A DNA stretch of 64,000 nucleotides. It comes from Phycisphaerales bacterium (lineage in GTDB: Bacteria > Planctomycetota > Phycisphaerae > Phycisphaerales > UBA1924). The stretch covers positions 62,001 to 126,000 of the forward strand of contig JAEPOJ010000001.1 of assembly GCA_017642965.1 (NCBI GenBank), read 5' to 3'. Shown here one piece after another: positions 1 through 64,000 of this stretch (within the stretch, counting starts at the first letter, position 1; every line of letters begins with the position of its first letter). A program made the translations under genes and the position numbers. Under the pieces are notes generated by a model, which searched no databases, had not been told where the DNA came from, and was given only the letters and a program-made list of their open reading frames with translations.

Positions 1-1229
1 CTGAGCAGGTCGAGCCGATCCTCGATGTCGCTGGTTCTCGTGGTGCGGTGGTTCCCACGCGTATCGAGCTCGATCTCCTCATCGGTCCGCCACGAGCCCG
101 CGCTCATCCGCTCGACCACCCGGGCCGCCGCCATCGAAGCCAGCACATCCTCATTGCCCGAGCTCATCGCGTTGCCCAGCACACCCGCGCGTCCATCGCT
201 GATCCACGCACGCGTCTGCGGGTCCAGCAGGTTCCCCCGCAGCTGCTGATACTCATCGTACCGCCCCGCATCAAAGTTCCACGCCGCGCGACGCCCGCGC
301 TTCTCGACAAACCCCACCCACGCGTGGCTCCCATCCGTCCCCCGCGCACGCACATACGCCGATGGGATGCCGCACGCCTTCGCGACGCTCATCGCGTAGT
401 ACGCCTGATCCGCGCACACGCCGCCGTACTGATTGATCTTCTGGATGTTGTAATCGCCCGGCGCAGCCGTCACCCGCTTCGGCTTGTTCTGCTGAAAATG
501 GAGATAGTCGTACTCGATCTCAAAGAAACGAGCGCTGATATTCGGATTCGTCCGGAATCGTCCCAGCGCCCACTGCATCTGCTCAGGCGTCTCGGTCGTG
601 TCGACAACGTACACCAACGCGAGCGCGGGCAGCTCGCCCGGATTGATCGCGAGCATCCGCGCGTTGCCCACGAAGTAATCGAAGATCGCAACCGGATCCG
701 ACGACCCCGGGTTGTGCTCGTTGATCCTGCGCGTAAACTCTTCGCCACGCTGCATGTCATGCACCACGCACACCGCCGCCGCCAGCGAAGGGAACGCCCG
801 GACCTGCTCCGACCGCTCTTCCATAAGCCGCGAGGCAAGATCGGCGACACCACGCGTGTCGTCCTCCCGATGCAGCAGCAGCCCGAGCTCGGCCATGAAC
901 GCCGGGTGCGCCCTGAACCGCTCGATCAGCTCCCCCGCATCGCCCGGGTTCGCGCCAACCACCAGCTCCAGCATGCCCAGCGCGCCCTCGCACCGCACCA
1001 CCGCGCTCATCTGACGAGCACCAGCACGAGAAGCGACGGTGTTGGCCAGCGTGACCAACTCGCCGTACCGCTTCTCGATCTCCCTCCTCCCCACACCGTC
1101 CTCAAACGTCAGCAGCTCCTCGACCCGCGCATCAACCTGCGCCTCAAAGGAGGCCCGCTGCGCCGCCACAGGCCCAGCCAGCAGCAGGAAGAACGCGATC
1201 AGCACCATACTCAGCCAGTGTGTCTTCAT
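1..1229 (-). CDS. Exported transglutaminase-like protein, 3' end cut by the window
   Basis: The minus-strand frame stays open from an ATG at 1229 to the window edge, about 409 codons with no stop, so the C-terminus lies outside. GGAG stands about 8 nt before the ATG. Residues 1-24 form a signal peptide ending AVAQ-like (GPVAAQ). Around residue 268 comes QYGGVCADQAYYA, then HAWVGF near 302 and WNFDAGRYDEY near 319. Cys272, His302 and Asp319 fit the Cys-His-Asp triad of the transglutaminase-like superfamily. Residues 30-260 are a helical region I do not recognise. Members of this superfamily act as cysteine peptidases or cross-linking enzymes, and the substrate cannot be told. It is transcribed in the same direction as hppA but is separated from it by a terminator. 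Confidence 0.72.
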   Translation of the reverse strand, partial: MKTHWLSMVLIAFFLLLAGPVAAQRASFEAQVDARVEELLTFEDGVGRREIEKRYGELVTLANTVASRAGARQMSAVVRCEGALGMLELVVGANPGDAGELIERFRAHPAFMAELGLLLHREDDTRGVADLASRLMEERSEQVRAFPSLAAAVCVVHDMQRGEEFTRRINEHNPGSSDPVAIFDYFVGNARMLAINPGELPALALVYVVDTTETPEQMQWALGRFRTNPNISARFFEIEYDYLHFQQNKPKRVTAAPGDYNIQKINQYGGVCADQAYYAMSVAKACGIPSAYVRARGTDGSHAWVGFVEKRGRRAAWNFDAGRYDEYQQLRGNLLDPQTRAWISDGRAGVLGNAMSSGNEDVLASMAAARVVERMSAGSWRTDEEIELDTRGNHRTTRTSDIEDRLDLL

Positions 1230-1311
1230 CTTGGAGTCTCCGGGTGAAGTGTACGGGTCCGAACCCGATCCGCAACACTTGTGAACCGGTTGCGACCGAT
1301 CTTCCCGGCCC

Positions 1312-1346
1312 AAAGAAAACCGGCCCCGGGAGAGCCCGGGGCCGGC
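1312..1346 (-). terminator. Intrinsic terminator after hppA
   Basis: A perfect 11-bp GC stem (1320-1330 with 1335-1345, loop AGAG) is followed on the minus strand by TTTTCTTTG. It lies just past the hppA stop codon and before the next minus-strand gene. Confidence 0.85.
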
Positions 1347-1385
1347 CGATCAACTCACATTTCAAGCCAGGTCAGAACCCAAGGG

Positions 1386-4100
1386 TCAGAAGCCCAGGAT
1401 GCCGCCGAGGATATCGCCGTACGCGACGATCAGCCCCGCGAACACGACCGAGACGATCGAGATCAGCTTGATGAGGATGTTCAGCGCCGGGCCGGAGGTG
1501 TCCTTGAACGGGTCACCGACGGTGTCACCGACGACGGTCGCCTTGTGGTCGTCCGAGCCCTTGCCGTAGACGATCTCGTCGCCGCGACCAGCCGCGACGG
1601 CCTCCTGCGCACGAGCCATGATCGCATCACGAACCGCAGCAGGGATCTTGGTCGAGTTGCCGGTGCCCGCGACCATCTCGTCCGCGGTGGTCTTGCCGTA
1701 CGACTCGAGGAGCTTCTTGGCGTTGTCCCACGCACCGCCCGCGTTGGCCATGAAGACCGCCACCGCGAAGCCCGAGGTCAGGCCGCCAGCCAGCAGACCC
1801 ATCACGCCGGGGACCGACAGCGTCAGACCGACGACGATCGGGATGACAATGGCGAGCACAGAGGGCACAACCATCTCTTTCTGTGCGCCAGCGGTCGAGA
1901 TCGCGACACAGTTGGCATAATCCGGGTAGTGGTGACCGTCAAGGTCCACACCCTTCATCGGCCAGTTGTCGGGGTTCGCGAGGTCCTCCTCGCTCATCCC
2001 GTCGCGACGCAGGGCCTCACGGATGAACCCGAACTGACGACGGCACTCGCCCATCATCGCGTAGGCCGCACGACCCACCGCGTTCATGGTCAGTGCACAG
2101 AAAAGGAACGCCAGCAGCACACCGATGAACAGGCCACCGAGCAGCTTGGGGTTCGCCAGCGTCACGTCGTAGAACGTGAGCACGTCGGAAACGCTGCCCC
2201 GCTCGGACGACGCCAGAGTCGCGGTCCAGCCCTCGCCCGCGATCTCATAACGCGAGTCATGAATGCTGACGATCGGGAAAATGTCGCCCTTCGAGAGATC
2301 CTTGATGCGGTTGGTGTGCTTGCCATCCGCGGTGGTGACGTCGATCGTCATCCCGCCGTCGATGTTTACATCGCCTTCCTCATCAACCTCATTGGTGCTG
2401 ATCGCGAAACGCCCGTACCCGGAGTAGACCGCGAAGCCGTTGTCGGCCTCTGCGGGCGCAACGAACGCGGCGCCGTCACCGAAGTAGTTCTCGGCCTGCG
2501 AAGTGATCTGGGTCTGGACGATCTGGATGTACGCCGCGAACAGCGCCATCGCCGTCAGCGCCGCCGAACCGATCGCGAAGCCCTTGCCGGTCGCCGCGGT
2601 CGTGTTGCCCAGCGAGTCGAGCATGTCGGTGCGCTCACGCACCATCGGGGGCTGCCCGGTCATCTCCGCGTTGCCGCCCGCGTTGTCCGCGATCGGGCCG
2701 TACGCGTCGGTCGCGAGGGTGATACCCAGCGTGCTGAGCATGCCCACGGCCGCGATGCCCACGCCGTAGAGACCCATGAGGAACGAATCACCGCCGCCCG
2801 CGAAGGAGAAGGAGAGGATGATCGCCACAACAACGGTCAGCAGCGAGGCCCATGTGGACTTCATGCCTTCCGCGATACCGGCGATGATCACGGTCGCCGG
2901 ACCGGTCAGCGCCTGCTCAGCGATCCGCTGCGTGGGCTTGTGCTCGTACGAGGTGTAGTACTCGGTCGCGTGCGCAATCACCAAGCCAGCGATCAGGCCG
3001 GAAACAATCGACAGACCCAGACGCCACCACGTGGTGATGCCGCCGAGCTCCGACGCGTCGTTGAGAATAAACCACAGAAGGCCGAACGCGCCAACGATGA
3101 TCAGCGCCGAGGCAACATACACACCCTTGTGCAGGCCCTTGAGGAGCTGCGCGAAGCTCGCGTTCTCCTTGGCCTTCACCGTGAACACACCGATGATCGA
3201 GCAGAAGATGCCGAGCCCCGCCAGCGCCATCGGCGTGACAGCGAGCTTGATGCCCAGCGCCCCCGCCGCGTCGCCGCTGGCCAGCGTCATCGCCGCCGCA
3301 GCGCCCAGCGCCATCGTCGCGAGGATCGAGCCGTAGTACGACTCGTACAGGTCAGCACCCATGCCGGCCACGTCACCGACGTTGTCACCGACGTTGTCCG
3401 CGATGGTCGCGGGGTTCCGCGCGTCATCCTCAGGGATGCCGGCCTCAACCTTACCAACAAGGTCAGCACCGACGTCCGCGGCCTTGGTGTAGATACCACC
3501 GCCGACACGCGCGAACAGCGCCTGCGTCGAAGCACCCATACCGAAGCTCAGCATGACGACGGTGATCTCAGAAATCCCGCCCTCAATCAGCCCGGTCGAG
3601 TTGAAGATGAAGAACCACGCCGAGATGTCGATCAGCGCGAACCCGACCACCACGAGGCCCATGACCGCGCCCGAACGGAACGCCACGGTCAGCCCCTCGT
3701 TGAGCGACTGCTTGGCGGCCCAGGCGGTACGGGCAGACGCGTTGGTCGCCATCCGCATACCGAACCAGCCACAAAGACCCGAGAACAGACCCGCGACCGG
3801 AACACCGATCAGCGTCCACATCTCCTGGAGCTTCAGGGCGTACATGATGCCCAGGAAGATGATCAGGAGCACGAAGACGCCGGCGACGACCTTGTACTGA
3901 CGGCCGAGGTAGGCCATCGCACCGTCGCGGACCGCCTGCGCGATCTCGACCATGTTCTCGTCCCCCTCGGACTTCTTCATCACCGAGCCGTGGAACATCT
4001 TGGCCATGATCAGGGCAAGGATGCCGCCGATCGGAGCCAGGTAGTACGCCGGGGTCACTTCGGACATCGACGCCAGTGTGGGCATGAGTTGCATACTCAT
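1386..4100 (-). CDS. hppA: Membrane-bound, K+-dependent-type ion-pumping pyrophosphatase
   Basis: This membrane pump hydrolyses pyrophosphate and moves H+ and/or Na+ across the membrane. I start it at the ATG at 4100 (MSMQLMPTL), which has AGAGG 9 nt upstream; a TTG nine nucleotides further out has no such site. The product is 904 residues. Diagnostic motifs are KAADVGADLVGKVE, DNVGDNVGDVAG, DAYGPIADNAGG and GNTTAATGKG. Ala in GNTTAA is the family mark of potassium-dependent enzymes; independent ones have Lys. DLYES has Glu where Na+-transporting members also have it, so the pumped ion is open. About 110 extra residues sit between the GNTTAA helix and LLGGLFIGV, making it longer than the usual 650-800. 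Paired with asnS, ispF and other PPi-releasing biosynthesis it would recover energy. Confidence 0.97.
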   Translation of the reverse strand: MSMQLMPTLASMSEVTPAYYLAPIGGILALIMAKMFHGSVMKKSEGDENMVEIAQAVRDGAMAYLGRQYKVVAGVFVLLIIFLGIMYALKLQEMWTLIGVPVAGLFSGLCGWFGMRMATNASARTAWAAKQSLNEGLTVAFRSGAVMGLVVVGFALIDISAWFFIFNSTGLIEGGISEITVVMLSFGMGASTQALFARVGGGIYTKAADVGADLVGKVEAGIPEDDARNPATIADNVGDNVGDVAGMGADLYESYYGSILATMALGAAAAMTLASGDAAGALGIKLAVTPMALAGLGIFCSIIGVFTVKAKENASFAQLLKGLHKGVYVASALIIVGAFGLLWFILNDASELGGITTWWRLGLSIVSGLIAGLVIAHATEYYTSYEHKPTQRIAEQALTGPATVIIAGIAEGMKSTWASLLTVVVAIILSFSFAGGGDSFLMGLYGVGIAAVGMLSTLGITLATDAYGPIADNAGGNAEMTGQPPMVRERTDMLDSLGNTTAATGKGFAIGSAALTAMALFAAYIQIVQTQITSQAENYFGDGAAFVAPAEADNGFAVYSGYGRFAISTNEVDEEGDVNIDGGMTIDVTTADGKHTNRIKDLSKGDIFPIVSIHDSRYEIAGEGWTATLASSERGSVSDVLTFYDVTLANPKLLGGLFIGVLLAFLFCALTMNAVGRAAYAMMGECRRQFGFIREALRRDGMSEEDLANPDNWPMKGVDLDGHHYPDYANCVAISTAGAQKEMVVPSVLAIVIPIVVGLTLSVPGVMGLLAGGLTSGFAVAVFMANAGGAWDNAKKLLESYGKTTADEMVAGTGNSTKIPAAVRDAIMARAQEAVAAGRGDEIVYGKGSDDHKATVVGDTVGDPFKDTSGPALNILIKLISIVSVVFAGLIVAYGDILGGILGF

Positions 4101-4430
4101 CGTGTTCAACCTCTTTACTGGGTTGCTGCGTAGAAATGCAGCGTGTGTTCAGCGGGAAGACAAACCGAGGATCAGCCCCACGATCATCCGGTTCCAAGCC
4201 CGCCCCTGCGTTGCGCAGCGTTGACTGTCTCTCGACACCCCGGGGCAGGGGGTGCGTGCGTGAAAAAAGGATTCATACAACCCTCAAAAGGGCTGCAACT
4301 ATAGATCGGCTGACGGGACAGAATCCGATGAAACAAGAATGAAAGCCCTTTCTTTTGCGAGGGCCCGATCCAGTCCCGCGATGAAAAAACCCACCGGTCC
4401 GGTGGGCACTTTCAGGTCAGTCGTGTCCGC
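4101..4430. other. Intergenic region upstream of hppA
   Basis: About 330 nt without a gene. It holds the hppA leader, the rpsU terminator (4384-4406) and a weak GCCCT/AGGGC inverted repeat near 4346-4365. On the minus strand TTGCAG is followed about 16 nt later by an ATGAAT-like hexamer, a weak promoter candidate. No riboswitch consensus was recognised. A 68-codon plus-strand frame here has no convincing start or composition. Confidence 0.5.
4384..4406 (-). terminator. Intrinsic terminator after rpsU
   Basis: On the minus strand CCCACCGG pairs with CCGGTGGG (4390-4397 and 4399-4406) and is followed by six T residues. It lies 24 nt past the rpsU stop codon. Confidence 0.85.
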
Positions 4431-4607
4431 TCATGGGCGGCGCGGAGCGGCCTTCCGCTTCGCACGGTTGCGACGCTCGGAGGGCTTCTCGTAGTATTCC
4501 TTCTTGCGGATGTCCTTGGTCAGACCTTCCTTCTCGCAGAGTTTCTTGAAACGGCGCATGAGCTGCTCCGCGCTCTCGTTGCCGCGAGATTTGATCCGAA
4601 TCGCCAT
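4431..4607 (-). CDS. rpsU: 30S ribosomal protein S21
   Basis: The 58-residue product starts MAIRIKSRGNESAEQLMRR and continues with the S21 core (FKKLCEKEGLTKDIRKKEYYEKPSE), ending in a basic RNAKRK-type tail. S21 is a small basic protein on the platform of the 30S subunit that aids mRNA selection. The ATG at 4607 follows AAAGGAGAGCTC on the coding strand, so a good ribosome-binding site sets the start. It stands alone between its own terminator and a candidate promoter. Length and sequence are ordinary for the family. Confidence 0.95.
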   Translation of the reverse strand: MAIRIKSRGNESAEQLMRRFKKLCEKEGLTKDIRKKEYYEKPSERRNRAKRKAAPRRP

Positions 4608-4679
4608 GAGCTCTCCTTTGAGCGGGTCTGGAAATAGCTAGGACATCAGTACCGCCCACACAGCGTGGGTCGGGTTGCG

Positions 4680-4708
4680 ATTCAAGGCGCGAGTCATCGC
4701 AAGGTCAA
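4680..4708 (-). promoter_or_regulatory. Candidate sigma70-type promoter for rpsU
   Basis: On the minus strand TTGACC (4708-4703) is separated by 17 nt from TTGAAT (4685-4680), with rpsU starting about 70 nt downstream. The -35 is good and the -10 matches 4 of 6, so this is a moderate inference. Confidence 0.35.
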
Positions 4709-4792
4709 GCCGCCACAAGAATTGTCAACGCCTCACGCCCACGCAGGGCCGATTCCTGATCCGACACACCCCCAGAGGCCGATAACCACCCC

Positions 4793-5218
4793 ATGCGGAC
4801 CCGAAACACCACCCTCCTGCTGCTCCTCACCCTGCTCGCCACCACCCTCCTCAGCGCCTGCGAGACCGTCCCCGCCGTCCGAGAGACACGGGCCTGGCAC
4901 GGCGAAACCCCCATCTACGCCACCTACCGCTTCGGTCGCCTCAACGCAGAGCTCCCGCCCGGGCACGCGATCGAGTCCGTCAACGCCGCCACACGGGCCA
5001 TGCTCCACCGCCAGGGCCACATCATCGAGGAGTTCGCCGTCACCCCGACAGACGGACGGATCGTCGCGCTGGGATCCGGCGGGATGTCCTACAAGAAGAT
5101 CAAGGTCACCACACGCTACGAGGGCGGGGGCGTGCTGATGGAGATCAACGTCGACCCCGCGACCGAAAACCGCACACGCGCGGTGTTCGAATCCATCGTC
5201 CAGACCATGGGCATCTGA
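4793..5218 (+). CDS. Small predicted lipoprotein of unknown function
   Basis: A 141-residue protein with a signal peptide rich in Leu and a lipobox LLSAC, so Cys23 is the predicted lipidated residue. The mature part (about 118 residues) mixes predicted strands and helices: TYRFGRLNAELPPG, then VNAATRAMLHRQGH, then two strand pairs around GRIVALGSGGMSYKKIKVTTRY and GVLMEINVDP. This resembles small DUF3568-type lipoproteins, but the match is by general shape only. It converges on trpF, with one nucleotide between the two stop codons. Confidence 0.7.
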   Translation: MRTRNTTLLLLLTLLATTLLSACETVPAVRETRAWHGETPIYATYRFGRLNAELPPGHAIESVNAATRAMLHRQGHIIEEFAVTPTDGRIVALGSGGMSYKKIKVTTRYEGGGVLMEINVDPATENRTRAVFESIVQTMGI

Positions 5219-5219
5219 T

Positions 5220-5864
5220 TCACCCGCCGCGGGCATCCACAGCGCGGACCGCGGCGCACAAGCGTGCGATCTTCTCCGGGTTCTTCACCCCCGCCTCGTC
5301 CTCCACACCAGACGAAACATCCACCGCGTACGGGCGCAGCGTCTCAATCACCTCGCTCACGTTGTGCTCGTCGATGCCGCCCGCGATGATAATCTTCTTC
5401 TGGTATCCCTCAAGGTGCGGGGCCAGCTTCGACCAATCGAACGCCGTGCCCTCGCCGCCATCCGAGCCGTCGATCAGCAGCGCATCCACCTCGTCCACCT
5501 TCGCCCACCGCGTCAGCTGCGAGTTGATCGTCGCCTCCTCATACCGGAACGCCTTCACCACCCCCGGCCCGCACTGACGCACAACATCCACCGGCTCTTT
5601 GCCGTGCAGCTGCATCGTGTGCGCAGGGCACTTGTACTCCAGCTCGCAGAACTGATCAACATCCAGGTCCCGCACCACCCCCACCGTGCTCACGAACGGC
5701 GGCAGCCCGTACATGATCGCCGCCGCCGCCTCCGGGTCGATGTATCGGGGCGTCCCCTCAACAAACACAAACCCGATCGCGTCCGCACCGGCATCAACCG
5801 CTGCCATCGCCGCCTCAATACCGGTGATCCCACAGACCTTCACGCGTGTCCGATTCGTGCTCAT
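5220..5864 (-). CDS. trpF: Phosphoribosylanthranilate isomerase (tryptophan synthesis)
   Basis: TrpF converts N-(5-phosphoribosyl)anthranilate to the carboxyphenylamino-deoxyribulose phosphate in tryptophan synthesis. The (beta/alpha)8 barrel begins with RVKVCGIT, whose Cys is the catalytic base of the family, followed by GADAIGFVF and SPRYI-like TPRYI. Near the end FDWSKLAP, IIIAGGI and the phosphate-binding VDVSSGVE lie where expected. I use the ATG at 5864, which makes a TGATG overlap with the rhomboid stop; a GTG one codon earlier is also possible. The product is 214 residues, normal for the family. Coupling to a rhomboid protease is unusual, and no other trp gene is in the window. Confidence 0.95.
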   Translation of the reverse strand: MSTNRTRVKVCGITGIEAAMAAVDAGADAIGFVFVEGTPRYIDPEAAAAIMYGLPPFVSTVGVVRDLDVDQFCELEYKCPAHTMQLHGKEPVDVVRQCGPGVVKAFRYEEATINSQLTRWAKVDEVDALLIDGSDGGEGTAFDWSKLAPHLEGYQKKIIIAGGIDEHNVSEVIETLRPYAVDVSSGVEDEAGVKNPEKIARLCAAVRAVDARGG

Positions 5865-7090
5865 CACTCGGGCTCCTTCGATCCGGTTCCACCCACGGCC
5901 TGCTGGCGGATGCGGGCCAGCTCCTCATTCACCAGCGCCTCGGTATCCGCATCCAGCGACTCCTCAGACAGCTCCTCGAGCAGCGTGATCGCGCCCGCCA
6001 CGTCGCCCTCATCCTCCGCCCGAGTCCGCGCGATCAGCACCCCCATGATGTGGCGTTCCGGATCGCCAGGGTAGCTCGCAAGCAGCCGCTGGAACGTGTC
6101 CGCGGCCTGCACACGGTCCCCACGCTGGTAGAGCGTGTTGGCGATCTGATACTGCGCCTCACGATGCAGCGTCAGCGGCGCATGCTCGTCGTGCCCGAAC
6201 TCCTCGAGCATCCGCAGGTACGCGTCCGCGGCACGCTCGCTCTCGCCACGCGCCAGCAGCGTCCCGACCTCAGCCCGAGCTTCGGCGAGCTTCTCCGCCT
6301 TAGGGTCACGCACCACCTTCTTCGGGTGATCCGCGCGGATCCGATCAAGCTGCTGCTCATGCACCCGAGTCGCGCTGGCAAACGCACGACGCCGCTGACG
6401 CTGCTTCAATATCGAAAGCAGGTCATACGGCTCCCGCTCAAGGATCTTCGTCCCCAGCAGGAAGAACGCAACCACGATCCCCATCGCGTACCCACCCAGG
6501 TGCGCCATGTTCGCGATGCCGTTGTCCGGCGTGATCAGATGGCTGAACAGATCCAGCACGATGTACAGCCCGATGAGCCACCACGACGGGATCATGAACA
6601 CACCGATGATGAAGAACAGCACAAAGCACTTGATCCGCGTCCGCGGAAACAGCACCAGGTACGCCCCAGACACCGCCGCCACAGCCCCCGAAGCACCGAT
6701 CGCCGGGCTCACCTCCACCGCCATGTGCGCCAGCCCCGAGACCACCGCGCCCGCGAGGTAAAACACCAGATACCCCACCCGCCCGAAACGATCCTCCACG
6801 CTCGGCCCGAACACCAGCAGGAAGATCATGTTCCCAAAGATGTGCATGAACCCGCCATGGAAAAACGCGGACGTGATCGGCTGCCAAAGACCGAACGCAT
6901 GAAGCTCAACCCCGCGATGCTCAACAGTGCGACCCACGGCACCCCAGTCGCTGATCCGCTCCGCGAGCCCCGGATCCATCGCCGCAAGCACCGCCATCGC
7001 AACAAACACCCCCAGATTTATGGCGATCAGGGTCTTCGTCACGACGGGTTTGCGTCGGTTGGGTCGGTCTGTGCCCAGCGGGATCAACAC
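5864..7090 (-). CDS. Rhomboid family intramembrane serine protease with TPR-like tail
   Basis: Rhomboids cut transmembrane segments inside the membrane. The 408-residue protein has about six membrane helices over residues 18-225. GASGAVAAVSGAY carries the catalytic Ser and HLGGYAMG the catalytic His; HGGFMHIFGNMIFL is the conserved L1/TM2 region. After the membrane domain a soluble tail (about 225-408) contains repeated helical pairs such as ARAEVGTLLARGESERAADAYLRML and AQYQIANTLYQRGDRVQAADTFQRLL, typical of tetratricopeptide-like repeats that bind partners. Translation starts at a GTG (MLIPLGTDRPNRR is a standard rhomboid beginning); no strong ribosome-binding site is seen. It is coupled to trpF downstream. 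Substrates are unknown. Confidence 0.93.
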   Translation of the reverse strand: MLIPLGTDRPNRRKPVVTKTLIAINLGVFVAMAVLAAMDPGLAERISDWGAVGRTVEHRGVELHAFGLWQPITSAFFHGGFMHIFGNMIFLLVFGPSVEDRFGRVGYLVFYLAGAVVSGLAHMAVEVSPAIGASGAVAAVSGAYLVLFPRTRIKCFVLFFIIGVFMIPSWWLIGLYIVLDLFSHLITPDNGIANMAHLGGYAMGIVVAFFLLGTKILEREPYDLLSILKQRQRRRAFASATRVHEQQLDRIRADHPKKVVRDPKAEKLAEARAEVGTLLARGESERAADAYLRMLEEFGHDEHAPLTLHREAQYQIANTLYQRGDRVQAADTFQRLLASYPGDPERHIMGVLIARTRAEDEGDVAGAITLLEELSEESLDADTEALVNEELARIRQQAVGGTGSKEPE

Positions 7091-7250
7091 AGAGCGATGG
7101 TACGCCGATCAACAGGATGCTGCCTATGATCCTGTCCCGCTCATTTCAGCCCGGTATCAGATGATTTCGGCGGGATCCCAAAGCTTGTTCGACAACCATC
7201 CGACGGCGATCACCCCCAGATTTCGCCGCCACAACCGAAGGATTGAATCC

Positions 7251-8393
7251 ATGAGTACCGCAGAAAAGACCTTCTCCAAGGGACTCGAGGGCGTCATCGC
7301 CGCCCAGACCGAGATGTCGTTCATCAACGGCACCGAGGGCGTCCTGGAGTACGTCGGGATCGCCATCGGCGACCTCGCGTCGAACAGCACGTTCGAAGAG
7401 ACCGTCTTCCTGCTCTGGAACAAGCGCCTCCCAACCAAGAACGAACTCGAGCAGTTCACGAAAGACCTCCAGGCCAACTACGCAATGTGCGACGCCATGA
7501 AGGCACGCATCAAGGCCTGCCCCACCGACGCAGAGCCCATGCACGTGCTCCGCACCCTCGTCAGCTCCATGGCCATGGACGACGCCTCGCCCAACGAGAA
7601 CTCCGTCGAGGCCGCCCGCGACAAGGCCCTCCGGATCCTCGCCACCACCCCCGCCGTCGTCGCCGCCTTCGACCGCCACCGCCGCGGCCTCGACTTCATC
7701 GAGCCCGACACCTCCCTCTCCTTCGCCGCCAACTTCCTCTACCTCCTCAACGGCGAGAAGCCCACAGAAGCCATGGAGCGGGCTTTCGACATCTGCATGA
7801 TCACCCACGCGGACCACGGCCTCAACAACTCCACATTCACCGCGCGCGTCATCATCTCCACGATGAGCGACATGTACTCCGCCATGACCGGCGCCATCGG
7901 CTCACTCCGTGGCCCCCTCCACGGCGGCGCCAACGAGGGCGTGATGCGGATGCTCAACGAGATCCCATCCCTCGATCAGGTCGAGCCCTACATCATGAAC
8001 AAGATCCAGAACAAGGATCGCATCATGGGCTTCGGGCACCGCGTCTACAAGGCCAAGGACCCACGCGCCGCAGAGCTCATGACCCTCGCCAAGCAGCTCG
8101 CCGACGACACCGGCAACTCCGACCTCTACGAGAAGTCGCACGCCATCGAGCAGATCATGGAGCGCGAGTACGCCGCCAAGGGAATCTACCCCAACGTCGA
8201 CTTCTACTCCGCCACCACCTACCACTGCATCGGGCTCCAGCTCGACCTCTTCACACCCATGTTCGCCCTCTCCCGCATCGCAGGCTGGTCCGGACACGTC
8301 ATCGAGCAGCTCGGCGACAACCGCCTCTTCCGACCCACCACCGACTACGTCGGCCCCCACGACGCGCCGTACACCGCGATCGAAAACCGCTGA
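7251..8393 (+). CDS. gltA: Citrate synthase
   Basis: Condenses acetyl-CoA with oxaloacetate at the entry of the TCA cycle. The 380-residue product starts MSTAEKTFSKGLEGVIAAQT, with GAAGG-type GAAGG 9 nt before the ATG; an upstream in-frame extension from 6927 overlaps the rhomboid gene and is rejected. Active-site landmarks are DHGLNNSTFTAR (His of the DHG motif), GSLRGPLHGGANEGV (His), MGFGHRVYKAKDPRA (His and Arg) and PNVDFYSATTYHCIG (Asp). The short length and this motif form resemble the Gram-positive/archaeal-type citrate or 2-methylcitrate synthases rather than long hexameric ones, so a methylcitrate side activity cannot be excluded. It stands alone, closed by a strong terminator. Confidence 0.96.
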   Translation: MSTAEKTFSKGLEGVIAAQTEMSFINGTEGVLEYVGIAIGDLASNSTFEETVFLLWNKRLPTKNELEQFTKDLQANYAMCDAMKARIKACPTDAEPMHVLRTLVSSMAMDDASPNENSVEAARDKALRILATTPAVVAAFDRHRRGLDFIEPDTSLSFAANFLYLLNGEKPTEAMERAFDICMITHADHGLNNSTFTARVIISTMSDMYSAMTGAIGSLRGPLHGGANEGVMRMLNEIPSLDQVEPYIMNKIQNKDRIMGFGHRVYKAKDPRAAELMTLAKQLADDTGNSDLYEKSHAIEQIMEREYAAKGIYPNVDFYSATTYHCIGLQLDLFTPMFALSRIAGWSGHVIEQLGDNRLFRPTTDYVGPHDAPYTAIENR

Positions 8394-8415
8394 ACCATCG
8401 CAACCAACCAAATCA

Positions 8416-8440
8416 ACGCCCGCACACGCGGGCGTTTTTC
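8416..8440 (+). terminator. Intrinsic terminator after citrate synthase
   Basis: ACGCCCGC (8416-8423) pairs with GCGGGCGT (8428-8435) across an ACAC loop and is followed by TTTTTC. Confidence 0.88.
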
Positions 8441-8515
8441 ATTGTGTTCCATTCCTCCGCACCTGGTCGATACTCTGCCCGTACCCTCTGATAAGGGCGG
8501 CGATACCGTGCGCAC

Positions 8516-11002
8516 ATGAGCAGCATCAGACACCTCATCCCGAGCATGTTCCACCGGCGGGTCATCCTCCTCGTCATCCTCTGCCTCTGCGCCCTGCTCA
8601 TGCTCACAGGACGCCTCGGCTACATGACCGTCGTCCAGGGCGAAGAGGCACGCGAACGAGCCGAACAACGCCTCGTCACCACCACATGGCTCCCCACAAC
8701 GCGGGGGCGCATCCTCGACCGCAAGGGACGCGTCCTCGCCGGTGACCGCGCCTCGTACAACATCGCCCTCGACTACCGCATCCTCCAGGGCCAGTGGGTC
8801 TACGAAGGCCGTGACGGCCGCAACTACGCCATGCCCATGCGCTCCTACGCCACACGACTGGCACGCCGGGCCAACCCCGATATCTGGGAAACACTCCCAG
8901 AACACGAGCAGGCCGAACTGATCGACCGCTTCGAGAGCGCACTCCGAGCCAGGGTCACCCGGATGCACCGCGACCTGATCGCCATCACAGACATCGACCC
9001 CGCCGATTACGAGCAGCGCCGGACCGAGATCCTCGAACGCGTCGGCGCCATGAAGCGTCAGATCGCCGACCGCGCCTACCAGCGCGAGCTCGAAAAGTTC
9101 GAACGCACCGGCCGCGTCGCCAGCGAATCCGATCTCGAACGATTCAGAAAAATCGCCAACCAGCCCATCGCCGAAGAACAGGCCGCACACACCATCATCC
9201 CCGACATCTCCGACGAGCTGGGCTTCGCCGTCCTCCGCATGGTCGCCAAGCAGGAGCCCATCGTGTCCGAAGGGGTCACGCCGGCACTGCTCGAATCGCT
9301 CAGCGTCCCCCTCTACCCGGGGCTCAGCGTCGAGGACGCCACCGCCCGGATCACCCCATTCGAATCGATGCCCATCACCATCGATCGCTCAAGCTTCCCA
9401 CCACCACTCCGCGCGGACGACCCGATCACCATCCGCACCACCGGCGTCGGCAGACAGCTGCTCGGACGCATCGACGACGGGCTCTACGCCGAGGACGCCC
9501 AGCGCCGTGAGAACGCCCTCGCGCGGGATGACGAGCTGCGGGCACGCTCGCTCACATCCCGCGGCACCGACCGCGGGCGATACTTCCCGGGCGACCGCGT
9601 CGGACGCACGGGCATCGAGCAATCCTTCGAGCACGCGCTCCGCGGGCTCCGCGGCGTGCGCATCGAAAACCTCCAGACCGGAGCCGTCGAAGAGATGCTC
9701 CCCGAGGACGGGTGCGACGTGCAGCTGAGCATCGACATCATGCTCCAGGCCCGCATCCGCGCACTGCTCAACCCCGACATCGGGCTCACACGCGTCCAGC
9801 CCTGGCACCAGAACGAGCAACCGCTCTACACACCCGTCGGCACCGATCTCGACGCAGGCGTCGTGGTGCTCGATGTCGCCACCGGCGAGATCCTCGCGAT
9901 GGTCTCCACCCCCGCGCCCGCGCTCAGCGAGTCCGAATGGAAAGACCTCGGCGTGAACACCGATCTGCAGCGCCGCCTCTACGAGACCATCCACGCGCCA
10001 TGGGTCAACAAGGCCATCGCCAAGCCCTACCCGCCCGGATCCGTCGCCAAGGCCCTTATCCTCACCGAAGCAGCCAAACGAGGCGTCTACCAGCAGGGCG
10101 AACGCATCCACGACCGCGGCTACCTCCTCGACGGCCAGCCCAACAAGTTCCGCTCGTGGATCTACAAAATGTACGACGGCGCGTACGGCGGCCACTCCGA
10201 CCAACTCGGTCGCGACCTCGACGGCGTCGATGCCCTCATGGTCTCAAGCAACGTCTTCTTCTACACACTCGGCAGAAGACTCGGCCCAGAACGCATCGCA
10301 CTCGCCTACCAGGACTATCACGTCGGCCGACCGTACGAGCTCGGCATCGGCACCGAGTGGCCCGGATCGATCGGCAGGTTCAACGGCCCCAACGACGGCA
10401 GCGACATCAACCTCGACGAAGCAACACTCATGGGCATCGGGCAGGGCCCCATCTCCTGGACGCCCCTGCACGCCGCCGACGCCATGTCCACGCTCGCACG
10501 CGCCGGCGTAAGCATCACACCCAGCATCGTCCGCGACGGCTACGCACCGGACGTCCGCGACATCGCCATCCCCTCCTGGGCGGTCAGCGAAGCACTCGAA
10601 GGCCTCCGACAGGTCGTCGAGAACCGGAGCTTCGGCACCGGCCGGGCCATCACCTACGAGCAGCTCGGGCCGGAACGCGTCCCCATCTTCAACGCGCCCG
10701 GCATCACCGTCTGGGGCAAGACCGGCACCGCCACCGCACCCCCGCTGCTCTTCGACCCCGACCAAACCCACGAGGGCAACGGGCCCGAGGAACCACGCAT
10801 CGTCCGCATGGGCGACCACTCCTGGTACGTCACGCTCGTCGCCCCACAGGGCGAGTCGCCCAAGTACGCTATCGCTGTCATCGTCGAGTACGCCGGCTCG
10901 GGCGGCAAGGTCTCAGGGCCGATCAACAACGAGATCATCCACGCGCTCATCGATGAGGGCTACCTCCCCCGCGTCGAGCCAGAAACGGATCCCGACGAAT
11001 GA
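8516..11002 (+). CDS. mrdA: Penicillin-binding protein 2, elongation transpeptidase
   Basis: A class B PBP that cross-links peptidoglycan during cell elongation. One membrane helix (residues 15-35, VILLVILCLCALLMLTG) anchors it, followed by the dimerisation domain start TRGRILDRKGRVLA. The transpeptidase carries the three penicillin-binding motifs: PPGSVAK (nucleophile Ser and Lys), VSSN, and WGKTGTA. At 828 residues it is longer than the roughly 630 of E. coli PBP2. The extra length is an insert of about 150 residues after residue 90, rich in charged helix, including ERVGAMKRQIADRAYQRELEKF. It overlaps rodA by ATGA, matching the usual PBP2-RodA partnership. The ATG lacks a close ribosome-binding site. 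Confidence 0.95.
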   Translation: MSSIRHLIPSMFHRRVILLVILCLCALLMLTGRLGYMTVVQGEEARERAEQRLVTTTWLPTTRGRILDRKGRVLAGDRASYNIALDYRILQGQWVYEGRDGRNYAMPMRSYATRLARRANPDIWETLPEHEQAELIDRFESALRARVTRMHRDLIAITDIDPADYEQRRTEILERVGAMKRQIADRAYQRELEKFERTGRVASESDLERFRKIANQPIAEEQAAHTIIPDISDELGFAVLRMVAKQEPIVSEGVTPALLESLSVPLYPGLSVEDATARITPFESMPITIDRSSFPPPLRADDPITIRTTGVGRQLLGRIDDGLYAEDAQRRENALARDDELRARSLTSRGTDRGRYFPGDRVGRTGIEQSFEHALRGLRGVRIENLQTGAVEEMLPEDGCDVQLSIDIMLQARIRALLNPDIGLTRVQPWHQNEQPLYTPVGTDLDAGVVVLDVATGEILAMVSTPAPALSESEWKDLGVNTDLQRRLYETIHAPWVNKAIAKPYPPGSVAKALILTEAAKRGVYQQGERIHDRGYLLDGQPNKFRSWIYKMYDGAYGGHSDQLGRDLDGVDALMVSSNVFFYTLGRRLGPERIALAYQDYHVGRPYELGIGTEWPGSIGRFNGPNDGSDINLDEATLMGIGQGPISWTPLHAADAMSTLARAGVSITPSIVRDGYAPDVRDIAIPSWAVSEALEGLRQVVENRSFGTGRAITYEQLGPERVPIFNAPGITVWGKTGTATAPPLLFDPDQTHEGNGPEEPRIVRMGDHSWYVTLVAPQGESPKYAIAVIVEYAGSGGKVSGPINNEIIHALIDEGYLPRVEPETDPDE

Positions 11003-12315
11003 GCAGGGCCGCGGACGTCCATCCCATCATCCGTCTCATCAAGGGCGGCGGGCGAAACCCCGAGCCCATCTCGCGCGTGCTCCGACCGGTCAACTGGGGC
11101 TGGATCACCGTCCTCGCATCGCTCCTGCTCTCCATGCTCGGCGTCTACGCCATCGACATCGGCCTCAACGAGAACCTCGACCCGTCCTACACCGAGCTCT
11201 CAACAACCGCGGTCAAGCAGCTGATCTTCATGGTCATGGGCATCGTCGCATGCCTCGTGATCATGCTCCCCCACTACAAGCTCGTCAGCGCCTTCGCGTG
11301 GTTCTACTTCGCGGTCTGCCTCGGGCTGCTCGTCTTCCTGCTCGTCCCGGGCATCCCATCGAGCATCGTCACGCCCCGCAACGGCGCCCGCTCATGGATC
11401 AACCTGGGCATCACCGACTTCCAGCCCAGCGAGATCACCAAGATCGCGTTCGTCCTCGCCGTCGCCCAGTACCTCCGCTTCCGCACCCAGCACCGCAAGC
11501 TCAACGGCCTCATCGTGCCCGGCATCATCGCCGCCGTCCCCGTCGGCCTCATCACCGTCCAGCCCGACCTGGGCACCGCATCGCTCTTCGTCCCCGCACT
11601 CTTCGCCATGCTCATCGCCGCCGGCGCACGCCTGCGACACCTCATCCTCATCGTCCTCTGCGCCGCCATGAGCGCCCCCATCGCATACCCCTTCCTCCGC
11701 TCCCACCAGAAGGACCGCATCGTCGCCATCGTCAAGCAGTTCCAGGGCGACGAGTCCACCAACTACGACATCAACTTCCAGTCCTCCCGCGCTCAGATGC
11801 TCATCGCCGCGGGCCAGATCACCGGCACGCCAGAGCCCACCGCCAGAGCCCTCGTGCACTACAACGCGCTCCCCGAGCGAGAGAACGACATGATCTTCGC
11901 CGTCGTCGTCGCCCGATTCGGGCTGCTCGGGGGCGTGGCCATGCTCCTGCTCTACGCGCTCTGGGTCGTCGGGGCCCTCGTCGTCGCCGCATCATGCCGC
12001 GAACCCATCGGTCGCCTCATCGCCGTCGGCATCCCCGCGTTCATCGCCACCCAGGTCGTCATCAATGTGGGCATGAACCTGGGCGTGCTGCCCATCATCG
12101 GCATCACCCTCCCCTTCCTCAGCGCGGGCGGATCATCCCTCATCACCTGCTGGCTCATGACCGGTTTGATCATGAATGTGGCATTTCATCGCCCCAAGCC
12201 CCCCTACCGCAGTTCCTTTGAATACGCTGATGATGATGAAGGACCAGACCTCCTCAAACCAAGCAAACCGTTCGGACGCTCAACCGGCTTCAGCGGGCGG
12301 GCCATCACCCGCTGA
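10999..12315 (+). CDS. rodA: RodA peptidoglycan glycosyltransferase (SEDS family)
   Basis: RodA polymerises lipid II in the membrane and works as a pair with PBP2. The 438-residue protein has about ten membrane helices between residues 33 and 390. SEDS signatures are GARSWINLG-ITDFQPSEITKIAFVLAVAQYL, VQPDLGTASLF (with the essential Asp), and GITLPFLSAGGSSLI near the end. It begins inside the last codons of mrdA (ATGA), giving translational coupling. The C-terminal 45 residues are cytoplasmic and end in a basic SGRAITR. The order PBP2-RodA is the classic rod-system arrangement, although many relatives in this phylum are coccoid. Confidence 0.96.
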   Translation: MSRAADVHPIIRLIKGGGRNPEPISRVLRPVNWGWITVLASLLLSMLGVYAIDIGLNENLDPSYTELSTTAVKQLIFMVMGIVACLVIMLPHYKLVSAFAWFYFAVCLGLLVFLLVPGIPSSIVTPRNGARSWINLGITDFQPSEITKIAFVLAVAQYLRFRTQHRKLNGLIVPGIIAAVPVGLITVQPDLGTASLFVPALFAMLIAAGARLRHLILIVLCAAMSAPIAYPFLRSHQKDRIVAIVKQFQGDESTNYDINFQSSRAQMLIAAGQITGTPEPTARALVHYNALPERENDMIFAVVVARFGLLGGVAMLLLYALWVVGALVVAASCREPIGRLIAVGIPAFIATQVVINVGMNLGVLPIIGITLPFLSAGGSSLITCWLMTGLIMNVAFHRPKPPYRSSFEYADDDEGPDLLKPSKPFGRSTGFSGRAITR

Positions 12316-13105
12316 CCGAGGCGCCCTCGACCTCGGGCTCGACGCCATCGAGCCCCTCACGCCACCGACCGAGCTGATCGAGAAGTGCGCCCAGATCGGC
12401 ATCGTCTTCGAGGGCGACGAGCTGACAACGCACGCCCGATTCCTCGCGATGCTCATGCATGCCAACACCCGCATGAACCTCACCTCCATCCGCGACGCGG
12501 ACGAGGCGTGGGACAAGCACATCTTCGATTCCCTGACCCTCATCCCCCTGCTCGCCGAGCTGGAAGACGGCGCCACCGTCATCGACATCGGCTCGGGCGG
12601 CGGGCTGCCCGGCATCCCCCTCGCCATCGCCATGCCCAACCTGCGCTTCACCCTCATGGACGCAACCAAAAAGAAGTGCGACTACCTCGAGCAGGCCGCC
12701 GACGCCCTCGGGCTCAGCAACGTCCGCGTCATCTGCGCCCGCGCCGAGACGCTCGGCCAGGACCGAGGCGAGAAAACCGCGACCGGACGCACCGACGCCC
12801 ACCGAGAGCACTACGACGTCGCCATGGCCCGCGGCGTCGGGCAGATCCCCATGCTCGCCGAGCTGACCGTCCCCCTCGTCAAGGTCGGCGGGCTCGTGCT
12901 CATGACCAAGGGCCAACGCGCCGACGAAGAACTCGCCGACGCAAAGCAGGCCCTGCACATGCTCCACGCCGCCCACGCCGGGACCGTCGACACCCCGACA
13001 GGGCGCGTCGTCGTTATCGAGAAGCTGCGCCGCACACCACGCGACTACCCGCGCCGCAACGGCGAGCCCAAGCGCGCCCCGCTGGGCGTGAGCAAGAACC
13101 GGTAA
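12236..13105 (+). CDS. rsmG: 16S rRNA (guanine527-N7)-methyltransferase
   Basis: Methylates G527 in the 530 loop of 16S rRNA using S-adenosylmethionine. The Rossmann fold includes VIDIGSGGGLPGIPLAIAMPNLRFTLMDATKKKCDYLEQA, the SAM-binding stretch, with DVAMARGVGQIPMLAELTVPLVKVGGLVLMTKG downstream; both are standard RsmG. The N-terminal NLTSIRDADEAWDKHIFDSL is the conserved substrate segment. Three ATG codons in a row stand at 12230, 12233 and 12236, and a further one at 12176; all lie inside the end of rodA and no clear ribosome-binding site decides between them. I chose the last, giving 289 residues, still about 70 longer than typical because of a variable N-terminus and a 15-residue insert (QDRGEKTATGRTDAH). 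Confidence 0.92.
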   Translation: MKDQTSSNQANRSDAQPASAGGPSPADRGALDLGLDAIEPLTPPTELIEKCAQIGIVFEGDELTTHARFLAMLMHANTRMNLTSIRDADEAWDKHIFDSLTLIPLLAELEDGATVIDIGSGGGLPGIPLAIAMPNLRFTLMDATKKKCDYLEQAADALGLSNVRVICARAETLGQDRGEKTATGRTDAHREHYDVAMARGVGQIPMLAELTVPLVKVGGLVLMTKGQRADEELADAKQALHMLHAAHAGTVDTPTGRVVVIEKLRRTPRDYPRRNGEPKRAPLGVSKNR

Positions 13106-13109
13106 GACA

Positions 13110-13138
13110 CGATCAGCCCGCACAAGGCGGGCTGATCG
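13110..13138. terminator. Likely two-way terminator between rsmG and a PEP-CTERM gene
   Basis: A perfect 12-bp inverted repeat (13110-13121 with 13127-13138, loop of 5 nt) sits between two convergent genes. T-tracts on either side are short (GTT on plus, GTGTCTT on minus), so strength is uncertain. Confidence 0.65.
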
Positions 13139-13163
13139 TTGCAACACCGGAGTATCAAGTGAT

Positions 13164-13781
13164 TCAGCGTCTGCGCCGAGCGATGACGAGGAGGCCGCCG
13201 AAGGCGAGCGCCGATCCGCCCGGAGATGGGACCACCATGCTCAGCACACGCACCGCGTCGTGCATGAGGTAGCCGCGCGAGATGTAGTTCGATTCGATCT
13301 CCACCCGGTCGAACGCCTCATCGCTCGACCAGCCGTTCCACGCCCACTCGTTCCCGATCGGCGCGACGATCGCCTCGCTGCCGAGCAGCGCATCGCCCTG
13401 GTAGAAACGGATCTGCCCGCCTGCCTCGCCCGTGATGGACGCGAAGTAGCCACCGAACGAGTGCTGCGCCGCATCGAACTCATACCCGATCCCGTAGTTC
13501 GAGCCGAGCATCCGCGCTCCCTCGATCGCCCGGACCGGGGTCATGCCGTTGTACGACCAGACACCGGTCGTGTGAAGGTAGCCCTCGGGCGAGAGGTCGA
13601 AGAGGGTCGCCATGCCGCCGAAGGTCTCAACGCTCCCGCGCTCGTAGTTCCCAATGCGCAGGTGCTCGAAGCCCTCATAGCTGCTGGAACTGAACTCGTC
13701 GACTCGCACGATATCCGCGATCGAGACCGATGCGGCCCCGGCGATACACGCGACAATGAAGCTGGTCTTTGTGTGTGACAT
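13164..13781 (-). CDS. Exported PEP-CTERM-type protein, unknown function
   Basis: A 205-residue secreted protein. Residues 1-22 form a signal peptide (SFIVACIAGAASVSIA). The tail VPSPGGSALAFGGLLVIARRRR is a planctomycete form of the PEP-CTERM sorting signal: a Pro-Gly motif, a hydrophobic helix and an Arg cluster. In known systems an exosortase cuts such tails. The body is beta-rich, with short runs such as GIGYEFDAAQHSFGGYFASI and GQIRFYQGDALLGSEAI, resembling a carbohydrate-binding or jelly-roll fold often seen in this protein class. No exosortase gene is in the window. It is a single gene facing a two-way terminator. Confidence 0.85.
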   Translation of the reverse strand: MSHTKTSFIVACIAGAASVSIADIVRVDEFSSSSYEGFEHLRIGNYERGSVETFGGMATLFDLSPEGYLHTTGVWSYNGMTPVRAIEGARMLGSNYGIGYEFDAAQHSFGGYFASITGEAGGQIRFYQGDALLGSEAIVAPIGNEWAWNGWSSDEAFDRVEIESNYISRGYLMHDAVRVLSMVVPSPGGSALAFGGLLVIARRRR

Positions 13782-13922
13782 CTCGGACTCCTCTGCCCGG
13801 AACCCCGAACGAGCCCCGTGACCACAGCGTCCATTCCACCGACAACCATGGCAAGCAGAGTGATGTCACCTATTCGCGTGATACGCCCGCACAAACCGCA
13901 CAGACCGACCCATCACCCCTCA

Positions 13923-14462
13923 TCACGACTCGGGGTGGTAGGCATCTCGTGCATCGAGCAGGTGCGCGACCGCTTCTCGGACGGCCGCGTGCCCGCCCCG
14001 GCGGGCACCCGCGAACGCGCAGTGGGCACGGACCTCGGGCTCCGCGTCCGCCGGGCACATCGGGTACCCCACGCGCCGCATCATGGGCAGGTCGGGCCAG
14101 TCGTCGCCCATGCACGCAACCTGCTCCTCCGAAACCCCGCACCGCTGCATGATCAGGTCCAGGTCCGCCGACTTGTCCTTGCTCCCCTGGATCACCATGT
14201 CCTCTGGCACGCCCAACGAATCAAGGCGATGCTTGAGGGCCATGCCAGAGCGTCCGGTGATGATGGCGAGGTGGAACCCGTGCTGCATCCAGAGCTTCAT
14301 CGCGTAGCCGTCACGCACATGAAACCGCTTGGTCTCACGCCCGTCGTCGTCGATGTTGATCGAGCCGTCGGTCATCACGCCATCGACATCGAGCACGAGC
14401 AGCTCGATCGCAGCGGGATCGCTGAACGTGCGGGCGATAGGCTGGGTGGGCTGCTCACTCAC
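13923..14462 (-). CDS. kdsC: 3-deoxy-D-manno-octulosonate 8-phosphate phosphatase
   Basis: Removes phosphate from Kdo-8-phosphate in the pathway to lipopolysaccharide core sugar. It is a C0-type HAD phosphatase: LLVLDVDGVMTDG carries the nucleophile and acid Asp pair, IITGRSG the second motif, and CMGDDWPDLPMM the metal-binding Asp pair. The length of 179 residues is typical and there is no cap domain. The start is a GTG that forms GTGA with the kdsD stop, so the two are translated together. The genes imply a Kdo-containing outer membrane. Some related HAD proteins act on CMP-sialic acid precursors instead, but the neighbouring isomerase favours Kdo. Confidence 0.92.
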   Translation of the reverse strand: MSEQPTQPIARTFSDPAAIELLVLDVDGVMTDGSINIDDDGRETKRFHVRDGYAMKLWMQHGFHLAIITGRSGMALKHRLDSLGVPEDMVIQGSKDKSADLDLIMQRCGVSEEQVACMGDDWPDLPMMRRVGYPMCPADAEPEVRAHCAFAGARRGGHAAVREAVAHLLDARDAYHPES

Positions 14463-15538
14463 GACTCGTCCTCGACCAGCTTCATCGCGATCAGGTCCTG
14501 CACGTCCAGGAGCCCGACGGGCTTGTGGTCACCATCCACGATCGGCAGCTCGTCGGCCCGGTACTCGCGGAACATCGCGACGGCGTCGCGGGTAAGGGCG
14601 TCGATCGATAGGGCCTTGGGATCGCGTGTCATGACCTGGGCGATGGGTTGACGCAGCTCGTCGGGGTCGCGGAGGATGAGGCGGCGCAGGTCCGAGTCGG
14701 TGAAGATGCCCGAGAGCTTGCCGCCCTCATCGACGACGAGCAACGCGCCCGGTCGGCGGACGACCCTGGACGCCTCGGCCAGCGCGTCGGCGACGGTGTC
14801 GGACTCGCTGGCGATGGGCAGGTTCTTGCCGGCGACGAAGCGGATGAGCTCGCTCACGGGCTTGAGCAGCGAGCCGAGCGTGCCGCCCGGGTGGCGGGCG
14901 TGGAAGTCCTCGTTGGTGAACGAGCGGCGCCGGGCAACGGCGAGGGCGAGGGCGTCGCCGATGGCGAGGGCCCCGGTGGTGGAGCTGGTCGGGGCGAGGT
15001 AGTCGCCGTCGCCGGCCTCATCGGTGACACCGACCTCGAGGGTGACGTCGGCGAGTCGCTGGAGCGATGAGATCTTGCCGTCCTTGGGGCCGCGGGTGAT
15101 GGCGATGATGGGGAGCTTGTCCTGGCGGAGGATGGATGCGAGCGCGACGAGCTCCTCGGTCTCGCCCGAGTGACTCAGGCAGATGGCGAGGTCGTTCTTG
15201 CGGAAGCGGCCGAGGTCGCCGTGGGCGGCTTCGGTGGGGTGGACAGCGTGGCTGGTGATGCCCAGCGAGGCCATGGTCGCGGAGATCTTGGCGCCGATGT
15301 GGCCGCTCTTGCCGAGCCCCGAGACGAGGACGGTGCCGCCGGCGTCGGCGGTCTTGACGATCAGGTCGATGGCGTGGGTGTAGCGTTCATCGACGCCCTC
15401 GGCGATGCGGCTGATCGCGTCGGCCTCGTGGGCGAAGACGCGGCGGGCGAACTGGAGTTCGTCGTTGCTTTGATTCTGGTTGGGATTCGGGTTTGAGATC
15501 GACACTTCGATCGGCTCCCTTCGCGTGCTGGTCGGCAT
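14459..15538 (-). CDS. kdsD: Arabinose-5-phosphate isomerase, SIS plus two CBS domains
   Basis: Interconverts ribulose-5-phosphate and arabinose-5-phosphate, the first step toward Kdo. The SIS domain spans roughly residues 50-215 (VLVSGLGKSGHIGAKISATMASLG, then CLSHSGETEELVAL and the ARRRSFTNEDFHARHPGGTLG signature), followed by two CBS domains to the C-terminus that in relatives regulate activity. It is coupled to kdsC. The ATG at 15538 has no ribosome-binding site; a GTG at 15505 with GGGAG 9 nt upstream may be the true start, giving 348 residues. The N-terminus is low in complexity (NPNPNQNQ), which also suggests uncertainty there. Confidence 0.94.
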   Translation of the reverse strand: MPTSTRREPIEVSISNPNPNQNQSNDELQFARRVFAHEADAISRIAEGVDERYTHAIDLIVKTADAGGTVLVSGLGKSGHIGAKISATMASLGITSHAVHPTEAAHGDLGRFRKNDLAICLSHSGETEELVALASILRQDKLPIIAITRGPKDGKISSLQRLADVTLEVGVTDEAGDGDYLAPTSSTTGALAIGDALALAVARRRSFTNEDFHARHPGGTLGSLLKPVSELIRFVAGKNLPIASESDTVADALAEASRVVRRPGALLVVDEGGKLSGIFTDSDLRRLILRDPDELRQPIAQVMTRDPKALSIDALTRDAVAMFREYRADELPIVDGDHKPVGLLDVQDLIAMKLVEDES

Positions 15539-15564
15539 GCGGAAGGGTATGCCCTCGGATCCGA

Positions 15565-15774
15565 TCAGGCGTTCGTCACGACCTTCTTGCCCTGACAGCT
15601 AGGGCAGGGGATGGGGTGGCCGGTGCTGGGCTGGAGCGAGGGGACGGCGTTGAAGCCGAGCGTTCGGACGGCGACGGTCATCGGGCAGGGGATGTGGCCA
15701 CGCCCGGCGCACTGCGGGCAGGTCTTGAGCTCGATGTCGCCCACGAGGCGCAGGTTGGGTGTCGGCGTGTCCAT
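15565..15774 (-). CDS. Small zinc-knuckle protein, unknown function
   Basis: A 69-residue protein with two Cys pairs: CPQCAGRGHIPCP near residue 19 and CPSCQGKK near 58. The CxxCxGxG pattern resembles one repeat of the DnaJ-type zinc-binding domain, so it probably binds one zinc ion. An AAGAAG purine run precedes the ATG. It lies 26 nt downstream of the kdsD start region on the same strand and faces the small membrane protein gene divergently. Function is not recognisable, and a short gene like this could be misjudged. Confidence 0.6.
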   Translation of the reverse strand: MDTPTPNLRLVGDIELKTCPQCAGRGHIPCPMTVAVRTLGFNAVPSLQPSTGHPIPCPSCQGKKVVTNA

Positions 15775-15933
15775 GCTCTTCTTATCGGCAGTTCATGCGT
15801 GCTCGTGCACCAGAATGCTGGTTTTTCGTGCGTGCGGCCTCTTTCGGGCGGTGACGATTCGTTCCCGAGTTGCTGCGTCCGTTGGCTGAGCGTGCTCGAA
15901 CACGGGCAGGATTGCCAGTTGGAGGACCCTGCC

Positions 15934-16212
15934 ATGAACGAACGAACAACATCACCGGAGGAGATCGCCTCTGTTTCGCCGGAGGGGGTGCCCGCGAACC
16001 CGTGGCTGGGCACGAAGTCGATGATCGCGTTGCTGCTGATGTTTCCGTCGGCGGTCATCCTGATCTCGATTGTGTTCTGGGTCATGCTGGGGCCGGTGGC
16101 GGCGGTGATCGCGTTTGCGATCGGGCTGGTCGTGTGCATCATCGCGAACCCGACGCTCTGGGCCATGCTGCAGCGTGCGAAGGATCGGCGGCTCGCGTCT
16201 GGGCGTGAGTAA
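15934..16212 (+). CDS. Small two-helix membrane protein, unknown
   Basis: A 92-residue protein from an ATG with a strong GGAGGA at 15922. Two hydrophobic helices, about residues 30-50 (MIALLLMFPSAVILISIVFWVML) and 53-74, are followed by a basic tail. The first 25 residues are acidic and polar. No family is recognised. It is followed by a hairpin terminator shared with the convergent PEP-CTERM gene. The in-frame upstream extension to 15493 runs antisense through the small zinc-knuckle gene and is rejected. Confidence 0.7.
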   Translation: MNERTTSPEEIASVSPEGVPANPWLGTKSMIALLLMFPSAVILISIVFWVMLGPVAAVIAFAIGLVVCIIANPTLWAMLQRAKDRRLASGRE

Positions 16213-16261
16213 CGACTTCCTTGCTACATATTTCTCATTTGGGCCACCCGTTGACCCAACT

Positions 16262-16300
16262 GAAAACCCCGCCTGGCGAACCACGCGGGGTTTTCGCTTT
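16262..16300. terminator. Two-way terminator
   Basis: GAAAACCCCGC (16262-16272) pairs with GCGGGGTTTTC (16285-16295). The T and A runs at the stem ends let it serve both convergent genes. Confidence 0.85.
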
Positions 16301-16319
16301 GTTGGTTGAGGGGTTGTGA

Positions 16320-16955
16320 TTATCGACGGCGGCGTGCGGCCACGCAGCCGGAGAGGCCGAGCAGCGCGAGTGCGCCCGGTGCCGGCGTGAGCGCGACGTC
16401 GTCGATGTAGACGCCGTTGGCGATGCCGTCGACGGCACCCGCGGAGACCTGGAAGCGGAGCAGGAAGGAGTCTGCGCCTGCAGCGGAGGTGAGGTCGAGG
16501 GAGAACTGCTGGTAGCTCTGGTTGATGCCGAGCCCGATGAGGGAGGTGAGTGTTTCGCCGCGGACGCCGCCGCCGTCGCTGCCGTCCTGATCGAGCCAGA
16601 GGATCTGGACGAAGGTGTCCATGCCGACGAAGTCGGTTGAGTCGATGGCGGCGAAGAAGGAGAGCGTGTAGTCGGTGTCTGCGGTGATGCTGCCGACGGG
16701 CTGGTTCTGCTCGATGAAGTAGGCGCCGCCTGCGGCTGCGTTGTTGATGTGGTCGAATGCGAGGTAGGCGCTGTAGTCGCCGGAGTTGGGGTTGGCGGTG
16801 CTGCGTTCGACTGAGCCGGAGGGCCCGCCGACGATCTCTGCCCAGTCGTTGGCGTCTGTGCCAGATCCTGCCTCGAAGCCGGCGTTGAGGATATCTGCCG
16901 AAACGGTTGATGCCGCGGCAGCAGCGATGATGGCGATGGTGGTCATAGTCTTCAT
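16320..16955 (-). CDS. Exported PEP-CTERM-type protein, beta-sandwich-like
   Basis: The 211-residue product begins MKTMTTIAIIAAAAASTVSA, a signal peptide; the ATG at 16955 has GAGGAAAAAC before it, and the longer upstream frame is rejected. After cleavage the sequence ILNAGFEAGSGTDANDWAE resembles the start of carbohydrate-binding-module-like domains (N-x-x-FE / W). YIDDVALTPAPGALALLGLSGCVAARRRR is the C-terminal sorting signal: Pro-Gly, hydrophobic helix, Arg cluster. It likely reaches the cell surface through an exosortase-type route. A palindrome shared with the pseudopilin gene lies 76 nt upstream. Confidence 0.86.
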   Translation of the reverse strand: MKTMTTIAIIAAAAASTVSADILNAGFEAGSGTDANDWAEIVGGPSGSVERSTANPNSGDYSAYLAFDHINNAAAGGAYFIEQNQPVGSITADTDYTLSFFAAIDSTDFVGMDTFVQILWLDQDGSDGGGVRGETLTSLIGLGINQSYQQFSLDLTSAAGADSFLLRFQVSAGAVDGIANGVYIDDVALTPAPGALALLGLSGCVAARRRR

Positions 16956-17030
16956 GTTTTTCCTCGTCTCTCTCTGCTGCGACGCATCGCAGCGGTTGAC
17001 ATGATGGTCGTGGTGTGACTGCCCCGCAAT

Positions 17031-17041
17031 GTAACAGTTAC
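17031..17041 (-). promoter_or_regulatory. Palindromic element GTAACAGTTAC upstream of a PEP-CTERM gene
   Basis: An 11-bp near-perfect palindrome 76 nt before the ATG at 16955. The same 11 bp occur at 29830-29840 before the pseudopilin gene, and a 9-bp relative (AACTGTTAC) stands at 17142-17150. A regulator site is inferred. Confidence 0.4.
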
Positions 17042-17210
17042 GGGCGAATGCCACAAGTGGCGAGTCACGAGAAATCCCGAACTCGGTCGCAATTTTGGTG
17101 CATATCCGTGAAATTGGCACGAAAACCGCCCGGTCTTTTGGAACTGTTACCGCAATTTGGCGGTTTCATCCCCCCTCATGGCCCCATAACTTCTGGAGGG
17201 GAGGGGACGT

Positions 17211-17873
17211 CTACGGCGGGGTGCGTTGCGTGGGCATGGGCCGGGCGCTCGGTTGGGCAGGCCGCGCCGATCCGGCGGCGGCGATGATGGCCTGCGCGGG
17301 TGTGGAACGGCGCGGGTGATCGGCTACGTTGCCGCCTGCTGGGGCACTCTGAGCGACATGACGGTCTTCATCGATCCGCCAGGGCTGGAGCGCCTCGCCT
17401 GGCCGGGAGCGGTGAACGCCCCCACCGCCCACTTGCGCGGCGAGCTTTCCCGCTGCGTCCTGGTCGGAAGCTGGGCGTGCGGGGGAGGGGATGTGCATCT
17501 GGGTGCCGTCCGTGCCTGCCCCACGATCGGGTGGGAGGCGATTGGTGTCGCGAGTTGATTGGCGTGCGATGGTGAGGAGTCTGGAAGCGGACTTGCGGAT
17601 GGTCTCGTTGAGGAGGCGGGATTCCTCGGTGGTCTCGGTGCTCTGGTCGAGTGCCTGCATGGCGCGGGGCGCGATGTCGAGTGCGAGCAGGCGCGTTCGA
17701 GATTCGGAGAGCAGGCGGGTGGCCACGGTGAGTTGGTGGAAGTCCGGGCCTTGGATGTACTCGATGAGTTGGGAGAGGGTGATGTTGTGTGCGCGGCAGA
17801 TGGCCGGGGCGCTCATGGATGGGTCGAGGATGTCGTCGAGCAGCGAGTCGGTTGTGAGCGTGTCGGTGTGCAT
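17211..17873 (-). CDS. Unrecognised protein with helix-turn-helix-like N-terminus
   Basis: A 220-residue frame. Residues 1-110 look like a real helical protein: DDILDPSMSAPAICRAHNITLSQLIEYIQ, with a short acidic start and a helix-turn-helix-like arrangement, then a long helix with many Arg. From about residue 120 the composition changes to Pro, Ala, Gly and Arg with no clear structure, and the alternative minus frame ending at 17324 looks equally plausible there. The true C-terminus is therefore uncertain and a frameshift is possible. There is no ribosome-binding site before the ATG; an inverted repeat stands 2 nt upstream. Function unknown. Confidence 0.5.
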   Translation of the reverse strand: MHTDTLTTDSLLDDILDPSMSAPAICRAHNITLSQLIEYIQGPDFHQLTVATRLLSESRTRLLALDIAPRAMQALDQSTETTEESRLLNETIRKSASRLLTIARQSTRDTNRLPPDRGAGTDGTQMHIPSPARPASDQDAAGKLAAQVGGGGVHRSRPGEALQPWRIDEDRHVAQSAPAGGNVADHPRRSTPAQAIIAAAGSARPAQPSARPMPTQRTPP

Positions 17874-17875
17874 TT

Positions 17876-17888
17876 TGTCATATTGACA
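17876..17888. promoter_or_regulatory. Inverted repeat TGTCA-TAT-TGACA
   Basis: Perfect 5-bp arms with a 3-nt centre, 2 nt before the ATG at 17873. The position suits an operator for self-repression of the helix-turn-helix-like protein, but this is inference. Confidence 0.3.
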
Positions 17889-17986
17889 CTTGGGGGAGGG
17901 GTGACAAGGGGAAAGCGGCGCATGTACACAAATCAGCGCACAAGCGTGGAGATGCGCGCTGGTTTTTTGTGGTTTTGGCTTTGAAC

Positions 17987-18066
17987 GCGAAGGTCGCGAA
18001 GGACTCGAAGGTGGAGATGAGAAGGGGGGTACGCAGAGGTGGCAGAGGGCGCTGAGGACGCAGAGA
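17987..18066. repeat. Two short arrays with a 9-bp period
   Basis: Array 1 has three units (GCGAAGGTC, GCGAAGGAC, TCGAAGGTG) at 17987-18013. Array 2 has four (ACGCAGAGG, TGGCAGAGG, GCGCTGAGG, ACGCAGAGA) at 18031-18066. They share a GCrrAGGnn pattern like the GCAGAGG dispersed repeats seen in several bacterial phyla. Confidence 0.65.
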
Positions 18067-18119
18067 AGAGGGGAAATATGAAGACGGGCGTGCTGGGTGG
18101 AATGTGGGTGAGGCAGTTA

Positions 18120-18154
18120 CCTGCATGTAGAGGTCGTGTTCAAGTACATGCAGG
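18120..18154. repeat. Inverted repeat CCTGCATGTA / TACATGCAGG
   Basis: Perfect 10-bp arms (18120-18129 and 18145-18154) around a 15-nt loop; a third CCTGCATG lies at 18169-18176. It may be the remains of a small mobile repeat. Confidence 0.5.
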
Positions 18155-18285
18155 AGCCGAGGACGGCACCTGCATGGCACCCGGGAAAGAAGAGAGCATG
18201 AGGGTTGGGTGCGGGGATGGATTCGAGTGACGGGAAGGGTTGGCCTTTGATTCCATATAGGCTGCACTAAAGCCGAGCAACCAAC

Positions 18286-19191
18286 CTAAATTCCATAATA
18301 GCTATTGATAGCTGCCGTCAAAACACCGCCAACCACATTTGCTCCTATCTTGAGGCTCCCTGTGGCTGCTTTACTGAGTCCTTTTCCCAGCCAATCCGCT
18401 ACCCGTGGTCCGAAGCACCCTGGGGATTGTGGCACCGGATCAGACTTCAGTGCCTCAAAAAGCTCTTCGATATCCGGGTTTGCCAATCCCACTTGCTGAA
18501 GTAGTTGTCTTAACGAATCGGGGTCCCCCTGCACAACGATGCTCTGATCAATAGAGATATTCTCAGCGTTTCCAATTGAACCAAGCGATCCACCATACAC
18601 AGTCGTATTGAATACCTGTGAAACTACATGCTTTGATGGGACTGACGAATCTTCCGCCGCAGGCTTTGTAATTCCAAGGCTTAAGACGATATCAAGTATT
18701 TTGTTCTGGACGGTGTTCAAGCATTCGCCTAGCGAGGTTGTCGATATCTCCATCCAGCACTGCAAGCAATTCATATTTTTGTAGACATTTGTACTAAAAA
18801 ATATTGCAAGTTCATTATTCGAAATGGAGACTGATCCATCGTTTTGAGGATCATTGACAACAGCCTGTAGCGCACTAACGCTCATGCGGCATGAGTAGAA
18901 ATCAAAAATGTGGCGGTGTTCTTCAGGTATACACCTCAGAGGAATCGGCGCATGACGCAGACTACTTCCGAAAGCCCCTGAAAAGTGACCTTTCAGTTGA
19001 AAAGGCAACTTGCGGTAATCCGGCAACTCGATATCGCGTGGATACCCCTCACTCTCATGCACGAGCCACTCACCAAAGGGCTTGCTATCTAATTCACTCG
19101 CAAGAATCTTGCAGAGTCGAAGTAGATGACCAAGATCACAATCCTTCTGTACGGCACAGTCCCGTACCTCCCTCGCTATATCCGTGTTCAT
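18286..19191 (-). CDS. AbiTii-domain protein, probable phage-defence gene
   Basis: The 301-residue protein begins VRDCAVQKDCDLGHLLRLCKILASELDSKPFGEWLVHESEGYP, then ELPDYRKLP, which matches the start of the AbiTii abortive-infection domain as I know it. Residues 10-190 would be that domain. A glycine- and Ser-rich linker with NISIDQSIVVQGD follows, then VGLANPDIEELFEAL, and a C-terminal Gly/Ala segment (WLGKGLSKAATGSLKIGANVVGGVLTAAIN) that could insert into a membrane. The ATG has AAGGA 7 nt upstream. Base composition is clearly more AT-rich than the neighbours, which suggests transfer. AbiTii-bearing proteins are assigned to abortive infection, but their mechanism is not established to my knowledge. 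Confidence 0.6.
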   Translation of the reverse strand: MNTDIAREVRDCAVQKDCDLGHLLRLCKILASELDSKPFGEWLVHESEGYPRDIELPDYRKLPFQLKGHFSGAFGSSLRHAPIPLRCIPEEHRHIFDFYSCRMSVSALQAVVNDPQNDGSVSISNNELAIFFSTNVYKNMNCLQCWMEISTTSLGECLNTVQNKILDIVLSLGITKPAAEDSSVPSKHVVSQVFNTTVYGGSLGSIGNAENISIDQSIVVQGDPDSLRQLLQQVGLANPDIEELFEALKSDPVPQSPGCFGPRVADWLGKGLSKAATGSLKIGANVVGGVLTAAINSYYGI

Positions 19192-19275
19192 TTAAGTCCT
19201 TCCACAAACGCCTTGAATCAGACTGGCCCCACAGAACATCTTACTAGGCGGCACAAGATTCGCCGAGCGGTACTC

Positions 19276-19971
19276 TCAAAGTTTCGCTCGGATTTCCCCA
19301 CACTCTGAGCATCGATCAAGCGTGGGGTCGAGTTTGTATCCGCACGCGACGCAGCGGCCCTGACGTTTCCAAGCATCACTCTTCACCTCGTGAACATCTC
19401 TTTTGAATAATACTACGAAGAATGCGAGTGCGAGTATCATAGAGATCACGCGGATGCACAGGCCAAACAAGCTGATCCAGATGAATGACGAGCGTTGCAT
19501 TTGCCCATCAGTCAGCAATGTAGAAGCGCTCTCTACTGTTGGAAGCCAATATGAGCGTGGGTCGATCTGTGTAATAACGATATGGAGCGCTTCTGCATCT
19601 GACTGAATCAGAGCAGGATCATCCGATCGAAAAGTCTCTTGAGTGAATCTGTTTTCGCCATACTTGAGCTCGACCAGTTGGGTATGGACCATCGGGAAGC
19701 CCAAGTATGAGGGCCCAAGCTTCTCATCGAACACAATCTCTAAGGTTGGTTTCGAGGCGCTGGGTTCATCCTGGATGTAGGCATTCTCAGCCCATTTACT
19801 CTGCGTTGGGTTCGCTCTGTCGACCTGGATACTCACATGAGAAGGTAGATCCGGTGGTCTCACTCTGGAGTACAAACTGCCCGCGATATAACTACAGGTA
19901 TACGCGAGTACACATAGCAGGAGAACGATTTTCCCGAGGTGGTTGCGCCAGATGTTGGCCAGCCAGTTCAC
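19276..19971 (-). CDS. Membrane protein with C-terminal zinc ribbon
   Basis: A 231-residue protein: N-terminal membrane helix (about 15-35), a soluble region of about 125 residues, a second helix (about 165-190), then a cytoplasmic tail with CVACGYKLDPTLDRCSECG, a two-Cys-pair zinc ribbon. This architecture is widespread in planctomycetes but I know of no assigned role. It begins at a GTG only 4 nt past the aspC stop and may be read with it. Its codons are AT-richer than aspC, as are those of the AbiTii gene downstream, so it probably belongs to the same acquired segment. Confidence 0.75.
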   Translation of the reverse strand: MNWLANIWRNHLGKIVLLLCVLAYTCSYIAGSLYSRVRPPDLPSHVSIQVDRANPTQSKWAENAYIQDEPSASKPTLEIVFDEKLGPSYLGFPMVHTQLVELKYGENRFTQETFRSDDPALIQSDAEALHIVITQIDPRSYWLPTVESASTLLTDGQMQRSSFIWISLFGLCIRVISMILALAFFVVLFKRDVHEVKSDAWKRQGRCVACGYKLDPTLDRCSECGEIRAKL

Positions 19972-19975
19972 AGTT

Positions 19976-21250
19976 TCAGCTCATTGACTCAACAAACGCC
20001 TTGAAGCGGTCCATGCCGGCGTTGATCTGGTCTTCGGAGCAGGCGAAGGAGATGCGGAGGTGGTTGGCGGAGATGCCGCCGAAGTCTTCGCCGGGGACGA
20101 AGGCGATGTGGGCTTCTTCGAGCATGGCTTCGCAGAGGGTGGTGGCGCTGGTGACCTTGGTGCCCTTAGCGCTGGTCTTGCCGAAGAGGGCGGAGACGTC
20201 GGGGAAGACGTAGAAGGCGCCGGTGGGCTGGGGGCAGGTCACGCCGGGGATCTGGGCGAGGCGGGACGTGATGAGGTCGGCGCGCTCGGCGAAGGCCTGG
20301 CGCATCTTCTCGACTTCGGTCTCGACGGCGGGGTTGGTGAGGGCCTCGCGGATGGCGGGGTAGTTGAAGCTGGTGATGTTGGTGGTCATCTGGCCCTGGA
20401 GCTTGCCCATGGCCTTGATGAGGTTCTTGCCGAAGTCGCCGGGCATGGCGGCGTATCCGATGCGCCAGCCGGTCATGGCGTAGGCCTTGGACATGCCGTT
20501 GAGGGTGACGACGCGCTCGGCGATCTCGGGGATGGAGCCGATGGAGAAGTGTGGGTGCTCGCCGTAGACGATCTTCTCGTAGATCTCGTCGGTGAGGATG
20601 ACGAGCTGGGGTGCTCGCTCGAAGCCCTCTTTGATGACCTTGGCGAGGTCGCGGAGGTCGGCCTCGGAGTACATGGTGCCGCAGGGGTTGGAGGGTGAGT
20701 TGAGGACGAGGACGCGTGAGCGCGGGGTGATGGCGTCCTGGAGCTGGGCGGGGCTGATGCGGAAGTCTGTGTCGGGACCCGCGACGACCTCGCGGACGAC
20801 GCCTCCGGCGAGCTCGCAGATTGGGCGGTAGGAGACCCATGCGGGGGTTGGGAGGATCATCTCCCAGGGGTCCTCGCCGGGCATGGGCGGGTCGATGAGG
20901 CACTGGATGGTGTTGTAGAGGACGTGCTTGCCGCCGACGCCGATGGCGACGTGCTCGCCGGTGAGGCCGGGGATGTTGTTCTCACGCGAGAGTTTGTCGG
21001 CGATGCACTGGCGTGTGGGCATGTCGCCGAGTGTTGGGGTGTACTTGGTCTGGCCAGCGTTGAGCGCCTTGATGGCGGCGTCCTTGATGACCTGGGGTGT
21101 GTCGAAGTCCGGCTCGCCGGCGGCGAAGCCGAGTACGTCGATTCCGTCGGCCTTCATGGCCTTGGCCTTGTTGTTGAGGGCGACGGTGATGGAGGGCTTG
21201 AGCTCGTTGACGCGGCGTGCGAGGTCGAGGGCGGCGGATTGGGTCGGCAT
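19976..21250 (-). CDS. aspC: Class I aminotransferase (aspartate type)
   Basis: A PLP-dependent transferase of the aspartate aminotransferase I gamma-type group. LNGMSKAYAMTGWRIGYA contains the Schiff-base Lys, with LNSPSNPCG (Asn that contacts the PLP ring) and DEIYEKIVY (Asp) earlier, and HLRISFACS with the substrate Arg near the end. I use the second ATG (21250, MPTQSAALDLARRV), since AGGAG sits 6 nt before it but only 1 nt before the ATG at 21256. The product is 424 residues. The substrate could be aspartate or a related amino acid. Confidence 0.94.
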   Translation of the reverse strand: MPTQSAALDLARRVNELKPSITVALNNKAKAMKADGIDVLGFAAGEPDFDTPQVIKDAAIKALNAGQTKYTPTLGDMPTRQCIADKLSRENNIPGLTGEHVAIGVGGKHVLYNTIQCLIDPPMPGEDPWEMILPTPAWVSYRPICELAGGVVREVVAGPDTDFRISPAQLQDAITPRSRVLVLNSPSNPCGTMYSEADLRDLAKVIKEGFERAPQLVILTDEIYEKIVYGEHPHFSIGSIPEIAERVVTLNGMSKAYAMTGWRIGYAAMPGDFGKNLIKAMGKLQGQMTTNITSFNYPAIREALTNPAVETEVEKMRQAFAERADLITSRLAQIPGVTCPQPTGAFYVFPDVSALFGKTSAKGTKVTSATTLCEAMLEEAHIAFVPGEDFGGISANHLRISFACSEDQINAGMDRFKAFVESMS

Positions 21251-21297
21251 GGTCATCTCCTGCGGCTGGGATAGGTGATGGTAGCCGATTGGGCATG

Positions 21298-21320
21298 AAA
21301 AACCGGCCTCTGGGGCCGGT
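21298..21320 (-). terminator. Intrinsic terminator after the lipoprotein gene
   Basis: ACCGGCC pairs with GGCCGGT (21302-21308 and 21314-21320), followed on the minus strand by five T residues and CAT. Confidence 0.8.
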
Positions 21321-21350
21321 GGAGGAACGATCGGTTGGGACTCGGTGTGC

Positions 21351-21899
21351 TCAGTCGTCCGAGATGTAGCTGCCCTGGCGGGCGTTGCTGTCGAGGGGGA
21401 CGCCGCGGAATCGGCGTGGTTCGACGGGGACCCAATCGCGGTTTGGATCGTTGAACTCGATGGGTTCGGGGTCCTCGGCGGGGAACTCGATGTTGTCGCG
21501 GATGGCGACCTTGAGCATGCGTGCGTCGGCGCTGGGGACGGCCATTTTGTTGGTGAGGTCTGCGCGTCGCTTGTCTTTGTCGTAGATGGCCCACTGCATG
21601 ATGTCTGGGCGGCGGGTGGTGCCCTGCATGGCCTTGTTCTCGAGGAAGCGGAGGGTGACCTTCTGGCCGACGGGTACGTCCACGGTCCAGAGCGGCTCGT
21701 TGTCCCGGTGGTCGTAGAGGGTGACGGTGAGCGGCTCGAACGGGGTCGAGATGTAGGTGAATGAGTCGTCGGAACGCATGTTTCCGCCGGGGGAGTTGGT
21801 GAACATCTGCTTCATGCAGCCGCCGAGGAGGGCGAGTGCGATGGCCCCGCTGATCATGGTCAGGGCGAGCGTTGTGCGACGGTGTGCTTGGATCGGCAT
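21351..21899 (-). CDS. Predicted lipoprotein, unknown function
   Basis: The 182-residue protein has a signal peptide and lipobox ALLGGC, Cys28 as the predicted lipidated residue. The mature part has a mainly beta region (EPLTVTLYDHRDNEPLWTVDVPVGQKVTLRF) and an acidic, Asp-rich end. GGAGAG precedes the ATG. No family is recognised. The short Cys-led peptide points to an outer- or inner-membrane lipoprotein, and its own terminator shows it is a single-gene unit read away from ispF. Confidence 0.75.
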   Translation of the reverse strand: MPIQAHRRTTLALTMISGAIALALLGGCMKQMFTNSPGGNMRSDDSFTYISTPFEPLTVTLYDHRDNEPLWTVDVPVGQKVTLRFLENKAMQGTTRRPDIMQWAIYDKDKRRADLTNKMAVPSADARMLKVAIRDNIEFPAEDPEPIEFNDPNRDWVPVEPRRFRGVPLDSNARQGSYISDD

Positions 21900-22059
21900 A
21901 TTCGTGTCTCTCCGGGGGGCCTCATGCCCTCGCAGCAGTATAGCGTGATCATACCGGATCGGATTCGGACCCGGTTCTGAGCGTTGTATCGGTACAATCG
22001 GGTACGGTTGACCACGAAACCCGGTTCACAATCGCCCCAAACTTGAGACCAAACGCCCC

Positions 22060-22569
22060 ATGACACTCCCCTACCGCATCGGACATGGATACGACCTGCA
22101 CCGCCTTGAGCCGATCGGCGAGGGGGGGCTGGGTCGGCCGCTTGTTCTTGGCGGGGTCGAGATCGAGCACGACCGCGGGCCGGTGGCCCATTCGGACGGG
22201 GATGCGCTGCTGCACGCGGTGACGGACGCGCTGCTGGGGGCGATCGCGGCGCCGGACATCGGGCAGCTGTTTCCGGATGATGACCCGCGGAACGAGTCCG
22301 AGGACTCCAAGGTGTTCCTTGAGGCGGCAGCTCAGGCGGTGCACGCTGCGGGGTACCGGGTGGGCAATCTGGACGCGACGGTGATCTGTGAGCGTCCCAA
22401 GCTCAGTCCATTTAAGGACTTGATGCGTGCGAACATCGCGGCGGGGCTGGGTGTTGAGGTGGGCTGTGTGAACCTGAAAGGAAAAACCCACGAGCAGGTG
22501 GATGCCGTGGGTCGGAACGAGGCGGTTGAGGTGCACTGTGTGGTGCTGCTTGTTCGTGATGATGCCTGA
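22060..22569 (+). CDS. ispF: 2-C-methyl-D-erythritol 2,4-cyclodiphosphate synthase
   Basis: Forms the cyclic diphosphate of the non-mevalonate isoprenoid pathway. The 169-residue sequence opens RIGHGYDLHRL, with the metal-binding Asp and His, then HSDGDALLHAVTDALLGA, DIGQLFPDDDP and the C-terminal NLKGKTHEQVDAVGRNEAVEVH. Length is the family norm plus about 10. It is divergent from a lipoprotein gene, with a 160-nt region between, and ends one nucleotide before the convergent secreted protein stop. The product would feed hopanoid, quinone and undecaprenyl synthesis. Confidence 0.96.
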   Translation: MTLPYRIGHGYDLHRLEPIGEGGLGRPLVLGGVEIEHDRGPVAHSDGDALLHAVTDALLGAIAAPDIGQLFPDDDPRNESEDSKVFLEAAAQAVHAAGYRVGNLDATVICERPKLSPFKDLMRANIAAGLGVEVGCVNLKGKTHEQVDAVGRNEAVEVHCVVLLVRDDA

Positions 22570-23748
22570 TCAGTTCTTTGCGTGCTGGACGGCGATCAGC
22601 GCGTAGGCGGCGATGAGGATGTCGTTGTTCTCCATCCAGCGGGATTCGACGATGCGGAAGGCGCCGCTTGGGTGCTGGAGCTCTTCGAGTTTGTCGATCA
22701 TGTCCTCGCGCCAGTTTCGCCCGTTGATCTCGTCGATGCCCATGGCGTCGAGTGCGCGGGCCATGGTGCAGAGGTAGTAGTAGTAGCCCTGCATGCCCAT
22801 GCCGGGGTTTTCCTCGAGCGTGTAGTTCTTTTCGATCCAGTCCCATGCGGCGGCGATGCGTGGGTCATCGGGGTCGAGGTCGGCGAAGAGGAGCGACTTG
22901 AAGCCGGCGTAGGTCATGGAGCCGTAGGCGCGGAGGCGCACGATCTCGGTGCCGTCTTCGAGCGTTTCGGTGGTTGTGCCCGCCTGTGATTGCCCGGCGA
23001 GCCCGTCGACGGATTCGATGTTGGGCACGGTGGCGTAGATGAAGCCGCCCTGATCGGAGTCGTCGGCGTATGGCATGTCGTTGATGGTGTCGTTCATCTG
23101 GACGCGGTTGAGGAAGACGAGCGCTCGCTGGTATGCGGGGTCGTTTGTGGAGAGGCCGGTGTCGTGGAGGGCCTGGATGAAGAAGCTGAGGTTGGAGAGG
23201 TCCGGGCGGCCGTGCTTGCCGTAGCCGACGCCTCCGTAGTAGGGATGGTCGGTGCCGATCGGTTCCTCGAAGCCGGGGTCTTCGGGGTTGCTGCTGTTGA
23301 AATCGCCGTGCTGGAGTGTTTTGAGGAAATCGCGGCCTTTGAGCATGCCCGAGAGGGCCTTTGGCTTGTTGACCATGGCGAGTGCGGAGAGGCAGATGGC
23401 GGTGTTGTAGCTGGGGAGCATGTCCTTGTAGAAGCCGCCGTCTGGCTGCTGGTGCTTGAGGATGTAGCGTGTGCCGGTCACGACGACGGGGTGTCGTTCG
23501 TCGACGCCGGGGTCGAGCATGAAGCCGGTGACGACAAGGCCTGTGATTGCGGGGAGGGTCTGTGCTTCGGGGTCGTCGTCGAAGCCGAGCGTGTCGGGGT
23601 TTTGACGCGACTCGAGGTATTCCATGGCCCTTGCTGCGATCAGTTCGGCTTTGCGATGATGCTCGCCGCTGATCGATTGCGCTTGAACCAGCGGCGCGGA
23701 TATCGCAAGGGCGGTCAGTGCTGTCAGTGTGCTGAGCATCGATTTCAT
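22570..23748 (-). CDS. Secreted protein with prenyltransferase/squalene-cyclase-like repeats
   Basis: A 392-residue protein with a cleavable signal peptide (ALAISAPLVQAQ). Helical repeats such as AMEYLESRQNPDTLGF, KHQQPDGGFYKDMLPSYNTAICLSAL, YTLEENPGMGMQGYYYYLCTMARAL and DKLEELQHPSGAFRIVESRWMENNDILIAAYALIAV resemble the QW-type helix pairs of squalene-hopene cyclases and prenyltransferase beta subunits. It lacks the DXDD motif of a cyclase as far as I can see, so a binding or scaffold role is more likely than catalysis. It lies 10 nt after rsmE on the same strand. Function unknown. Confidence 0.8.
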   Translation of the reverse strand: MKSMLSTLTALTALAISAPLVQAQSISGEHHRKAELIAARAMEYLESRQNPDTLGFDDDPEAQTLPAITGLVVTGFMLDPGVDERHPVVVTGTRYILKHQQPDGGFYKDMLPSYNTAICLSALAMVNKPKALSGMLKGRDFLKTLQHGDFNSSNPEDPGFEEPIGTDHPYYGGVGYGKHGRPDLSNLSFFIQALHDTGLSTNDPAYQRALVFLNRVQMNDTINDMPYADDSDQGGFIYATVPNIESVDGLAGQSQAGTTTETLEDGTEIVRLRAYGSMTYAGFKSLLFADLDPDDPRIAAAWDWIEKNYTLEENPGMGMQGYYYYLCTMARALDAMGIDEINGRNWREDMIDKLEELQHPSGAFRIVESRWMENNDILIAAYALIAVQHAKN

Positions 23749-23758
23749 GTTCTCTGTC

Positions 23759-24499
23759 CTATTCTGGTTCTGACGGGTGCGTGTTCATGATGACCGAGGC
23801 GGCAACCACCGCCGCGGTTTCGATCCGCATGATCAGCATACCAAACCGGCACACGCGGGCTCCGGTTTCAACGAACTGATCCCGCTCTGTATTGCTCCAG
23901 CCGCCCTCGGGTCCGACGATCAGGGCCGTGCGGGGCTGCGGCTGTGTGATCGCTGTCCATGGCGTGCCCGATGCATCTGCGATGAGGGCGTCCCGATCCT
24001 GGATTGCTTCCTGGAAGGAGATGGGTGGCGCGATGTGCATGCCCCAGACGCGCCGGCATTGCTTCTGGGCTTCTTCGGCGATGCGTTGGAGCTTCTCGGG
24101 TCGGTAGGTATCGGGCTTGCGCTGGGCGTGGTCGCAGAGGAGGGGGCGGAAGCTTTGTGCGCCGATCTGCACGAACTGATCGATCATCCGATCGAGGCGG
24201 TCGCCCTTGGGGAGCGCGGCGTAGACATCCAGCACGGGGGTGTGGGCGGGCTCTGAGGCGACGTGATCTAAGGTGATGCTGAGCAGGGGTTTGGATCGTG
24301 ACCCGCCGATGGCTTCGAGGGTGGCGATGGCGTATCGGCCTTGCTCAGCGATGAGTCCGACGCGTTCGCCCGGCCTGAGGCGCTTGACCCGGGCGGCGTG
24401 GTGGGCCTCGTCGCCTCCGATTTCGAGCTGATCGCCCGGGACGAGCGTTCCGAGGTCCGAGAACATCAGGCAATGGGCGAGTTGCGCATCACGGAGCAT
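23759..24499 (-). CDS. rsmE: 16S rRNA (uracil1498-N3)-methyltransferase
   Basis: Adds a methyl group to U1498 of 16S rRNA. The protein is of the SPOUT superfamily: an N-terminal PUA-like region with EAHHAARVKRLRPGERVGL, a middle with AALPKGDRLDRMIDQFVQIGAQSFRPLLCDHAQRK, and the knot IVGPEGGWSNTERDQFV plus LIMRIETAAVVAASVI, where SAM binds. Length is 246 residues. It starts at an ATG and is divergent from the acidic membrane protein gene, with only 23 nt between the start codons. Confidence 0.94.
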   Translation of the reverse strand: MLRDAQLAHCLMFSDLGTLVPGDQLEIGGDEAHHAARVKRLRPGERVGLIAEQGRYAIATLEAIGGSRSKPLLSITLDHVASEPAHTPVLDVYAALPKGDRLDRMIDQFVQIGAQSFRPLLCDHAQRKPDTYRPEKLQRIAEEAQKQCRRVWGMHIAPPISFQEAIQDRDALIADASGTPWTAITQPQPRTALIVGPEGGWSNTERDQFVETGARVCRFGMLIMRIETAAVVAASVIMNTHPSEPE

Positions 24500-24522
24500 G
24501 CCCGACGATAGGCGCGCCGTGG

Positions 24523-26229
24523 GTGGGTTCTGTGGGCGTATTGCGGGGGAGAAAACGGCCGATAGTCCTTGAGATCGTGGGCAATCCGCCCGATGATCGC
24601 GTGGTAGTGGGCCATGAAGACCCCCATCCCGATGGTGATCCTCTCAACGAAGCGATCGACTCGCTGCTCGGTGATGAGGATGAGGTGCGCGCGGACGAGA
24701 CCGATTCCAACGCAGGATCGGCTTCGGAAGATCCGACACAGGACTCGGCATCCGGCGAAGACGCGGACGATGAAGCGGACCACGCGGACACGCCCGATTC
24801 CGGTGCATCCGCGCTGGATGCGATGGACAGCGTTGAGCAGAACGCCCAGGCGCTGATCGAGGATGCCATCGATGACCTGATCGATCAGGACGACAACGGG
24901 GCGGAACCGCCGGCGGTGGATATCGCCTCGCTTGAGGTTGATGACCTGGCCGGTGATGACGATGGCACGATGAGTCTTGAGGAGCTGAGTGCCGAGCTCG
25001 ATGCGCTGGACGATCACGAGGAGCTTGTGACATCGAGCGATGCCACGACCGAGGCGTCTGACGAGCCCGATGTGGTGGCTCAAGTGTCTGAGGCGATCGA
25101 CGATGCAGAGGCGGTCGATGTCGGCGCCGATGCAGAGACCGAGACTGAGCCAGCACCTGAGTCTGCAGACGAGCCAGATGGCGTCGAAGCTGTGTCCGCG
25201 TCCGTGGAGCAGTTGGATGAGAACGAGCTGCTCAGCAGCATCGCGGAAGATCTGCTTGATGAGCCATCGGGCGGCGAAGCGATAGAAGCGTCTGCGGGCG
25301 ATGCGCCTGAGCAAAGCGATGACACGGTCAGCGAGGAGTCGACCTCGGCGTCTGAGGTTTCCGAGGTTTCCGAGGTCGATGACGAGTTGATGTCGGCGGC
25401 GATCGATGTGCTCGAAGACAGCGGGACCGACGCGGGTGATCAGGCAGATGACTCTGCGGACAGGGCGTTTGTTGCGGCGGATGATGATGCGTCCTCCGTC
25501 GCGGACACGGATTTAAGCAGTGCACTGGAGGACGCCTCCACGCTGGCGGATCTTGATGCCTCGCTCGCGGGGTTGGGGGATGATTTCCTCAGCGGTGACT
25601 TTGAGACGCCGGAGGGCGAGCTGCTGAGCTCTGATTCGATCGGCGGGAACGACGCGTCCGCGCTGCTGGAACAGCTCCAGATCGATGATCTGGATCTTGA
25701 GAATCTTGAGCGTCCTGCCCGTGCAGTGAGCACTGAGACTCCTGCGGTGCAGGCGAGTCCGGAAGCTGCGCCCACTGTGCCCGAGACACCTGCTGCGGCG
25801 GTTGCTGGCGCCACGGTGCCCGCCATCCCGCCCAAGGCGCAGCCCAAGGCGAACGCGGCCCCCTTCCAGCGTGAGGACACGGAGGAAGCGGATGGTGAGA
25901 TCCCCGAGGTCGAATCGATCTGGCAGACCACTCGGCGTGTGCTGCTGCGGATGCAGCGAGCCGCGTGGATTCAGGCCAAGACGCACGGCGTGCCGCTGGG
26001 TGCGAGGCTGGTGATCCTTGTGAACCGGCCGGTGGAGGATCGCCCCGCGAAGCTGCGCGATTCGATTGGCTACGTCGCGCTCTGGACCGCGCTGCTTGCG
26101 ATGATCCTGTGGGTGTATCTTGTGTTTGTCCGTGAGAGCCCCACGCCTACACCCACGCAGGCGCCGTCACGTATGGTTGAGCCGGGTGAGCGGATCGATC
26201 CGATCCGCAACGCGAGCGTCGAGCCTTAA
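24523..26229 (+). CDS. Very acidic disordered protein with C-terminal membrane anchor
   Basis: A 568-residue frame, starting at a GTG without a clear ribosome-binding site, so the start is uncertain. Residues 50-400 are dominated by Asp, Glu, Ser and Ala. Into this are set repeated short motifs of one kind: LNEAIDSLLGDED, ALIEDAIDDLIDQDD, LLSSIAEDLLDEP, LMSAAIDVLEDSG, ALLEQLQIDDLDLENL. A basic amphipathic region (RRVLLRMQRAAWIQAKTHGVPLGARLVILVNRPVEDRPAKLRDSIGY, about 480-525 in parts) precedes a single membrane helix near 530-548 (VALWTALLAMILWVYLVFV). The layout suggests a tethered scaffold. No family is known to me. Its stop overlaps that of the next gene in a shared TTAA. Confidence 0.75.
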   Translation: MGSVGVLRGRKRPIVLEIVGNPPDDRVVVGHEDPHPDGDPLNEAIDSLLGDEDEVRADETDSNAGSASEDPTQDSASGEDADDEADHADTPDSGASALDAMDSVEQNAQALIEDAIDDLIDQDDNGAEPPAVDIASLEVDDLAGDDDGTMSLEELSAELDALDDHEELVTSSDATTEASDEPDVVAQVSEAIDDAEAVDVGADAETETEPAPESADEPDGVEAVSASVEQLDENELLSSIAEDLLDEPSGGEAIEASAGDAPEQSDDTVSEESTSASEVSEVSEVDDELMSAAIDVLEDSGTDAGDQADDSADRAFVAADDDASSVADTDLSSALEDASTLADLDASLAGLGDDFLSGDFETPEGELLSSDSIGGNDASALLEQLQIDDLDLENLERPARAVSTETPAVQASPEAAPTVPETPAAAVAGATVPAIPPKAQPKANAAPFQREDTEEADGEIPEVESIWQTTRRVLLRMQRAAWIQAKTHGVPLGARLVILVNRPVEDRPAKLRDSIGYVALWTALLAMILWVYLVFVRESPTPTPTQAPSRMVEPGERIDPIRNASVEP

Positions 26230-27370
26230 TCTTCGGTATCCACTTCCATCAGGGACGCGTGCCACTGCGCATCGAGCTCGTCGAAGCTGATGTTGAGTGC
26301 TGCTCGGGATGCCTGATCGAGGGTGTCGCCGTGCGCGAGTCGGGTGAACCAGGCGTTGCGTTTGTCCTTGCCGAGGGTTCGGTCGATGTAGTCGATCATG
26401 GACCAGCCCTGGAGGTAGACGTGCATGCCGTGGTTGATTGCTTCGCCCTTGAAATCGGCGAGCAGGTGCCATTCGCGCAGGTTGTCGGATTGCGCGAGCT
26501 TGGCGATTCGCCGGTTCTTGCGTTCCCATGAGTCACGGAAGAGGCCGGCGGCGACCTCCGCGACGCCCTCGAGTGTCCACCACGGTGCGAGGTTGATGTC
26601 TGGCCCGTATTCGAAGCTGACGGCGTGGCCGATCTCGTGGGCGAGGAGCGGGTCGAGGCGGTCCAGGCCCATCTCATCGCGACCGAGGATTTTGATGGAC
26701 TCGCCGGGCTCGTTCCAGCCGGAGATTCCTGCGGTGTAGGACGGGTAGATGGACGCCTGGAGCTCGCGCATCCTGGGGTAGATTTTGACCACGACTTCGT
26801 GGAGATCACCGCCGCTGGGGTCGATGCCCATGTCGCGTGCGATCTCGTCGCGCAAGACCGGGACACGCTCTAAGGCGAGGTTGGCGATGTCGGCGTGCTG
26901 CTGGTCGCAGTAGATGCGCACGCCTGGTGTGTCTGTGAGTGCGATCTCCCAGGCGCGGCCGGTGAAGTGCCATTGGCCGTGGGCTGCGCCGATGGGCTCG
27001 AAGCGCGCGGGCATGTCGTAGCTGCGTGGCTCATCCTCGCTCGGGACCTGCCATGTGTAGACAATTGGCGCGACGATCGTGCCGTCGTCCTCGATGAGGA
27101 TCTCGGTCTCTTTGTCGAGACTGACTCGGAGATCGTTGACCGGCGCGACGGAGAGCTCGGTGAACCAAGCGCGGTGCTCGGTCGTGAGGACGGGGTCGCT
27201 GGGGTTGATCTGGGCCATGTATGCCCCTGCATCCAGACGCTGGATGGCGGACTGCATCGCGTCGACAACGGCGCGGACCCGCTGCGATTCGATCGCGTTG
27301 TCTGGGAGGGGGGTGCTCGCCCAGGTGTTGGGGGCACAGATCAGGATGGTTGCGAGCGGGAGCAGTCGCA

Positions 27371-27371
<1 letters not shown>
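26226..27371 (-). CDS. Secreted HEIGH-motif metallopeptidase
   Basis: The 381-residue protein has a signal peptide ([16 protein letters not shown]). [12 protein letters not shown] in the middle is the zinc-binding HExxH of gluzincins, with E in [13 protein letters not shown] about 20 residues later as the probable third ligand, the layout of peptidase MA-like proteins. Before it is a domain of about 190 residues with a conserved Cys and strands. The ATG at 27371 makes a TGATG overlap with the asnS stop, so the two are translated together although their roles look unrelated. A longer upstream frame through asnS is rejected. Substrate unknown. Confidence 0.85.
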
Positions 27372-28786
<1,415 letters not shown>

Positions 28787-28798
28787 GAGAAACTCCCT

Positions 28799-28834
28799 GA
28801 AAAAACAGCCCCGCCGATCGGCTCGGCAGGGCTG
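28799..28834 (-). terminator. Intrinsic terminator after the pseudopilin gene
   Basis: On the minus strand CAGCCCTGCCGA pairs with TCGGCGGGGCTG (one G-T), followed by six T residues. It separates the pseudopilin gene from asnS. Confidence 0.8.
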
Positions 28835-28886
28835 AATAGTAGAGCGTTCCCGACGCCCGGTCGGGCCCGATGGCCTTGTGAGGCGA

Positions 28887-29783
28887 TTACTTGTCGTTGA
28901 GGAAGCCCCAGTTTCCGGCTTCGGGGTCGGCGTTCATCTGGAGGTAGTACTGGGTGCCGCCCTCGCGGACCGAGTAGTAGATGTCGTCGGCGGTGAAGTC
29001 TCCGGGCTCTTCCTCGAACTCTGCGTCGCCGGCGCTGGCGTTGAAGAGGCGTGCGACGCCGTCGATGTAGAGGATGTGCCCCTGCTCCTGGTGTCGCTCG
29101 GTGATCTGGTCGAGGCGTGCCCAGTCGCCGTCGTTGTACTCGTCGTGGGCGTTGTAGAACTGGGTGTGTTCTTCGACGAAGATGGGGAGTTTCTGGAAGT
29201 AGCCGGCGTTGTTGACGAAGTTGTCGGCGGTGTAGTACTGGTTGCTTACGCCGCTGAACCCGGTGGTTCGGTCGAGGTAGGCGAAGGTGTTGATGTAGTC
29301 CTTGTACATCTTGGCGCCCTGCACGCCGCGCACGAGCGAGTAGTCGAAGTCGACGCCGACGTCTTTGTAGTTTCCGAAGAGATCGGAGTACTCCTGATCG
29401 TTGCCGGACGATGTGGCGGCCTGTCGGTTGTTTTTGGGGCAGGCGAGGACCTCGTCGGCGTCGTTGACGTAATCGAAGATCGCGCCGGGCTCCCACTCGT
29501 CGGGTTCGGTCTCGACCTTGACCCACTCGCCGCGTGGCCAGATGCGGTCTTTGTGATCGTGTGCGTACATCGCGGTGGCCTGGCCGATGGAGCGGAGCTG
29601 GACGGCGCACATGGTGGTCTTGGCGGTCTCGCGCACGGCACCGAGGGCCGGGAGCAGGATTCCGATGAGCAGCGCGATGATGGCGATGACGACGAGGAGC
29701 TCGATGAGGGTGAAACCGTTACGTGTTTTTCGGCGACCCTGACTGCGTCCCCGGTTAAACCTGTTGTGATTCATGGCTTGCAT
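28887..29783 (-). CDS. Type II secretion/type IV pilin-like prepilin
   Basis: The 298-residue protein has a long basic leader followed by the prepilin signal [25 protein letters not shown]; cleavage is expected before Phe, after Gly. The rest, with [23 protein letters not shown], then Y-, N- and D-rich segments, is the kind of domain that follows pseudopilin helices in planctomycete proteins of the H-x9-DG type. GGAG stands 9 nt before the ATG. It is likely processed by a prepilin peptidase, but none lies here. The shared palindrome is 47 nt upstream. Confidence 0.9.
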
Positions 29784-29829
29784 GTGTTATTGCTCCGTGG
29801 CCGAGGTCTGAGAAGTGGTCGCACACAAC

Positions 29830-29840
29830 GTAACAGTTAC
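29830..29840 (-). promoter_or_regulatory. Palindromic element GTAACAGTTAC upstream of the pseudopilin gene
   Basis: The same 11-bp site as at 17031-17041. On the coding strand both read GTAACTGTTAC followed by rTTGy, about 47 and 76 nt before two surface-protein genes. A common regulator is inferred. Confidence 0.4.
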
Positions 29841-29986
29841 ATTGTAAAGGAACGATGCGTGCTCCGCAATCGGAAATCGTGTGTTCTGTGAGAGGAATTG
29901 GGATCGGTGGGCCTGAACGCTGTTTCCGGCACGGAATCGGGGGTTGGTTGTCTCAGAATCCTGCGAGAGCGCTATGGTTGCCGCCT

Positions 29987-31144
29987 ATGGCCCGTGCGAC
30001 TGAAATTGAGCCCATCTCCCCGCTGGGACTGACTTTGGAGCAGTTCACAGCTCGCTGCGCCCAGGAAGGGGTCGGCACGGGGCGGGCGAAGACGGCGTAC
30101 CACGCGGTTTTTCGCGGCGGGAAGGCCCACGACGCGCCGGCGAGGATCGTGGTGCCCGAGATCGTGAAGCGTCATGAGGAGATCGTGGAGGAGGGGGTCA
30201 CGATCAAGTTTGTCCAGCGCCTGCCCAACCCGAACCACCGGCTCGCGGACAAGGGGATCGACTTCGACGACATCGAGTCTGTGATTATCCCGATGAAGGG
30301 GCGATCGGGGCGGAAGACGCACACGCTGTGCGTGAGCTCGCAGGTCGGGTGCGCGATGGGGTGTGACTTCTGCGAGACCGCCCAGATGGGGCTGATGCGA
30401 TCATTGCGTGCGGATGAGATCGTGCAGCAATGGTGGATGGCGGAGTTTGTCGAGGGGATCCACATCGACAACATCGTGTTCATGGGCATGGGCGAGCCGA
30501 TGGACAATCTTGACGAGGTGCTCAAAGCGATCGCGTGCCTGACGGATCATCATGGTGCGCGGGTGCCGATGAGCGCGATCACGATCAGCACGGTGGGGCG
30601 CGTCGATGGGCTGCGCCGGATCGAGCAGCAGGTACAGCAGCCGGGGTGGGGCAAGCTGGGGCTCGCGCTCTCGCTCAATGCGCCCAACGACGAGATCCGT
30701 TCGGAGCTCATGCCGATCAATCGCAAGTGGGATATGGCGGAGCTGCAGCGGGTGCTGATCGATCTGCGTGAGGTTCGGGGTGGTCGCAAGATCATGATCG
30801 AGTACGTCCTGATCCCGGGTGTGAACGCGGAGCTTGAGCACGCGGACCAGCTGGCGGAGTGGATGGAGCCGTTCATCCGTGATCATGGGCGTGAGAAGCA
30901 CCAGGGGCACACGGGGCTGCTGAATGTGATCCCGTACAACCCGCGGCGCGACTCGCCGTGGCCGGCGCCGACGCAGGAGCAGGTCGATGCGTTCGTGCTG
31001 CGATTGATGGAGCACGGCGTGTTCGTGAACCGGCGTCGCACAAAGGGGCGCGATACGATGGCGGCGTGCGGGCAGCTGGGGACGGCGGAGATCCGCAGGC
31101 GAAATCTGGTGCCGTTGACGACCAATCAGACGAGCGATGCGTGA
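29987..31144 (+). CDS. rlmN: 23S rRNA (adenine2503-C2)-methyltransferase
   Basis: A radical-SAM enzyme that methylates A2503 in 23S rRNA and A37 in some tRNAs. The 385-residue protein has the Fe-S motif GCAMGCDFC (CxxxCxxC), FMGMGEPMDN for SAM binding, and TISTVGRVDGLRRI. The C-terminal CGQLG contains the second conserved Cys (methyl-carrying residue in the family is near KGRDTMAACGQLG). I use the ATG at 29987; frames extend to 29855 without good signals. Its stop overlaps the next gene by 8 nt (ATGCGTGA), so the fusion protein is translated together with it. Confidence 0.96.
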   Translation: MARATEIEPISPLGLTLEQFTARCAQEGVGTGRAKTAYHAVFRGGKAHDAPARIVVPEIVKRHEEIVEEGVTIKFVQRLPNPNHRLADKGIDFDDIESVIIPMKGRSGRKTHTLCVSSQVGCAMGCDFCETAQMGLMRSLRADEIVQQWWMAEFVEGIHIDNIVFMGMGEPMDNLDEVLKAIACLTDHHGARVPMSAITISTVGRVDGLRRIEQQVQQPGWGKLGLALSLNAPNDEIRSELMPINRKWDMAELQRVLIDLREVRGGRKIMIEYVLIPGVNAELEHADQLAEWMEPFIRDHGREKHQGHTGLLNVIPYNPRRDSPWPAPTQEQVDAFVLRLMEHGVFVNRRRTKGRDTMAACGQLGTAEIRRRNLVPLTTNQTSDA

Positions 31145-33629
31145 TTCATCCGGTTCATCACGGCGACGATGGATTATCGCCGTGTGTTCTGTGTACATCG
31201 CGCTGCTCGTGGCGTCCCACGCGTACCAGCTCTTTGTTTCAGGTGTGCGCGGGTTCGGCCGAGCGATCAGTGACAAACCCCACGTGCAGGTTCAGCCGCG
31301 GCTGAGCGATGGGTCCAAAGCGGCGGGCGGCGATACGCCGCTTTATTACGAGGCATGGACACAGATCGATTACAGCGCGCAGAAGACCCCGGTGCTGATC
31401 CTGCATGGCTCACCCGGGCGCGGTGCCAACTTTCAGGACCTTGGTCCCGAGCTGCGGAGTGATCACCGTCGCGTCTATGCGCCGGACCTGCCGGGGTATG
31501 GTCGATCGCCGATGACGCCCGACATGTCGCACCGTGCGAATGCGCACATGCTCTTTGAGTTCCTCGACCATGTGTCTGTCGATCGGGTCCACGTCGTGGG
31601 ATGGTCCTCGAGCGGTGGGATCGTGCTGGAGATGGCGAACATTGATCCGGACCGCGTGGCTTCGGTCACGATGCTCGCATCGATCGGCGCACAGGAGACG
31701 GAGGGGAGCGGTTCGTACCACTTCGAGCACCTTAAGTATGCCGTCGGGGTTGGGATCTTCGGGGTGCTGCCGGAGCTGATCCCCCACTTCGGCTTGCTTG
31801 GTGATTTCAAGGGGCGTGCGGGATGGCTGTGGGCGTTCTCGGACTCGGACCAGCGGCGACAATCGGAGATCATGGGGCAGCTGCGTGTGCCGGTGCTGAT
31901 TCTGCACGGACGCAACGATCCGCTCGTTGCGGCGCGCGGGGCCGAGAAGCACCATGAGATGATCCCGACATCGAAGCTGGTCATGATCGATGCGTCGCAC
32001 TTCATGCCGTTCATGCAGGTGGAACAAACGCGCGACATCCTGGTGCCATTCTTCAATCGTCATGATGCGCCGGGCGTTGAACCCGAGACGGATTATGTTG
32101 ATCTTTCGCCGGTGCCCACGCGGACTGGCGCGGACGCGTTCGTGCGGGTCGTGGGGATGGGGATCCGATCGTTGCCTTGGTGGTCGGTGCTGATCGCGGC
32201 GACGATTCTGGTCCGGGTGCGTCCGTATGTCGGGATTGCGATCGTGACGGTGTTTGTCGTGCTCATGGATATCGACTTTGGGGTTGCGCTGCTCGCGATG
32301 TTCATGGGGCGTATCTGGTGGTTGGTCCGAGGGGCGGACCGCCTCGACCGACCGTGGACGATCTTCGGGTGGGTGCGCGGGTTCCTGTTTGTCATCCCCG
32401 CATTCGCCATCGGGATCATCGGCGCCACGATCACGCTCCGGCTCGCGGAGACTGGTGAATGGATCGGGCTGCTGCTCGGTTTCTGGGTGACCTGGGCGGC
32501 GTTGCGGTTGGTGCGGCTGGTGGTCACGCGTGAGGGGTGGCAGCGGATCGGTGGGCGGTTCCAGCGGCTGATGAACCATGAGTACTACCCGAGCGGGGTG
32601 CTGTATCTCACGACGCTGCTCGCTGCGTGCGGGCGGATCGCCTCGGGGAAGGGGCTTGGATCTTTGACCGCCGTCAACCCCGGGTACTCGCGCGATGGTG
32701 GTCTCAAGGAAGAGCGCAAGTCCGAGCTCGATGCGCGATTCCCCGATGATCCGGGCGTGCTGCGGAGTGTGCTCATTGAATCTGATCGCGATCCACATCG
32801 GCGTGCAGCGTACGCGGCTGAGTGCATCTCAACGAACCCGGCGCTGGGCGGGTATCCGATCATCGCGAAGCCCGATCAGGGTGCACGCGGCGAGGGGGTC
32901 GGGATCCTGCGTGACCACGATGACCTGACCCGATACTGCGATGAGCATGGCGAGCCGTTTGTTTTGCAGCGGTTCCACCCCGGCCCGATAGAGGTTGGGA
33001 TCCTCTGGGTCCGGCACGCACGCACGATCGCCGGGCCCGCGAGCCCGGCGGGGTTCATCTACGCGATCAACAGGAAGGACTTCCCCGAGGTTGTCGGCGA
33101 TGGGAAACGATCGCTCCGCCAGCTCATCCTCGCCCACCCGCGGCATCGTGCCCAGGCGCGGATGTTCGTCGCGCGGCTGCGCAAGCAGCAGTACCTGATC
33201 CCGGAAGACGGGGAGCGCGTCACGCTGGGCGCTTTCGGGAACCACGCGCAGGGGGCGATGTTCACGGACGGCGCGGACCTGATCACGCCGGAGCTGAGCG
33301 CGAGGATCGATTCGATCGCGGACGGGTTCCGCGATGATCAGGGACGCGGGTTCGACATCGGTCGCTTCGATGTCCGCTGCTCGTCATATGAGGCGCTGAT
33401 GCGGGGCGAGGAGCTGGGGATCGTTGAGCTCAACGGGCTGACGAGCGAGCCGACCAATATCTATGACCCCAGCCGATCACTCGGGTGGGCGTGGGCGACC
33501 CTGCTCGGGTATTGGCGGCATGTGGAAACGCTCGCGGACGCGCGAATCGCGGACGGCTCGGGCGAGGCGATCTCGAAGAAGGAAGCGTGGGACTTGCTCA
33601 GCGACTTCCTGCGTGCGATGTCGAGATAG
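31137..33629 (+). CDS. Three-part fusion: alpha/beta hydrolase, membrane domain, ATP-grasp
   Basis: An 830-residue protein with an N-terminal membrane anchor (13-28). Residues 80-310 are an alpha/beta hydrolase: LHGSPG (oxyanion hole, 89-94), GWSSSGG with likely nucleophile Ser157, HGRNDPL with Asp261 and ASHFM with His288. Residues 345-465 hold about five membrane helices. Residues 480-830 resemble an ATP-grasp ligase: YPSGVLYLTTLLAACGR and TAVNPGY...GGLKEERKSE, AKPDQGARGEGVGI for ATP, VVGDGKRSLRQLI, and ELNGLTSEPTN with acidic metal ligands near 764. I know the ATP-grasp type with TAANPG and GG-ES start as a separate ligase family. The ATG overlaps rlmN, so it is coupled. Joining a hydrolase and an amide/ester-type ligase across one membrane module suggests processing of a single lipid or peptide substrate, which is inference. 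Confidence 0.85.
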   Translation: MRDSSGSSRRRWIIAVCSVYIALLVASHAYQLFVSGVRGFGRAISDKPHVQVQPRLSDGSKAAGGDTPLYYEAWTQIDYSAQKTPVLILHGSPGRGANFQDLGPELRSDHRRVYAPDLPGYGRSPMTPDMSHRANAHMLFEFLDHVSVDRVHVVGWSSSGGIVLEMANIDPDRVASVTMLASIGAQETEGSGSYHFEHLKYAVGVGIFGVLPELIPHFGLLGDFKGRAGWLWAFSDSDQRRQSEIMGQLRVPVLILHGRNDPLVAARGAEKHHEMIPTSKLVMIDASHFMPFMQVEQTRDILVPFFNRHDAPGVEPETDYVDLSPVPTRTGADAFVRVVGMGIRSLPWWSVLIAATILVRVRPYVGIAIVTVFVVLMDIDFGVALLAMFMGRIWWLVRGADRLDRPWTIFGWVRGFLFVIPAFAIGIIGATITLRLAETGEWIGLLLGFWVTWAALRLVRLVVTREGWQRIGGRFQRLMNHEYYPSGVLYLTTLLAACGRIASGKGLGSLTAVNPGYSRDGGLKEERKSELDARFPDDPGVLRSVLIESDRDPHRRAAYAAECISTNPALGGYPIIAKPDQGARGEGVGILRDHDDLTRYCDEHGEPFVLQRFHPGPIEVGILWVRHARTIAGPASPAGFIYAINRKDFPEVVGDGKRSLRQLILAHPRHRAQARMFVARLRKQQYLIPEDGERVTLGAFGNHAQGAMFTDGADLITPELSARIDSIADGFRDDQGRGFDIGRFDVRCSSYEALMRGEELGIVELNGLTSEPTNIYDPSRSLGWAWATLLGYWRHVETLADARIADGSGEAISKKEAWDLLSDFLRAMSR

Positions 33630-33635
33630 CTGGGC

Positions 33636-33821
33636 TCAGTCGTCGAACTCGTCGAAGGCACCCTTCTCGGCCTGCTCGTCGAGGTACTTCTGGAAATCGC
33701 CCATCTTGTACGAGATGAAGCAGAACGCGTGGTGCAGCGTCAGCCACTCGATGTCGGACTTGTCCTCGGGGACATCTTTGCGGAGCTGGTTGAACTCGGC
33801 GAGGATGGTTTCGGCTTTCAT
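33636..33821 (-). CDS. Small acidic protein, unknown
   Basis: A 61-residue protein with an AGGAG 6 nt before the ATG. The sequence is helical (AETILAEFNQLRKDVPEDKSDIEWLTLHHAFCFISYKMGDFQKYLDEQAEK) with an acidic end. It lies 6 nt beyond the convergent fusion gene and 24 nt upstream of znuB in the opposite order (that is, after it), so it may be the last gene of the znu unit. No family is recognised. Confidence 0.7.
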   Translation of the reverse strand: MKAETILAEFNQLRKDVPEDKSDIEWLTLHHAFCFISYKMGDFQKYLDEQAEKGAFDEFDD

Positions 33822-33845
33822 GGTGTCTCCTGGGTCGGCGCCTGC

Positions 33846-34733
33846 TCAGGTGGATCGTAGCAGGGCGAGCGACTTGTTTGAGCCCAGAGCGCCGAGGTAG
33901 GCGACGGATTGGACCAGGACGATGCTCGGGCCGATGGGCCAGGCGGCGGCGTCGCCGAGCATGAAGCCGAGGACGGTCCCGCCCAGCGCGATCAGCATGG
34001 ACCAGATCATCACGCGCGGGAGGCGTGAGCTCAGGTGGAGCGCGGCGGCACCCGGAAGAACAAGTGTGGCCGCGGCGAGGATGACCCCCACGACCTGCAT
34101 CGCCATCACCACAGAGATCGCGAGGAGGATGAGCAGCAGGTTCCCGGTGCGGTGCTCGCGCACGCCGTAGGCGGCGCAGACGGGCTCGTCGAAGCTCCAG
34201 AAGATGAGCTTGTGTCTGCACCACCAGAGGGCGGTCAGGATAAGCACGCCGGTGGCGATCGTGACCCAGACCATGTTCCAGTTTGCGTTGAGGATGTTGC
34301 CGAAGAGGATCTCTTCGATGACGTGGTGCTCGTCGGCGTGGTGGCCGTGCGCGTGCCCGTGCTCGTCGTGGTCGTGCCCGGACTCTGCGATGTTGAAGAG
34401 GATGAAGCCGAGGGCCATGGACGCGCTGAGGACGATGCCGATGGCGGTGTCGAGGCGCCCCTTGTTGGATCGCCCCAGCGCGGAGATAACCAGGGCGGCG
34501 CCGATGCTGAACGCGAGGACGATGACGGACTGCATGACGTTGTCGGTCACGCTTGAGCCCGCGAAGCCGAGCACAAGGGCGACGCCGACCCCGCCGAAGG
34601 CGGCGTGGGAGACGCCCTGGCCGATGAACGCGAGACGTTTGAGGACGACGAAGACGCTCAGGGGTGCGCCGATGGCCGCGACGCCGAGGCCGGCGAGCAG
34701 CGCAGGGAGATAGTCCGCGTGGAAGATGCTCAT
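33846..34733 (-). CDS. znuB: Zinc/manganese-type ABC transporter permease
   Basis: A 295-residue integral membrane subunit of a metal ABC-3 importer, with about eight helices. The family core VGVILAAATLVLPGAAALHLSSRL lies near residue 215. A cytoplasmic or periplasmic loop at about 120-140 has GHDHDEHGHAHGHHADEHH, which would bind zinc and marks a zinc-uptake role. It is coupled to znuC by ATGA. No substrate-binding protein (ZnuA) is near, so it must be encoded elsewhere. Confidence 0.9.
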   Translation of the reverse strand: MSIFHADYLPALLAGLGVAAIGAPLSVFVVLKRLAFIGQGVSHAAFGGVGVALVLGFAGSSVTDNVMQSVIVLAFSIGAALVISALGRSNKGRLDTAIGIVLSASMALGFILFNIAESGHDHDEHGHAHGHHADEHHVIEEILFGNILNANWNMVWVTIATGVLILTALWWCRHKLIFWSFDEPVCAAYGVREHRTGNLLLILLAISVVMAMQVVGVILAAATLVLPGAAALHLSSRLPRVMIWSMLIALGGTVLGFMLGDAAAWPIGPSIVLVQSVAYLGALGSNKSLALLRST

Positions 34734-35602
34734 GAGGCGCCTCCCCTGTGATCGTGCCCGCAGTCGGGGTGGTGCGCGTGGGACGGGTCATCACAATCGA
34801 CGGCGGTGTGGGCGTCGATGTGGACTTCGCCGAGGATCGGCTCGATGTCGTGGGCGAAGACCTGGGCGAGCACCGCGGGGGTGAGCCCGTCGGGGGTGTC
34901 GTGGAAGTGGAGCGTGCGGCTGAGGCAGGCCACGCGGTCCGCGACGGCGACGAGCGCCCGCATGTCGTGGGTGACCACGATGGTCGTGAGCCCGAGCTCG
35001 GCGCTGATGGTGTCGATGAGCGATGAGAAACGCTGCTGGCCCGCGATATCGACGCCGAGCGTTGGTTCGTCGAGGACGAGGAGCTTGGGTCGGGTGCAGA
35101 TGGCGCGAGCGATCATGGTGCGTTGGAGCTGACCGCCGGAGAGTGCGCCGATGCGCCGATCGCGGAGCTGGTCGACCTCGAGGAGCTCGATGGCGCGATC
35201 GATGGATGACCGATCCTCGTCGCTGAGCTTGCTCCAGGGCTTAAGCTTGGCGCGCAGGGGCATGGCGATGACCTGTTCGACGCTGAGCGGCCAGTCGAGG
35301 TCTGCGCCGATGCGCTGCGGTAGGTAGCCGATCAACCCTTCGCGTCTGGCCTGGTTGGGGGTCTTGCCGAAGACCTGGATGGAGCCGGCGCTCGGATCGA
35401 GCATGCCGAGGATGAGCTTGATGAGGGTGGACTTGCCGCCGCCGTTTGGGCCGAGGATGCCGAGGCGCGAGCGGGCCTCGACGCGCATGGTGACGCCGCG
35501 CAGGACCTCGAGCCCCTGTTCCCCGATGCCGCTGGGTGGGTATGAGAACGCAACATCGCGGATCTCGACTGCTGGCTGCTGGGTTTGATCGGGCGTGGTC
35601 AT
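34730..35602 (-). CDS. znuC: Zinc/manganese-type ABC transporter ATPase
   Basis: The ATP-binding subunit for znuB. Walker A GPNGGGKST, Q-loop YLPQR, signature LSGGQLQR and Walker B LLVLDEPTLG are all present, with His in VVTHD. The C-terminus ends DCDDPSHAHHPDCGHDHRGG, rich in His and Cys, a further zinc-binding sign. A start at 35632 would lie inside the candidate operator, so I take the ATG at 35602 (MTTPDQTQQ; 290 residues). No ribosome-binding site precedes it, and the promoter suggests a leader of only about 2 nt. Confidence 0.93.
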   Translation of the reverse strand: MTTPDQTQQPAVEIRDVAFSYPPSGIGEQGLEVLRGVTMRVEARSRLGILGPNGGGKSTLIKLILGMLDPSAGSIQVFGKTPNQARREGLIGYLPQRIGADLDWPLSVEQVIAMPLRAKLKPWSKLSDEDRSSIDRAIELLEVDQLRDRRIGALSGGQLQRTMIARAICTRPKLLVLDEPTLGVDIAGQQRFSSLIDTISAELGLTTIVVTHDMRALVAVADRVACLSRTLHFHDTPDGLTPAVLAQVFAHDIEPILGEVHIDAHTAVDCDDPSHAHHPDCGHDHRGGAS

Positions 35603-35610
35603 TGGTCGAT

Positions 35611-35639
35611 ATTGTTGAGAATGTGTTCTCATTTGTCGA
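35611..35639 (-). promoter_or_regulatory. Candidate znu promoter with Fur/Zur-like operator in its spacer
   Basis: On the minus strand TCGACA (35639-35634), 17 nt, then AACAAT (35616-35611). The spacer is mostly the palindrome TGAGAACACATTCTCA (35631-35616). Fur-family sites are often of the TGAnAAT / ATTnTCA form, so zinc-dependent repression is inferred. -10 matches 4 of 6. Confidence 0.5.
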
Positions 35640-35700
35640 GCGGGGACATCAAAATCCTGATCCGGATCGCTTCACGGGGGCGACAGGAGCGGTTTTCTGT

Positions 35701-36222
35701 CTATGATTCAGGCCCTATGGGGCGGTAGCTCAGTTGGTAGAGCGCATCGTTCGCAATGATGAGGTCAGGAGTTCGAATCTCCTTCGCTCCACTTTTCGAT
35801 GACACCGGGGATGACCCGGTGTTTTCTTTTGCGCCGGCGCCCCGCACCAAGAGCACGGCAACGACGACGAGGACGACCCAGACGAGCACCACGAAGGCGA
35901 TGGCGATCGCCGCGGCGAGCTTGGAGACGCTCGCCCGGGCCGGATGGGCGGCGACCCGATCTCGGGCATCGCTGAGCACATTCGCCTTAAGCAGCCTGCG
36001 GATGATCCCAATCCCGATCGGCAGCAGCACCAGATCATCGAGCAGCCCGAGCACGGGCACGATATCGGGGATCAGATCGATCGGGCTGATCAGGTACGCG
36101 AGCAGCAGCACGCCGACGACGCGCGGCAGCCAGCCCGTTCGGGGGTCGCGCAGCGCGATCGCGAGCACACGCAACTCATCAATGAGCCGAGGGAGGCGAC
36201 TGATCTTGGGGAGCAGCTTCAT
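35701..36222 (-). CDS. DUF1232 (YkvA-like) membrane protein, reading antisense through a tRNA
   Basis: A 173-residue frame from the ATG at 36222 (MKLLPKISRLPRLIDELR). The DUF1232 core is LLLAYLISPIDLIPDIVPVLGLLDDLVLLPIGIGIIRRL, with the conserved SPIDLIPD. A second hydrophobic helix (IAIAFVVLVWVVLVVVAVLLV) follows. From about residue 145 the frame runs antisense through the tRNA terminator and the tRNA itself (KSGAKEIRTPDLIIAND...), ending only past it. That tail is dictated by the tRNA, so it may be unconserved. The start overlaps the ccoS 3' end by 44 nt. Confidence 0.75.
   Translation of the reverse strand: MKLLPKISRLPRLIDELRVLAIALRDPRTGWLPRVVGVLLLAYLISPIDLIPDIVPVLGLLDDLVLLPIGIGIIRRLLKANVLSDARDRVAAHPARASVSKLAAAIAIAFVVLVWVVLVVVAVLLVRGAGAKENTGSSPVSSKSGAKEIRTPDLIIANDALYQLSYRPIGPES
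35719..35791 (+). tRNA. tRNA-Ala, anticodon CGC
   Basis: A complete 73-nt cloverleaf: acceptor GGGGCGG (35719-35725) pairs with TCGCTCC (35784-35790) with two G-T; D arm GCTC/GAGC; anticodon stem 35745-35749 with 35757-35761, loop TTCGCAA, anticodon CGC at 35752-35754 (Ala, codon GCG); T arm AGGAG/CTCCT with TTCGAAT. CCA is not encoded. TATGAT at 35702-35707 may be its -10. Confidence 0.97.
35802..35830 (+). terminator. Intrinsic terminator of tRNA-Ala
   Basis: ACACCGGG pairs with CCCGGTGT (35802-35809 and 35815-35822) and is followed by TTTTCTTTT. It lies 11 nt after the tRNA and inside the antisense DUF1232 frame. Confidence 0.88.
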
Positions 36223-36403
36223 CCTGGATTGTATGACTTGGGTCATGCCAGCCCGGGCGTTCGTCATCGTCGTCGAAGACCGCCCGGATCGCGGGGGTGT
36301 CGAGGTCGTCGAACTGGCCCTTCTTGGCGGCGATGATGAAGGCCCAGACGCCCAGCCCGGCCAGGATCATCGCGCCCGGGATCATGATCAGGATCACGGA
36401 CAT
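36179..36403 (-). CDS. ccoS: cbb3 oxidase maturation protein CcoS
   Basis: A 74-residue protein: one membrane helix (MSVILIMIPGAMILAGLGVWAFIIAA), then KKGQFDDLDTPAIRAVFDDDDE, which is the CcoS signature (GQFDDL...P). CcoS is needed to insert haem/copper into cbb3 oxidase. The ATG at 36403 overlaps the ccoI stop as TGATG, showing coupling. The tail after residue 45 is longer than in most relatives. Confidence 0.92.
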   Translation of the reverse strand: MSVILIMIPGAMILAGLGVWAFIIAAKKGQFDDLDTPAIRAVFDDDDERPGWHDPSHTIQDEAAPQDQSPPSAH

Positions 36404-38892
36404 CAGCGGGCCCCCTTGTGCTTCCACGGGCGGGTGGCGAGGGCGACGACGCTGAGCGAGCTCATGGGCATGATGATGGCGGCGATGAGGGCGCTGATCA
36501 GGCCGGCGGTGGCGAGGGACGCGGCGACGGTGTTGTAGCAGAGCGAGACGACCAGCCCGATGCGGATGGTCTTCATGGTGTGCGATCCGAGGTCGCAGAG
36601 CGTCTCGATGGGCATGACGCCGGGCGCGGTGAGGTAGACGTCCGCGGCCTGCAGCGCGGCCTCGGCGCCGCCGTGCACTGCGATGCCGACGTCCGCGAGT
36701 GCCATGGCGGCGGCGTCGTTGATGCCGTCGCCGACCATGACGATGCGCTCGTGACCCTGCTCGCGCAGCGTGCGGACGAGCTCGGCCTTGCGTTCGGGCG
36801 AGGCGCCGCCCATGGCGTGCTCGATGCCGACCTGCGAGGCGAGCCGGGTAGCGATCTCGGGGTGGTCGCCCGAGCAGAGGTGCAGGTCCCAGCCGCGTGC
36901 GCGGAGGGCGGCGATGGCATCGGTGGTGTCATCGCGGAGCGGGTCGCCGATGCCGAGCACGCCGACGCGCCCCTGGTCGTCGGCGATGACGACGGGTGTC
37001 AGCCCGTCCGCGAGCACGGACTCGACCGCGGACTCGGTGGATTCGTCGAGCCCGATTGATCCGCGGATGAACTCGGGCGAGCCGACCCGCACCCGGCGAC
37101 CATCCACGAGACCCTCGATTCCTGCGCCGGGGGTCTGCGTGATGCCTTCGGCGGGTGGGGCCGGGGCGTCGCCCGAGGCGTCGATGATGGCCCGCGCGAG
37201 CGGGTGGTTTGAGGCGGCCTCGATCGCGGCGGCGGCTTGGAGGAGATCCGGTTCGCACTCGGAGCGCACGACGCGGGTTTTGCCCTGTGTGAGCGTGCCG
37301 GTTTTATCGAGGATCATGACGCCGCGGAGCTTGGCGGGGTTGCTCATCGCCTCGATGGCGGCGGCGGATTTGATGAGCACGCCCTGCTTGGCGGCGCGTC
37401 CGAGGGCGATCGACATGGCCATGGGCGTCGAGAGCCCCAGGGCGCAGGGACAGGTGACGATGAGCAGGGCGGTGGCGAACTCGATGCCGGTGCGGAGGTC
37501 GGCGCGGATGGTCCAGAACGTGAGCGTGATGGTCGCGAGGACGATCACGGCGATGACGAAGCGTGCGGCGATGCGGTCGGCGAACTGGACGATAGGCGCC
37601 TTGTCGGCGGTTGCGGACGCGACGAGGGCCATGAGCTTGGCGGCGCGGGTCGAGTCGCCGATCGCGGAGACGGTTACAACGATCGGGGAGCCGAGGTTGG
37701 TGGCGCCGGCGATAACCTCGTCGCCGGGTGCGCGGGGGATGGGGCGGGACTCGCCGGTGAGCAGGGCGTTGTCGACCTGGGTGGTGCCCTGCTCGATGAT
37801 GCCGTCGCAGGGGATGGACCCGCCCGCCTCGACGCGGACACGCATGCCCAGCTCGACGGCCTCGATGGGGACGCGCTTGGTTGTTCCGTCGTCGAGCAGA
37901 CGCTCAGCGCTCGTGGGGGTGAGGGTGAGCATGAGCTCGACCTGATCGGCGGCCCCTCGCTGCTGGCGGTGCTGGACCCAGCGGCCCACGAGAAGGAAGA
38001 ACACCAGGACGCTGAGCGAGTCGAAGTAGATCTCGCCCGATTGCGTGAGTGTGTTGTAGCTGCCCCAGATCCCCCCCACCGCCAGCGCGAGGGCGACGGG
38101 GATGTCGAGGTGGGCGGTGCGGGTGCGGAGGGCGGCGATGGCGCCGCGGAAGAAGACCCGCCCGGGCCATATGAGTGAGAGCAGCCCGAGGCCCATGGAG
38201 TAGTAGCGGAGCGTGTGCTCCCAGAACTCGTCGATGCCCGAGAGCGCGCCGCCGTAGAGCGCGATGGCCAGGAGCATGACGTTGCCCGCGATGGCGCCGG
38301 CGACACCGACGCGGATGAGGAACCTGCGGTCTTCCTTGCGCCGTGCCTCGCGTGCGCCTGCCCCGCGGGCGGGGTGGGCGGCGTAGCCGAGCTTGTCGAG
38401 GGCCTGGGCGACGCGGGAGAGGGGGACGCGGTCGGGGGCGTAACGCACCACGGCGCTGCGGGTGCGGATGTTGGCCCGGGATTCGACCACGCCCGGGCAG
38501 ACGCGCGGCAGGCGCTCGATGAGCCAGACGCAGGCGGCGCAGTGCATGCCCTCGAGGAGCAGCTCGGTCTCGCACTCGCCGCCGGGCAGGTTGGTGACGC
38601 AGGCGGACTGGAAGGCGGGGTCGTCGAGTTCTTCGTAGTTCTGGTTGCTGGAGGCGGCGGGCTGGTTGTCCTTGGCGACGGCGTCGCGGATGCCGTAGTA
38701 GCCCTCAAGCCCCGCGCCGTGGAGGACGTTGTAGACGGTCTCGCAGCCGCCGCAGCAGAACTGGTGTTCGGCTTCCGGGTCGATGAGCCCCGCGGGGACG
38801 GGGAGGTCGCAGTGGTCGCAGAGGACCTCTTCTTTGGCTGCGGCGCTGTCGGGCATCGCGTCAACGCTACTCGTGGAGATCGCGCGGGTCAT
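36403..38892 (-). CDS. ccoI: Copper-transporting P-type ATPase CcoI/FixI
   Basis: Pumps copper out of the cytoplasm for assembly of the cbb3 copper centre. The 829-residue protein begins with a Cys-rich region (CDHCDLPVP...FCCGGCETVYNVLHGAGLEGYY, residues 25-68), then an HMA domain with GMHCAACVWLIERLP (about 115). Core motifs are TGES, TCPCALGLSTPMA (the CPC copper site), DKTGTLTQG with the phosphorylated Asp, HPLARAI, and MVGDGINDAAAMA. About eight membrane helices are present. It follows the SafE-like gene by 1 nt and overlaps ccoS. Cluster position confirms the CcoI role over general CopA. Confidence 0.95.
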   Translation of the reverse strand: MTRAISTSSVDAMPDSAAAKEEVLCDHCDLPVPAGLIDPEAEHQFCCGGCETVYNVLHGAGLEGYYGIRDAVAKDNQPAASSNQNYEELDDPAFQSACVTNLPGGECETELLLEGMHCAACVWLIERLPRVCPGVVESRANIRTRSAVVRYAPDRVPLSRVAQALDKLGYAAHPARGAGAREARRKEDRRFLIRVGVAGAIAGNVMLLAIALYGGALSGIDEFWEHTLRYYSMGLGLLSLIWPGRVFFRGAIAALRTRTAHLDIPVALALAVGGIWGSYNTLTQSGEIYFDSLSVLVFFLLVGRWVQHRQQRGAADQVELMLTLTPTSAERLLDDGTTKRVPIEAVELGMRVRVEAGGSIPCDGIIEQGTTQVDNALLTGESRPIPRAPGDEVIAGATNLGSPIVVTVSAIGDSTRAAKLMALVASATADKAPIVQFADRIAARFVIAVIVLATITLTFWTIRADLRTGIEFATALLIVTCPCALGLSTPMAMSIALGRAAKQGVLIKSAAAIEAMSNPAKLRGVMILDKTGTLTQGKTRVVRSECEPDLLQAAAAIEAASNHPLARAIIDASGDAPAPPAEGITQTPGAGIEGLVDGRRVRVGSPEFIRGSIGLDESTESAVESVLADGLTPVVIADDQGRVGVLGIGDPLRDDTTDAIAALRARGWDLHLCSGDHPEIATRLASQVGIEHAMGGASPERKAELVRTLREQGHERIVMVGDGINDAAAMALADVGIAVHGGAEAALQAADVYLTAPGVMPIETLCDLGSHTMKTIRIGLVVSLCYNTVAASLATAGLISALIAAIIMPMSSLSVVALATRPWKHKGAR

Positions 38893-38893
38893 G

Positions 38894-39709
38894 TCAGCCC
38901 TCCGGATCTTCCATCTCGCCCGACTCGCAGAGGGGGCAGTGCACCTCGTCGATGCTTGGGGCGGTGTTTGCGGTTTCGGTGATGCCCAGACTCTCGCGGG
39001 TCATCTCGGGGACGTGGATGCTCCCGGTGGCGGTCATGACGCCGACCACCACCACGGCGCCCGCGGTGATGTAGGGGAGCTTGGCGTTGAGGCGCCCGGT
39101 GAGGAACTGGATCCCGGCGCCCAGCGATGCCATGACGGGGAGGGTGCCCATCCAGAACACGATCATGGTCACGCCGCCCCAGATGGGTGAGGCGGTGCCC
39201 GCGGCGATGAAGGCGTAGGCGTAGAGCCACCCACAGGGGAGCAGCGTGGTGAGCAGGCCGATGCTCAGGGCCCGCTTGAAGGGGGTGAGGGCGAACGCGG
39301 CTCGCTGGGATCGCTCGACGAATCGGCGCAGCGGCCCGGGGACCTTGACATGGGCGATGCGGACGCCTCGGACACGCATGAGCGTGATCACGCCGAAGGC
39401 GATCATCATGACGCCGGCGAAGATCGCGGCGGAGCGCTGGAGGCCGAGGTAGGAGCCGCCGAAGTCGATGGCCTGCCCGAGGGTGCCCGCGATGATGCCG
39501 AGGAGCGTGTAGGTGAGCATGCGCCCGCCGTGGTAGGCGCACTGGAGCTTTGTGCGGCTGCCTTTGGTTTGCTCCTGGTCCGAGCCGAGGGCGAAGAACA
39601 TGAGCCCGCCGCACATGCCGGCGCAGTGGAGCGACCCGAGGAGCGAGGCGCTGAGCACGGCGATCATCAGCGGGAGCATGGTTGGCATGTCACTCTGGGC
39701 GAGTGTCAT
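38894..39709 (-). CDS. SafE/DsbD-like membrane protein of the cbb3 cluster
   Basis: A 271-residue membrane protein with about six helices, of the sulfite exporter TauE/SafE-like or DsbD-TM group that usually sits by ccoI. GSLHCAGMCGG at the start contains the conserved HCAGMCGG, and LLPCGWLYAYAF the second Cys motif; both may help copper or thiol transfer. The C-terminal tail has CPLCESGE, a further CxxC. It is tightly packed between fixH (8 nt) and ccoI (1 nt). The exact role in maturation is not known. Confidence 0.88.
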   Translation of the reverse strand: MTLAQSDMPTMLPLMIAVLSASLLGSLHCAGMCGGLMFFALGSDQEQTKGSRTKLQCAYHGGRMLTYTLLGIIAGTLGQAIDFGGSYLGLQRSAAIFAGVMMIAFGVITLMRVRGVRIAHVKVPGPLRRFVERSQRAAFALTPFKRALSIGLLTTLLPCGWLYAYAFIAAGTASPIWGGVTMIVFWMGTLPVMASLGAGIQFLTGRLNAKLPYITAGAVVVVGVMTATGSIHVPEMTRESLGITETANTAPSIDEVHCPLCESGEMEDPEG

Positions 39710-39717
39710 CGGTTACC

Positions 39718-40263
39718 TCACGGGGTTGCGGTCGGCGGCACGGAGATCACGTCGAGGTCTTCGGTCAGCAGGGCCCGCACGCCCTGGCGCTGGATGGTCA
39801 GCTCGGCGACCCAGATGCCGGTGCGATCGATGGGGAGGGTGCGGGTGTAGACGCCATGCTCGTCGTGGACGAGCACGGTGTCGAGGCGGTTGTCGAGGGC
39901 GTTGGGGTGGTAGCAGACGATCTGCACCATCGCATCCTCGATGGGGTTGCCCTGCATGTCCGTGATCTGGAACTCGACGCGGCGTTGCGACGGGTCCCGG
40001 TCGACGAACGCGGTCCGCAGATCGATCTGCCAGCCCTCGCGGTCGATCGCTTCCTTCATCTCGCGCTGGTTGTCCCAGTCGATGGACTTGGCGTAGTACT
40101 CGGGGTCGACGTAGGTGTCGTTCTTACCGCTGACGTAGACGATCGTGCCGATCATGAGCGACGCGTGGGCGAGGAGCATGAGCACGATGACGAAGGGCCA
40201 GTGCTTGCCGAGGTTGAAGAAGCCCTTCTTCTTTGGGGGCTGGCTGGTTTGGTTGGTTGTCAT
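39718..40263 (-). CDS. fixH: FixH/CcoH cbb3 assembly protein
   Basis: A 181-residue protein with one N-terminal membrane helix (WPFVIVLMLLAHASLMIGTIVYV) and a periplasmic beta-sandwich domain. DPEYYAKSIDWDNQREMKEA is the typical FixH segment after the helix. CcoH stabilises the cbb3 subunits during assembly. It is coupled to ccoG by ATGA, in the order ccoG-fixH-ccoI-ccoS found in many bacteria. Confidence 0.9.
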   Translation of the reverse strand: MTTNQTSQPPKKKGFFNLGKHWPFVIVLMLLAHASLMIGTIVYVSGKNDTYVDPEYYAKSIDWDNQREMKEAIDREGWQIDLRTAFVDRDPSQRRVEFQITDMQGNPIEDAMVQIVCYHPNALDNRLDTVLVHDEHGVYTRTLPIDRTGIWVAELTIQRQGVRALLTEDLDVISVPPTATP

Positions 40264-41705
40264 GGCGATACCTCACCGCTGGTGTTCTTGGGCCTGCTCA
40301 TGGGGCCGAGCAGCTTGAAGGGCAGGACCTGCTCGAACTCGCCCGACTCGTCGGTCACGCGGACCTGGGCGTCCACCTCGCCGTCCACGAAGGCGTCGAA
40401 GGGGACGAGCAGCTGGAACTGGCGCGAGTCCTGCTGGCTGGGATCGAGGGAGATGGTGTCGAGGCCGAGGATGCGTGCGCCCTCTGGCGACACGGCCTGT
40501 GCGTTGTATGACTGGGGGAAGTCGGTCCGGTTGGTGATGCGGATGCGCACCTGGTTGCGGACCTCGTCGGTCTCGGGGACAAAGACGAACGAGCTGCGCT
40601 GCTCGCGGATGAGCAGGACGTCGGCGTTGGCCTTGGTCTGGAGCAGGTAGACAAAGGCGATGGTCACCACGAGCAGGATGATCGGGTAGATGATGATGCG
40701 CGGGCGGATGATGTGGGTCTTGCCGCCCTCGATGATCCGCTCGGAGGAGTATTTGATGAGGTTGGGTGCTCGCCCAATCTTCTCCATGACGGTGTTGCAG
40801 GCGTCGATGCACTGGGCGCAGCCGATGCAGTCGAGCTGCAGGCCGTTGCGGATGTCGATGCCGGTCGGGCAGGTCTGGACGCACATGGTGCAGTTGATGC
40901 AGTCGCCGAGCTGGGGGAGCGAGATGTCGCCTGTGGCCTCGGCCTCCTTGACTCGTTTCTTCTTGCCGCGCGGCTCGCCCCGGTTCTTGTCGTAGGTGAC
41001 GATAAGCGAGTCCTTGTCGAGCAGGGCGGATTGCATGCGTGCGTATGGGCACACGACGCAGCAGACCTGCTCGCGGAAGTAGGTGAAGTCGAACAACATC
41101 AGCCCGGTGAGGACCGCGACGATGGCGAAGGCGACGGGGTGGTTGGTCGGGGCGCCCCAGATCCAGTCGGCGACGTTCTCGGCGCCGACGAAGTAGGAGA
41201 TGAACGTCTGGGCGAGGTGGAGCGAGATCACGAGGTAGATCACAATCCGCAGTACCTTGCGGAGCCCTTTGAACTTCCTCGGCTTCTTCTTGCCCGGTGT
41301 GCCCTCAAGCAGGAACTCGATGGGGCGGTAGAGGAACTCGAGGTAGACGGTCTGGGGGCAGGCCCAGCCGCACCAGACCCGCCCGAAGAGGGCGGTGATC
41401 AGGAAGATGGCGATGAAGAGGATGATGAGCAGGAGGGCCAGCAGCAGCGTGTCGGTCGGGAGGAAGGTCTTGCCGAAGAACGTGAAGCGGCGCTGGACGA
41501 CATCGAGCAGCATCGCGGGCTTGCCGTTGATGGTGATCCAGGGCAACGCCGAGTAGATCACGATCAGCAGGTAGGCCACGATGCGGCGGGCCAGGCGGAA
41601 GGTGCCCGGCGATGGGCGCGGCTTGAGCCATCGGCGCGAACCGTCGGGGTTGAGGGTCGAGAGGACCCTTTCCTTCGGGGCCAGCAGTGATTCGTTGCTC
41701 GACAT
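40260..41705 (-). CDS. ccoG: cbb3 oxidase accessory protein CcoG, two Fe-S clusters
   Basis: The 481-residue membrane protein reduces or handles copper for cbb3 assembly. It has about five helices (FGRVWCGWACPQTVYLEFLYRPIEFLLEG is the family signature, with Cys pair), CVVCPYARMQSALLDKDSLIVTYDKNRGEPRG, then two ferredoxin-type motifs CINCTMCVQTCPTGIDI and CIGCAQCIDACNTVM that hold 4Fe-4S clusters. The C-terminal third is a periplasmic Ig-like domain. It is 76 nt after ccoP and coupled to fixH. Confidence 0.94.
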   Translation of the reverse strand: MSSNESLLAPKERVLSTLNPDGSRRWLKPRPSPGTFRLARRIVAYLLIVIYSALPWITINGKPAMLLDVVQRRFTFFGKTFLPTDTLLLALLLIILFIAIFLITALFGRVWCGWACPQTVYLEFLYRPIEFLLEGTPGKKKPRKFKGLRKVLRIVIYLVISLHLAQTFISYFVGAENVADWIWGAPTNHPVAFAIVAVLTGLMLFDFTYFREQVCCVVCPYARMQSALLDKDSLIVTYDKNRGEPRGKKKRVKEAEATGDISLPQLGDCINCTMCVQTCPTGIDIRNGLQLDCIGCAQCIDACNTVMEKIGRAPNLIKYSSERIIEGGKTHIIRPRIIIYPIILLVVTIAFVYLLQTKANADVLLIREQRSSFVFVPETDEVRNQVRIRITNRTDFPQSYNAQAVSPEGARILGLDTISLDPSQQDSRQFQLLVPFDAFVDGEVDAQVRVTDESGEFEQVLPFKLLGPMSRPKNTSGEVSP

Positions 41706-41781
41706 CGTAAACGCCTCCCGGCTGACTCACCCCAGTGCCTGCGAGCACACGTGAACCAACACGACGAGCACCAACGCGGGC

Positions 41782-42423
41782 TCAGCCGCCGCTCTGGTCC
41801 TCCGCCTGCTCGGGCTGGGGGAACGGCGGGATGACCTCGCCGACCATCTGGCTCTCTGGGCCGGGCACGTTTCGCCCGCGCATCGTGGCGACGTAGCCGG
41901 CGGCCATGACCATCTCGTTCTCGTCGAACTGCGACTGAGGGAGCATCTTGCCGTTGGGCGAGCCGTCCTTGATGATGTTGTAGATGTCCATCAGCGATTC
42001 GATGTGGACGTACTTGTCGTCGGTCAGGTTGAAGCCGAGGTTCTCGAGCCCCTGGCCTTCCGGCCCGTGGCAGGCGGCGCAGGTGCCCTTGAAGATCGAC
42101 TCGCCGGCGCTGAGCCATTTCTCGTTGCCCATGACGGCGAGGATCTTGTCCTGCCCGAGGGGCATGTCCTTGAGGGGGCCGTACTGGGCCTCCTCGGCGC
42201 GGATGACCGCGGCCGCGTGTCGCTCTTCGAGCGTTGGGATGATCGGTGTCATGTGCCAGACGACGACGTAGCAGACGGAGAAGACGACAGAGCCGAGGAA
42301 GATCAGGTGCCACCACCCCGGGATGGGGTTGTCGTACTCCTGGATGCCGTCGTAGTTGTGGTCGAGCAGCTCGTCGGTGTGTTCTTCGAGCGGGCCGAGT
42401 GGTTGCTTCTCGTGATCAGACAT
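41782..42423 (-). CDS. ccoP: cbb3 oxidase subunit III, one-haem form
   Basis: A 213-residue protein: residues 1-34 acidic, one membrane helix (about 40-58), and a cytochrome c domain with CAACH (Cys115, Cys118, His119) and MVMAAGYVATMRG, where a Met may be the sixth ligand. Usual CcoP has two haem c sites and about 300 residues, whereas this has one. It overlaps ccoQ by 8 nt. In the oxidase it passes electrons to CcoO. N-terminal IQEYDNPIPGWWHLIFLGSVVFSV is the classic CcoP start. Confidence 0.93.
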   Translation of the reverse strand: MSDHEKQPLGPLEEHTDELLDHNYDGIQEYDNPIPGWWHLIFLGSVVFSVCYVVVWHMTPIIPTLEERHAAAVIRAEEAQYGPLKDMPLGQDKILAVMGNEKWLSAGESIFKGTCAACHGPEGQGLENLGFNLTDDKYVHIESLMDIYNIIKDGSPNGKMLPQSQFDENEMVMAAGYVATMRGRNVPGPESQMVGEVIPPFPQPEQAEDQSGG

Positions 42424-42636
42424 GGCTCCCCCCTTCGTCTGCGCTGTTCTGCTTGATGGTGTGACGCGGCGCGACGACCGTGTCGTCGTCGAGCACGATG
42501 TTCGCGGCGTCGTCGATATCCTTCTTGGTCGTGGTCATGACACGCCAGATGACGGCGATGAACGCGGCGAGGAAGAAGACGAGCGCGATGCTCGGGTATA
42601 CGGAGAGCTCGAGGAACGACATGATCTTGGACATGC

Positions 42637-42640
<4 letters not shown>
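42416..42640 (-). CDS. ccoQ: cbb3 oxidase small subunit CcoQ
   Basis: A 74-residue protein with one membrane helix (VYPSIALVFFLAAFIAVIWRVM) followed by TTTKKDIDDAANIVLDDD. In other bacteria CcoQ stabilises the complex. It overlaps ccoNO by ATGA and ccoP by ATGTCTGA, so all three are translated together. Confidence 0.9.
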
Positions 42641-45027
<2,387 letters not shown>

Positions 45028-45110
45028 GAGGATACCTATTTCGGATATCCATGCCTGTTTGACCGCATTGATTCTCGTTTTGTGAGAAAAAATACGGCAT
45101 AGCAAGACAA

Positions 45111-45138
45111 ATCATACCATTTCGTCCACATGGGTCAA
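45111..45138 (-). promoter_or_regulatory. Strong sigma70-type promoter of the cbb3 cluster
   Basis: On the minus strand TTGACC (45138-45133), 16-nt spacer, TATGAT (45116-45111), with TGG just before the -10. This gives a leader of about 75 nt before ccoNO. No FNR-type TTGAT-N4-ATCAA site was seen. Confidence 0.7.
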
Positions 45139-45180
45139 CCGCTATAGAGATTTCTTTATCCTATTTGGACTCCGCGTCTA

Positions 45181-45211
45181 CAAAAAAGCCCTGACACGAC
45201 AATCAGGGCTT
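45181..45211 (-). terminator. Intrinsic terminator after rfbB
   Basis: AAGCCCTGA pairs with TCAGGGCTT (45186-45194 and 45203-45211), followed on the minus strand by TTTTTTG. It closes rfbA-rfbB just before the cbb3 promoter. Confidence 0.88.
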
Positions 45212-45247
45212 GGAACGGCTGTTCTTCCTGCTTGGCAGTGAGCCGGA

Positions 45248-46279
45248 TCAGGCGCGAGAGGCGTAGTTCTGCTCGTAGAAGCGGCGGTATTCACCTGAGC
45301 GGACGTGATCGCACCAGGTGCGGTTGTCCTTATACCACTGGACGGTCTGCTCCAGCGCCTCCGGCCATGCCGAGCGGGTGGGCTCCCAGCCGAGCTCGCG
45401 CTTGATTTTGCTGGCGTCGATCGCGTACCGCTTGTCGTGCCCGAGGCGGTCGGGGACGTGCTCGATCGCGGACTCGTCTCGGCCGCAGAGTTCGATGAGC
45501 ATCTTGGTGAGCTCGAGGTTCGATCGCTCGTTGTTCCCGCCGATGTTGTAGGCCTCCCCGCTCTTGCCGTCGTCGAGCACGCGGCAGATGGCCTCGCAGT
45601 GGTCGAGCACATGCAGCCAGTCGCGGATGTTGGAGCCGTCGCCGTAGAGCGGGACGGTCTTGCCCTCGATCAGGTTATTGACGAAGAGCGGGATGACCTT
45701 CTCGGGGAACTGGTAGGGCCCGAAGTTGTTCGAACATCGGGTGATGCAGACATCCATGCCGTAGGTGTGCCAGTACGCACGCGCCAACATATCGCCGCCG
45801 GTCTTTGAAACGGCGTACGGCGAGTTGGGCTTGAGGGGGGTCTGCTCGGTGAAGAGCTGCGACTTGTCGTCGAGCGGGAGCTCGCCGTAGACCTCGTCGG
45901 TCGAGACGTAGACGAAGCGTGCTTCCTTGCCCTTGTGCTTCTTGAACGAGTCGAGGAGCACCTGCGTGCCGATGATGTTGGTGCGCAGAAAAAGCGACGG
46001 GTCGTGGATCGAGCGGTCGACGTGCGACTCGGCCGCAAGGTGCAGCACACAATCGACCCGAGGCGTGACCTCGTCGAGCTTGTCGGCGTCGTTGATGTCG
46101 CTGTGGACGAACTCGTAGCGAGGATCGTCGGTGAACTCGGCGAGCGATTCGAGATTGCCCGCGTAGGTCAACCCGTCCAGGTTGATCACGCGATCGTCCG
46201 GCCGGTTCTCCATGATGAAGCGGATGAGGTTGGATCCGATGAACCCGGCGCCGCCGGTGACGAGGATGGTCTGTCCCAT
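45248..46279 (-). CDS. rfbB: dTDP-glucose 4,6-dehydratase
   Basis: Makes dTDP-4-keto-6-deoxyglucose for surface sugars. The 343-residue product starts MGQTILVTGGAGFIGSNLIRFI (NAD-binding GxxGxxG). Catalytic YAVSK (Tyr and Lys) and STDEVYG (Asp-Glu of the dehydratase) are present, and HLAAESHVDRSI and TRCSNNFGPYQFPEKVIP are family marks. The frame extends upstream to 46399 inside rfbA and is rejected. It lies 17 nt after rfbA on the same strand. Confidence 0.95.
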   Translation of the reverse strand: MGQTILVTGGAGFIGSNLIRFIMENRPDDRVINLDGLTYAGNLESLAEFTDDPRYEFVHSDINDADKLDEVTPRVDCVLHLAAESHVDRSIHDPSLFLRTNIIGTQVLLDSFKKHKGKEARFVYVSTDEVYGELPLDDKSQLFTEQTPLKPNSPYAVSKTGGDMLARAYWHTYGMDVCITRCSNNFGPYQFPEKVIPLFVNNLIEGKTVPLYGDGSNIRDWLHVLDHCEAICRVLDDGKSGEAYNIGGNNERSNLELTKMLIELCGRDESAIEHVPDRLGHDKRYAIDASKIKRELGWEPTRSAWPEALEQTVQWYKDNRTWCDHVRSGEYRRFYEQNYASRA

Positions 46280-46296
46280 GTTGTTGCTGCTTTCGC

Positions 46297-47052
46297 TCAG
46301 GAGAGGACGGGCATCTTGCCGTTGACTTTGTTCGCGCCGGTTTCGGCGACGAGGTTCGTTGCGCGGTGCAGCGACTCGATGGTCCCCGCGTCGGTCCACC
46401 AGCCCTCGAGCTTCGCCCAGGTCAGGTTACCGCGCCGCAGGTACTCGTTGTTGACGTCCGTGATCTCCAGCTCGCCGCGGTCGGAGGGCTTGAGCGTGTC
46501 GCAGATGTTGAAGACGTCCGAGTCGTACATGTAGAGCCCGGTGACGGCCATGTTGCTCGGCGGGTCCTTCGGCTTCTCGATGATGTTTGCGATCTCGTTG
46601 TGCTCATCGAACGCGACGACGCCGAATCGCTCGGGGTCGTGCACTTCCTTGAGGAGGATCTTGGCCCCGTCGGGCTGGCTGCGGAAGTCTTCGACGGCGT
46701 CGTTGATGTTGTGCTCGATGATGTTGTCGCCGAGGATGACACAGACCTTGTCGTCGCCAACGAAATGGCGCCCGAGGCGGAGTGCGTCGGCGATGCCACC
46801 CTCGCCGACCTGGAACGCGTACTCGATGCGATCGAGGCCGAGCTCTTTGCCGTTACGGAGGAGCTTGATGAAGTCGCCGGCGTTCTCCTCGCCGGTGACG
46901 AGCATGATCTCGGTGATGCCCGCGTTCACGAGGCACTGGATGGGGTAGTAGACCATCGGCTGGTGGTAAACGGGGAGCAGGTGCTTGTTGGTCACCAACG
47001 TCATCGGGCGCAGCCGCGTCCCGAGTCCACCTGCCAGAATCATGCCCTTCAT
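46297..47052 (-). CDS. rfbA: Glucose-1-phosphate thymidylyltransferase
   Basis: Makes dTDP-glucose from glucose-1-phosphate and dTTP. The 251-residue protein opens MKGMILAGGLGTRLRPMT, the nucleotide-binding GGxGTRLxP, then VYYPIQCLVNAG, VILGDNII and EKPKDPPSNMAVTGLYMYD. It is of the short type (usual RmlA is about 290 residues), lacking the C-terminal part. GGAGGG stands before the ATG. With rfbB it makes the first two steps to rhamnose-type or other deoxysugars; the later genes are not in the window. Confidence 0.92.
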   Translation of the reverse strand: MKGMILAGGLGTRLRPMTLVTNKHLLPVYHQPMVYYPIQCLVNAGITEIMLVTGEENAGDFIKLLRNGKELGLDRIEYAFQVGEGGIADALRLGRHFVGDDKVCVILGDNIIEHNINDAVEDFRSQPDGAKILLKEVHDPERFGVVAFDEHNEIANIIEKPKDPPSNMAVTGLYMYDSDVFNICDTLKPSDRGELEITDVNNEYLRRGNLTWAKLEGWWTDAGTIESLHRATNLVAETGANKVNGKMPVLS

Positions 47053-47368
47053 CCGATAACCCTCCAGAAAACGGTTCGCTGCCCGTGGTGAGTGCGAGTG
47101 TAGACCCTATCGGCGGGTTCCCCGCCTGTATCCAGCTACGAAGCGTTCGCTTGACAGGATCGCGCCCTCAATCTTCCGGTTCTGGAGCAGCCCGAGCCGC
47201 CCAGCGAGGTCGATAAGTCTTTGAATTTTAGCTATTTATGCCTCGATCTGTGCCAATTCCCCTGTTTTTGGGTCAAAGCCACGATCCTTTGGTGGCCGGG
47301 GTGCGAAACGGATGTATGTTGCTGTAGCCATTGTGTTTACGGCAAAAAAATCAAAGAGGAGAGTACGT
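47053..47368. other. Divergent control region of rfbA and a PEP-CTERM gene
   Basis: About 316 nt without a gene. It holds the GGCGGG-TTC-CCCGCC hairpin (47112-47126), a TTGACA at 47151-47156 with no fitting -10, and an AT-rich patch around 47221-47245. TTGCTGTAGC at 47319-47328 recurs as TTGATGTAGC at 48160-48169 before the paralogous gene. Its role is unknown. Confidence 0.5.
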
Positions 47369-48043
47369 ATGAACTTCCTGAACACTATTCCGGTCGCGAT
47401 CACCCTTGCTGCAGGCACTGCTGCCCTTGCTGGCCCGGTTGTGAACCTCGCACCCAGCCAGTACACCGACGCCCTTGACGGCATCGACAACCGTGAGCTT
47501 GTCGAGCTCCGCGGTCAGACGCTCTCAGATAAGTACATCAACTTCAGCATCATGAGCGGCAGCGAAGGCGACGCTCAGGAAGTGCTCTACCAGGGCACCC
47601 TGATGACCCGCATCGTCCGCTCGCACATGTCCGGGAACCTGCACTTCAACTACCGGATCATGGACGCGAACCCCGAGCTTGCCGGGCGCATTTCGCACGT
47701 TGAAATCGGTGGTTTCGGCGATTTCCAGACCCGTGTCGAGTTCCGTGATGACCCGATCTCCACCGGCGATGAGGGCCCCTTCAGCGCCGATCGCAGCCTT
47801 GATGGTGACATCATCGACTTCGCGTTCGACGGCGGGCTGAACACGGCGGACGAATCGCACTACTTCTTCGCGATGCTCGATACCGACACGTACTTCGAGG
47901 ATTCGGCCCTGGCCACGATCTACCTCGAGTCCGGCGAGGCGGTCAGCCTGATCGTTGACAGCGCCACACCGGGCGTTCCGACCCCCGGCAGCCTCGCTTT
48001 GCTGGGCACCGCTGGCCTGATCGGATCACGTCGTCGTCGATAA
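47369..48043 (+). CDS. PEP-CTERM-type protein A of a tandem pair
   Basis: A 224-residue exported protein. The ATG at 47369 has AGAGGAGAG before it. Signal peptide ends GTAALAG-type; mature part begins PVVNLAPSQYTDALDGIDNRELVELRGQT. A beta-rich body has EVLYQGTLMTRIVRSHMSGNLHFNYRIMDANPELAGRISHVEIGGF, nearly matched by the next gene. The C-terminus GVPTPGSLALLGTAGLIGSRRRR is the sorting signal. The two proteins share many positions, so they arose by duplication. Surface role unknown. Confidence 0.88.
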   Translation: MNFLNTIPVAITLAAGTAALAGPVVNLAPSQYTDALDGIDNRELVELRGQTLSDKYINFSIMSGSEGDAQEVLYQGTLMTRIVRSHMSGNLHFNYRIMDANPELAGRISHVEIGGFGDFQTRVEFRDDPISTGDEGPFSADRSLDGDIIDFAFDGGLNTADESHYFFAMLDTDTYFEDSALATIYLESGEAVSLIVDSATPGVPTPGSLALLGTAGLIGSRRRR

Positions 48044-48070
48044 ATGCACGCTTGATACTCACCCTCAAAG

Positions 48071-48093
48071 CCGCCCTTCAAGGGCGGTTTTTT
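48071..48093 (+). terminator. Intrinsic terminator after protein A
   Basis: CCGCCCT-TCA-AGGGCGG (48071-48087) followed by TTTTTT. Confidence 0.88.
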
Positions 48094-48215
48094 GCGTCCC
48101 GATGCGGTGGCGGGTGTCCGAGAAGAAAAAGGTCCGAGATTGCTGGCATCGCGCAGAGGTTGATGTAGCTTTCCCTGACGGGGACGTATCGACATGCCCC
48201 GAGAGGAGATACGAA

Positions 48216-48875
48216 ATGAAGACCACGACAACCATCGGGCTCACCCTGCTCACCGCCTGCGGTGCCGCCGTGGGTGGTCCCGTGTTTGATCTGCAGCCGG
48301 GCGACTTCTACGGCAGCCTGAGCGGGATCAGCAGTGCACAGATGCAAGAACTCCGCGGCTCAACCGAGTTCGATCTGTACCAGGACTTTTCCATGGAAGC
48401 GCTGGGCGGCACCGACACCGGGATGCTCTACGAGGGCACCCTGCTCACCCGCGTCGTCCGCTCGTTCCAGACCGGGAACCTGACATTTAACTTCCGGATT
48501 CTCGACGCCAACCCTGACCTTGCCGGTCAGGTGAAGCACATCGAGATCACCGGCTTTGAGGGTCTGCAGACCCGCGTTGAGTACCGCAGCGAGGCGGGAT
48601 ACGGCGATCAGGGCCCCGAGTCCGCGTCGCGGAGCGAGGACGGCGGCACCGTCTCCTACAGCTTCGGCACTGACTTTGACACCTCAGAATCGTCCATGTT
48701 CTTCTTCGCGATGCTCGACGTTGCGGAGTATGACTTTGAGCTGAACAACCCGCAGGCGACCATCTACCTGTTCTCAGGCGAGCAGGTCACGCTTGACATC
48801 AATCCCATCCCGACACCGGGGGCGATCGCGCTGTTTGGTGCCGCAGGGATCTGTGCCTCGCGTCGTCGTCGCTGA
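48216..48875 (+). CDS. PEP-CTERM-type protein B of a tandem pair
   Basis: A 219-residue exported protein, ATG 48216 with AGAGGAGA before it. It matches protein A through the body: PVFDLQPGDFYGSLSGISSAQMQELRG, MLYEGTLLTRVVRSFQTGNLTFNFRILDANPDLAGQVKHIEITGFEGLQTRVEYRS, SSMFFFAMLDVAEY, ATIYLFSGEQVTL. The end PIPTPGAIALFGAAGICASRRRR is the sorting signal. Each copy has its own terminator and its own leader. No exosortase is nearby. Confidence 0.88.
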   Translation: MKTTTTIGLTLLTACGAAVGGPVFDLQPGDFYGSLSGISSAQMQELRGSTEFDLYQDFSMEALGGTDTGMLYEGTLLTRVVRSFQTGNLTFNFRILDANPDLAGQVKHIEITGFEGLQTRVEYRSEAGYGDQGPESASRSEDGGTVSYSFGTDFDTSESSMFFFAMLDVAEYDFELNNPQATIYLFSGEQVTLDINPIPTPGAIALFGAAGICASRRRR

Positions 48876-48898
48876 GACTTCAGTACACCGCTGATTCA

Positions 48899-48928
48899 AC
48901 CGCCCTCGAGAACGAGGGCGGTTTTTAT
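48899..48928 (+). terminator. Intrinsic terminator after protein B
   Basis: ACCGCCCTCG pairs with CGAGGGCGGT (48899-48908 and 48913-48922) with AGAA loop, followed by TTTTATTT. Confidence 0.88.
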
Positions 48929-49050
48929 TTCCGGACGCAAACTACAACGGTCTGCGGGGCTGGGCGGGATGCGTGCTTCTTGACTCGGAACGTTCTGCTC
49001 GGTGCGGGCTCTGAGCCCAGCGGGCCGACTGGAATGCCGATTCTGGGCAC

Positions 49051-49716
49051 ATGAGCACTCTTCCCGTTGCAGCGTCAGACGATCGACCATCGCTTGCCCT
49101 CGTCGCCGATGAGGCGGCTGGTTCTGTCTCGACGCCACCGCTCGATGCGATGCATATCGAGCAGCTCGAGCGGTCGGTGCGGTACGCTCGCCCTGCGCGG
49201 CGTGCGGCGGGCTTTGCGTCGTTCTCGGGCTGGACCACCCTCCTCGCGGGTGGGGTCTCGCTGCTCTTCTCGATCGGGAATCTCCCGCTCATGATCTTCT
49301 GTGTGGTGCTGGCGGGGATCGGCACGCGCGAGCTGACGCTTCGTCGTCGCCTGCTCCGGCTTGAGACAACCGCCCCGCGTAAGCTCGCGATCAATCAGCT
49401 CATCCTCGGATCAACGCTGGCCGCGTACGCGGTGTTCATGCTGACGCGTCCGCCCGGGGAGTCGATGATCGCGTCGGCGACAAGCGGCGATCCCATGCTC
49501 CAGAGCGTTCCCGAGATCTCCGGGCAGCTGCAGGACCTGTCGCAGATGGAGCAGGTGGTGAAGGCCGGGATCTATGTGCTGATGATCGTGATCGCGGTCC
49601 TCGTGCAAGGTGGAACAGCGGTGTACTACGCGTGCAAGTCCCGGTCGCTGCGGAAGCTGCACAAAAATACGCCGGAGTGGTGCGTGCGTGTCTACCGTGC
49701 CGTGAACGCGTCTTAA
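49051..49716 (+). CDS. Four-helix membrane protein, unknown
   Basis: A 221-residue protein with two pairs of hydrophobic helices: about 57-75 (GWTTLLAGGVSLLFSIG), 78-95, 114-132 (NQLILGSTLAAYAVFMLT) and 170-190 (AGIYVLMIVIAVLVQGGTAVYYA). N-terminal 45 residues are polar; the C-terminus is basic. No family is recognised. Codon use is like that of its neighbours. Its stop is about 100 nt before the S41 peptidase gene, with a TATACT-type hexamer at 49770-49775 between. Confidence 0.72.
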   Translation: MSTLPVAASDDRPSLALVADEAAGSVSTPPLDAMHIEQLERSVRYARPARRAAGFASFSGWTTLLAGGVSLLFSIGNLPLMIFCVVLAGIGTRELTLRRRLLRLETTAPRKLAINQLILGSTLAAYAVFMLTRPPGESMIASATSGDPMLQSVPEISGQLQDLSQMEQVVKAGIYVLMIVIAVLVQGGTAVYYACKSRSLRKLHKNTPEWCVRVYRAVNAS

Positions 49717-49814
49717 TCTCGCGTGCAAGTCCTGAGCCGCTGAAACCCGAGGCGTGCCGGGCGTTATATACTCCTGGGTTGTCAGAACTGACCCACTGCG
49801 CCAGGAGTCTCAAC

Positions 49815-51269
49815 GTGCAAATCAATCGAATCAAAGCAACAGCCCTCTGCCTGGGTGCCGCGGTGTTTGCCGCCTCGCTCTTCGCGGGGTGCTCTACGAC
49901 AGGCGAGAAGGCGGCGGAAAAGCCGCAGCAGCGGACGATCTCAGAAGCAGAGGCCCTCGCTGACTTTGATCGCGCATGGGAGTTGGTGAACGAGACGCAC
50001 TTTGACCCGGACTTCAATGGTGTCGACTGGGTTGCGGTACGCGAGGAGTATCGCCCCAGGGCCTCGGCGGCGATGAGCCGCGGCGAGCTCCGGCGGGTGA
50101 TGCAGGAGATGCTTGAGGAGCTCGGGCAGTCCCACTTTGGGATTATCCCCGCCAGCGCTGCTGATCCGGTTGCCGATGCGGAGCCGAGCGATGATTCCTC
50201 GCAGAACGATGACGACAACGTGCGATCGACGGAGGCGCTCGTGCCTGGTGATAACGGGGACGGGCTGGGTGACGCGGTCACCGGCATCGACATCCGGATC
50301 ATCGACGGGCAGGCCGTTGTGAGCAGCGTGCGTGACGGGTCCTCTGCGGATCGTGCCGGTGTCAAGACCGGCTGGGTTCTGGAGCGGATCCGTGACCGCG
50401 AGGTCGGGGAGCTCATCGACCAGTTGCTTGAAGTGCTGAGCGAGCAGGAGCTGGGGATCTACGCGGTCGGTGCGATCAACTCCCGCATCGAGGGGCGCGA
50501 GGGATCCACTGTTGAGCTGACCTTCCTCGATGGGACGGACAGCGAGGTAACCCTGGAGATCGAACGCGAGGCACGCCCGGGCGAGTCGGTCAAGTTTGGC
50601 AATCTGCCGCCGATCAACACCCAGCTCGATTGGCAGCGTGAAACCTTCACCAACAACGATGGTGAAGAGATCAGCGTGGGCATCATCCGGTTCAACATCT
50701 GGATGATCCCGATCGCCCCGAAGTTTGAGCGTGCGATGTATGAGCTTCGTGATTGTGACGGGATCATCATCGACCTGCGAGGGAACCCCGGCGGCGTTGG
50801 CGCGCTCTCTTCGGCGATGAGCCGCTTCATCATGAGTGAGAAGGGCTCGCTGGGGACGATGACGATGCGCGGGGCTGAGATGCAGTTCAATATCGAGCCG
50901 GTCATCGTCACCACGTGGGGCGAGCCGCTCGATCCGTTCACCGGCCCGGTGGCCATCCTGCAGGACTCGGGCAGCGCGAGCACGAGCGAGGTCTTCGCGG
51001 GCGGGCTGCAGTCTTTGGGGCGGGTGAAGGTGTTCGGCACCACCAGCGCTGGGATGGCGCTGCCCGCGAACATGGATAAGCTGCCCTCGGGGGATGTGCT
51101 GCTGCACGCGATCGCGGACTTCGTGACCTCGACCGGTGCTCGGATGGAGCATGGCGGCGTTGTCCCGGACTATGAGGTCAAGCTCTCGCGAGAGGACCTG
51201 CTGATGGGGATCGATACCCCTGAGCTCCGCGCCAAGGAGTGGATCAGCGAGAACGCCAGCTCGCGCTAA
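49815..51269 (+). CDS. S41-family peptidase lipoprotein
   Basis: A 484-residue lipoprotein from a GTG with CAGGAG 8 nt upstream; longer frames overlap the previous gene. Lipobox LFAGC, Cys26. A helical N-terminal domain (AEALADFDRAWELVNETHFDPDFNGVDW) is followed by a PDZ-like part (VVSSVRDGSSADRAGVKTGWVLERIRDREV) and the S41 core: GIIIDLRGNPGG, then QDSGSASTSEVFAGGLQSLGRVKVFGTTSAG. Ser in SGSAST is the likely nucleophile, and the Lys found in CtpA is not evident, so it is like the tricorn/IRBP type. An acidic loop of about 20 residues is inserted near 125. The LolA-like gene follows 76 nt later. Confidence 0.9.
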   Translation: MQINRIKATALCLGAAVFAASLFAGCSTTGEKAAEKPQQRTISEAEALADFDRAWELVNETHFDPDFNGVDWVAVREEYRPRASAAMSRGELRRVMQEMLEELGQSHFGIIPASAADPVADAEPSDDSSQNDDDNVRSTEALVPGDNGDGLGDAVTGIDIRIIDGQAVVSSVRDGSSADRAGVKTGWVLERIRDREVGELIDQLLEVLSEQELGIYAVGAINSRIEGREGSTVELTFLDGTDSEVTLEIEREARPGESVKFGNLPPINTQLDWQRETFTNNDGEEISVGIIRFNIWMIPIAPKFERAMYELRDCDGIIIDLRGNPGGVGALSSAMSRFIMSEKGSLGTMTMRGAEMQFNIEPVIVTTWGEPLDPFTGPVAILQDSGSASTSEVFAGGLQSLGRVKVFGTTSAGMALPANMDKLPSGDVLLHAIADFVTSTGARMEHGGVVPDYEVKLSREDLLMGIDTPELRAKEWISENASSR

Positions 51270-51345
51270 CATACCAAGACAGAATCTCAGAATCACATGA
51301 CTCCGGCACGCACTGGTCGTGCATCAATCAGAAGGAACCGAATCT

Positions 51346-52161
51346 ATGAAACGTATGAACACACTCAAGGCCGCAGCGATCGGCATGTCGATCCTTACGC
51401 TCGGCGGCATCGCCGGCGCCACGACCGCGACCGGCATCGCTTTCCTTGAGCCGGAATCGGATGCGAAGCACGACGAGAAGGCCGTTGAGGTCATCGAGAA
51501 GTCGATCGAAGCCGTCGGCGGTCGTGACCTGCTCGAGTCCGCGAAGTACATCCACACCAAGGGCGGGCTGAACATCCCCGCGGCTGGGATCACCGGCTCG
51601 ATCGAGACGTGGATCCATGCGCCGGACAAGCTCTTCGTGCTGGTGAACATCCCGATGATCGGCGAGCAGAAGCAGGGCATCAACGGTGACGTTGCCTGGT
51701 CGAGCGACCCGATGGGTGGCCCGCGCCTGCTCCCTGAGGACGAGGCGGAGGCGCTCCGCGAAGAGACCAACCCCGCGAGCCGTCTGGACTTCAAGAATGA
51801 CAATAAGGTCATCGAGTACGTCGGTGAGGTCGACTTCGACGGGCAGAAGGCCCACAAGATCCGTCTGGTTGACAACGACGACAACCAGAGCCACGAGTAC
51901 TTCAGCGTGGAGAAGGGCTACATGATCGGCATGGAGGCCAAGGTCCCCACCCAGATGGGCGAGATCCAGATGACCTCGTACATGCGCGAGTACAAGGAGA
52001 TGGGCGGCGTGCTCCAGCCCACCAAGATGGTCCAGAAAGCCGGCCCGCAGGAGTTCGTGATCACGGTCAGCGAGGTCTCGTACGACGAGATCGAAGCGGA
52101 CGTCTTCGAGCTCCCGGACGCGATCAAGGCGCTCGTTGAGGCACAGAAGAAGGACGACTGA
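51346..52161 (+). CDS. Exported LolA/outer-membrane-lipoprotein-sorting-like protein
   Basis: A 271-residue protein with AGAAGGA before the ATG and a signal peptide (IGMSILTLGGIAGATTATG). The body has AVEVIEKSIEAVGGRDLLESAKYIHTKGGL and strands such as IETWIHAPDKLFVLVNIPMIGEQKQGINGDVAWSSDP and HEYFSVEKGYMIGMEAKVPTQMGEIQMTSYMREYKEMGGVLQPTKM, which form a LolA-like half-barrel as in COG2834 proteins. It probably carries lipids or lipoproteins through the periplasm. It follows the S41 peptidase and may act on the same cargo. Confidence 0.78.
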   Translation: MKRMNTLKAAAIGMSILTLGGIAGATTATGIAFLEPESDAKHDEKAVEVIEKSIEAVGGRDLLESAKYIHTKGGLNIPAAGITGSIETWIHAPDKLFVLVNIPMIGEQKQGINGDVAWSSDPMGGPRLLPEDEAEALREETNPASRLDFKNDNKVIEYVGEVDFDGQKAHKIRLVDNDDNQSHEYFSVEKGYMIGMEAKVPTQMGEIQMTSYMREYKEMGGVLQPTKMVQKAGPQEFVITVSEVSYDEIEADVFELPDAIKALVEAQKKDD

Positions 52162-52210
52162 TCCGCATCAGTCGCCCGCTCAGTCGTAGAACTGAAATCC
52201 GACGGCTCGG

Positions 52211-53119
52211 TCAGCGTCCCTGGACGCGGATCGAGCCGTTTGTCGTTCTGAGCGCCGAGATCTCGTCGCCCTGTCCTACGCGGAGCTCGATGCTGTTGTT
52301 GCTCGATTCGATCAGCTGCGTCTTGGGGAGCTGGGTGACGGTGACGCGTCCGTTGGTCGTGTCACACTTGAGGATGCCTTCGAGCCCCTCGCCGAGGTTG
52401 AGCGTGATCGGGCCGTTGCTCGTGCGGATGCGCACCGGGCCCGTGTTCCCCGGCATGGTTGTCACCACGGCGCTGCCGTTGCTGCTCTCGGCGCGGACCG
52501 AGCCGAACGCGTCGCTGATGGTGACGCTGCCGTTTGACGAGTACATCTCGATATCGCCGGAAACGCGGTCGGCGAAGAGCTTGCCGTTGCTGGTGTTGGC
52601 GTAGACGCTGCCGTCGTGGGTGTCGACGCGGATCGTACCGTTCGTGGACTTGAGGTCCGCGTGCCCGCCGAGGCCGGCGATGGTGATGCTCCCGTTGCTG
52701 CTGTGGGCGGTCACGTCGCGTGCGTCGGGCAGGTTGATGGAGATGGAAGCGCCCTCGTTGCTTTTGCGCTTGCCGTCGGGCCAGTCCACCCGGACGTGGA
52801 GGGTGTTGTTCGAATCGCGGTGGGCGACGACGCGGGCGAGTTGGAGGCGTTCGAGATCCGGGGATTGCAGGGACACCTCGATGCTGACATCCTCTCGATC
52901 GGTGGAGAGCGCTTCGATTTTGCCGTTCTCGCTGCCGATGCTGAGCGCGGAGCCGGCGACGTGCGCCATCCTCAGCGCCCTGGTCTCGCGGTGGGTTTCT
53001 GACCAGTCGGAGTAGCCGCACCCGCTCAGGGCGAGCAACGCTGCGCTGGAGAGCGCGAGCGGGATCAGGCGGCGGCGGCTGGGGCGTGTGCGGGCGGGGG
53101 ATGCTGGTGCGCGGAGCAT
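52211..53119 (-). CDS. DUF4097 beta-helix-like lipoprotein
   Basis: A 302-residue lipoprotein: signal with LALSGC, Cys34. Residues 50-300 are repeats about 19-22 long with a recurrent SNG or TNG turn (AHSSNGSITIAG, STNGTIRVDTHDGS, TSNGKLFADRVSGD, SSNGSVTISDAFGS, TSNGPITLNLGEG, TTNGRVTVTQ, TTNGSIRVQG), the hallmark of DUF4097 / putative adhesin beta-solenoid proteins. Function is unknown in the family. It is the last gene of a minus-strand run that begins with murC, but with gaps before greA that suggest its own promoter. Confidence 0.85.
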   Translation of the reverse strand: MLRAPASPARTRPSRRRLIPLALSSAALLALSGCGYSDWSETHRETRALRMAHVAGSALSIGSENGKIEALSTDREDVSIEVSLQSPDLERLQLARVVAHRDSNNTLHVRVDWPDGKRKSNEGASISINLPDARDVTAHSSNGSITIAGLGGHADLKSTNGTIRVDTHDGSVYANTSNGKLFADRVSGDIEMYSSNGSVTISDAFGSVRAESSNGSAVVTTMPGNTGPVRIRTSNGPITLNLGEGLEGILKCDTTNGRVTVTQLPKTQLIESSNNSIELRVGQGDEISALRTTNGSIRVQGR

Positions 53120-53233
53120 GCTCTATCCTCTCGGTTTGGTGTCGACGCGATGATACCGCATGTTTGTGCGGTGGCTGACAGTCGTTGGGATGCGCGAACG
53201 GGGGATTTCAGTCCCGATACCCGGAATCCGGGG

Positions 53234-53698
53234 TCAGCTGACCTCGACCACCTCGAAGCACTTGACGCCGCGGGGTGCGTTGACGCGGATGATCTCGCCG
53301 ACGCGTGCTTTCATGAGGGCCTCGCCCATGGGGCTGGTGGCGGTGACCTCGATGACCTCGGGGTCGTCCGAGCCGGACGCCTCGCCCACGAGGCGGTAGG
53401 TCTCGACCTCGTCGTCGTCTTCCTCGCGGAGTTTCACGAGCGAGCCGATGAAGACCACGCCCTGGGCGGTTTTGGTTTCGTCGACGACGTGTGCGCTGGC
53501 CAGGCGTTCCTGGAGGCGTTTGATCTCTGCCTCCTCCATGCCCTGCTGCTCGCGTGCGGAGTGGTACTCGGCGTTCTCTTTCAGGTCGCCCAGCGCCCGC
53601 GCCTCGGCGATTCGCTCACTGATCACGGATCGGTTCGCGAGCAGCGCATCGAGGCGTTCCTGCAGTTTCTGCTTTTCGGCGTGGGTGATGACGTCCAT
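53234..53698 (-). CDS. greA: Transcription elongation factor GreA
   Basis: Rescues stalled RNA polymerase by stimulating cleavage of the nascent RNA. The 154-residue product (ATG 53698, GGGAG upstream) has a coiled-coil N-terminus (KLQERLDALLANRSVISERIAEARALGDLKENAEYHSAREQQGMEEAEIKRL) whose GDLKENAEYHSA contains the acidic tip Asp and Glu; then a FKBP-like C-terminal domain with VRLREEDDDEVETYRLVG and SPMGEALMKARVGE. Confidence 0.95.
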   Translation of the reverse strand: MDVITHAEKQKLQERLDALLANRSVISERIAEARALGDLKENAEYHSAREQQGMEEAEIKRLQERLASAHVVDETKTAQGVVFIGSLVKLREEDDDEVETYRLVGEASGSDDPEVIEVTATSPMGEALMKARVGEIIRVNAPRGVKCFEVVEVS

Positions 53699-53760
53699 AA
53701 ATCGAGCTCCCAAGTGGTTGCTTCCAAAGCGATTGGCCGGCGAGCGGCGCAGATATCATT

Positions 53761-54600
53761 CTAAGCGCGAACCCGAGCGTAAGCCACCTCAAGCGCCCGG
53801 GCGATCAGGAGCAGCGCCAGGCCCACACAGCCGATCGCGAGCAGCATCCGCACCTGCTGCGGGTAGATCTTTGCGGCAACGCCGATCGCCTCACGATCTC
53901 GCACGATCTCCAGGACCCCTGTCACCGGGCTCAGGAGCCATCCGATGCGTGGCTGGTCGAACGGGGTCGTTGGTGCAACCTGCCCGAGCACGCCGGCGAG
54001 GGGTGCGGCGCCGATGATCACGAGGAAGATCAGCATCCAGAGGGCCCGGGCGGTTGGGCTGTCGTTGCGTGCGATGGAACGCATGGCGAGCGCGAGGACG
54101 CCCGCGATCAGCAGCAACCAGCTGGCGCACAGCAGCGTGAGTGTTGCGACGACGGGGATCGACCAGTGTGCGAGGATCCCCGAGATCTGGGGCCAGAGCA
54201 CGGCCTGAAGCGGTACGAAGAGGACGAGCGCGTCTCGGAGTGCGAACCAGACGTGCCCGCTATGGGGATGACGCTGGGAGAGGCGGAGCATCGGCCAGAG
54301 CACGCTGAAGCCGATGACGATCAGGATCAGCATGGTCCGCGCTGCTGGCCTAGAGATGCCGTAGCTGATCGCGTGGGCCCGGCTCATGCTGGCGAACATG
54401 ACCGCGGTGGTGCCCATGAGATAGATCATCCAGAAGAGCGCCATGACGCGCGGCTCACCACGCCTGTGCGACCAGTCCCGGCGTCCCTTCGGGGTGTTTC
54501 CGAAGAGATCCCGATCGACGTACCCCTCGCTGGCTGGGTGCATGTATCGCCCCTCATGCTCCGGCGCGTCGGGTTCGGGATGTGGTGGGAACTCGCTCAT
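53761..54600 (-). CDS. Six-helix membrane protein, unknown
   Basis: A 279-residue protein: polar N-terminus (HPEPDAPEHEGRYMHPASEGYVDRDLFGN), then hydrophobic helices near 53-70, 88-105, 119-137, 145-170, 185-205 and 255-275. It sits 18 nt after the ftsQ-like gene on the same strand, so it may be the last gene of the wall cluster. No family is recognised. Confidence 0.75.
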   Translation of the reverse strand: MSEFPPHPEPDAPEHEGRYMHPASEGYVDRDLFGNTPKGRRDWSHRRGEPRVMALFWMIYLMGTTAVMFASMSRAHAISYGISRPAARTMLILIVIGFSVLWPMLRLSQRHPHSGHVWFALRDALVLFVPLQAVLWPQISGILAHWSIPVVATLTLLCASWLLLIAGVLALAMRSIARNDSPTARALWMLIFLVIIGAAPLAGVLGQVAPTTPFDQPRIGWLLSPVTGVLEIVRDREAIGVAAKIYPQQVRMLLAIGCVGLALLLIARALEVAYARVRA

Positions 54601-54618
54601 GTATGGTCGGCACGCGGA

Positions 54619-55491
54619 TCAGTCCGAGTGCTTCTTGACCATGATATCGTCGCCGCGGATGTCGATGTACTCCATGCCGCCATCGAGGAGCCCTGCTCGC
54701 TTGTAGATCTCTCTGAGGTATTGCACTTTCACGCTGGAGACCTGCTCACCGGGGCGTTCACGCCCGGGCCCAGCGCCCCAGTAGATCTCGGTCCCGCGGG
54801 TGGTGATGATCGTGATCGAACCCGAGTGTGCTCCGCTGCCGAGGTCGAAGCCGTCGACCTGCTCGAGGAGCCCGTTCTTTCTCAGTTCCCTGAGCAGTGC
54901 GATGCCGTCGTGCAGGTCGGTCCCCAGCCACTGTTCGCCCACACGCGGAAGGGGCGCGTCGACGTTGGTGAAGAAGCGCTGGTTGCTTTCTCCGATGGCG
55001 TAATCGAGGGGGAGGACCACACGGTTCCAATCAATCAGGATCTCGCGCTGACCGGTGCGCACGACCGCGGCGGGGATTCGCCAGCTGGCGTCGAGTTCGA
55101 TGGTGCCATCGCTCGTCCAGCGTGCTTCGGGGACGCCGTCGACCCATCCGGAGCCCTGGAGGGTCAGGACCGCTTCGCGGAGTGGCTCGGCAGAGAGCGC
55201 CTTGCCGCCCTGGATCGCGCGGGCGATTGATTTGTGCAGGTTCTCCTGCTCACGCAGCGGCATCCAGATCGTCCCGTCGCTGAGGGTGGGCCAGTCGATC
55301 TTGATCTCTGGCGTCCCGTTCACGATGGTGGCGGCGGCGGCCCGATCGAGCTCTCCCACACCCATCGCGCCGCCGACAAAGACCGCTCCGGTGAGCACCA
55401 CGATCGACGTGCCGATCGCGATGCGTTTGTTGCGCTCCGCGGTCTCGGGGTCACGTTTTGTGGTCTTTCTTTTGGTCTTCTTCTTGGCCAT
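54619..55491 (-). CDS. ftsQ: FtsQ/DivIB-like cell-division protein
   Basis: A 290-residue bitopic protein: basic N-terminus (KKKTKRKTTKRD), one membrane helix (about 22-48) and a periplasmic domain. SAEPLREAVLTLQGSGWVDGVPEARWTSDGTIELDASWRIPAAVV fits the beta domain pattern of FtsQ, and the end YIDIRGDDIMVKK fits its last strands. The match is diverged, but location directly after murC-murB-ddl is where ftsQ normally stands, giving good support. It would link the divisome to wall synthesis. No ftsA or ftsZ follows in this window, which differs from the usual dcw cluster. Confidence 0.72.
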   Translation of the reverse strand: MAKKKTKRKTTKRDPETAERNKRIAIGTSIVVLTGAVFVGGAMGVGELDRAAAATIVNGTPEIKIDWPTLSDGTIWMPLREQENLHKSIARAIQGGKALSAEPLREAVLTLQGSGWVDGVPEARWTSDGTIELDASWRIPAAVVRTGQREILIDWNRVVLPLDYAIGESNQRFFTNVDAPLPRVGEQWLGTDLHDGIALLRELRKNGLLEQVDGFDLGSGAHSGSITIITTRGTEIYWGAGPGRERPGEQVSSVKVQYLREIYKRAGLLDGGMEYIDIRGDDIMVKKHSD

Positions 55492-55499
55492 GGCCTTGG

Positions 55500-56486
55500 T
55501 TATCCTTGGGCGATTGGGCTGCGGTTGGTATCTGCCGCTCGATCTTCACGCTGTGCGCAGCGCACGAGATGCTCACACAACATCGGCATGCTCAGCCCGA
55601 TTGCGCCAGCAGCCTTGGGGAGCAACGAGGTGGGCGTAAAGCCCGGCATGGTATTGACTTCCAGCATCGACCATGCGCCGGACTCTTGGAGGAGAAAGTC
55701 AACGCGCGCCAGGTGACGGACACCGAGCGATTCACAAATGTGGCGTGCCTGCTCTTGGATCGCGATGGCCGCATCGGGGTCGATCTGCGGGTTGACCGTG
55801 TAGACGGTGTCGTTGCGAACGTACTTGGCCTGGTAGTCGTACACACCCTCTTTGGGTGCGATCTCCACGATCGGGAGAGCCATGAGCTGGTCGGGCGCAT
55901 CAGGGTTGCTGATGACGGATGCGGTGAGCTCGCGTCCGGGGGTGTAGCGTTCGATCATGTAGACGCGATGCGGGTGCTTGATGATGTCTGCGGCGACCTG
56001 CTCGAGTGCCGACTGCCACTGCTCATTGGATCTGCAGATGTGCAGGCCCATGCTCGAGCCGTCGTGGACGGGTTTGACGACGATGGGTAGCTCGATCGGT
56101 GGATTGAGCGCGCCGTTCTGGCGGAGGAGCCCCGCATCGAGCACGCAAGAACAGGGGGTGGGTATGCCCAGACCCGCAGCGATGAGCTTGGTCGCGAGCT
56201 TGTCCATCGCCATGGAGGAGGCGTAGAAACCGGAGCCGACGAACGGACGACCGGCCTGATGGAGTCGGTTCTGGAGTTCGCCTCCCTCGCCGAACTTGCC
56301 GTGCAAGACCGGGAAGATGACATCGGTGTCCCAGGCGCGGATTTCTTCGACGCTCGGGGTGTCCACGATCAGGAGTGTCGCATCAAGACCCGCATCCATG
56401 CATCCCTGATGCACGCCGCCCGCGCTGGCGATCGAGACTTCTCGCTCGGCATCTGGACCGCCGCCAAGAACAAGCACCCGTGTCAT
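55500..56486 (-). CDS. ddl: D-alanine--D-alanine ligase
   Basis: Joins two D-Ala residues for peptidoglycan precursors. The 328-residue ATP-grasp enzyme opens MTRVLVLGGGPDAEREVSIASA, with VIFPVLHGKFGEGG and FVGSGFYASSMAMDKL of the N-terminal domain, then VVKPVHDGSSMGL (ATP), ELTASVI and LEVNTMPGFTPTSLLPKAA (Mg ligands). The ATG at 56486 gives ATGA with the murB stop; a longer frame upstream is rejected. It is a short Ddl type. It follows murB in the cluster. Confidence 0.95.
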   Translation of the reverse strand: MTRVLVLGGGPDAEREVSIASAGGVHQGCMDAGLDATLLIVDTPSVEEIRAWDTDVIFPVLHGKFGEGGELQNRLHQAGRPFVGSGFYASSMAMDKLATKLIAAGLGIPTPCSCVLDAGLLRQNGALNPPIELPIVVKPVHDGSSMGLHICRSNEQWQSALEQVAADIIKHPHRVYMIERYTPGRELTASVISNPDAPDQLMALPIVEIAPKEGVYDYQAKYVRNDTVYTVNPQIDPDAAIAIQEQARHICESLGVRHLARVDFLLQESGAWSMLEVNTMPGFTPTSLLPKAAGAIGLSMPMLCEHLVRCAQREDRAADTNRSPIAQG

Positions 56487-57409
56487 GATGGCGTGCCCTC
56501 TCGTTCGGACCAGATCACCAGCTCGTTGTGAAGTTGTACCCCGAAGCGGTCCTCGGTGCGTTGGCGGACCTGATCGATCAGCTCGATCACATCGCGTGCT
56601 CTGGCATCGGGTGTTGTTGTGATGAAGTTGGCGTGGACCTGCGAGACGCTCGCCCCGCGTACGCTGAGCCCCTTGAGCCCGGCGCGGTCGATGAGCATGC
56701 CGGCGCTCACCCGGTCTCCGGCTTCGCCGACCTTGTCGATCGATTCGATGAGTGTCGGGTTCTTGAACACACAGCCGGCGGATTTCTCGCCCAGTGGCTG
56801 GGATTTGGCCTTGTAGGCCATGCACTCTGCACGGGACGCGGCGATGTCCGCTTTGTCGCCCGGTTCGAGCTGGAGCACCGCTCCGGTCACGACCAGGTGG
56901 TTCAGGTGCGACTGGCGGTACCCGAAATCGATCTGAGCACGATCGAACTCGTGGGTGCGTCCGGCGCGGTCGATGGCGTACACGCGTGTGATGAACTGTG
57001 CGAGTTCACCGAATGCGCCGCCGGCGTTCATGATGGTGGCCCCGCCGATCGTGGCGGGGATGCCGGCGAGTTTTTCGAGCCCGCCGAGCCCAGAGCGGAC
57101 GCATCTGTTGATGAGCCCGGGGAGCGCGACGCCCGCGCCTGCATAGACGAGCCCGGTCTGCTCATCGATCTGTGTCTCGATGAATGATCCCTGCTGGAGC
57201 GAAACGACGAGATCGGACACGCCCTCGTCGTCGACGAGTAAGTTCGCACCCTCGCCCAGGATGCGCAGCTCGTCGTCGAGTTCAAGGCATGCGAGCAGGT
57301 CGGTCGGGCTCGCTGGGCGGGCGAGGCGACGCGCGCGACCGCCGATATGGAACCAGGTCGAGATGGGGGCGTCGTCCTGGAGATCAAGCTGATGCGATGC
57401 GGTGCTCAA
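56483..57409 (-). CDS. murB: UDP-N-acetylenolpyruvoylglucosamine reductase
   Basis: Reduces the enolpyruvyl group to give UDP-MurNAc, using FAD and NADPH. The 308-residue protein has STWFHIGGRARRLARP and LRILGEGANLLVDDEGVSDLVV (FAD), GLEKLAGIPATIGGATIMNAGGAFG, SAGCVFKNP and the final HANFITTT...V. It starts at TTG, whose last bases overlap the murC stop (TTGA) with GGGGGG upstream. It is type I/II not decided. Confidence 0.95.
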   Translation of the reverse strand: MSTASHQLDLQDDAPISTWFHIGGRARRLARPASPTDLLACLELDDELRILGEGANLLVDDEGVSDLVVSLQQGSFIETQIDEQTGLVYAGAGVALPGLINRCVRSGLGGLEKLAGIPATIGGATIMNAGGAFGELAQFITRVYAIDRAGRTHEFDRAQIDFGYRQSHLNHLVVTGAVLQLEPGDKADIAASRAECMAYKAKSQPLGEKSAGCVFKNPTLIESIDKVGEAGDRVSAGMLIDRAGLKGLSVRGASVSQVHANFITTTPDARARDVIELIDQVRQRTEDRFGVQLHNELVIWSEREGTPS

Positions 57410-58902
57410 GAGATCCCCCCCTGGAGGTACCCACGCCCGACTTTCCAGACAGGCCCGGCGCCCATGACGACGAGCAGATCACCCGGGCGGCACACGTTCT
57501 CGAGCTGCTCGATGATCGCCTCGAAGGGATAGAGGTGCATCGCCCTGACGCCCTTGGCACGCAGACGATCGACTAGGTCCGCGCTGCTGACACGGTGCTT
57601 CTCGATCTCCGAATCACGAACGAAGTAGATGTGCGGCACGATCACGATGTCCGCCTGTTCGAAGCTGTTGGCGAACTCGTCGAGGAAGAAGCGCGTGCGT
57701 GAGTGCTGGTGGGGTTGGAAGACGCAGATGAGCCGCCCGCCGTTCGCGTGCGGCTGCTCTCGCTGCGCCAGAGCCCGGAGAGTTGCGTCGATCTCCGTCG
57801 GGTGGTGCCCGTAGTCGTCGTAGACCTTCACGCCGTCGCGCGTGCCTAGCAGTTGCAGGCGTCGGTCGAGCCCCATGAACGCCCCGAACGAGTCGGCGAG
57901 CTTGTCCGCGTCGGCGCCGAGTGTCCGCCCGAGCACGTAGGCCATGGCGGAGTTGAAGGCGTTGTGCTCGCCGGGCATGGAGAGCCCCCACTCTCTGGTC
58001 TCCCCTTCGGGATCTCGGACGGCGACCTTGCCGGTCGTTGGTTCGTGCGTTACGACCCAGTCCGACGCGGGGTTGAAGCCGATCGTCTCCACATCGCATT
58101 CGACGCCCGCGGTCACCTCTCGGCGATGCGCACCGTCGTGGGCGATGATCAGCTTGCCGCCCTCAGAGGCGGGCGCGACGAGTCGAGCGAACTCCGCGAA
58201 CGCCTCGACGACGGCGTCGAGCGAGCCGTAGATGTCGAGGTGGTCCGCCTCGATCGAGGCGATTGAGGCGACCGTGGGTCGCAGGTGGTGGAATGAGCGG
58301 TTGAACTCGCACGCTTCGGCGATCAGGATGCCCGCCTGACCGGCCCGCGGGCCGATCGGGATCTGCTGATCCCCGACGCGGTAGCCCACTGGGTCGTCCG
58401 AGCCCGCGAGTGCCCCGTTGCTGAGCTGGGTGCATGTGGCACCGACGATCACCGATGGGTCGAGCCCGGCGTCGGTCAGTGCGCAGCCGAGCATCGCGGT
58501 TGTGGTGGATTTGCCGTGCGTTCCAGCGATGGCGACGCCCGAGTGTCCCCGCATGCAGATCCCGAGCGCCTCGGGATAGGTCACAATGCTCAGTCCCCGG
58601 CTGGCGGCCTCGATCATCATGGGGTGATCGTGCTTGACCGCCGCTGATGCGATGATGACCCGCGCGTCGTCTGGCAGGGAGGACGCCGACTCATCGAAAC
58701 CGACGGGCACGCCGGAGGTGCTGAGGGTGTCGGTGACTGGGGATGGGGTGGAATCGCATCCGCGGACCCGGAGACCGGCGTCCCGCATGAGGCGCGCGAG
58801 CGCGGACATGCCGCACCCGCCGATCCCGATCATGAACGGTCGATCGCAGCCGAGATGGCTGGCGATGGTCTCGGCGCGGTTGGTTTGATCCGGTTTCGTC
58901 AT
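57406..58902 (-). CDS. murC: UDP-N-acetylmuramate--L-alanine ligase
   Basis: Adds the first amino acid to UDP-MurNAc. The 498-residue protein has the N-terminal GIGGCGMSALARLM, ATP site AGTHGKSTTTAMLG, then IASIEADHLDIYG and DDYGHHPTEIDATLRAL, all family landmarks. I take ATG 58902 (MTKPDQTNR) over an in-frame GTG 8 codons upstream; neither has a strong ribosome-binding site. It is 67 nt or more after the M16-like gene and overlaps murB. Confidence 0.95.
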   Translation of the reverse strand: MTKPDQTNRAETIASHLGCDRPFMIGIGGCGMSALARLMRDAGLRVRGCDSTPSPVTDTLSTSGVPVGFDESASSLPDDARVIIASAAVKHDHPMMIEAASRGLSIVTYPEALGICMRGHSGVAIAGTHGKSTTTAMLGCALTDAGLDPSVIVGATCTQLSNGALAGSDDPVGYRVGDQQIPIGPRAGQAGILIAEACEFNRSFHHLRPTVASIASIEADHLDIYGSLDAVVEAFAEFARLVAPASEGGKLIIAHDGAHRREVTAGVECDVETIGFNPASDWVVTHEPTTGKVAVRDPEGETREWGLSMPGEHNAFNSAMAYVLGRTLGADADKLADSFGAFMGLDRRLQLLGTRDGVKVYDDYGHHPTEIDATLRALAQREQPHANGGRLICVFQPHQHSRTRFFLDEFANSFEQADIVIVPHIYFVRDSEIEKHRVSSADLVDRLRAKGVRAMHLYPFEAIIEQLENVCRPGDLLVVMGAGPVWKVGRGYLQGGIS

Positions 58903-58993
58903 ACGCTTTGTTTCTGGTGCTTCCACGCCAGAGCATATCGTCGATTCGCCCGCGGGATCAGCACAAAACGCCCATCCTAGCTGCAGATCCGCC

Positions 58994-60241
58994 TCATGCG
59001 GGGGGCGTGAGCGAATCGGGCCCGAGCGTCTGAATCGTCATCGCGCCAAGGTCCCTGCGTTGGAGGTACACATTGAGCTCGTCGAGCGAGATCGCGTCGA
59101 GCTGTTCGACGATCTCGTCGAGCGTTCGCACGCGTCCCAGGTTGAAGTAATCCGCTGCGATCGCGCCCGCGCGGGCTTTGGTTGATTCGCCCGCGAAGAC
59201 GAGGCGGCTCTTGAGGCCGGTCTTTGCTCTGGTCAGCTCCGCATCGGACACGTCGCCGGAGTTGATGCGGTGCAGTTCCGCGTGGAGCACGTCGAGCGAT
59301 TCCTGTGCCCGTTCGGGCGTGGTTCCCACGTAGTTCGTGACAACGGCGCGGTCTTTGTCTGCGCGGTAGGCGCTCGAGACCGCGTAGCAGAGCCCACGCT
59401 TCTCCCGCACCTCCGTGAACAGACGCCCGGACATGCCGCCCGAGAGCACGGCGATCGCGAGTCGTTCGAGGGGGTTGTCGGCGTGGCTGATGGTGGGCGC
59501 GTCGTGGACGATCATGATCTGCACCTGATTGGAATCGTCTTCGAGGTGCCCGTACCCACGCTCGGGTGTTCCCTCCGTCTCGGGCATAGCGGTTTCGCCC
59601 GTCCAATCGGTGATTTGCTGCCCGATCTGCTCGACCAGTTGATCGTGATCGACGTCGCCCGCGGCGGAGATGAGCGTTCCACCGGGGCGTGCGAGCCCGT
59701 CCCACCAGTCGCAGAGTTGTTCGTGGGTGAGCGACGCGATCCCTTCCTGCGTGCCGAAGGTGTTGCGGTTGTACGGCGAGGGGAGGTGCCGTTCACGTGC
59801 TTTGAGTGCTGCGCGGTGCTGCGGATCATCTTCGAGTGACGCGACGCCGAGCAAGGCGAGTTCCTGTGCGGGCGCGAAGGACTCCTTGGCCATGCGTGGT
59901 CGGCGGATCATGTCCATGAGGAGCGGGATCGCGTCGCCCGCGCGGTGTCCGAGCGTTGTGGTCGAGAGTTGCATGAACCGGATCGCGTTGTCGACGTCTC
60001 GGAGTGCGCCAGCGCGGTCGAATGCGTCGGCCTGCTGACGTGAATCGAGATCGCCCGCACCGCGCATCAGCATCTCTGCGCACACACTCGATGCGCCCAA
60101 ATTGTGGATATCTTCGAAAACGGCGCCCGCCGGAATGATGCAGCGCATCGCGAGCGATTGAACGCCGCTCACTTGTTCCGATACGAGCACGAGCCCGTTG
60201 TCGAATCGGTGTACGCGTGTGCTTGGTGTTGTGTCAGGCAT
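58994..60241 (-). CDS. M16-family peptidase-like protein with degenerate zinc site
   Basis: A 415-residue protein with an M16B layout. N-terminal VHRFDNGLVLVSEQV and VFEDIHNLGASSVCAEMLMRGA align with the M16 start, but the HxxEH zinc motif reads SVCAE (Ser52, Ala55, Glu56), so catalytic residues are lost. The C-terminal half keeps SGRLFTEVREKRGLCYAVSSAY, the Arg-Tyr substrate site. It may pair with an active M16 partner, as in PqqL or mitochondrial processing peptidase. AAGGAG precedes the ATG at 60241. It heads the murC-murB-ddl-ftsQ run. Confidence 0.85.
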   Translation of the reverse strand: MPDTTPSTRVHRFDNGLVLVSEQVSGVQSLAMRCIIPAGAVFEDIHNLGASSVCAEMLMRGAGDLDSRQQADAFDRAGALRDVDNAIRFMQLSTTTLGHRAGDAIPLLMDMIRRPRMAKESFAPAQELALLGVASLEDDPQHRAALKARERHLPSPYNRNTFGTQEGIASLTHEQLCDWWDGLARPGGTLISAAGDVDHDQLVEQIGQQITDWTGETAMPETEGTPERGYGHLEDDSNQVQIMIVHDAPTISHADNPLERLAIAVLSGGMSGRLFTEVREKRGLCYAVSSAYRADKDRAVVTNYVGTTPERAQESLDVLHAELHRINSGDVSDAELTRAKTGLKSRLVFAGESTKARAGAIAADYFNLGRVRTLDEIVEQLDAISLDELNVYLQRRDLGAMTIQTLGPDSLTPPA

Positions 60242-60813
60242 GAAAACTCCTTGGTGTTGCGCTCGCTTGAACTGGCATGCGCGCACGTTGAATCATTGCC
60301 ACGTTTGCGTGCATTGCGCGTCTGCGCGTGGAAGAAAAAGCGCACGCTCGCCATAAAAATGACGCGATCTTGCTGCGAACACGCTCCGATCTGCGCCGAA
60401 ATGCACCCTAAACGACAAAGTTGCTGCGGCATGACACCTGTGCATGGTTTGACGGTGTGTTGCGCGTGTCGATGCGCGCTCGACGCGTGTGGTGCGTGGT
60501 GGTCGATGAAGCGAAGAGCGCTTCGAGCGTTACGGTGCGCGTCGTGTCGTGCTGGTTCAGCGACGACGAGAAGAGCCCGTGTTGCGGCGCGCACCTGTGG
60601 TGTGATGGCGCGCGCATGTGTTCGTGTTGCGCGCGATGTTGGTGTATGCTGTTGCGTGATGGCGCAATGCTCGCGCATCATCTTGTAGAAAATCATCGGA
60701 ATCGACCGATGAGTTTTCTGGTTTGTTTGACACGCGTTTGTAGAGAGTCGATATTCGACTACAACCAATCTGCTTCACCCTGAAGCAAACAAGGACCAAC
60801 GAGGAGACTCGAA
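60242..60813. other. Noncoding region before the histone-like gene
   Basis: About 570 nt with strong alternation of purine and pyrimidine (many TGCGCG, GCGCGC, CGTGTT runs) between about 60270 and 60680. Long frames on both strands look non-biological in composition. At 60688-60718 GAAAATCATCGG pairs with CCGATGAgTTTTC, and a promoter follows. It could hold an unknown RNA or be a structural region. Confidence 0.55.
60727..60760 (+). promoter_or_regulatory. Promoter and candidate operator of the histone-like gene
   Basis: TTGACA (60727-60732), 17 nt, then GATATT (60750-60755). The palindrome AGTCGATATTCGACT (60746-60760, 6-bp arms, 3-nt centre) covers the -10. A repressor or nucleoid protein could bind there, which is inference. 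Confidence 0.5.
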
Positions 60814-61236
60814 ATGGCAAAGAAGAAAGCCACCCGTAAGAAAGCGACTCGAAAGAAAGCCGCTAAGAAAACCAGCCGGAAGAAAGCAACCAAGAAGAAG
60901 GCCACTCGCAAGAAGGCCGCCAAGAAGACCGCGAAGAAGAAGGCGACCAAGAAGAAGGCTACTCGCAAGAAGGCCGCCAAGAAGACGACCCGCAAGAAGG
61001 CCACCAAGAAGAAGGCCACTCGCAAGAAGGCCGCGAAGAAGAAAGCGACCAAGAAGAAGGCCACCAAGAAGAAGGCAACACGCAAGAAGGCCACCAAGAA
61101 GAAGGCCACTCGCAAGAAGGCCGCCAAGAAGACCGCGAAGAAGAAGGCGACCAAGAAGAAGCCAACTCGCAAGAAGGCAACCCGCAAGACGACCGCACGC
61201 AAGAGCACCGCACGTCGTCGCGCCACGAAGCGCTAA
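60814..61236 (+). CDS. Histone H1-like Lys/Ala-rich repeat protein
   Basis: A 140-residue protein made of Lys, Ala, Thr and Arg, with hardly any other residue. Units of KKATRKKA or KKAAKKT recur about 14 times. This matches the C-terminal domain of eukaryotic histone H1 and the bacterial Hc1/AlgP-like group. It would bind DNA and compact it; with no globular part, its action is charge-based. GAGGAG stands 7 nt before the ATG. A strong terminator follows. The last 20 residues are Thr/Arg/Ser-rich rather than Lys-rich. Confidence 0.88.
   Translation: MAKKKATRKKATRKKAAKKTSRKKATKKKATRKKAAKKTAKKKATKKKATRKKAAKKTTRKKATKKKATRKKAAKKKATKKKATKKKATRKKATKKKATRKKAAKKTAKKKATKKKPTRKKATRKTTARKSTARRRATKR
60889..61161 (+). 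repeat. Long internal direct repeat in the histone-like gene
   Basis: 60889-60957 and 61093-61161 are identical over 69 nt at an offset of 204 nt (68 codons). Between them are shorter copies of the same unit. Confidence 0.85.
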
Positions 61237-61302
61237 AGCGGATCTTCGAGACGGGTGATTCGTTGGCCCGCTCGAACCAGAATCTCTCAAACGCGAATAA
61301 TG

Positions 61303-61336
61303 ACAGGGCCGATCGGAAGATCGGCCCTGTTTTTTC
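61303..61336 (+). terminator. Intrinsic terminator after the histone-like gene
   Basis: A perfect 12-bp stem (61303-61314 with 61319-61330, loop GGAA) followed by TTTTTTC. Confidence 0.9.
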
Positions 61337-61358
61337 GTCTCATCTGTGCTGCGGAACG

Positions 61359-61844
61359 TCAGGCGGCGGGGCGTTTCTTGAAGAACCGGTCCACGAGTTC
61401 CATGTCGGCGCCCGGGAACGGGTAGTGCGTCTCGAGCCCGCGCCGGAGGGTCTTGAGATCGCAGATCGAGAAGGTGCAGATGCCGTTGAGACGCCAGTTC
61501 ACGAAGCGGAGCGAGCGGGCGAGGGTCTCGCGTGCAGCCACCAGCATGATCTCTTCTCCGTTGATCGCGTACGGCACAAAGCCGAACTGCCATGCCTGGC
61601 GTTTGGTGATCAGTTCGAGGACCTGGGCGGGGATGTCGAGTTCGGCCGGGTCGACCCTTTGTGCGATCATGGCATACTGCACGGCCCAGGCCTGCTCGAT
61701 CGCGCCGGGTTCGATCCCGAACTGCTCCTCCGCGATGACTCCGAACGGCCTGCCGGACGATCGTTGTGTTTCGAGAATCTCTACCTGCTGCTCAGGGGTG
61801 ATGACCCCTTGGAGAACCAATAACTCGCCGAGTCGGATGCTCAT
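61359..61844 (-). CDS. GspE N-terminal-domain (MshEN-like) protein, stand-alone
   Basis: A 161-residue protein: SIRLGELLVLQGVITPEQQVEILETQRSSGRPFGVIAEEQFGIEPGAIEQAWAVQY resembles the N-terminal domain of GspE/PilB ATPases, a domain that in some proteins binds c-di-GMP. It is not attached to an ATPase. The rest is a compact alpha/beta part (VPYAINGEEIMLVAARETLARSLRFVNW). AGGAG stands before the ATG. It may regulate secretion or pili, but this is inferred from the domain only. Confidence 0.72.
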   Translation of the reverse strand: MSIRLGELLVLQGVITPEQQVEILETQRSSGRPFGVIAEEQFGIEPGAIEQAWAVQYAMIAQRVDPAELDIPAQVLELITKRQAWQFGFVPYAINGEEIMLVAARETLARSLRFVNWRLNGICTFSICDLKTLRRGLETHYPFPGADMELVDRFFKKRPAA

Positions 61845-62083
61845 CGAATGCTCCTGCGTCCCGCGGACGGTGCGGGATGATGTGAACCATCACTTCCTGA
61901 GTCGGATCGCACCAGCAAAGAATCGAGTTCAAGCTCGATGTATGGCCATCCTTCTGGGTATCGGCGTGTCCCTCGCGAGATAACCCGCCCAGAGCGTTCG
62001 TGGGCCGAGATTTCGTGTGAAGATCGTTTGCGAGAGAGGTATGAGTCTCGCGCGGCGAAACGCCCGAGAATCCATCAGCGGCT

Positions 62084-63430
62084 CTACTTCCCGACACAGA
62101 ACGTGGCGAAGACACGTCCGATCACGTCGTCTGGAGAGACCTCGCCGACGAGTTCACCCAGCGCGTCGAGTGCTTCTCTGAGCCCCAGCGCGATGATTTC
62201 CGGGTTGTCGAAGGCGTGCGCCGCGTTATCGATGTGGTCGCAGGTGGATCTCAGGGATTCGACCGCGGCGTTGAGCGCCCGACGGTGACGGGGCACGAAC
62301 ACGCCAATGCCGCCGCCGCTCCCGCGTGACGTCGCGTCCGCGATTGCTCGGCGCAGGACGCCGAGCGTCGAGGGATCGAACGCGCAGATGGCGACGGCGG
62401 AGCCGAGCGTTGTGCTGCCCGGGAGGTCGCTCTTTGTCCGGACACGGATGACCTGAGCGCCTTCAGGTATCTCGAACCCGGCCTGATCGAAACGGCCGGT
62501 GGGATCGCACCAGAGCATCGCGTCCGCGTGCTGCATGGTCGACCGGGCCAGCTGCTGGGCCTGTGCGTCGAGCTCATCAACGCTGTCCACATCGAGCCCG
62601 GCGAGGTCGACAAGCTCAACACGGCCCGCGCCGGGGATCTCGCGCGAGAGATCGAGCGCTTCACGCAGCGCATCGCGCGTGGTCCCGGCTCGCTCGCTCA
62701 CGACTGCTCGCTGTCTCCCCAGCAGCGCGTTGAACAGGGCGCTCTTGCCCGCGTTGGGACGCCCGACGAGCACAACGCTCGGGTGATCCTGCACCACGCG
62801 TCCGCCAGCGGACGCCCCCGACTGGGCCTCGAGCTCGTGGATCAGCTGATCGAGGCGGTTGAGGAGTTCAGCTGGCGCGATCGGGACAACGTCTTCCTGA
62901 TCCGAGAAATCGACGCCGGCCTCGACGAGCGCGAGCATCCCCGCAATGGCATCGACCCATGCGCGGCACTGCTCTCCGTAGCGTCCATCGAGCAGGGCCT
63001 GTGCGGCCCTGAGTGCTTCGTCGCGCTGCGCACTGATCCGCAGGGCGATGCCCTCCGCTTCGCTGAGTGTCATGCGCCCGTTCATGTATGCGCGGGCGCT
63101 GAACTCGCCGGGCTGTGCCAGCACGACCCTCGGGTCTCGGAGAACCTCTTCGAGCGCCCTCGAGGAGATCGGCGCGCCGCCCGGGAGGAGGATTTCGATC
63201 GTGTCCTCACCGGTGTAGCTGCGTGGTGCAGGGTACACGAGCACCAGCACCGGCATCGAGAATCGGGCGTCGATCGCCATGCGTGCGTGGATTGCGCCGC
63301 GAAATTCGATCGGGGTATCGAGCAGGTCCCGGGCGACCGCGCGGGTCTCGGGTCCGGAGATGCGGATCATCGCTCTCGGGGCGCTCCCGGGCGCGCTGCT
63401 GATCGCGACGATGGTTGTCCCGGTTGGCAC
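62084..63430 (-). CDS. mnmE: tRNA modification GTPase MnmE
   Basis: With MnmG it modifies the wobble U of certain tRNAs. The 448-residue protein has an N-terminal formyl-THF-binding domain (TIVAISSAPGSAPRAMIRISGP), a G domain (VGRPNAGKSALFNALLGRQRAVVSERAGTTRDALREAL, then DLAGL in place of DTAGL, and RTKSDL in place of NKxDL), and the terminal CVGK that carries the catalytic Cys. The altered G3 and G4 positions are conservative enough to bind GTP, but worth noting. It starts at GTG with GGAGG upstream. It lies 24 nt after yidC, a common neighbour pair. Confidence 0.94.
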   Translation of the reverse strand: MPTGTTIVAISSAPGSAPRAMIRISGPETRAVARDLLDTPIEFRGAIHARMAIDARFSMPVLVLVYPAPRSYTGEDTIEILLPGGAPISSRALEEVLRDPRVVLAQPGEFSARAYMNGRMTLSEAEGIALRISAQRDEALRAAQALLDGRYGEQCRAWVDAIAGMLALVEAGVDFSDQEDVVPIAPAELLNRLDQLIHELEAQSGASAGGRVVQDHPSVVLVGRPNAGKSALFNALLGRQRAVVSERAGTTRDALREALDLSREIPGAGRVELVDLAGLDVDSVDELDAQAQQLARSTMQHADAMLWCDPTGRFDQAGFEIPEGAQVIRVRTKSDLPGSTTLGSAVAICAFDPSTLGVLRRAIADATSRGSGGGIGVFVPRHRRALNAAVESLRSTCDHIDNAAHAFDNPEIIALGLREALDALGELVGEVSPDDVIGRVFATFCVGK

Positions 63431-63454
63431 GCGCGATCCTCCGCCCCTGAGCGG

Positions 63455-64000
63455 TTACTTCTGGCGTCGGTTGAACTCTTTCGATGCCGGGTTGATGGGC
63501 TTCACGCCCTTCTCGCGGATCTGCTGCTGAGCCTCTGCGGCCTGCATCATGCGCTGCATGAACCCAGGGCCCTTCTTGGCCTTCTCGGCCTTGATGTTCT
63601 CGATCTCGAGCATGCCGTGCTTCTTCATGTGAGCGCGGATCCACTTGTTCTCGAGGATGCCGACGGTCGAGTTGGTGATGAAGTAGAGCGCGAGCCCGGA
63701 CGGAGCGGCGTACATCATCAGCGGGAACATCACGACCATCATGACCTTCATCAGCTTCTGCTGCGACTCCTGCTCCGGGGTGAGCGACGCGGTCGTTGGC
63801 GGGGTGAGGTACTTCTGATGAAGGAACATGAGCACACCCATGAGCAGCGGGAGCAGGTTGACGGAGTCGACCGAGCCCCAGAGCGGGAAGCTGAAGTGCA
63901 TCATGCTGGGCAGCGGGATGGCGCCGTCGGGCGCGGCCAGGTCGCTCATGAACCCCCAGTTGCCGAAGCTCTGGAAGATGCCGTAGAACGCCGGCTCGTG
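63455..64000 (-). CDS. yidC: Membrane protein insertase YidC, 5' part outside the window
   Basis: The minus-strand frame is open to the window edge; its C-terminal 181 codons are seen. Signatures include FGNWGFMSDLAAPDGAIPLPS, then LLPLLMGVLMFLHQKYLTPP, and QQKLMKVMMVVMFPLMMYAAPSGLALYFITNSTVGILENKWIRAHMKKHG, typical of the YidC/Oxa1 end, with several membrane helices. The tail (about 45 residues) is basic and can touch the ribosome. YidC inserts membrane proteins with or without Sec. Followed by mnmE. Confidence 0.93.
   Translation of the reverse strand, partial: HEPAFYGIFQSFGNWGFMSDLAAPDGAIPLPSMMHFSFPLWGSVDSVNLLPLLMGVLMFLHQKYLTPPTTASLTPEQESQQKLMKVMMVVMFPLMMYAAPSGLALYFITNSTVGILENKWIRAHMKKHGMLEIENIKAEKAKKGPGFMQRMMQAAEAQQQIREKGVKPINPASKEFNRRQK

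Follow-up and report, generated by a model that had tools for sequence, protein, structure and literature searches.

The window, a stretch of 64,000 nucleotides from a Phycisphaerales bacterium, carries an rlmN-like gene and, overlapping its end, a gene in which a hydrolase, a membrane segment and an ATP-grasp ligase are joined. The features, by position in the window, are:

29855..31144, + strand: rlmN-like radical SAM gene, upstream, overlapping the fusion gene translationally
31137..31144, + strand: 8-nt overlap with the rlmN end (ATGCGTGA), the same in most window-type relatives
31137..33629, + strand: whole fusion gene, 830 codons plus stop in a single frame, with orthologues in other genomes
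31167..31247, + strand: N-terminal signal anchor, residues 11-37 (hydropathy, conservation), preceded by RRR and with Ser27 invariant
31332..32072, + strand: alpha/beta-hydrolase domain, residues 66-312, PlaF-like (PF00561 and PlaF matches)
31605..31607, + strand: nucleophile Ser157 (GWSSSGG), conserved in 39/39 aligned sequences
31917..31919, + strand: acid Asp261, conserved in 39/40 aligned sequences
31998..32000, + strand: His288, conserved in 39/40 aligned sequences
32169..32531, + strand: five-helix membrane segment, residues 345-465, DedA/VTT remnant (hhalign to the relatives' VTT domain)
32574..33626, + strand: ATP-grasp ligase domain, residues 480-830 (profile and structure matches)
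32868..32870, + strand: predicted ATP-binding Lys578 (AKPDQGARG), conserved in 42/42
33363..33371, + strand: Arg743-Phe-Asp745, putative metal/substrate site, conserved in 42/42
33426..33434, + strand: Glu764-Leu-Asn766, predicted metal-binding motif, conserved in 41/41

The fusion of hydrolase, membrane and ATP-grasp parts within 830 residues, described in the initial annotation of this DNA, is genuine and forms a single 830-codon frame. That annotation asked how many genomes keep the three-part order, and we find it in more than 20 Planctomycetota genomes. It also named two ways in which it could fail. Sequencing error is excluded, because independent assemblies, many in number, carry the same fusion. 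Loss of the catalytic residues among homologues is not seen either, the hydrolase triad being kept as listed above. An inactive hydrolase or an inactive ligase is ruled out by the conservation of both active sites. For the full-length protein, the AlphaFold model reaches a pTM of 0.50.

The N-terminal enzyme has both the fold and the Ser-Asp-His triad of alpha/beta hydrolases (PF00561, E 2.2e-24), and the triad residues are those the annotation had picked out. Its top PDB sequence match is PlaF (6i8w), the membrane-anchored phospholipase A1 of Pseudomonas aeruginosa, with an alignment that runs from the anchor onwards (E 1.8e-29). The N-terminal anchor and the catalytic-domain homology of a PlaF-type protein are thus both present. 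The similarity is distant, however, and PlaF stands alone, without a DedA or ATP-grasp part. Experiments place the catalytic domain of PlaF in the periplasm (PMC9132575). Identification of the fused hydrolase as OlsI is not supported: the OlsI model (NF052614) is absent from its best 25 NCBIfam matches, and a separate hydrolase of the same genome matches that model instead.

The C-terminal part shows the ATP-grasp fold with its ATP and metal motifs, as had been read from the sequence initially, and belongs to that superfamily. K578, G585, E619, K647, R743, D745, E764, N766 and G767 are invariant or nearly so among the aligned relatives. A Pfam scan of the query alone gives no ATP-grasp match, and the match of the window protein to the cyanophycin synthetase NCBIfam models is weak (20.9 bits against a curated 877). 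Searched against the PDB, the family profile picks up CphA, and a structure predicted for this domain (pLDDT 81) resembles those of CphA, glutathione synthetase and Ddl. Fold and motif order are common to the fusion, CphA and RimK/GshB/Ddl, and the domain resembles cyanophycin synthetase more closely than Ddl, although it lacks CphA's other domains and scores far under the CphA cut-off.

Between the two enzymes lie five membrane helices (residues 345 to 465). The annotation counted about five in all, which fits this segment but omits the N-terminal anchor. It also missed the DedA origin of the segment, which we regard as the key part of the protein. PF09335 (DedA/VTT) matches were found in 21 of the 32 scanned relatives. 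In these DedA-type relatives, E-D in the first hairpin and R-x5-R in the second are invariant in the alignment. They correspond to E39, D51, R130 and R136, the four residues that YqjA-type DedA reportedly requires (PMC7818093; PMC10127716). Compared with the DedA/VTT proteins of COG0586 (YqjA, UptA), their E and D are adjacent rather than about 12 residues apart, and their VTT domain is fused to ATP-grasp, whereas the COG0586 fusions named in PMC10127716 are those with rhodanese and PAP2. A PDB search with the VTT profile gave no match.

The window protein itself is without DedA motifs, unlike COG0586 DedA. It has no PF09335 match over the cut-off in the Pfam scan, the second re-entrant hairpin is absent, the E-D / R-R set is gone and the tip of the first hairpin reads RVRP. 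In hhalign, its segment is nevertheless matched to the VTT domain of the relatives (prob 93.9, E 1.6e-7), with which, on this sequence comparison, it shares descent. The DedA-less members form one clade, nested within the family (support 93/89), and the transport residues were presumably lost once, in the window's clade. A generic membrane anchor is ruled out for the family by the DedA match and is accepted for this clade only.

The number of helices between hydrolase and ATP-grasp is odd, and the alternating loop charges follow a positive-inside pattern, under which the hydrolase would lie outside and the ATP-grasp in the cytoplasm. The two active sites therefore most likely face opposite sides of the membrane, and a compartment shared by the two enzymes is not supported. 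With such an arrangement, any cycle would require the lipid to cross the membrane. The proposed single-substrate remodelling cycle is possible, and the annotation's link to a lipid-bound amino acid is supported.

Aminolipids are widespread phosphate-free membrane lipids of bacteria, whose core is made by any of three known routes: OlsBA, OlsF and OlsH/OlsI. The neighbourhoods of DedA-type fusions are rich in such genes. Within 5 kb, 22 of the 27 loci have an OlsB-, OlsF- or GH3-type synthase, 15 have OlsA/PlsC and 17 have DinB or NRDE. The NCBIfam matches of the neighbours (OlsB E 4e-42, OlsA E 6e-41, OlsF E 8e-120, OlsH E 2e-106) all lie under the curated equivalog cut-offs. At the genome level, PF13444 occurs in 23/32 fusion genomes vs 20/262 (Fisher p 1.5e-15, a value that overstates independence because the genomes are related). 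PF13444 and GH3 alternate within fusion genomes; one or the other, marking a candidate OlsB- or GH3-type N-acyl-amino-acid synthase, is present in 31 of 32, while GH3 alone shows no enrichment there (p 0.66). Neighbourhoods and co-occurrence with OlsB/OlsF/OlsH synthases thus support the lipid-bound amino acid suggested at the outset. Relatives of the synthases of OlsBA/OlsF and of the OlsH-OlsI pathway of Singulisphaera acidiphila are carried by the fusion genomes, often adjacent to the fusion; the text describing the latter pathway (PMC12493201) names no ATP-grasp, DedA, DinB or NRDE partner.

Outside the phylum of the fusion genomes, where plasmid records were used in place of whole genomes, the same linkage is seen on plasmids of Vibrio, Photobacterium, Salinivibrio and Variovorax, those of the Vibrio group carrying DedA, ATP-grasp, DinB and NRDE. 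In Paracoccus, ATP-grasp, hydrolase and VTT are three neighbouring genes, which in Paracoccus denitrificans PD1222 are PDEN_RS24485, PDEN_RS25810 and PDEN_RS24475, respectively. Some genomes (L040, L041, L044) keep DedA-ATP-grasp and have no fused hydrolase, and some ATP-grasp relatives (Komagataeibacter, Azospirillum) have no aminolipid neighbours. The GH3 loci L094-L104, in which an OlsH-OlsG-OlsI operon was sought for comparison, contain none. Aminolipid genes adjoin the fusion in 0 of the 15 DedA-less, window-type loci examined and are not adjacent to it in the window either, so for this clade the link rests on descent and genome-level co-occurrence. Elsewhere in its own genome an OlsI-like hydrolase, an OlsH-like GH3, DinB and NRDE stand in a row; the GH3 matches NF052613 (E 1.9e-106, under its cut-off) and the hydrolase beside it matches the OlsI model (E 1.7e-19).

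We suggest, with a little more confidence than doubt, that the protein works within a conserved aminolipid module (N-acyl-amino-acid, ornithine-lipid type), in which a ligase and a periplasmic hydrolase are built around a transbilayer unit. The fusion probably modifies amino-acid lipids across the inner membrane. The sequences themselves show that the parts are fused, that both active sites are kept, that the membrane part descends from DedA and that aminolipid genes are linked to the family; topology, substrate, activities and the direction and order of steps are what we infer here. The cytoplasmic ATP-grasp would spend ATP on attaching an amine, be it an amino acid or another, to an N-acyl-amino-acid lipid at its head group. 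The simplest attachment point is the free carboxylate of the lipid, and the product would be a dipeptide-type or amine-capped aminolipid. In ancestral members, the DedA domain between the enzymes would carry the lipid across the membrane. The anchored, PlaF-like serine hydrolase facing the periplasm would cut an ester on the outer-leaflet lipid, at the head group or at the piggyback acyl chain. In the window's clade the DedA domain has shrunk to a membrane bridge, and transport must therefore have been lost, be unneeded, or be done by another protein, for which the two separate DedA genes of this genome are candidates.

The fused hydrolase might instead be an O-acyltransferase working on a lyso-aminolipid, which would make the fusion purely biosynthetic. 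Planctomycete OlsI is such an enzyme, having the alpha/beta-hydrolase fold and acting with GH3-type OlsH (PMC12493201), and an OlsH-like GH3 co-occurs with the fusion in the window's family. Yet the OlsI match belongs to the separate hydrolase beside OlsH and is missing from the best 25 of the fused domain, OlsA/PlsC is already found at 15 of the 27 DedA-type loci, and on the charge patterns the domain would lie outside, separated from acyl-CoA or acyl-ACP. We hold this explanation to be unlikely. A wall module, in which DedA recycles undecaprenyl phosphate, the ATP-grasp extends a wall precursor with amino acids and the hydrolase works outside, is quite unlikely: the neighbours are aminolipid acyltransferases and not wall genes, and the ATP-grasp is nearer to cyanophycin synthetase than to Ddl. 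It draws on the E-D/R-R quartet shared with COG0586 DedA proteins (UndP flippases), on Ddl ligases among the structural matches, and on one member for which UptA leads the NCBIfam matches (E 2.3e-6, far under its cut-off).

It is very unlikely that the ATP-grasp makes the N-acyl amino acid itself, joining fatty acid and amino acid via an acyl phosphate as for Legionella acyl-histidines. A review cites the making of N-acyl amino acids by an ATP-grasp enzyme (PMC11631085), but nearly every fusion genome already has a dedicated synthase candidate, which usually adjoins the fusion in DedA-type loci. The least probable of all is a same-side form of the cycle first put forward, a local break-and-remake cycle in which both enzymes act on one ester substrate. 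Joint conservation of both sites in one chain agrees with it; the odd helix number, the alternating charges, the need of ATP-grasp for cytoplasmic ATP, the periplasmic position of PlaF as the closest anchored relative and the genomes that keep DedA-ATP-grasp without the fused hydrolase all oppose it.

Returning to the transbilayer aminolipid module, a conserved cluster common to Planctomycetota and Pseudomonadota would supplement each genome's own core route with a ligase, a DedA transporter and a periplasmic hydrolase. It would open two steps to direct testing, the extension of aminolipid head groups and the movement of these lipids across the bilayer, and would assign a lipid substrate to one branch of the DedA family. 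Our literature search, with subscription journals outside its coverage, found no paper describing the fusion protein, joining DedA with ATP-grasp in this sense or dealing with how aminolipids cross the membrane, and in the literature no paper linked any two of DedA, ornithine lipids, the NRDE family and the DinB family. A bolder version, which we consider doubtful, is that the ancestral form was a complete one-chain transbilayer machine: an ATP-grasp ligase for dipeptide-type head groups, a DedA-type aminolipid flippase and a periplasmic trimming or recycling hydrolase. If true, it would supply the first flippase dedicated to aminolipids, together with a ligase for two-part head groups, and the window's clade would have dispensed with the flippase. 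MprF with AcvB/VirJ (lysyl-PG synthase-flippase and lysyl-PG hydrolase) follows a similar logic, the head group reportedly being added inside, the lipid flipped and the modified lipid acted on by a hydrolase. The likeness is in logic only; these proteins are of different families from the fusion.

The overlap with rlmN noted initially is real: it spans 8 nt in the window, and an 8-nt overlap is also found in 7 of the 12 relatives with rlmN directly upstream. As a functional partner rlmN is ruled out, since it adjoins the fusion gene only in the DedA-less clade, and it appears to be a lineage-specific neighbour rather than a pathway partner.

The fusion gene encodes a three-part membrane protein with the following layout.

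31137-33629, + strand: fusion gene, one frame, 830 residues
residues 11-37 of the fusion: signal anchor, preceded by a positively charged N-terminus
residues 66-312 of the fusion: alpha/beta-hydrolase domain
residues 345-465 of the fusion: five membrane helices
residues 480-830 of the fusion: ATP-grasp domain

Its start codon and the rlmN stop overlap by 8 nt (ATGCGTGA), and an overlap of this length is seen again in the related loci L053, L054, L055, L058, L059, L060 and L062. The genome measures 3.45 Mb and its closest relatives are Phycisphaerales MAGs (Planctomycetota). Matches to the fusion occur in 32 of 294 Planctomycetota genomes from ten families (E < 1e-20), in most cases as one open frame, about 800-1080 aa long, with both ends covered. 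Among 14 loci from GTDB contigs, 13 are full-length or nearly so (36-62% identity) and one comprises the ATP-grasp part only. In aligned sequences the hydrolase triad is kept (Ser157 39/39, Asp261 39/40, His288 39/40), and the ATP-grasp residues Lys578, Gly585, Glu619, Lys647, Arg743, Asp745, Glu764, Asn766 and Gly767 show no or almost no variation. The fusion observed in the initial annotation thus stands: recurrence of single frames across relatives rules out two genes joined by a sequencing error, and both sites retain their catalytic residues among homologues. At locus L066 (3732-6140), rlmN is immediately followed by an ATP-grasp part of 393 aa standing alone; hydrolase and membrane parts are absent through either deletion or misassembly. 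In genome G185 the arrangement is split (L041, L042): the hydrolase, which ends in a five-helix tail, lies at the end of a contig, and DedA and ATP-grasp form a gene of their own. Downstream of the fusion and convergent to it lie ABC-3 type permease and ATPase genes of metal-transporter type (33846-35632, -), with nothing to suggest a link between them and the fusion.

One new element is the descent of the membrane part from a DedA domain. A VTT/DedA domain (PF09335) lies between hydrolase and ATP-grasp in 21 of 32 scanned members. Two motifs are invariant in these members, Glu-Asp in hairpin one and Arg...Pro-Gly-x-Arg in hairpin two; these residues match E39, D51, R130 and R136, reported essential in YqjA (PMC7818093; PMC10127716). 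A Pfam search of the window protein gave no match in the membrane segment. By hhalign, the segment aligns over its whole length with the relatives' DedA domain (probability 93.9, E 1.6e-7), lacking in this alignment the second-hairpin stretch, and in a tree of the ATP-grasp part DedA-less members form one clade (support 93/89) nested inside DedA-bearing ones. Because of this alignment and nesting, the window protein is, judged from sequence, a derived state, in which only a membrane bridge is left of the transporter.

In the DedA-less group, K+R / D+E average 3.9/0.6 before the anchor and 2.9/4.7 after it, and 1.5/0, 0.3/1.1, 2.5/1.0, 0.6/1.1 and 4.6/0.9 in successive loops of the five helices. 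Such alternation predicts the hydrolase outside and the ATP-grasp inside. The top solved relative, aligned from the anchor onwards, is P. aeruginosa PlaF, whose catalytic domain is periplasmic by experiment (PMC9132575).

The ATP-grasp domain model matches structures of CphA, bifunctional glutathione synthetase and Ddl, all ligases of a superfamily whose members make amide bonds via an acyl phosphate. Cyanophycin synthetase is the first profile match (7lg5, E 4e-10); judged by score, the domain does not belong to the cyanophycin synthetases.

Around DedA-type loci we repeatedly find a PF13444 GNAT (NCBIfam OlsB or OlsF), a PlsC-type acyltransferase (OlsA), DinB-like and NRDE/TANGO2 genes; a GH3 enzyme also belongs to this set in the window's own family. 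Within 5 kb, OlsB/OlsF accompanies 18 of 27 such loci (22 when GH3 is counted as well), PlsC 15 and DinB or NRDE 17; at the 15 window-type loci no such gene lies within that distance. Two close relatives with intact DedA (L037, L038) show the order GH3, DinB, NRDE, fusion. In the window's own genome, OlsI-like hydrolase, OlsH-like GH3, DinB and NRDE/TANGO2 are consecutive on another contig, C17 (L089, 6677-10683). We found no role in aminolipid synthesis assigned to DinB or NRDE. PF13444 is present in 23/32 fusion genomes versus 20/262 others (p 1.5e-15, inflated by relatedness of genomes); eight of the nine fusion genomes without it have GH3, and the remaining one, fragmented, has neither. 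GH3 alone is not enriched in fusion genomes. In the planctomycete Singulisphaera, GH3-type OlsH makes N-acyl ornithine and alpha/beta-fold OlsI is an O-acyltransferase (PMC12493201). The fusion is tightly linked to aminolipid synthases of three unrelated kinds, and this link is new.

Plasmid records of Pseudomonadota contain ATP-grasps of the same family. VTT, ATP-grasp, DinB and NRDE are consecutive in Salinivibrio, an OlsF-like gene joins this set in Vibrio and Photobacterium, OlsB adjoins the ATP-grasp in Variovorax, and Azospirillum has a VTT-ATP-grasp fusion. In Paracoccus, ATP-grasp, alpha/beta hydrolase and VTT are three adjoining genes. That the three parts are separate adjoining genes in one phylum and a single chain in another is good evidence that they act together. 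Stand-alone ATP-grasps on Komagataeibacter plasmids (L080, L087) have a different context: SAM methyltransferase, iron-containing redox enzyme and iron-export ABC transporter.

Most likely, the ATP-grasp would work inside the cell and attach an amine or an amino acid to an N-acyl-amino-acid lipid, at the lipid's head group. Such a ligase is chemically plausible, since aminolipids with two-part head groups (serine-glycine, taurine-ornithine) are known (PMC12493201). The proposal of a single-substrate remodelling cycle is half right: lipid-linked amino acids are probably involved, but hydrolase and ligase probably do not share one compartment. The lipid would be moved by the DedA domain in the ancestral form and by another carrier in the window's clade, and the anchored hydrolase would cut an ester outside; we infer which amine is used, which bond is cut, and in what order and direction the steps run. 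The window's genome harbors two separate DedA genes, with two DedA/VTT domains near each other on its contig C8 (2511-4173), apart from the fusion.
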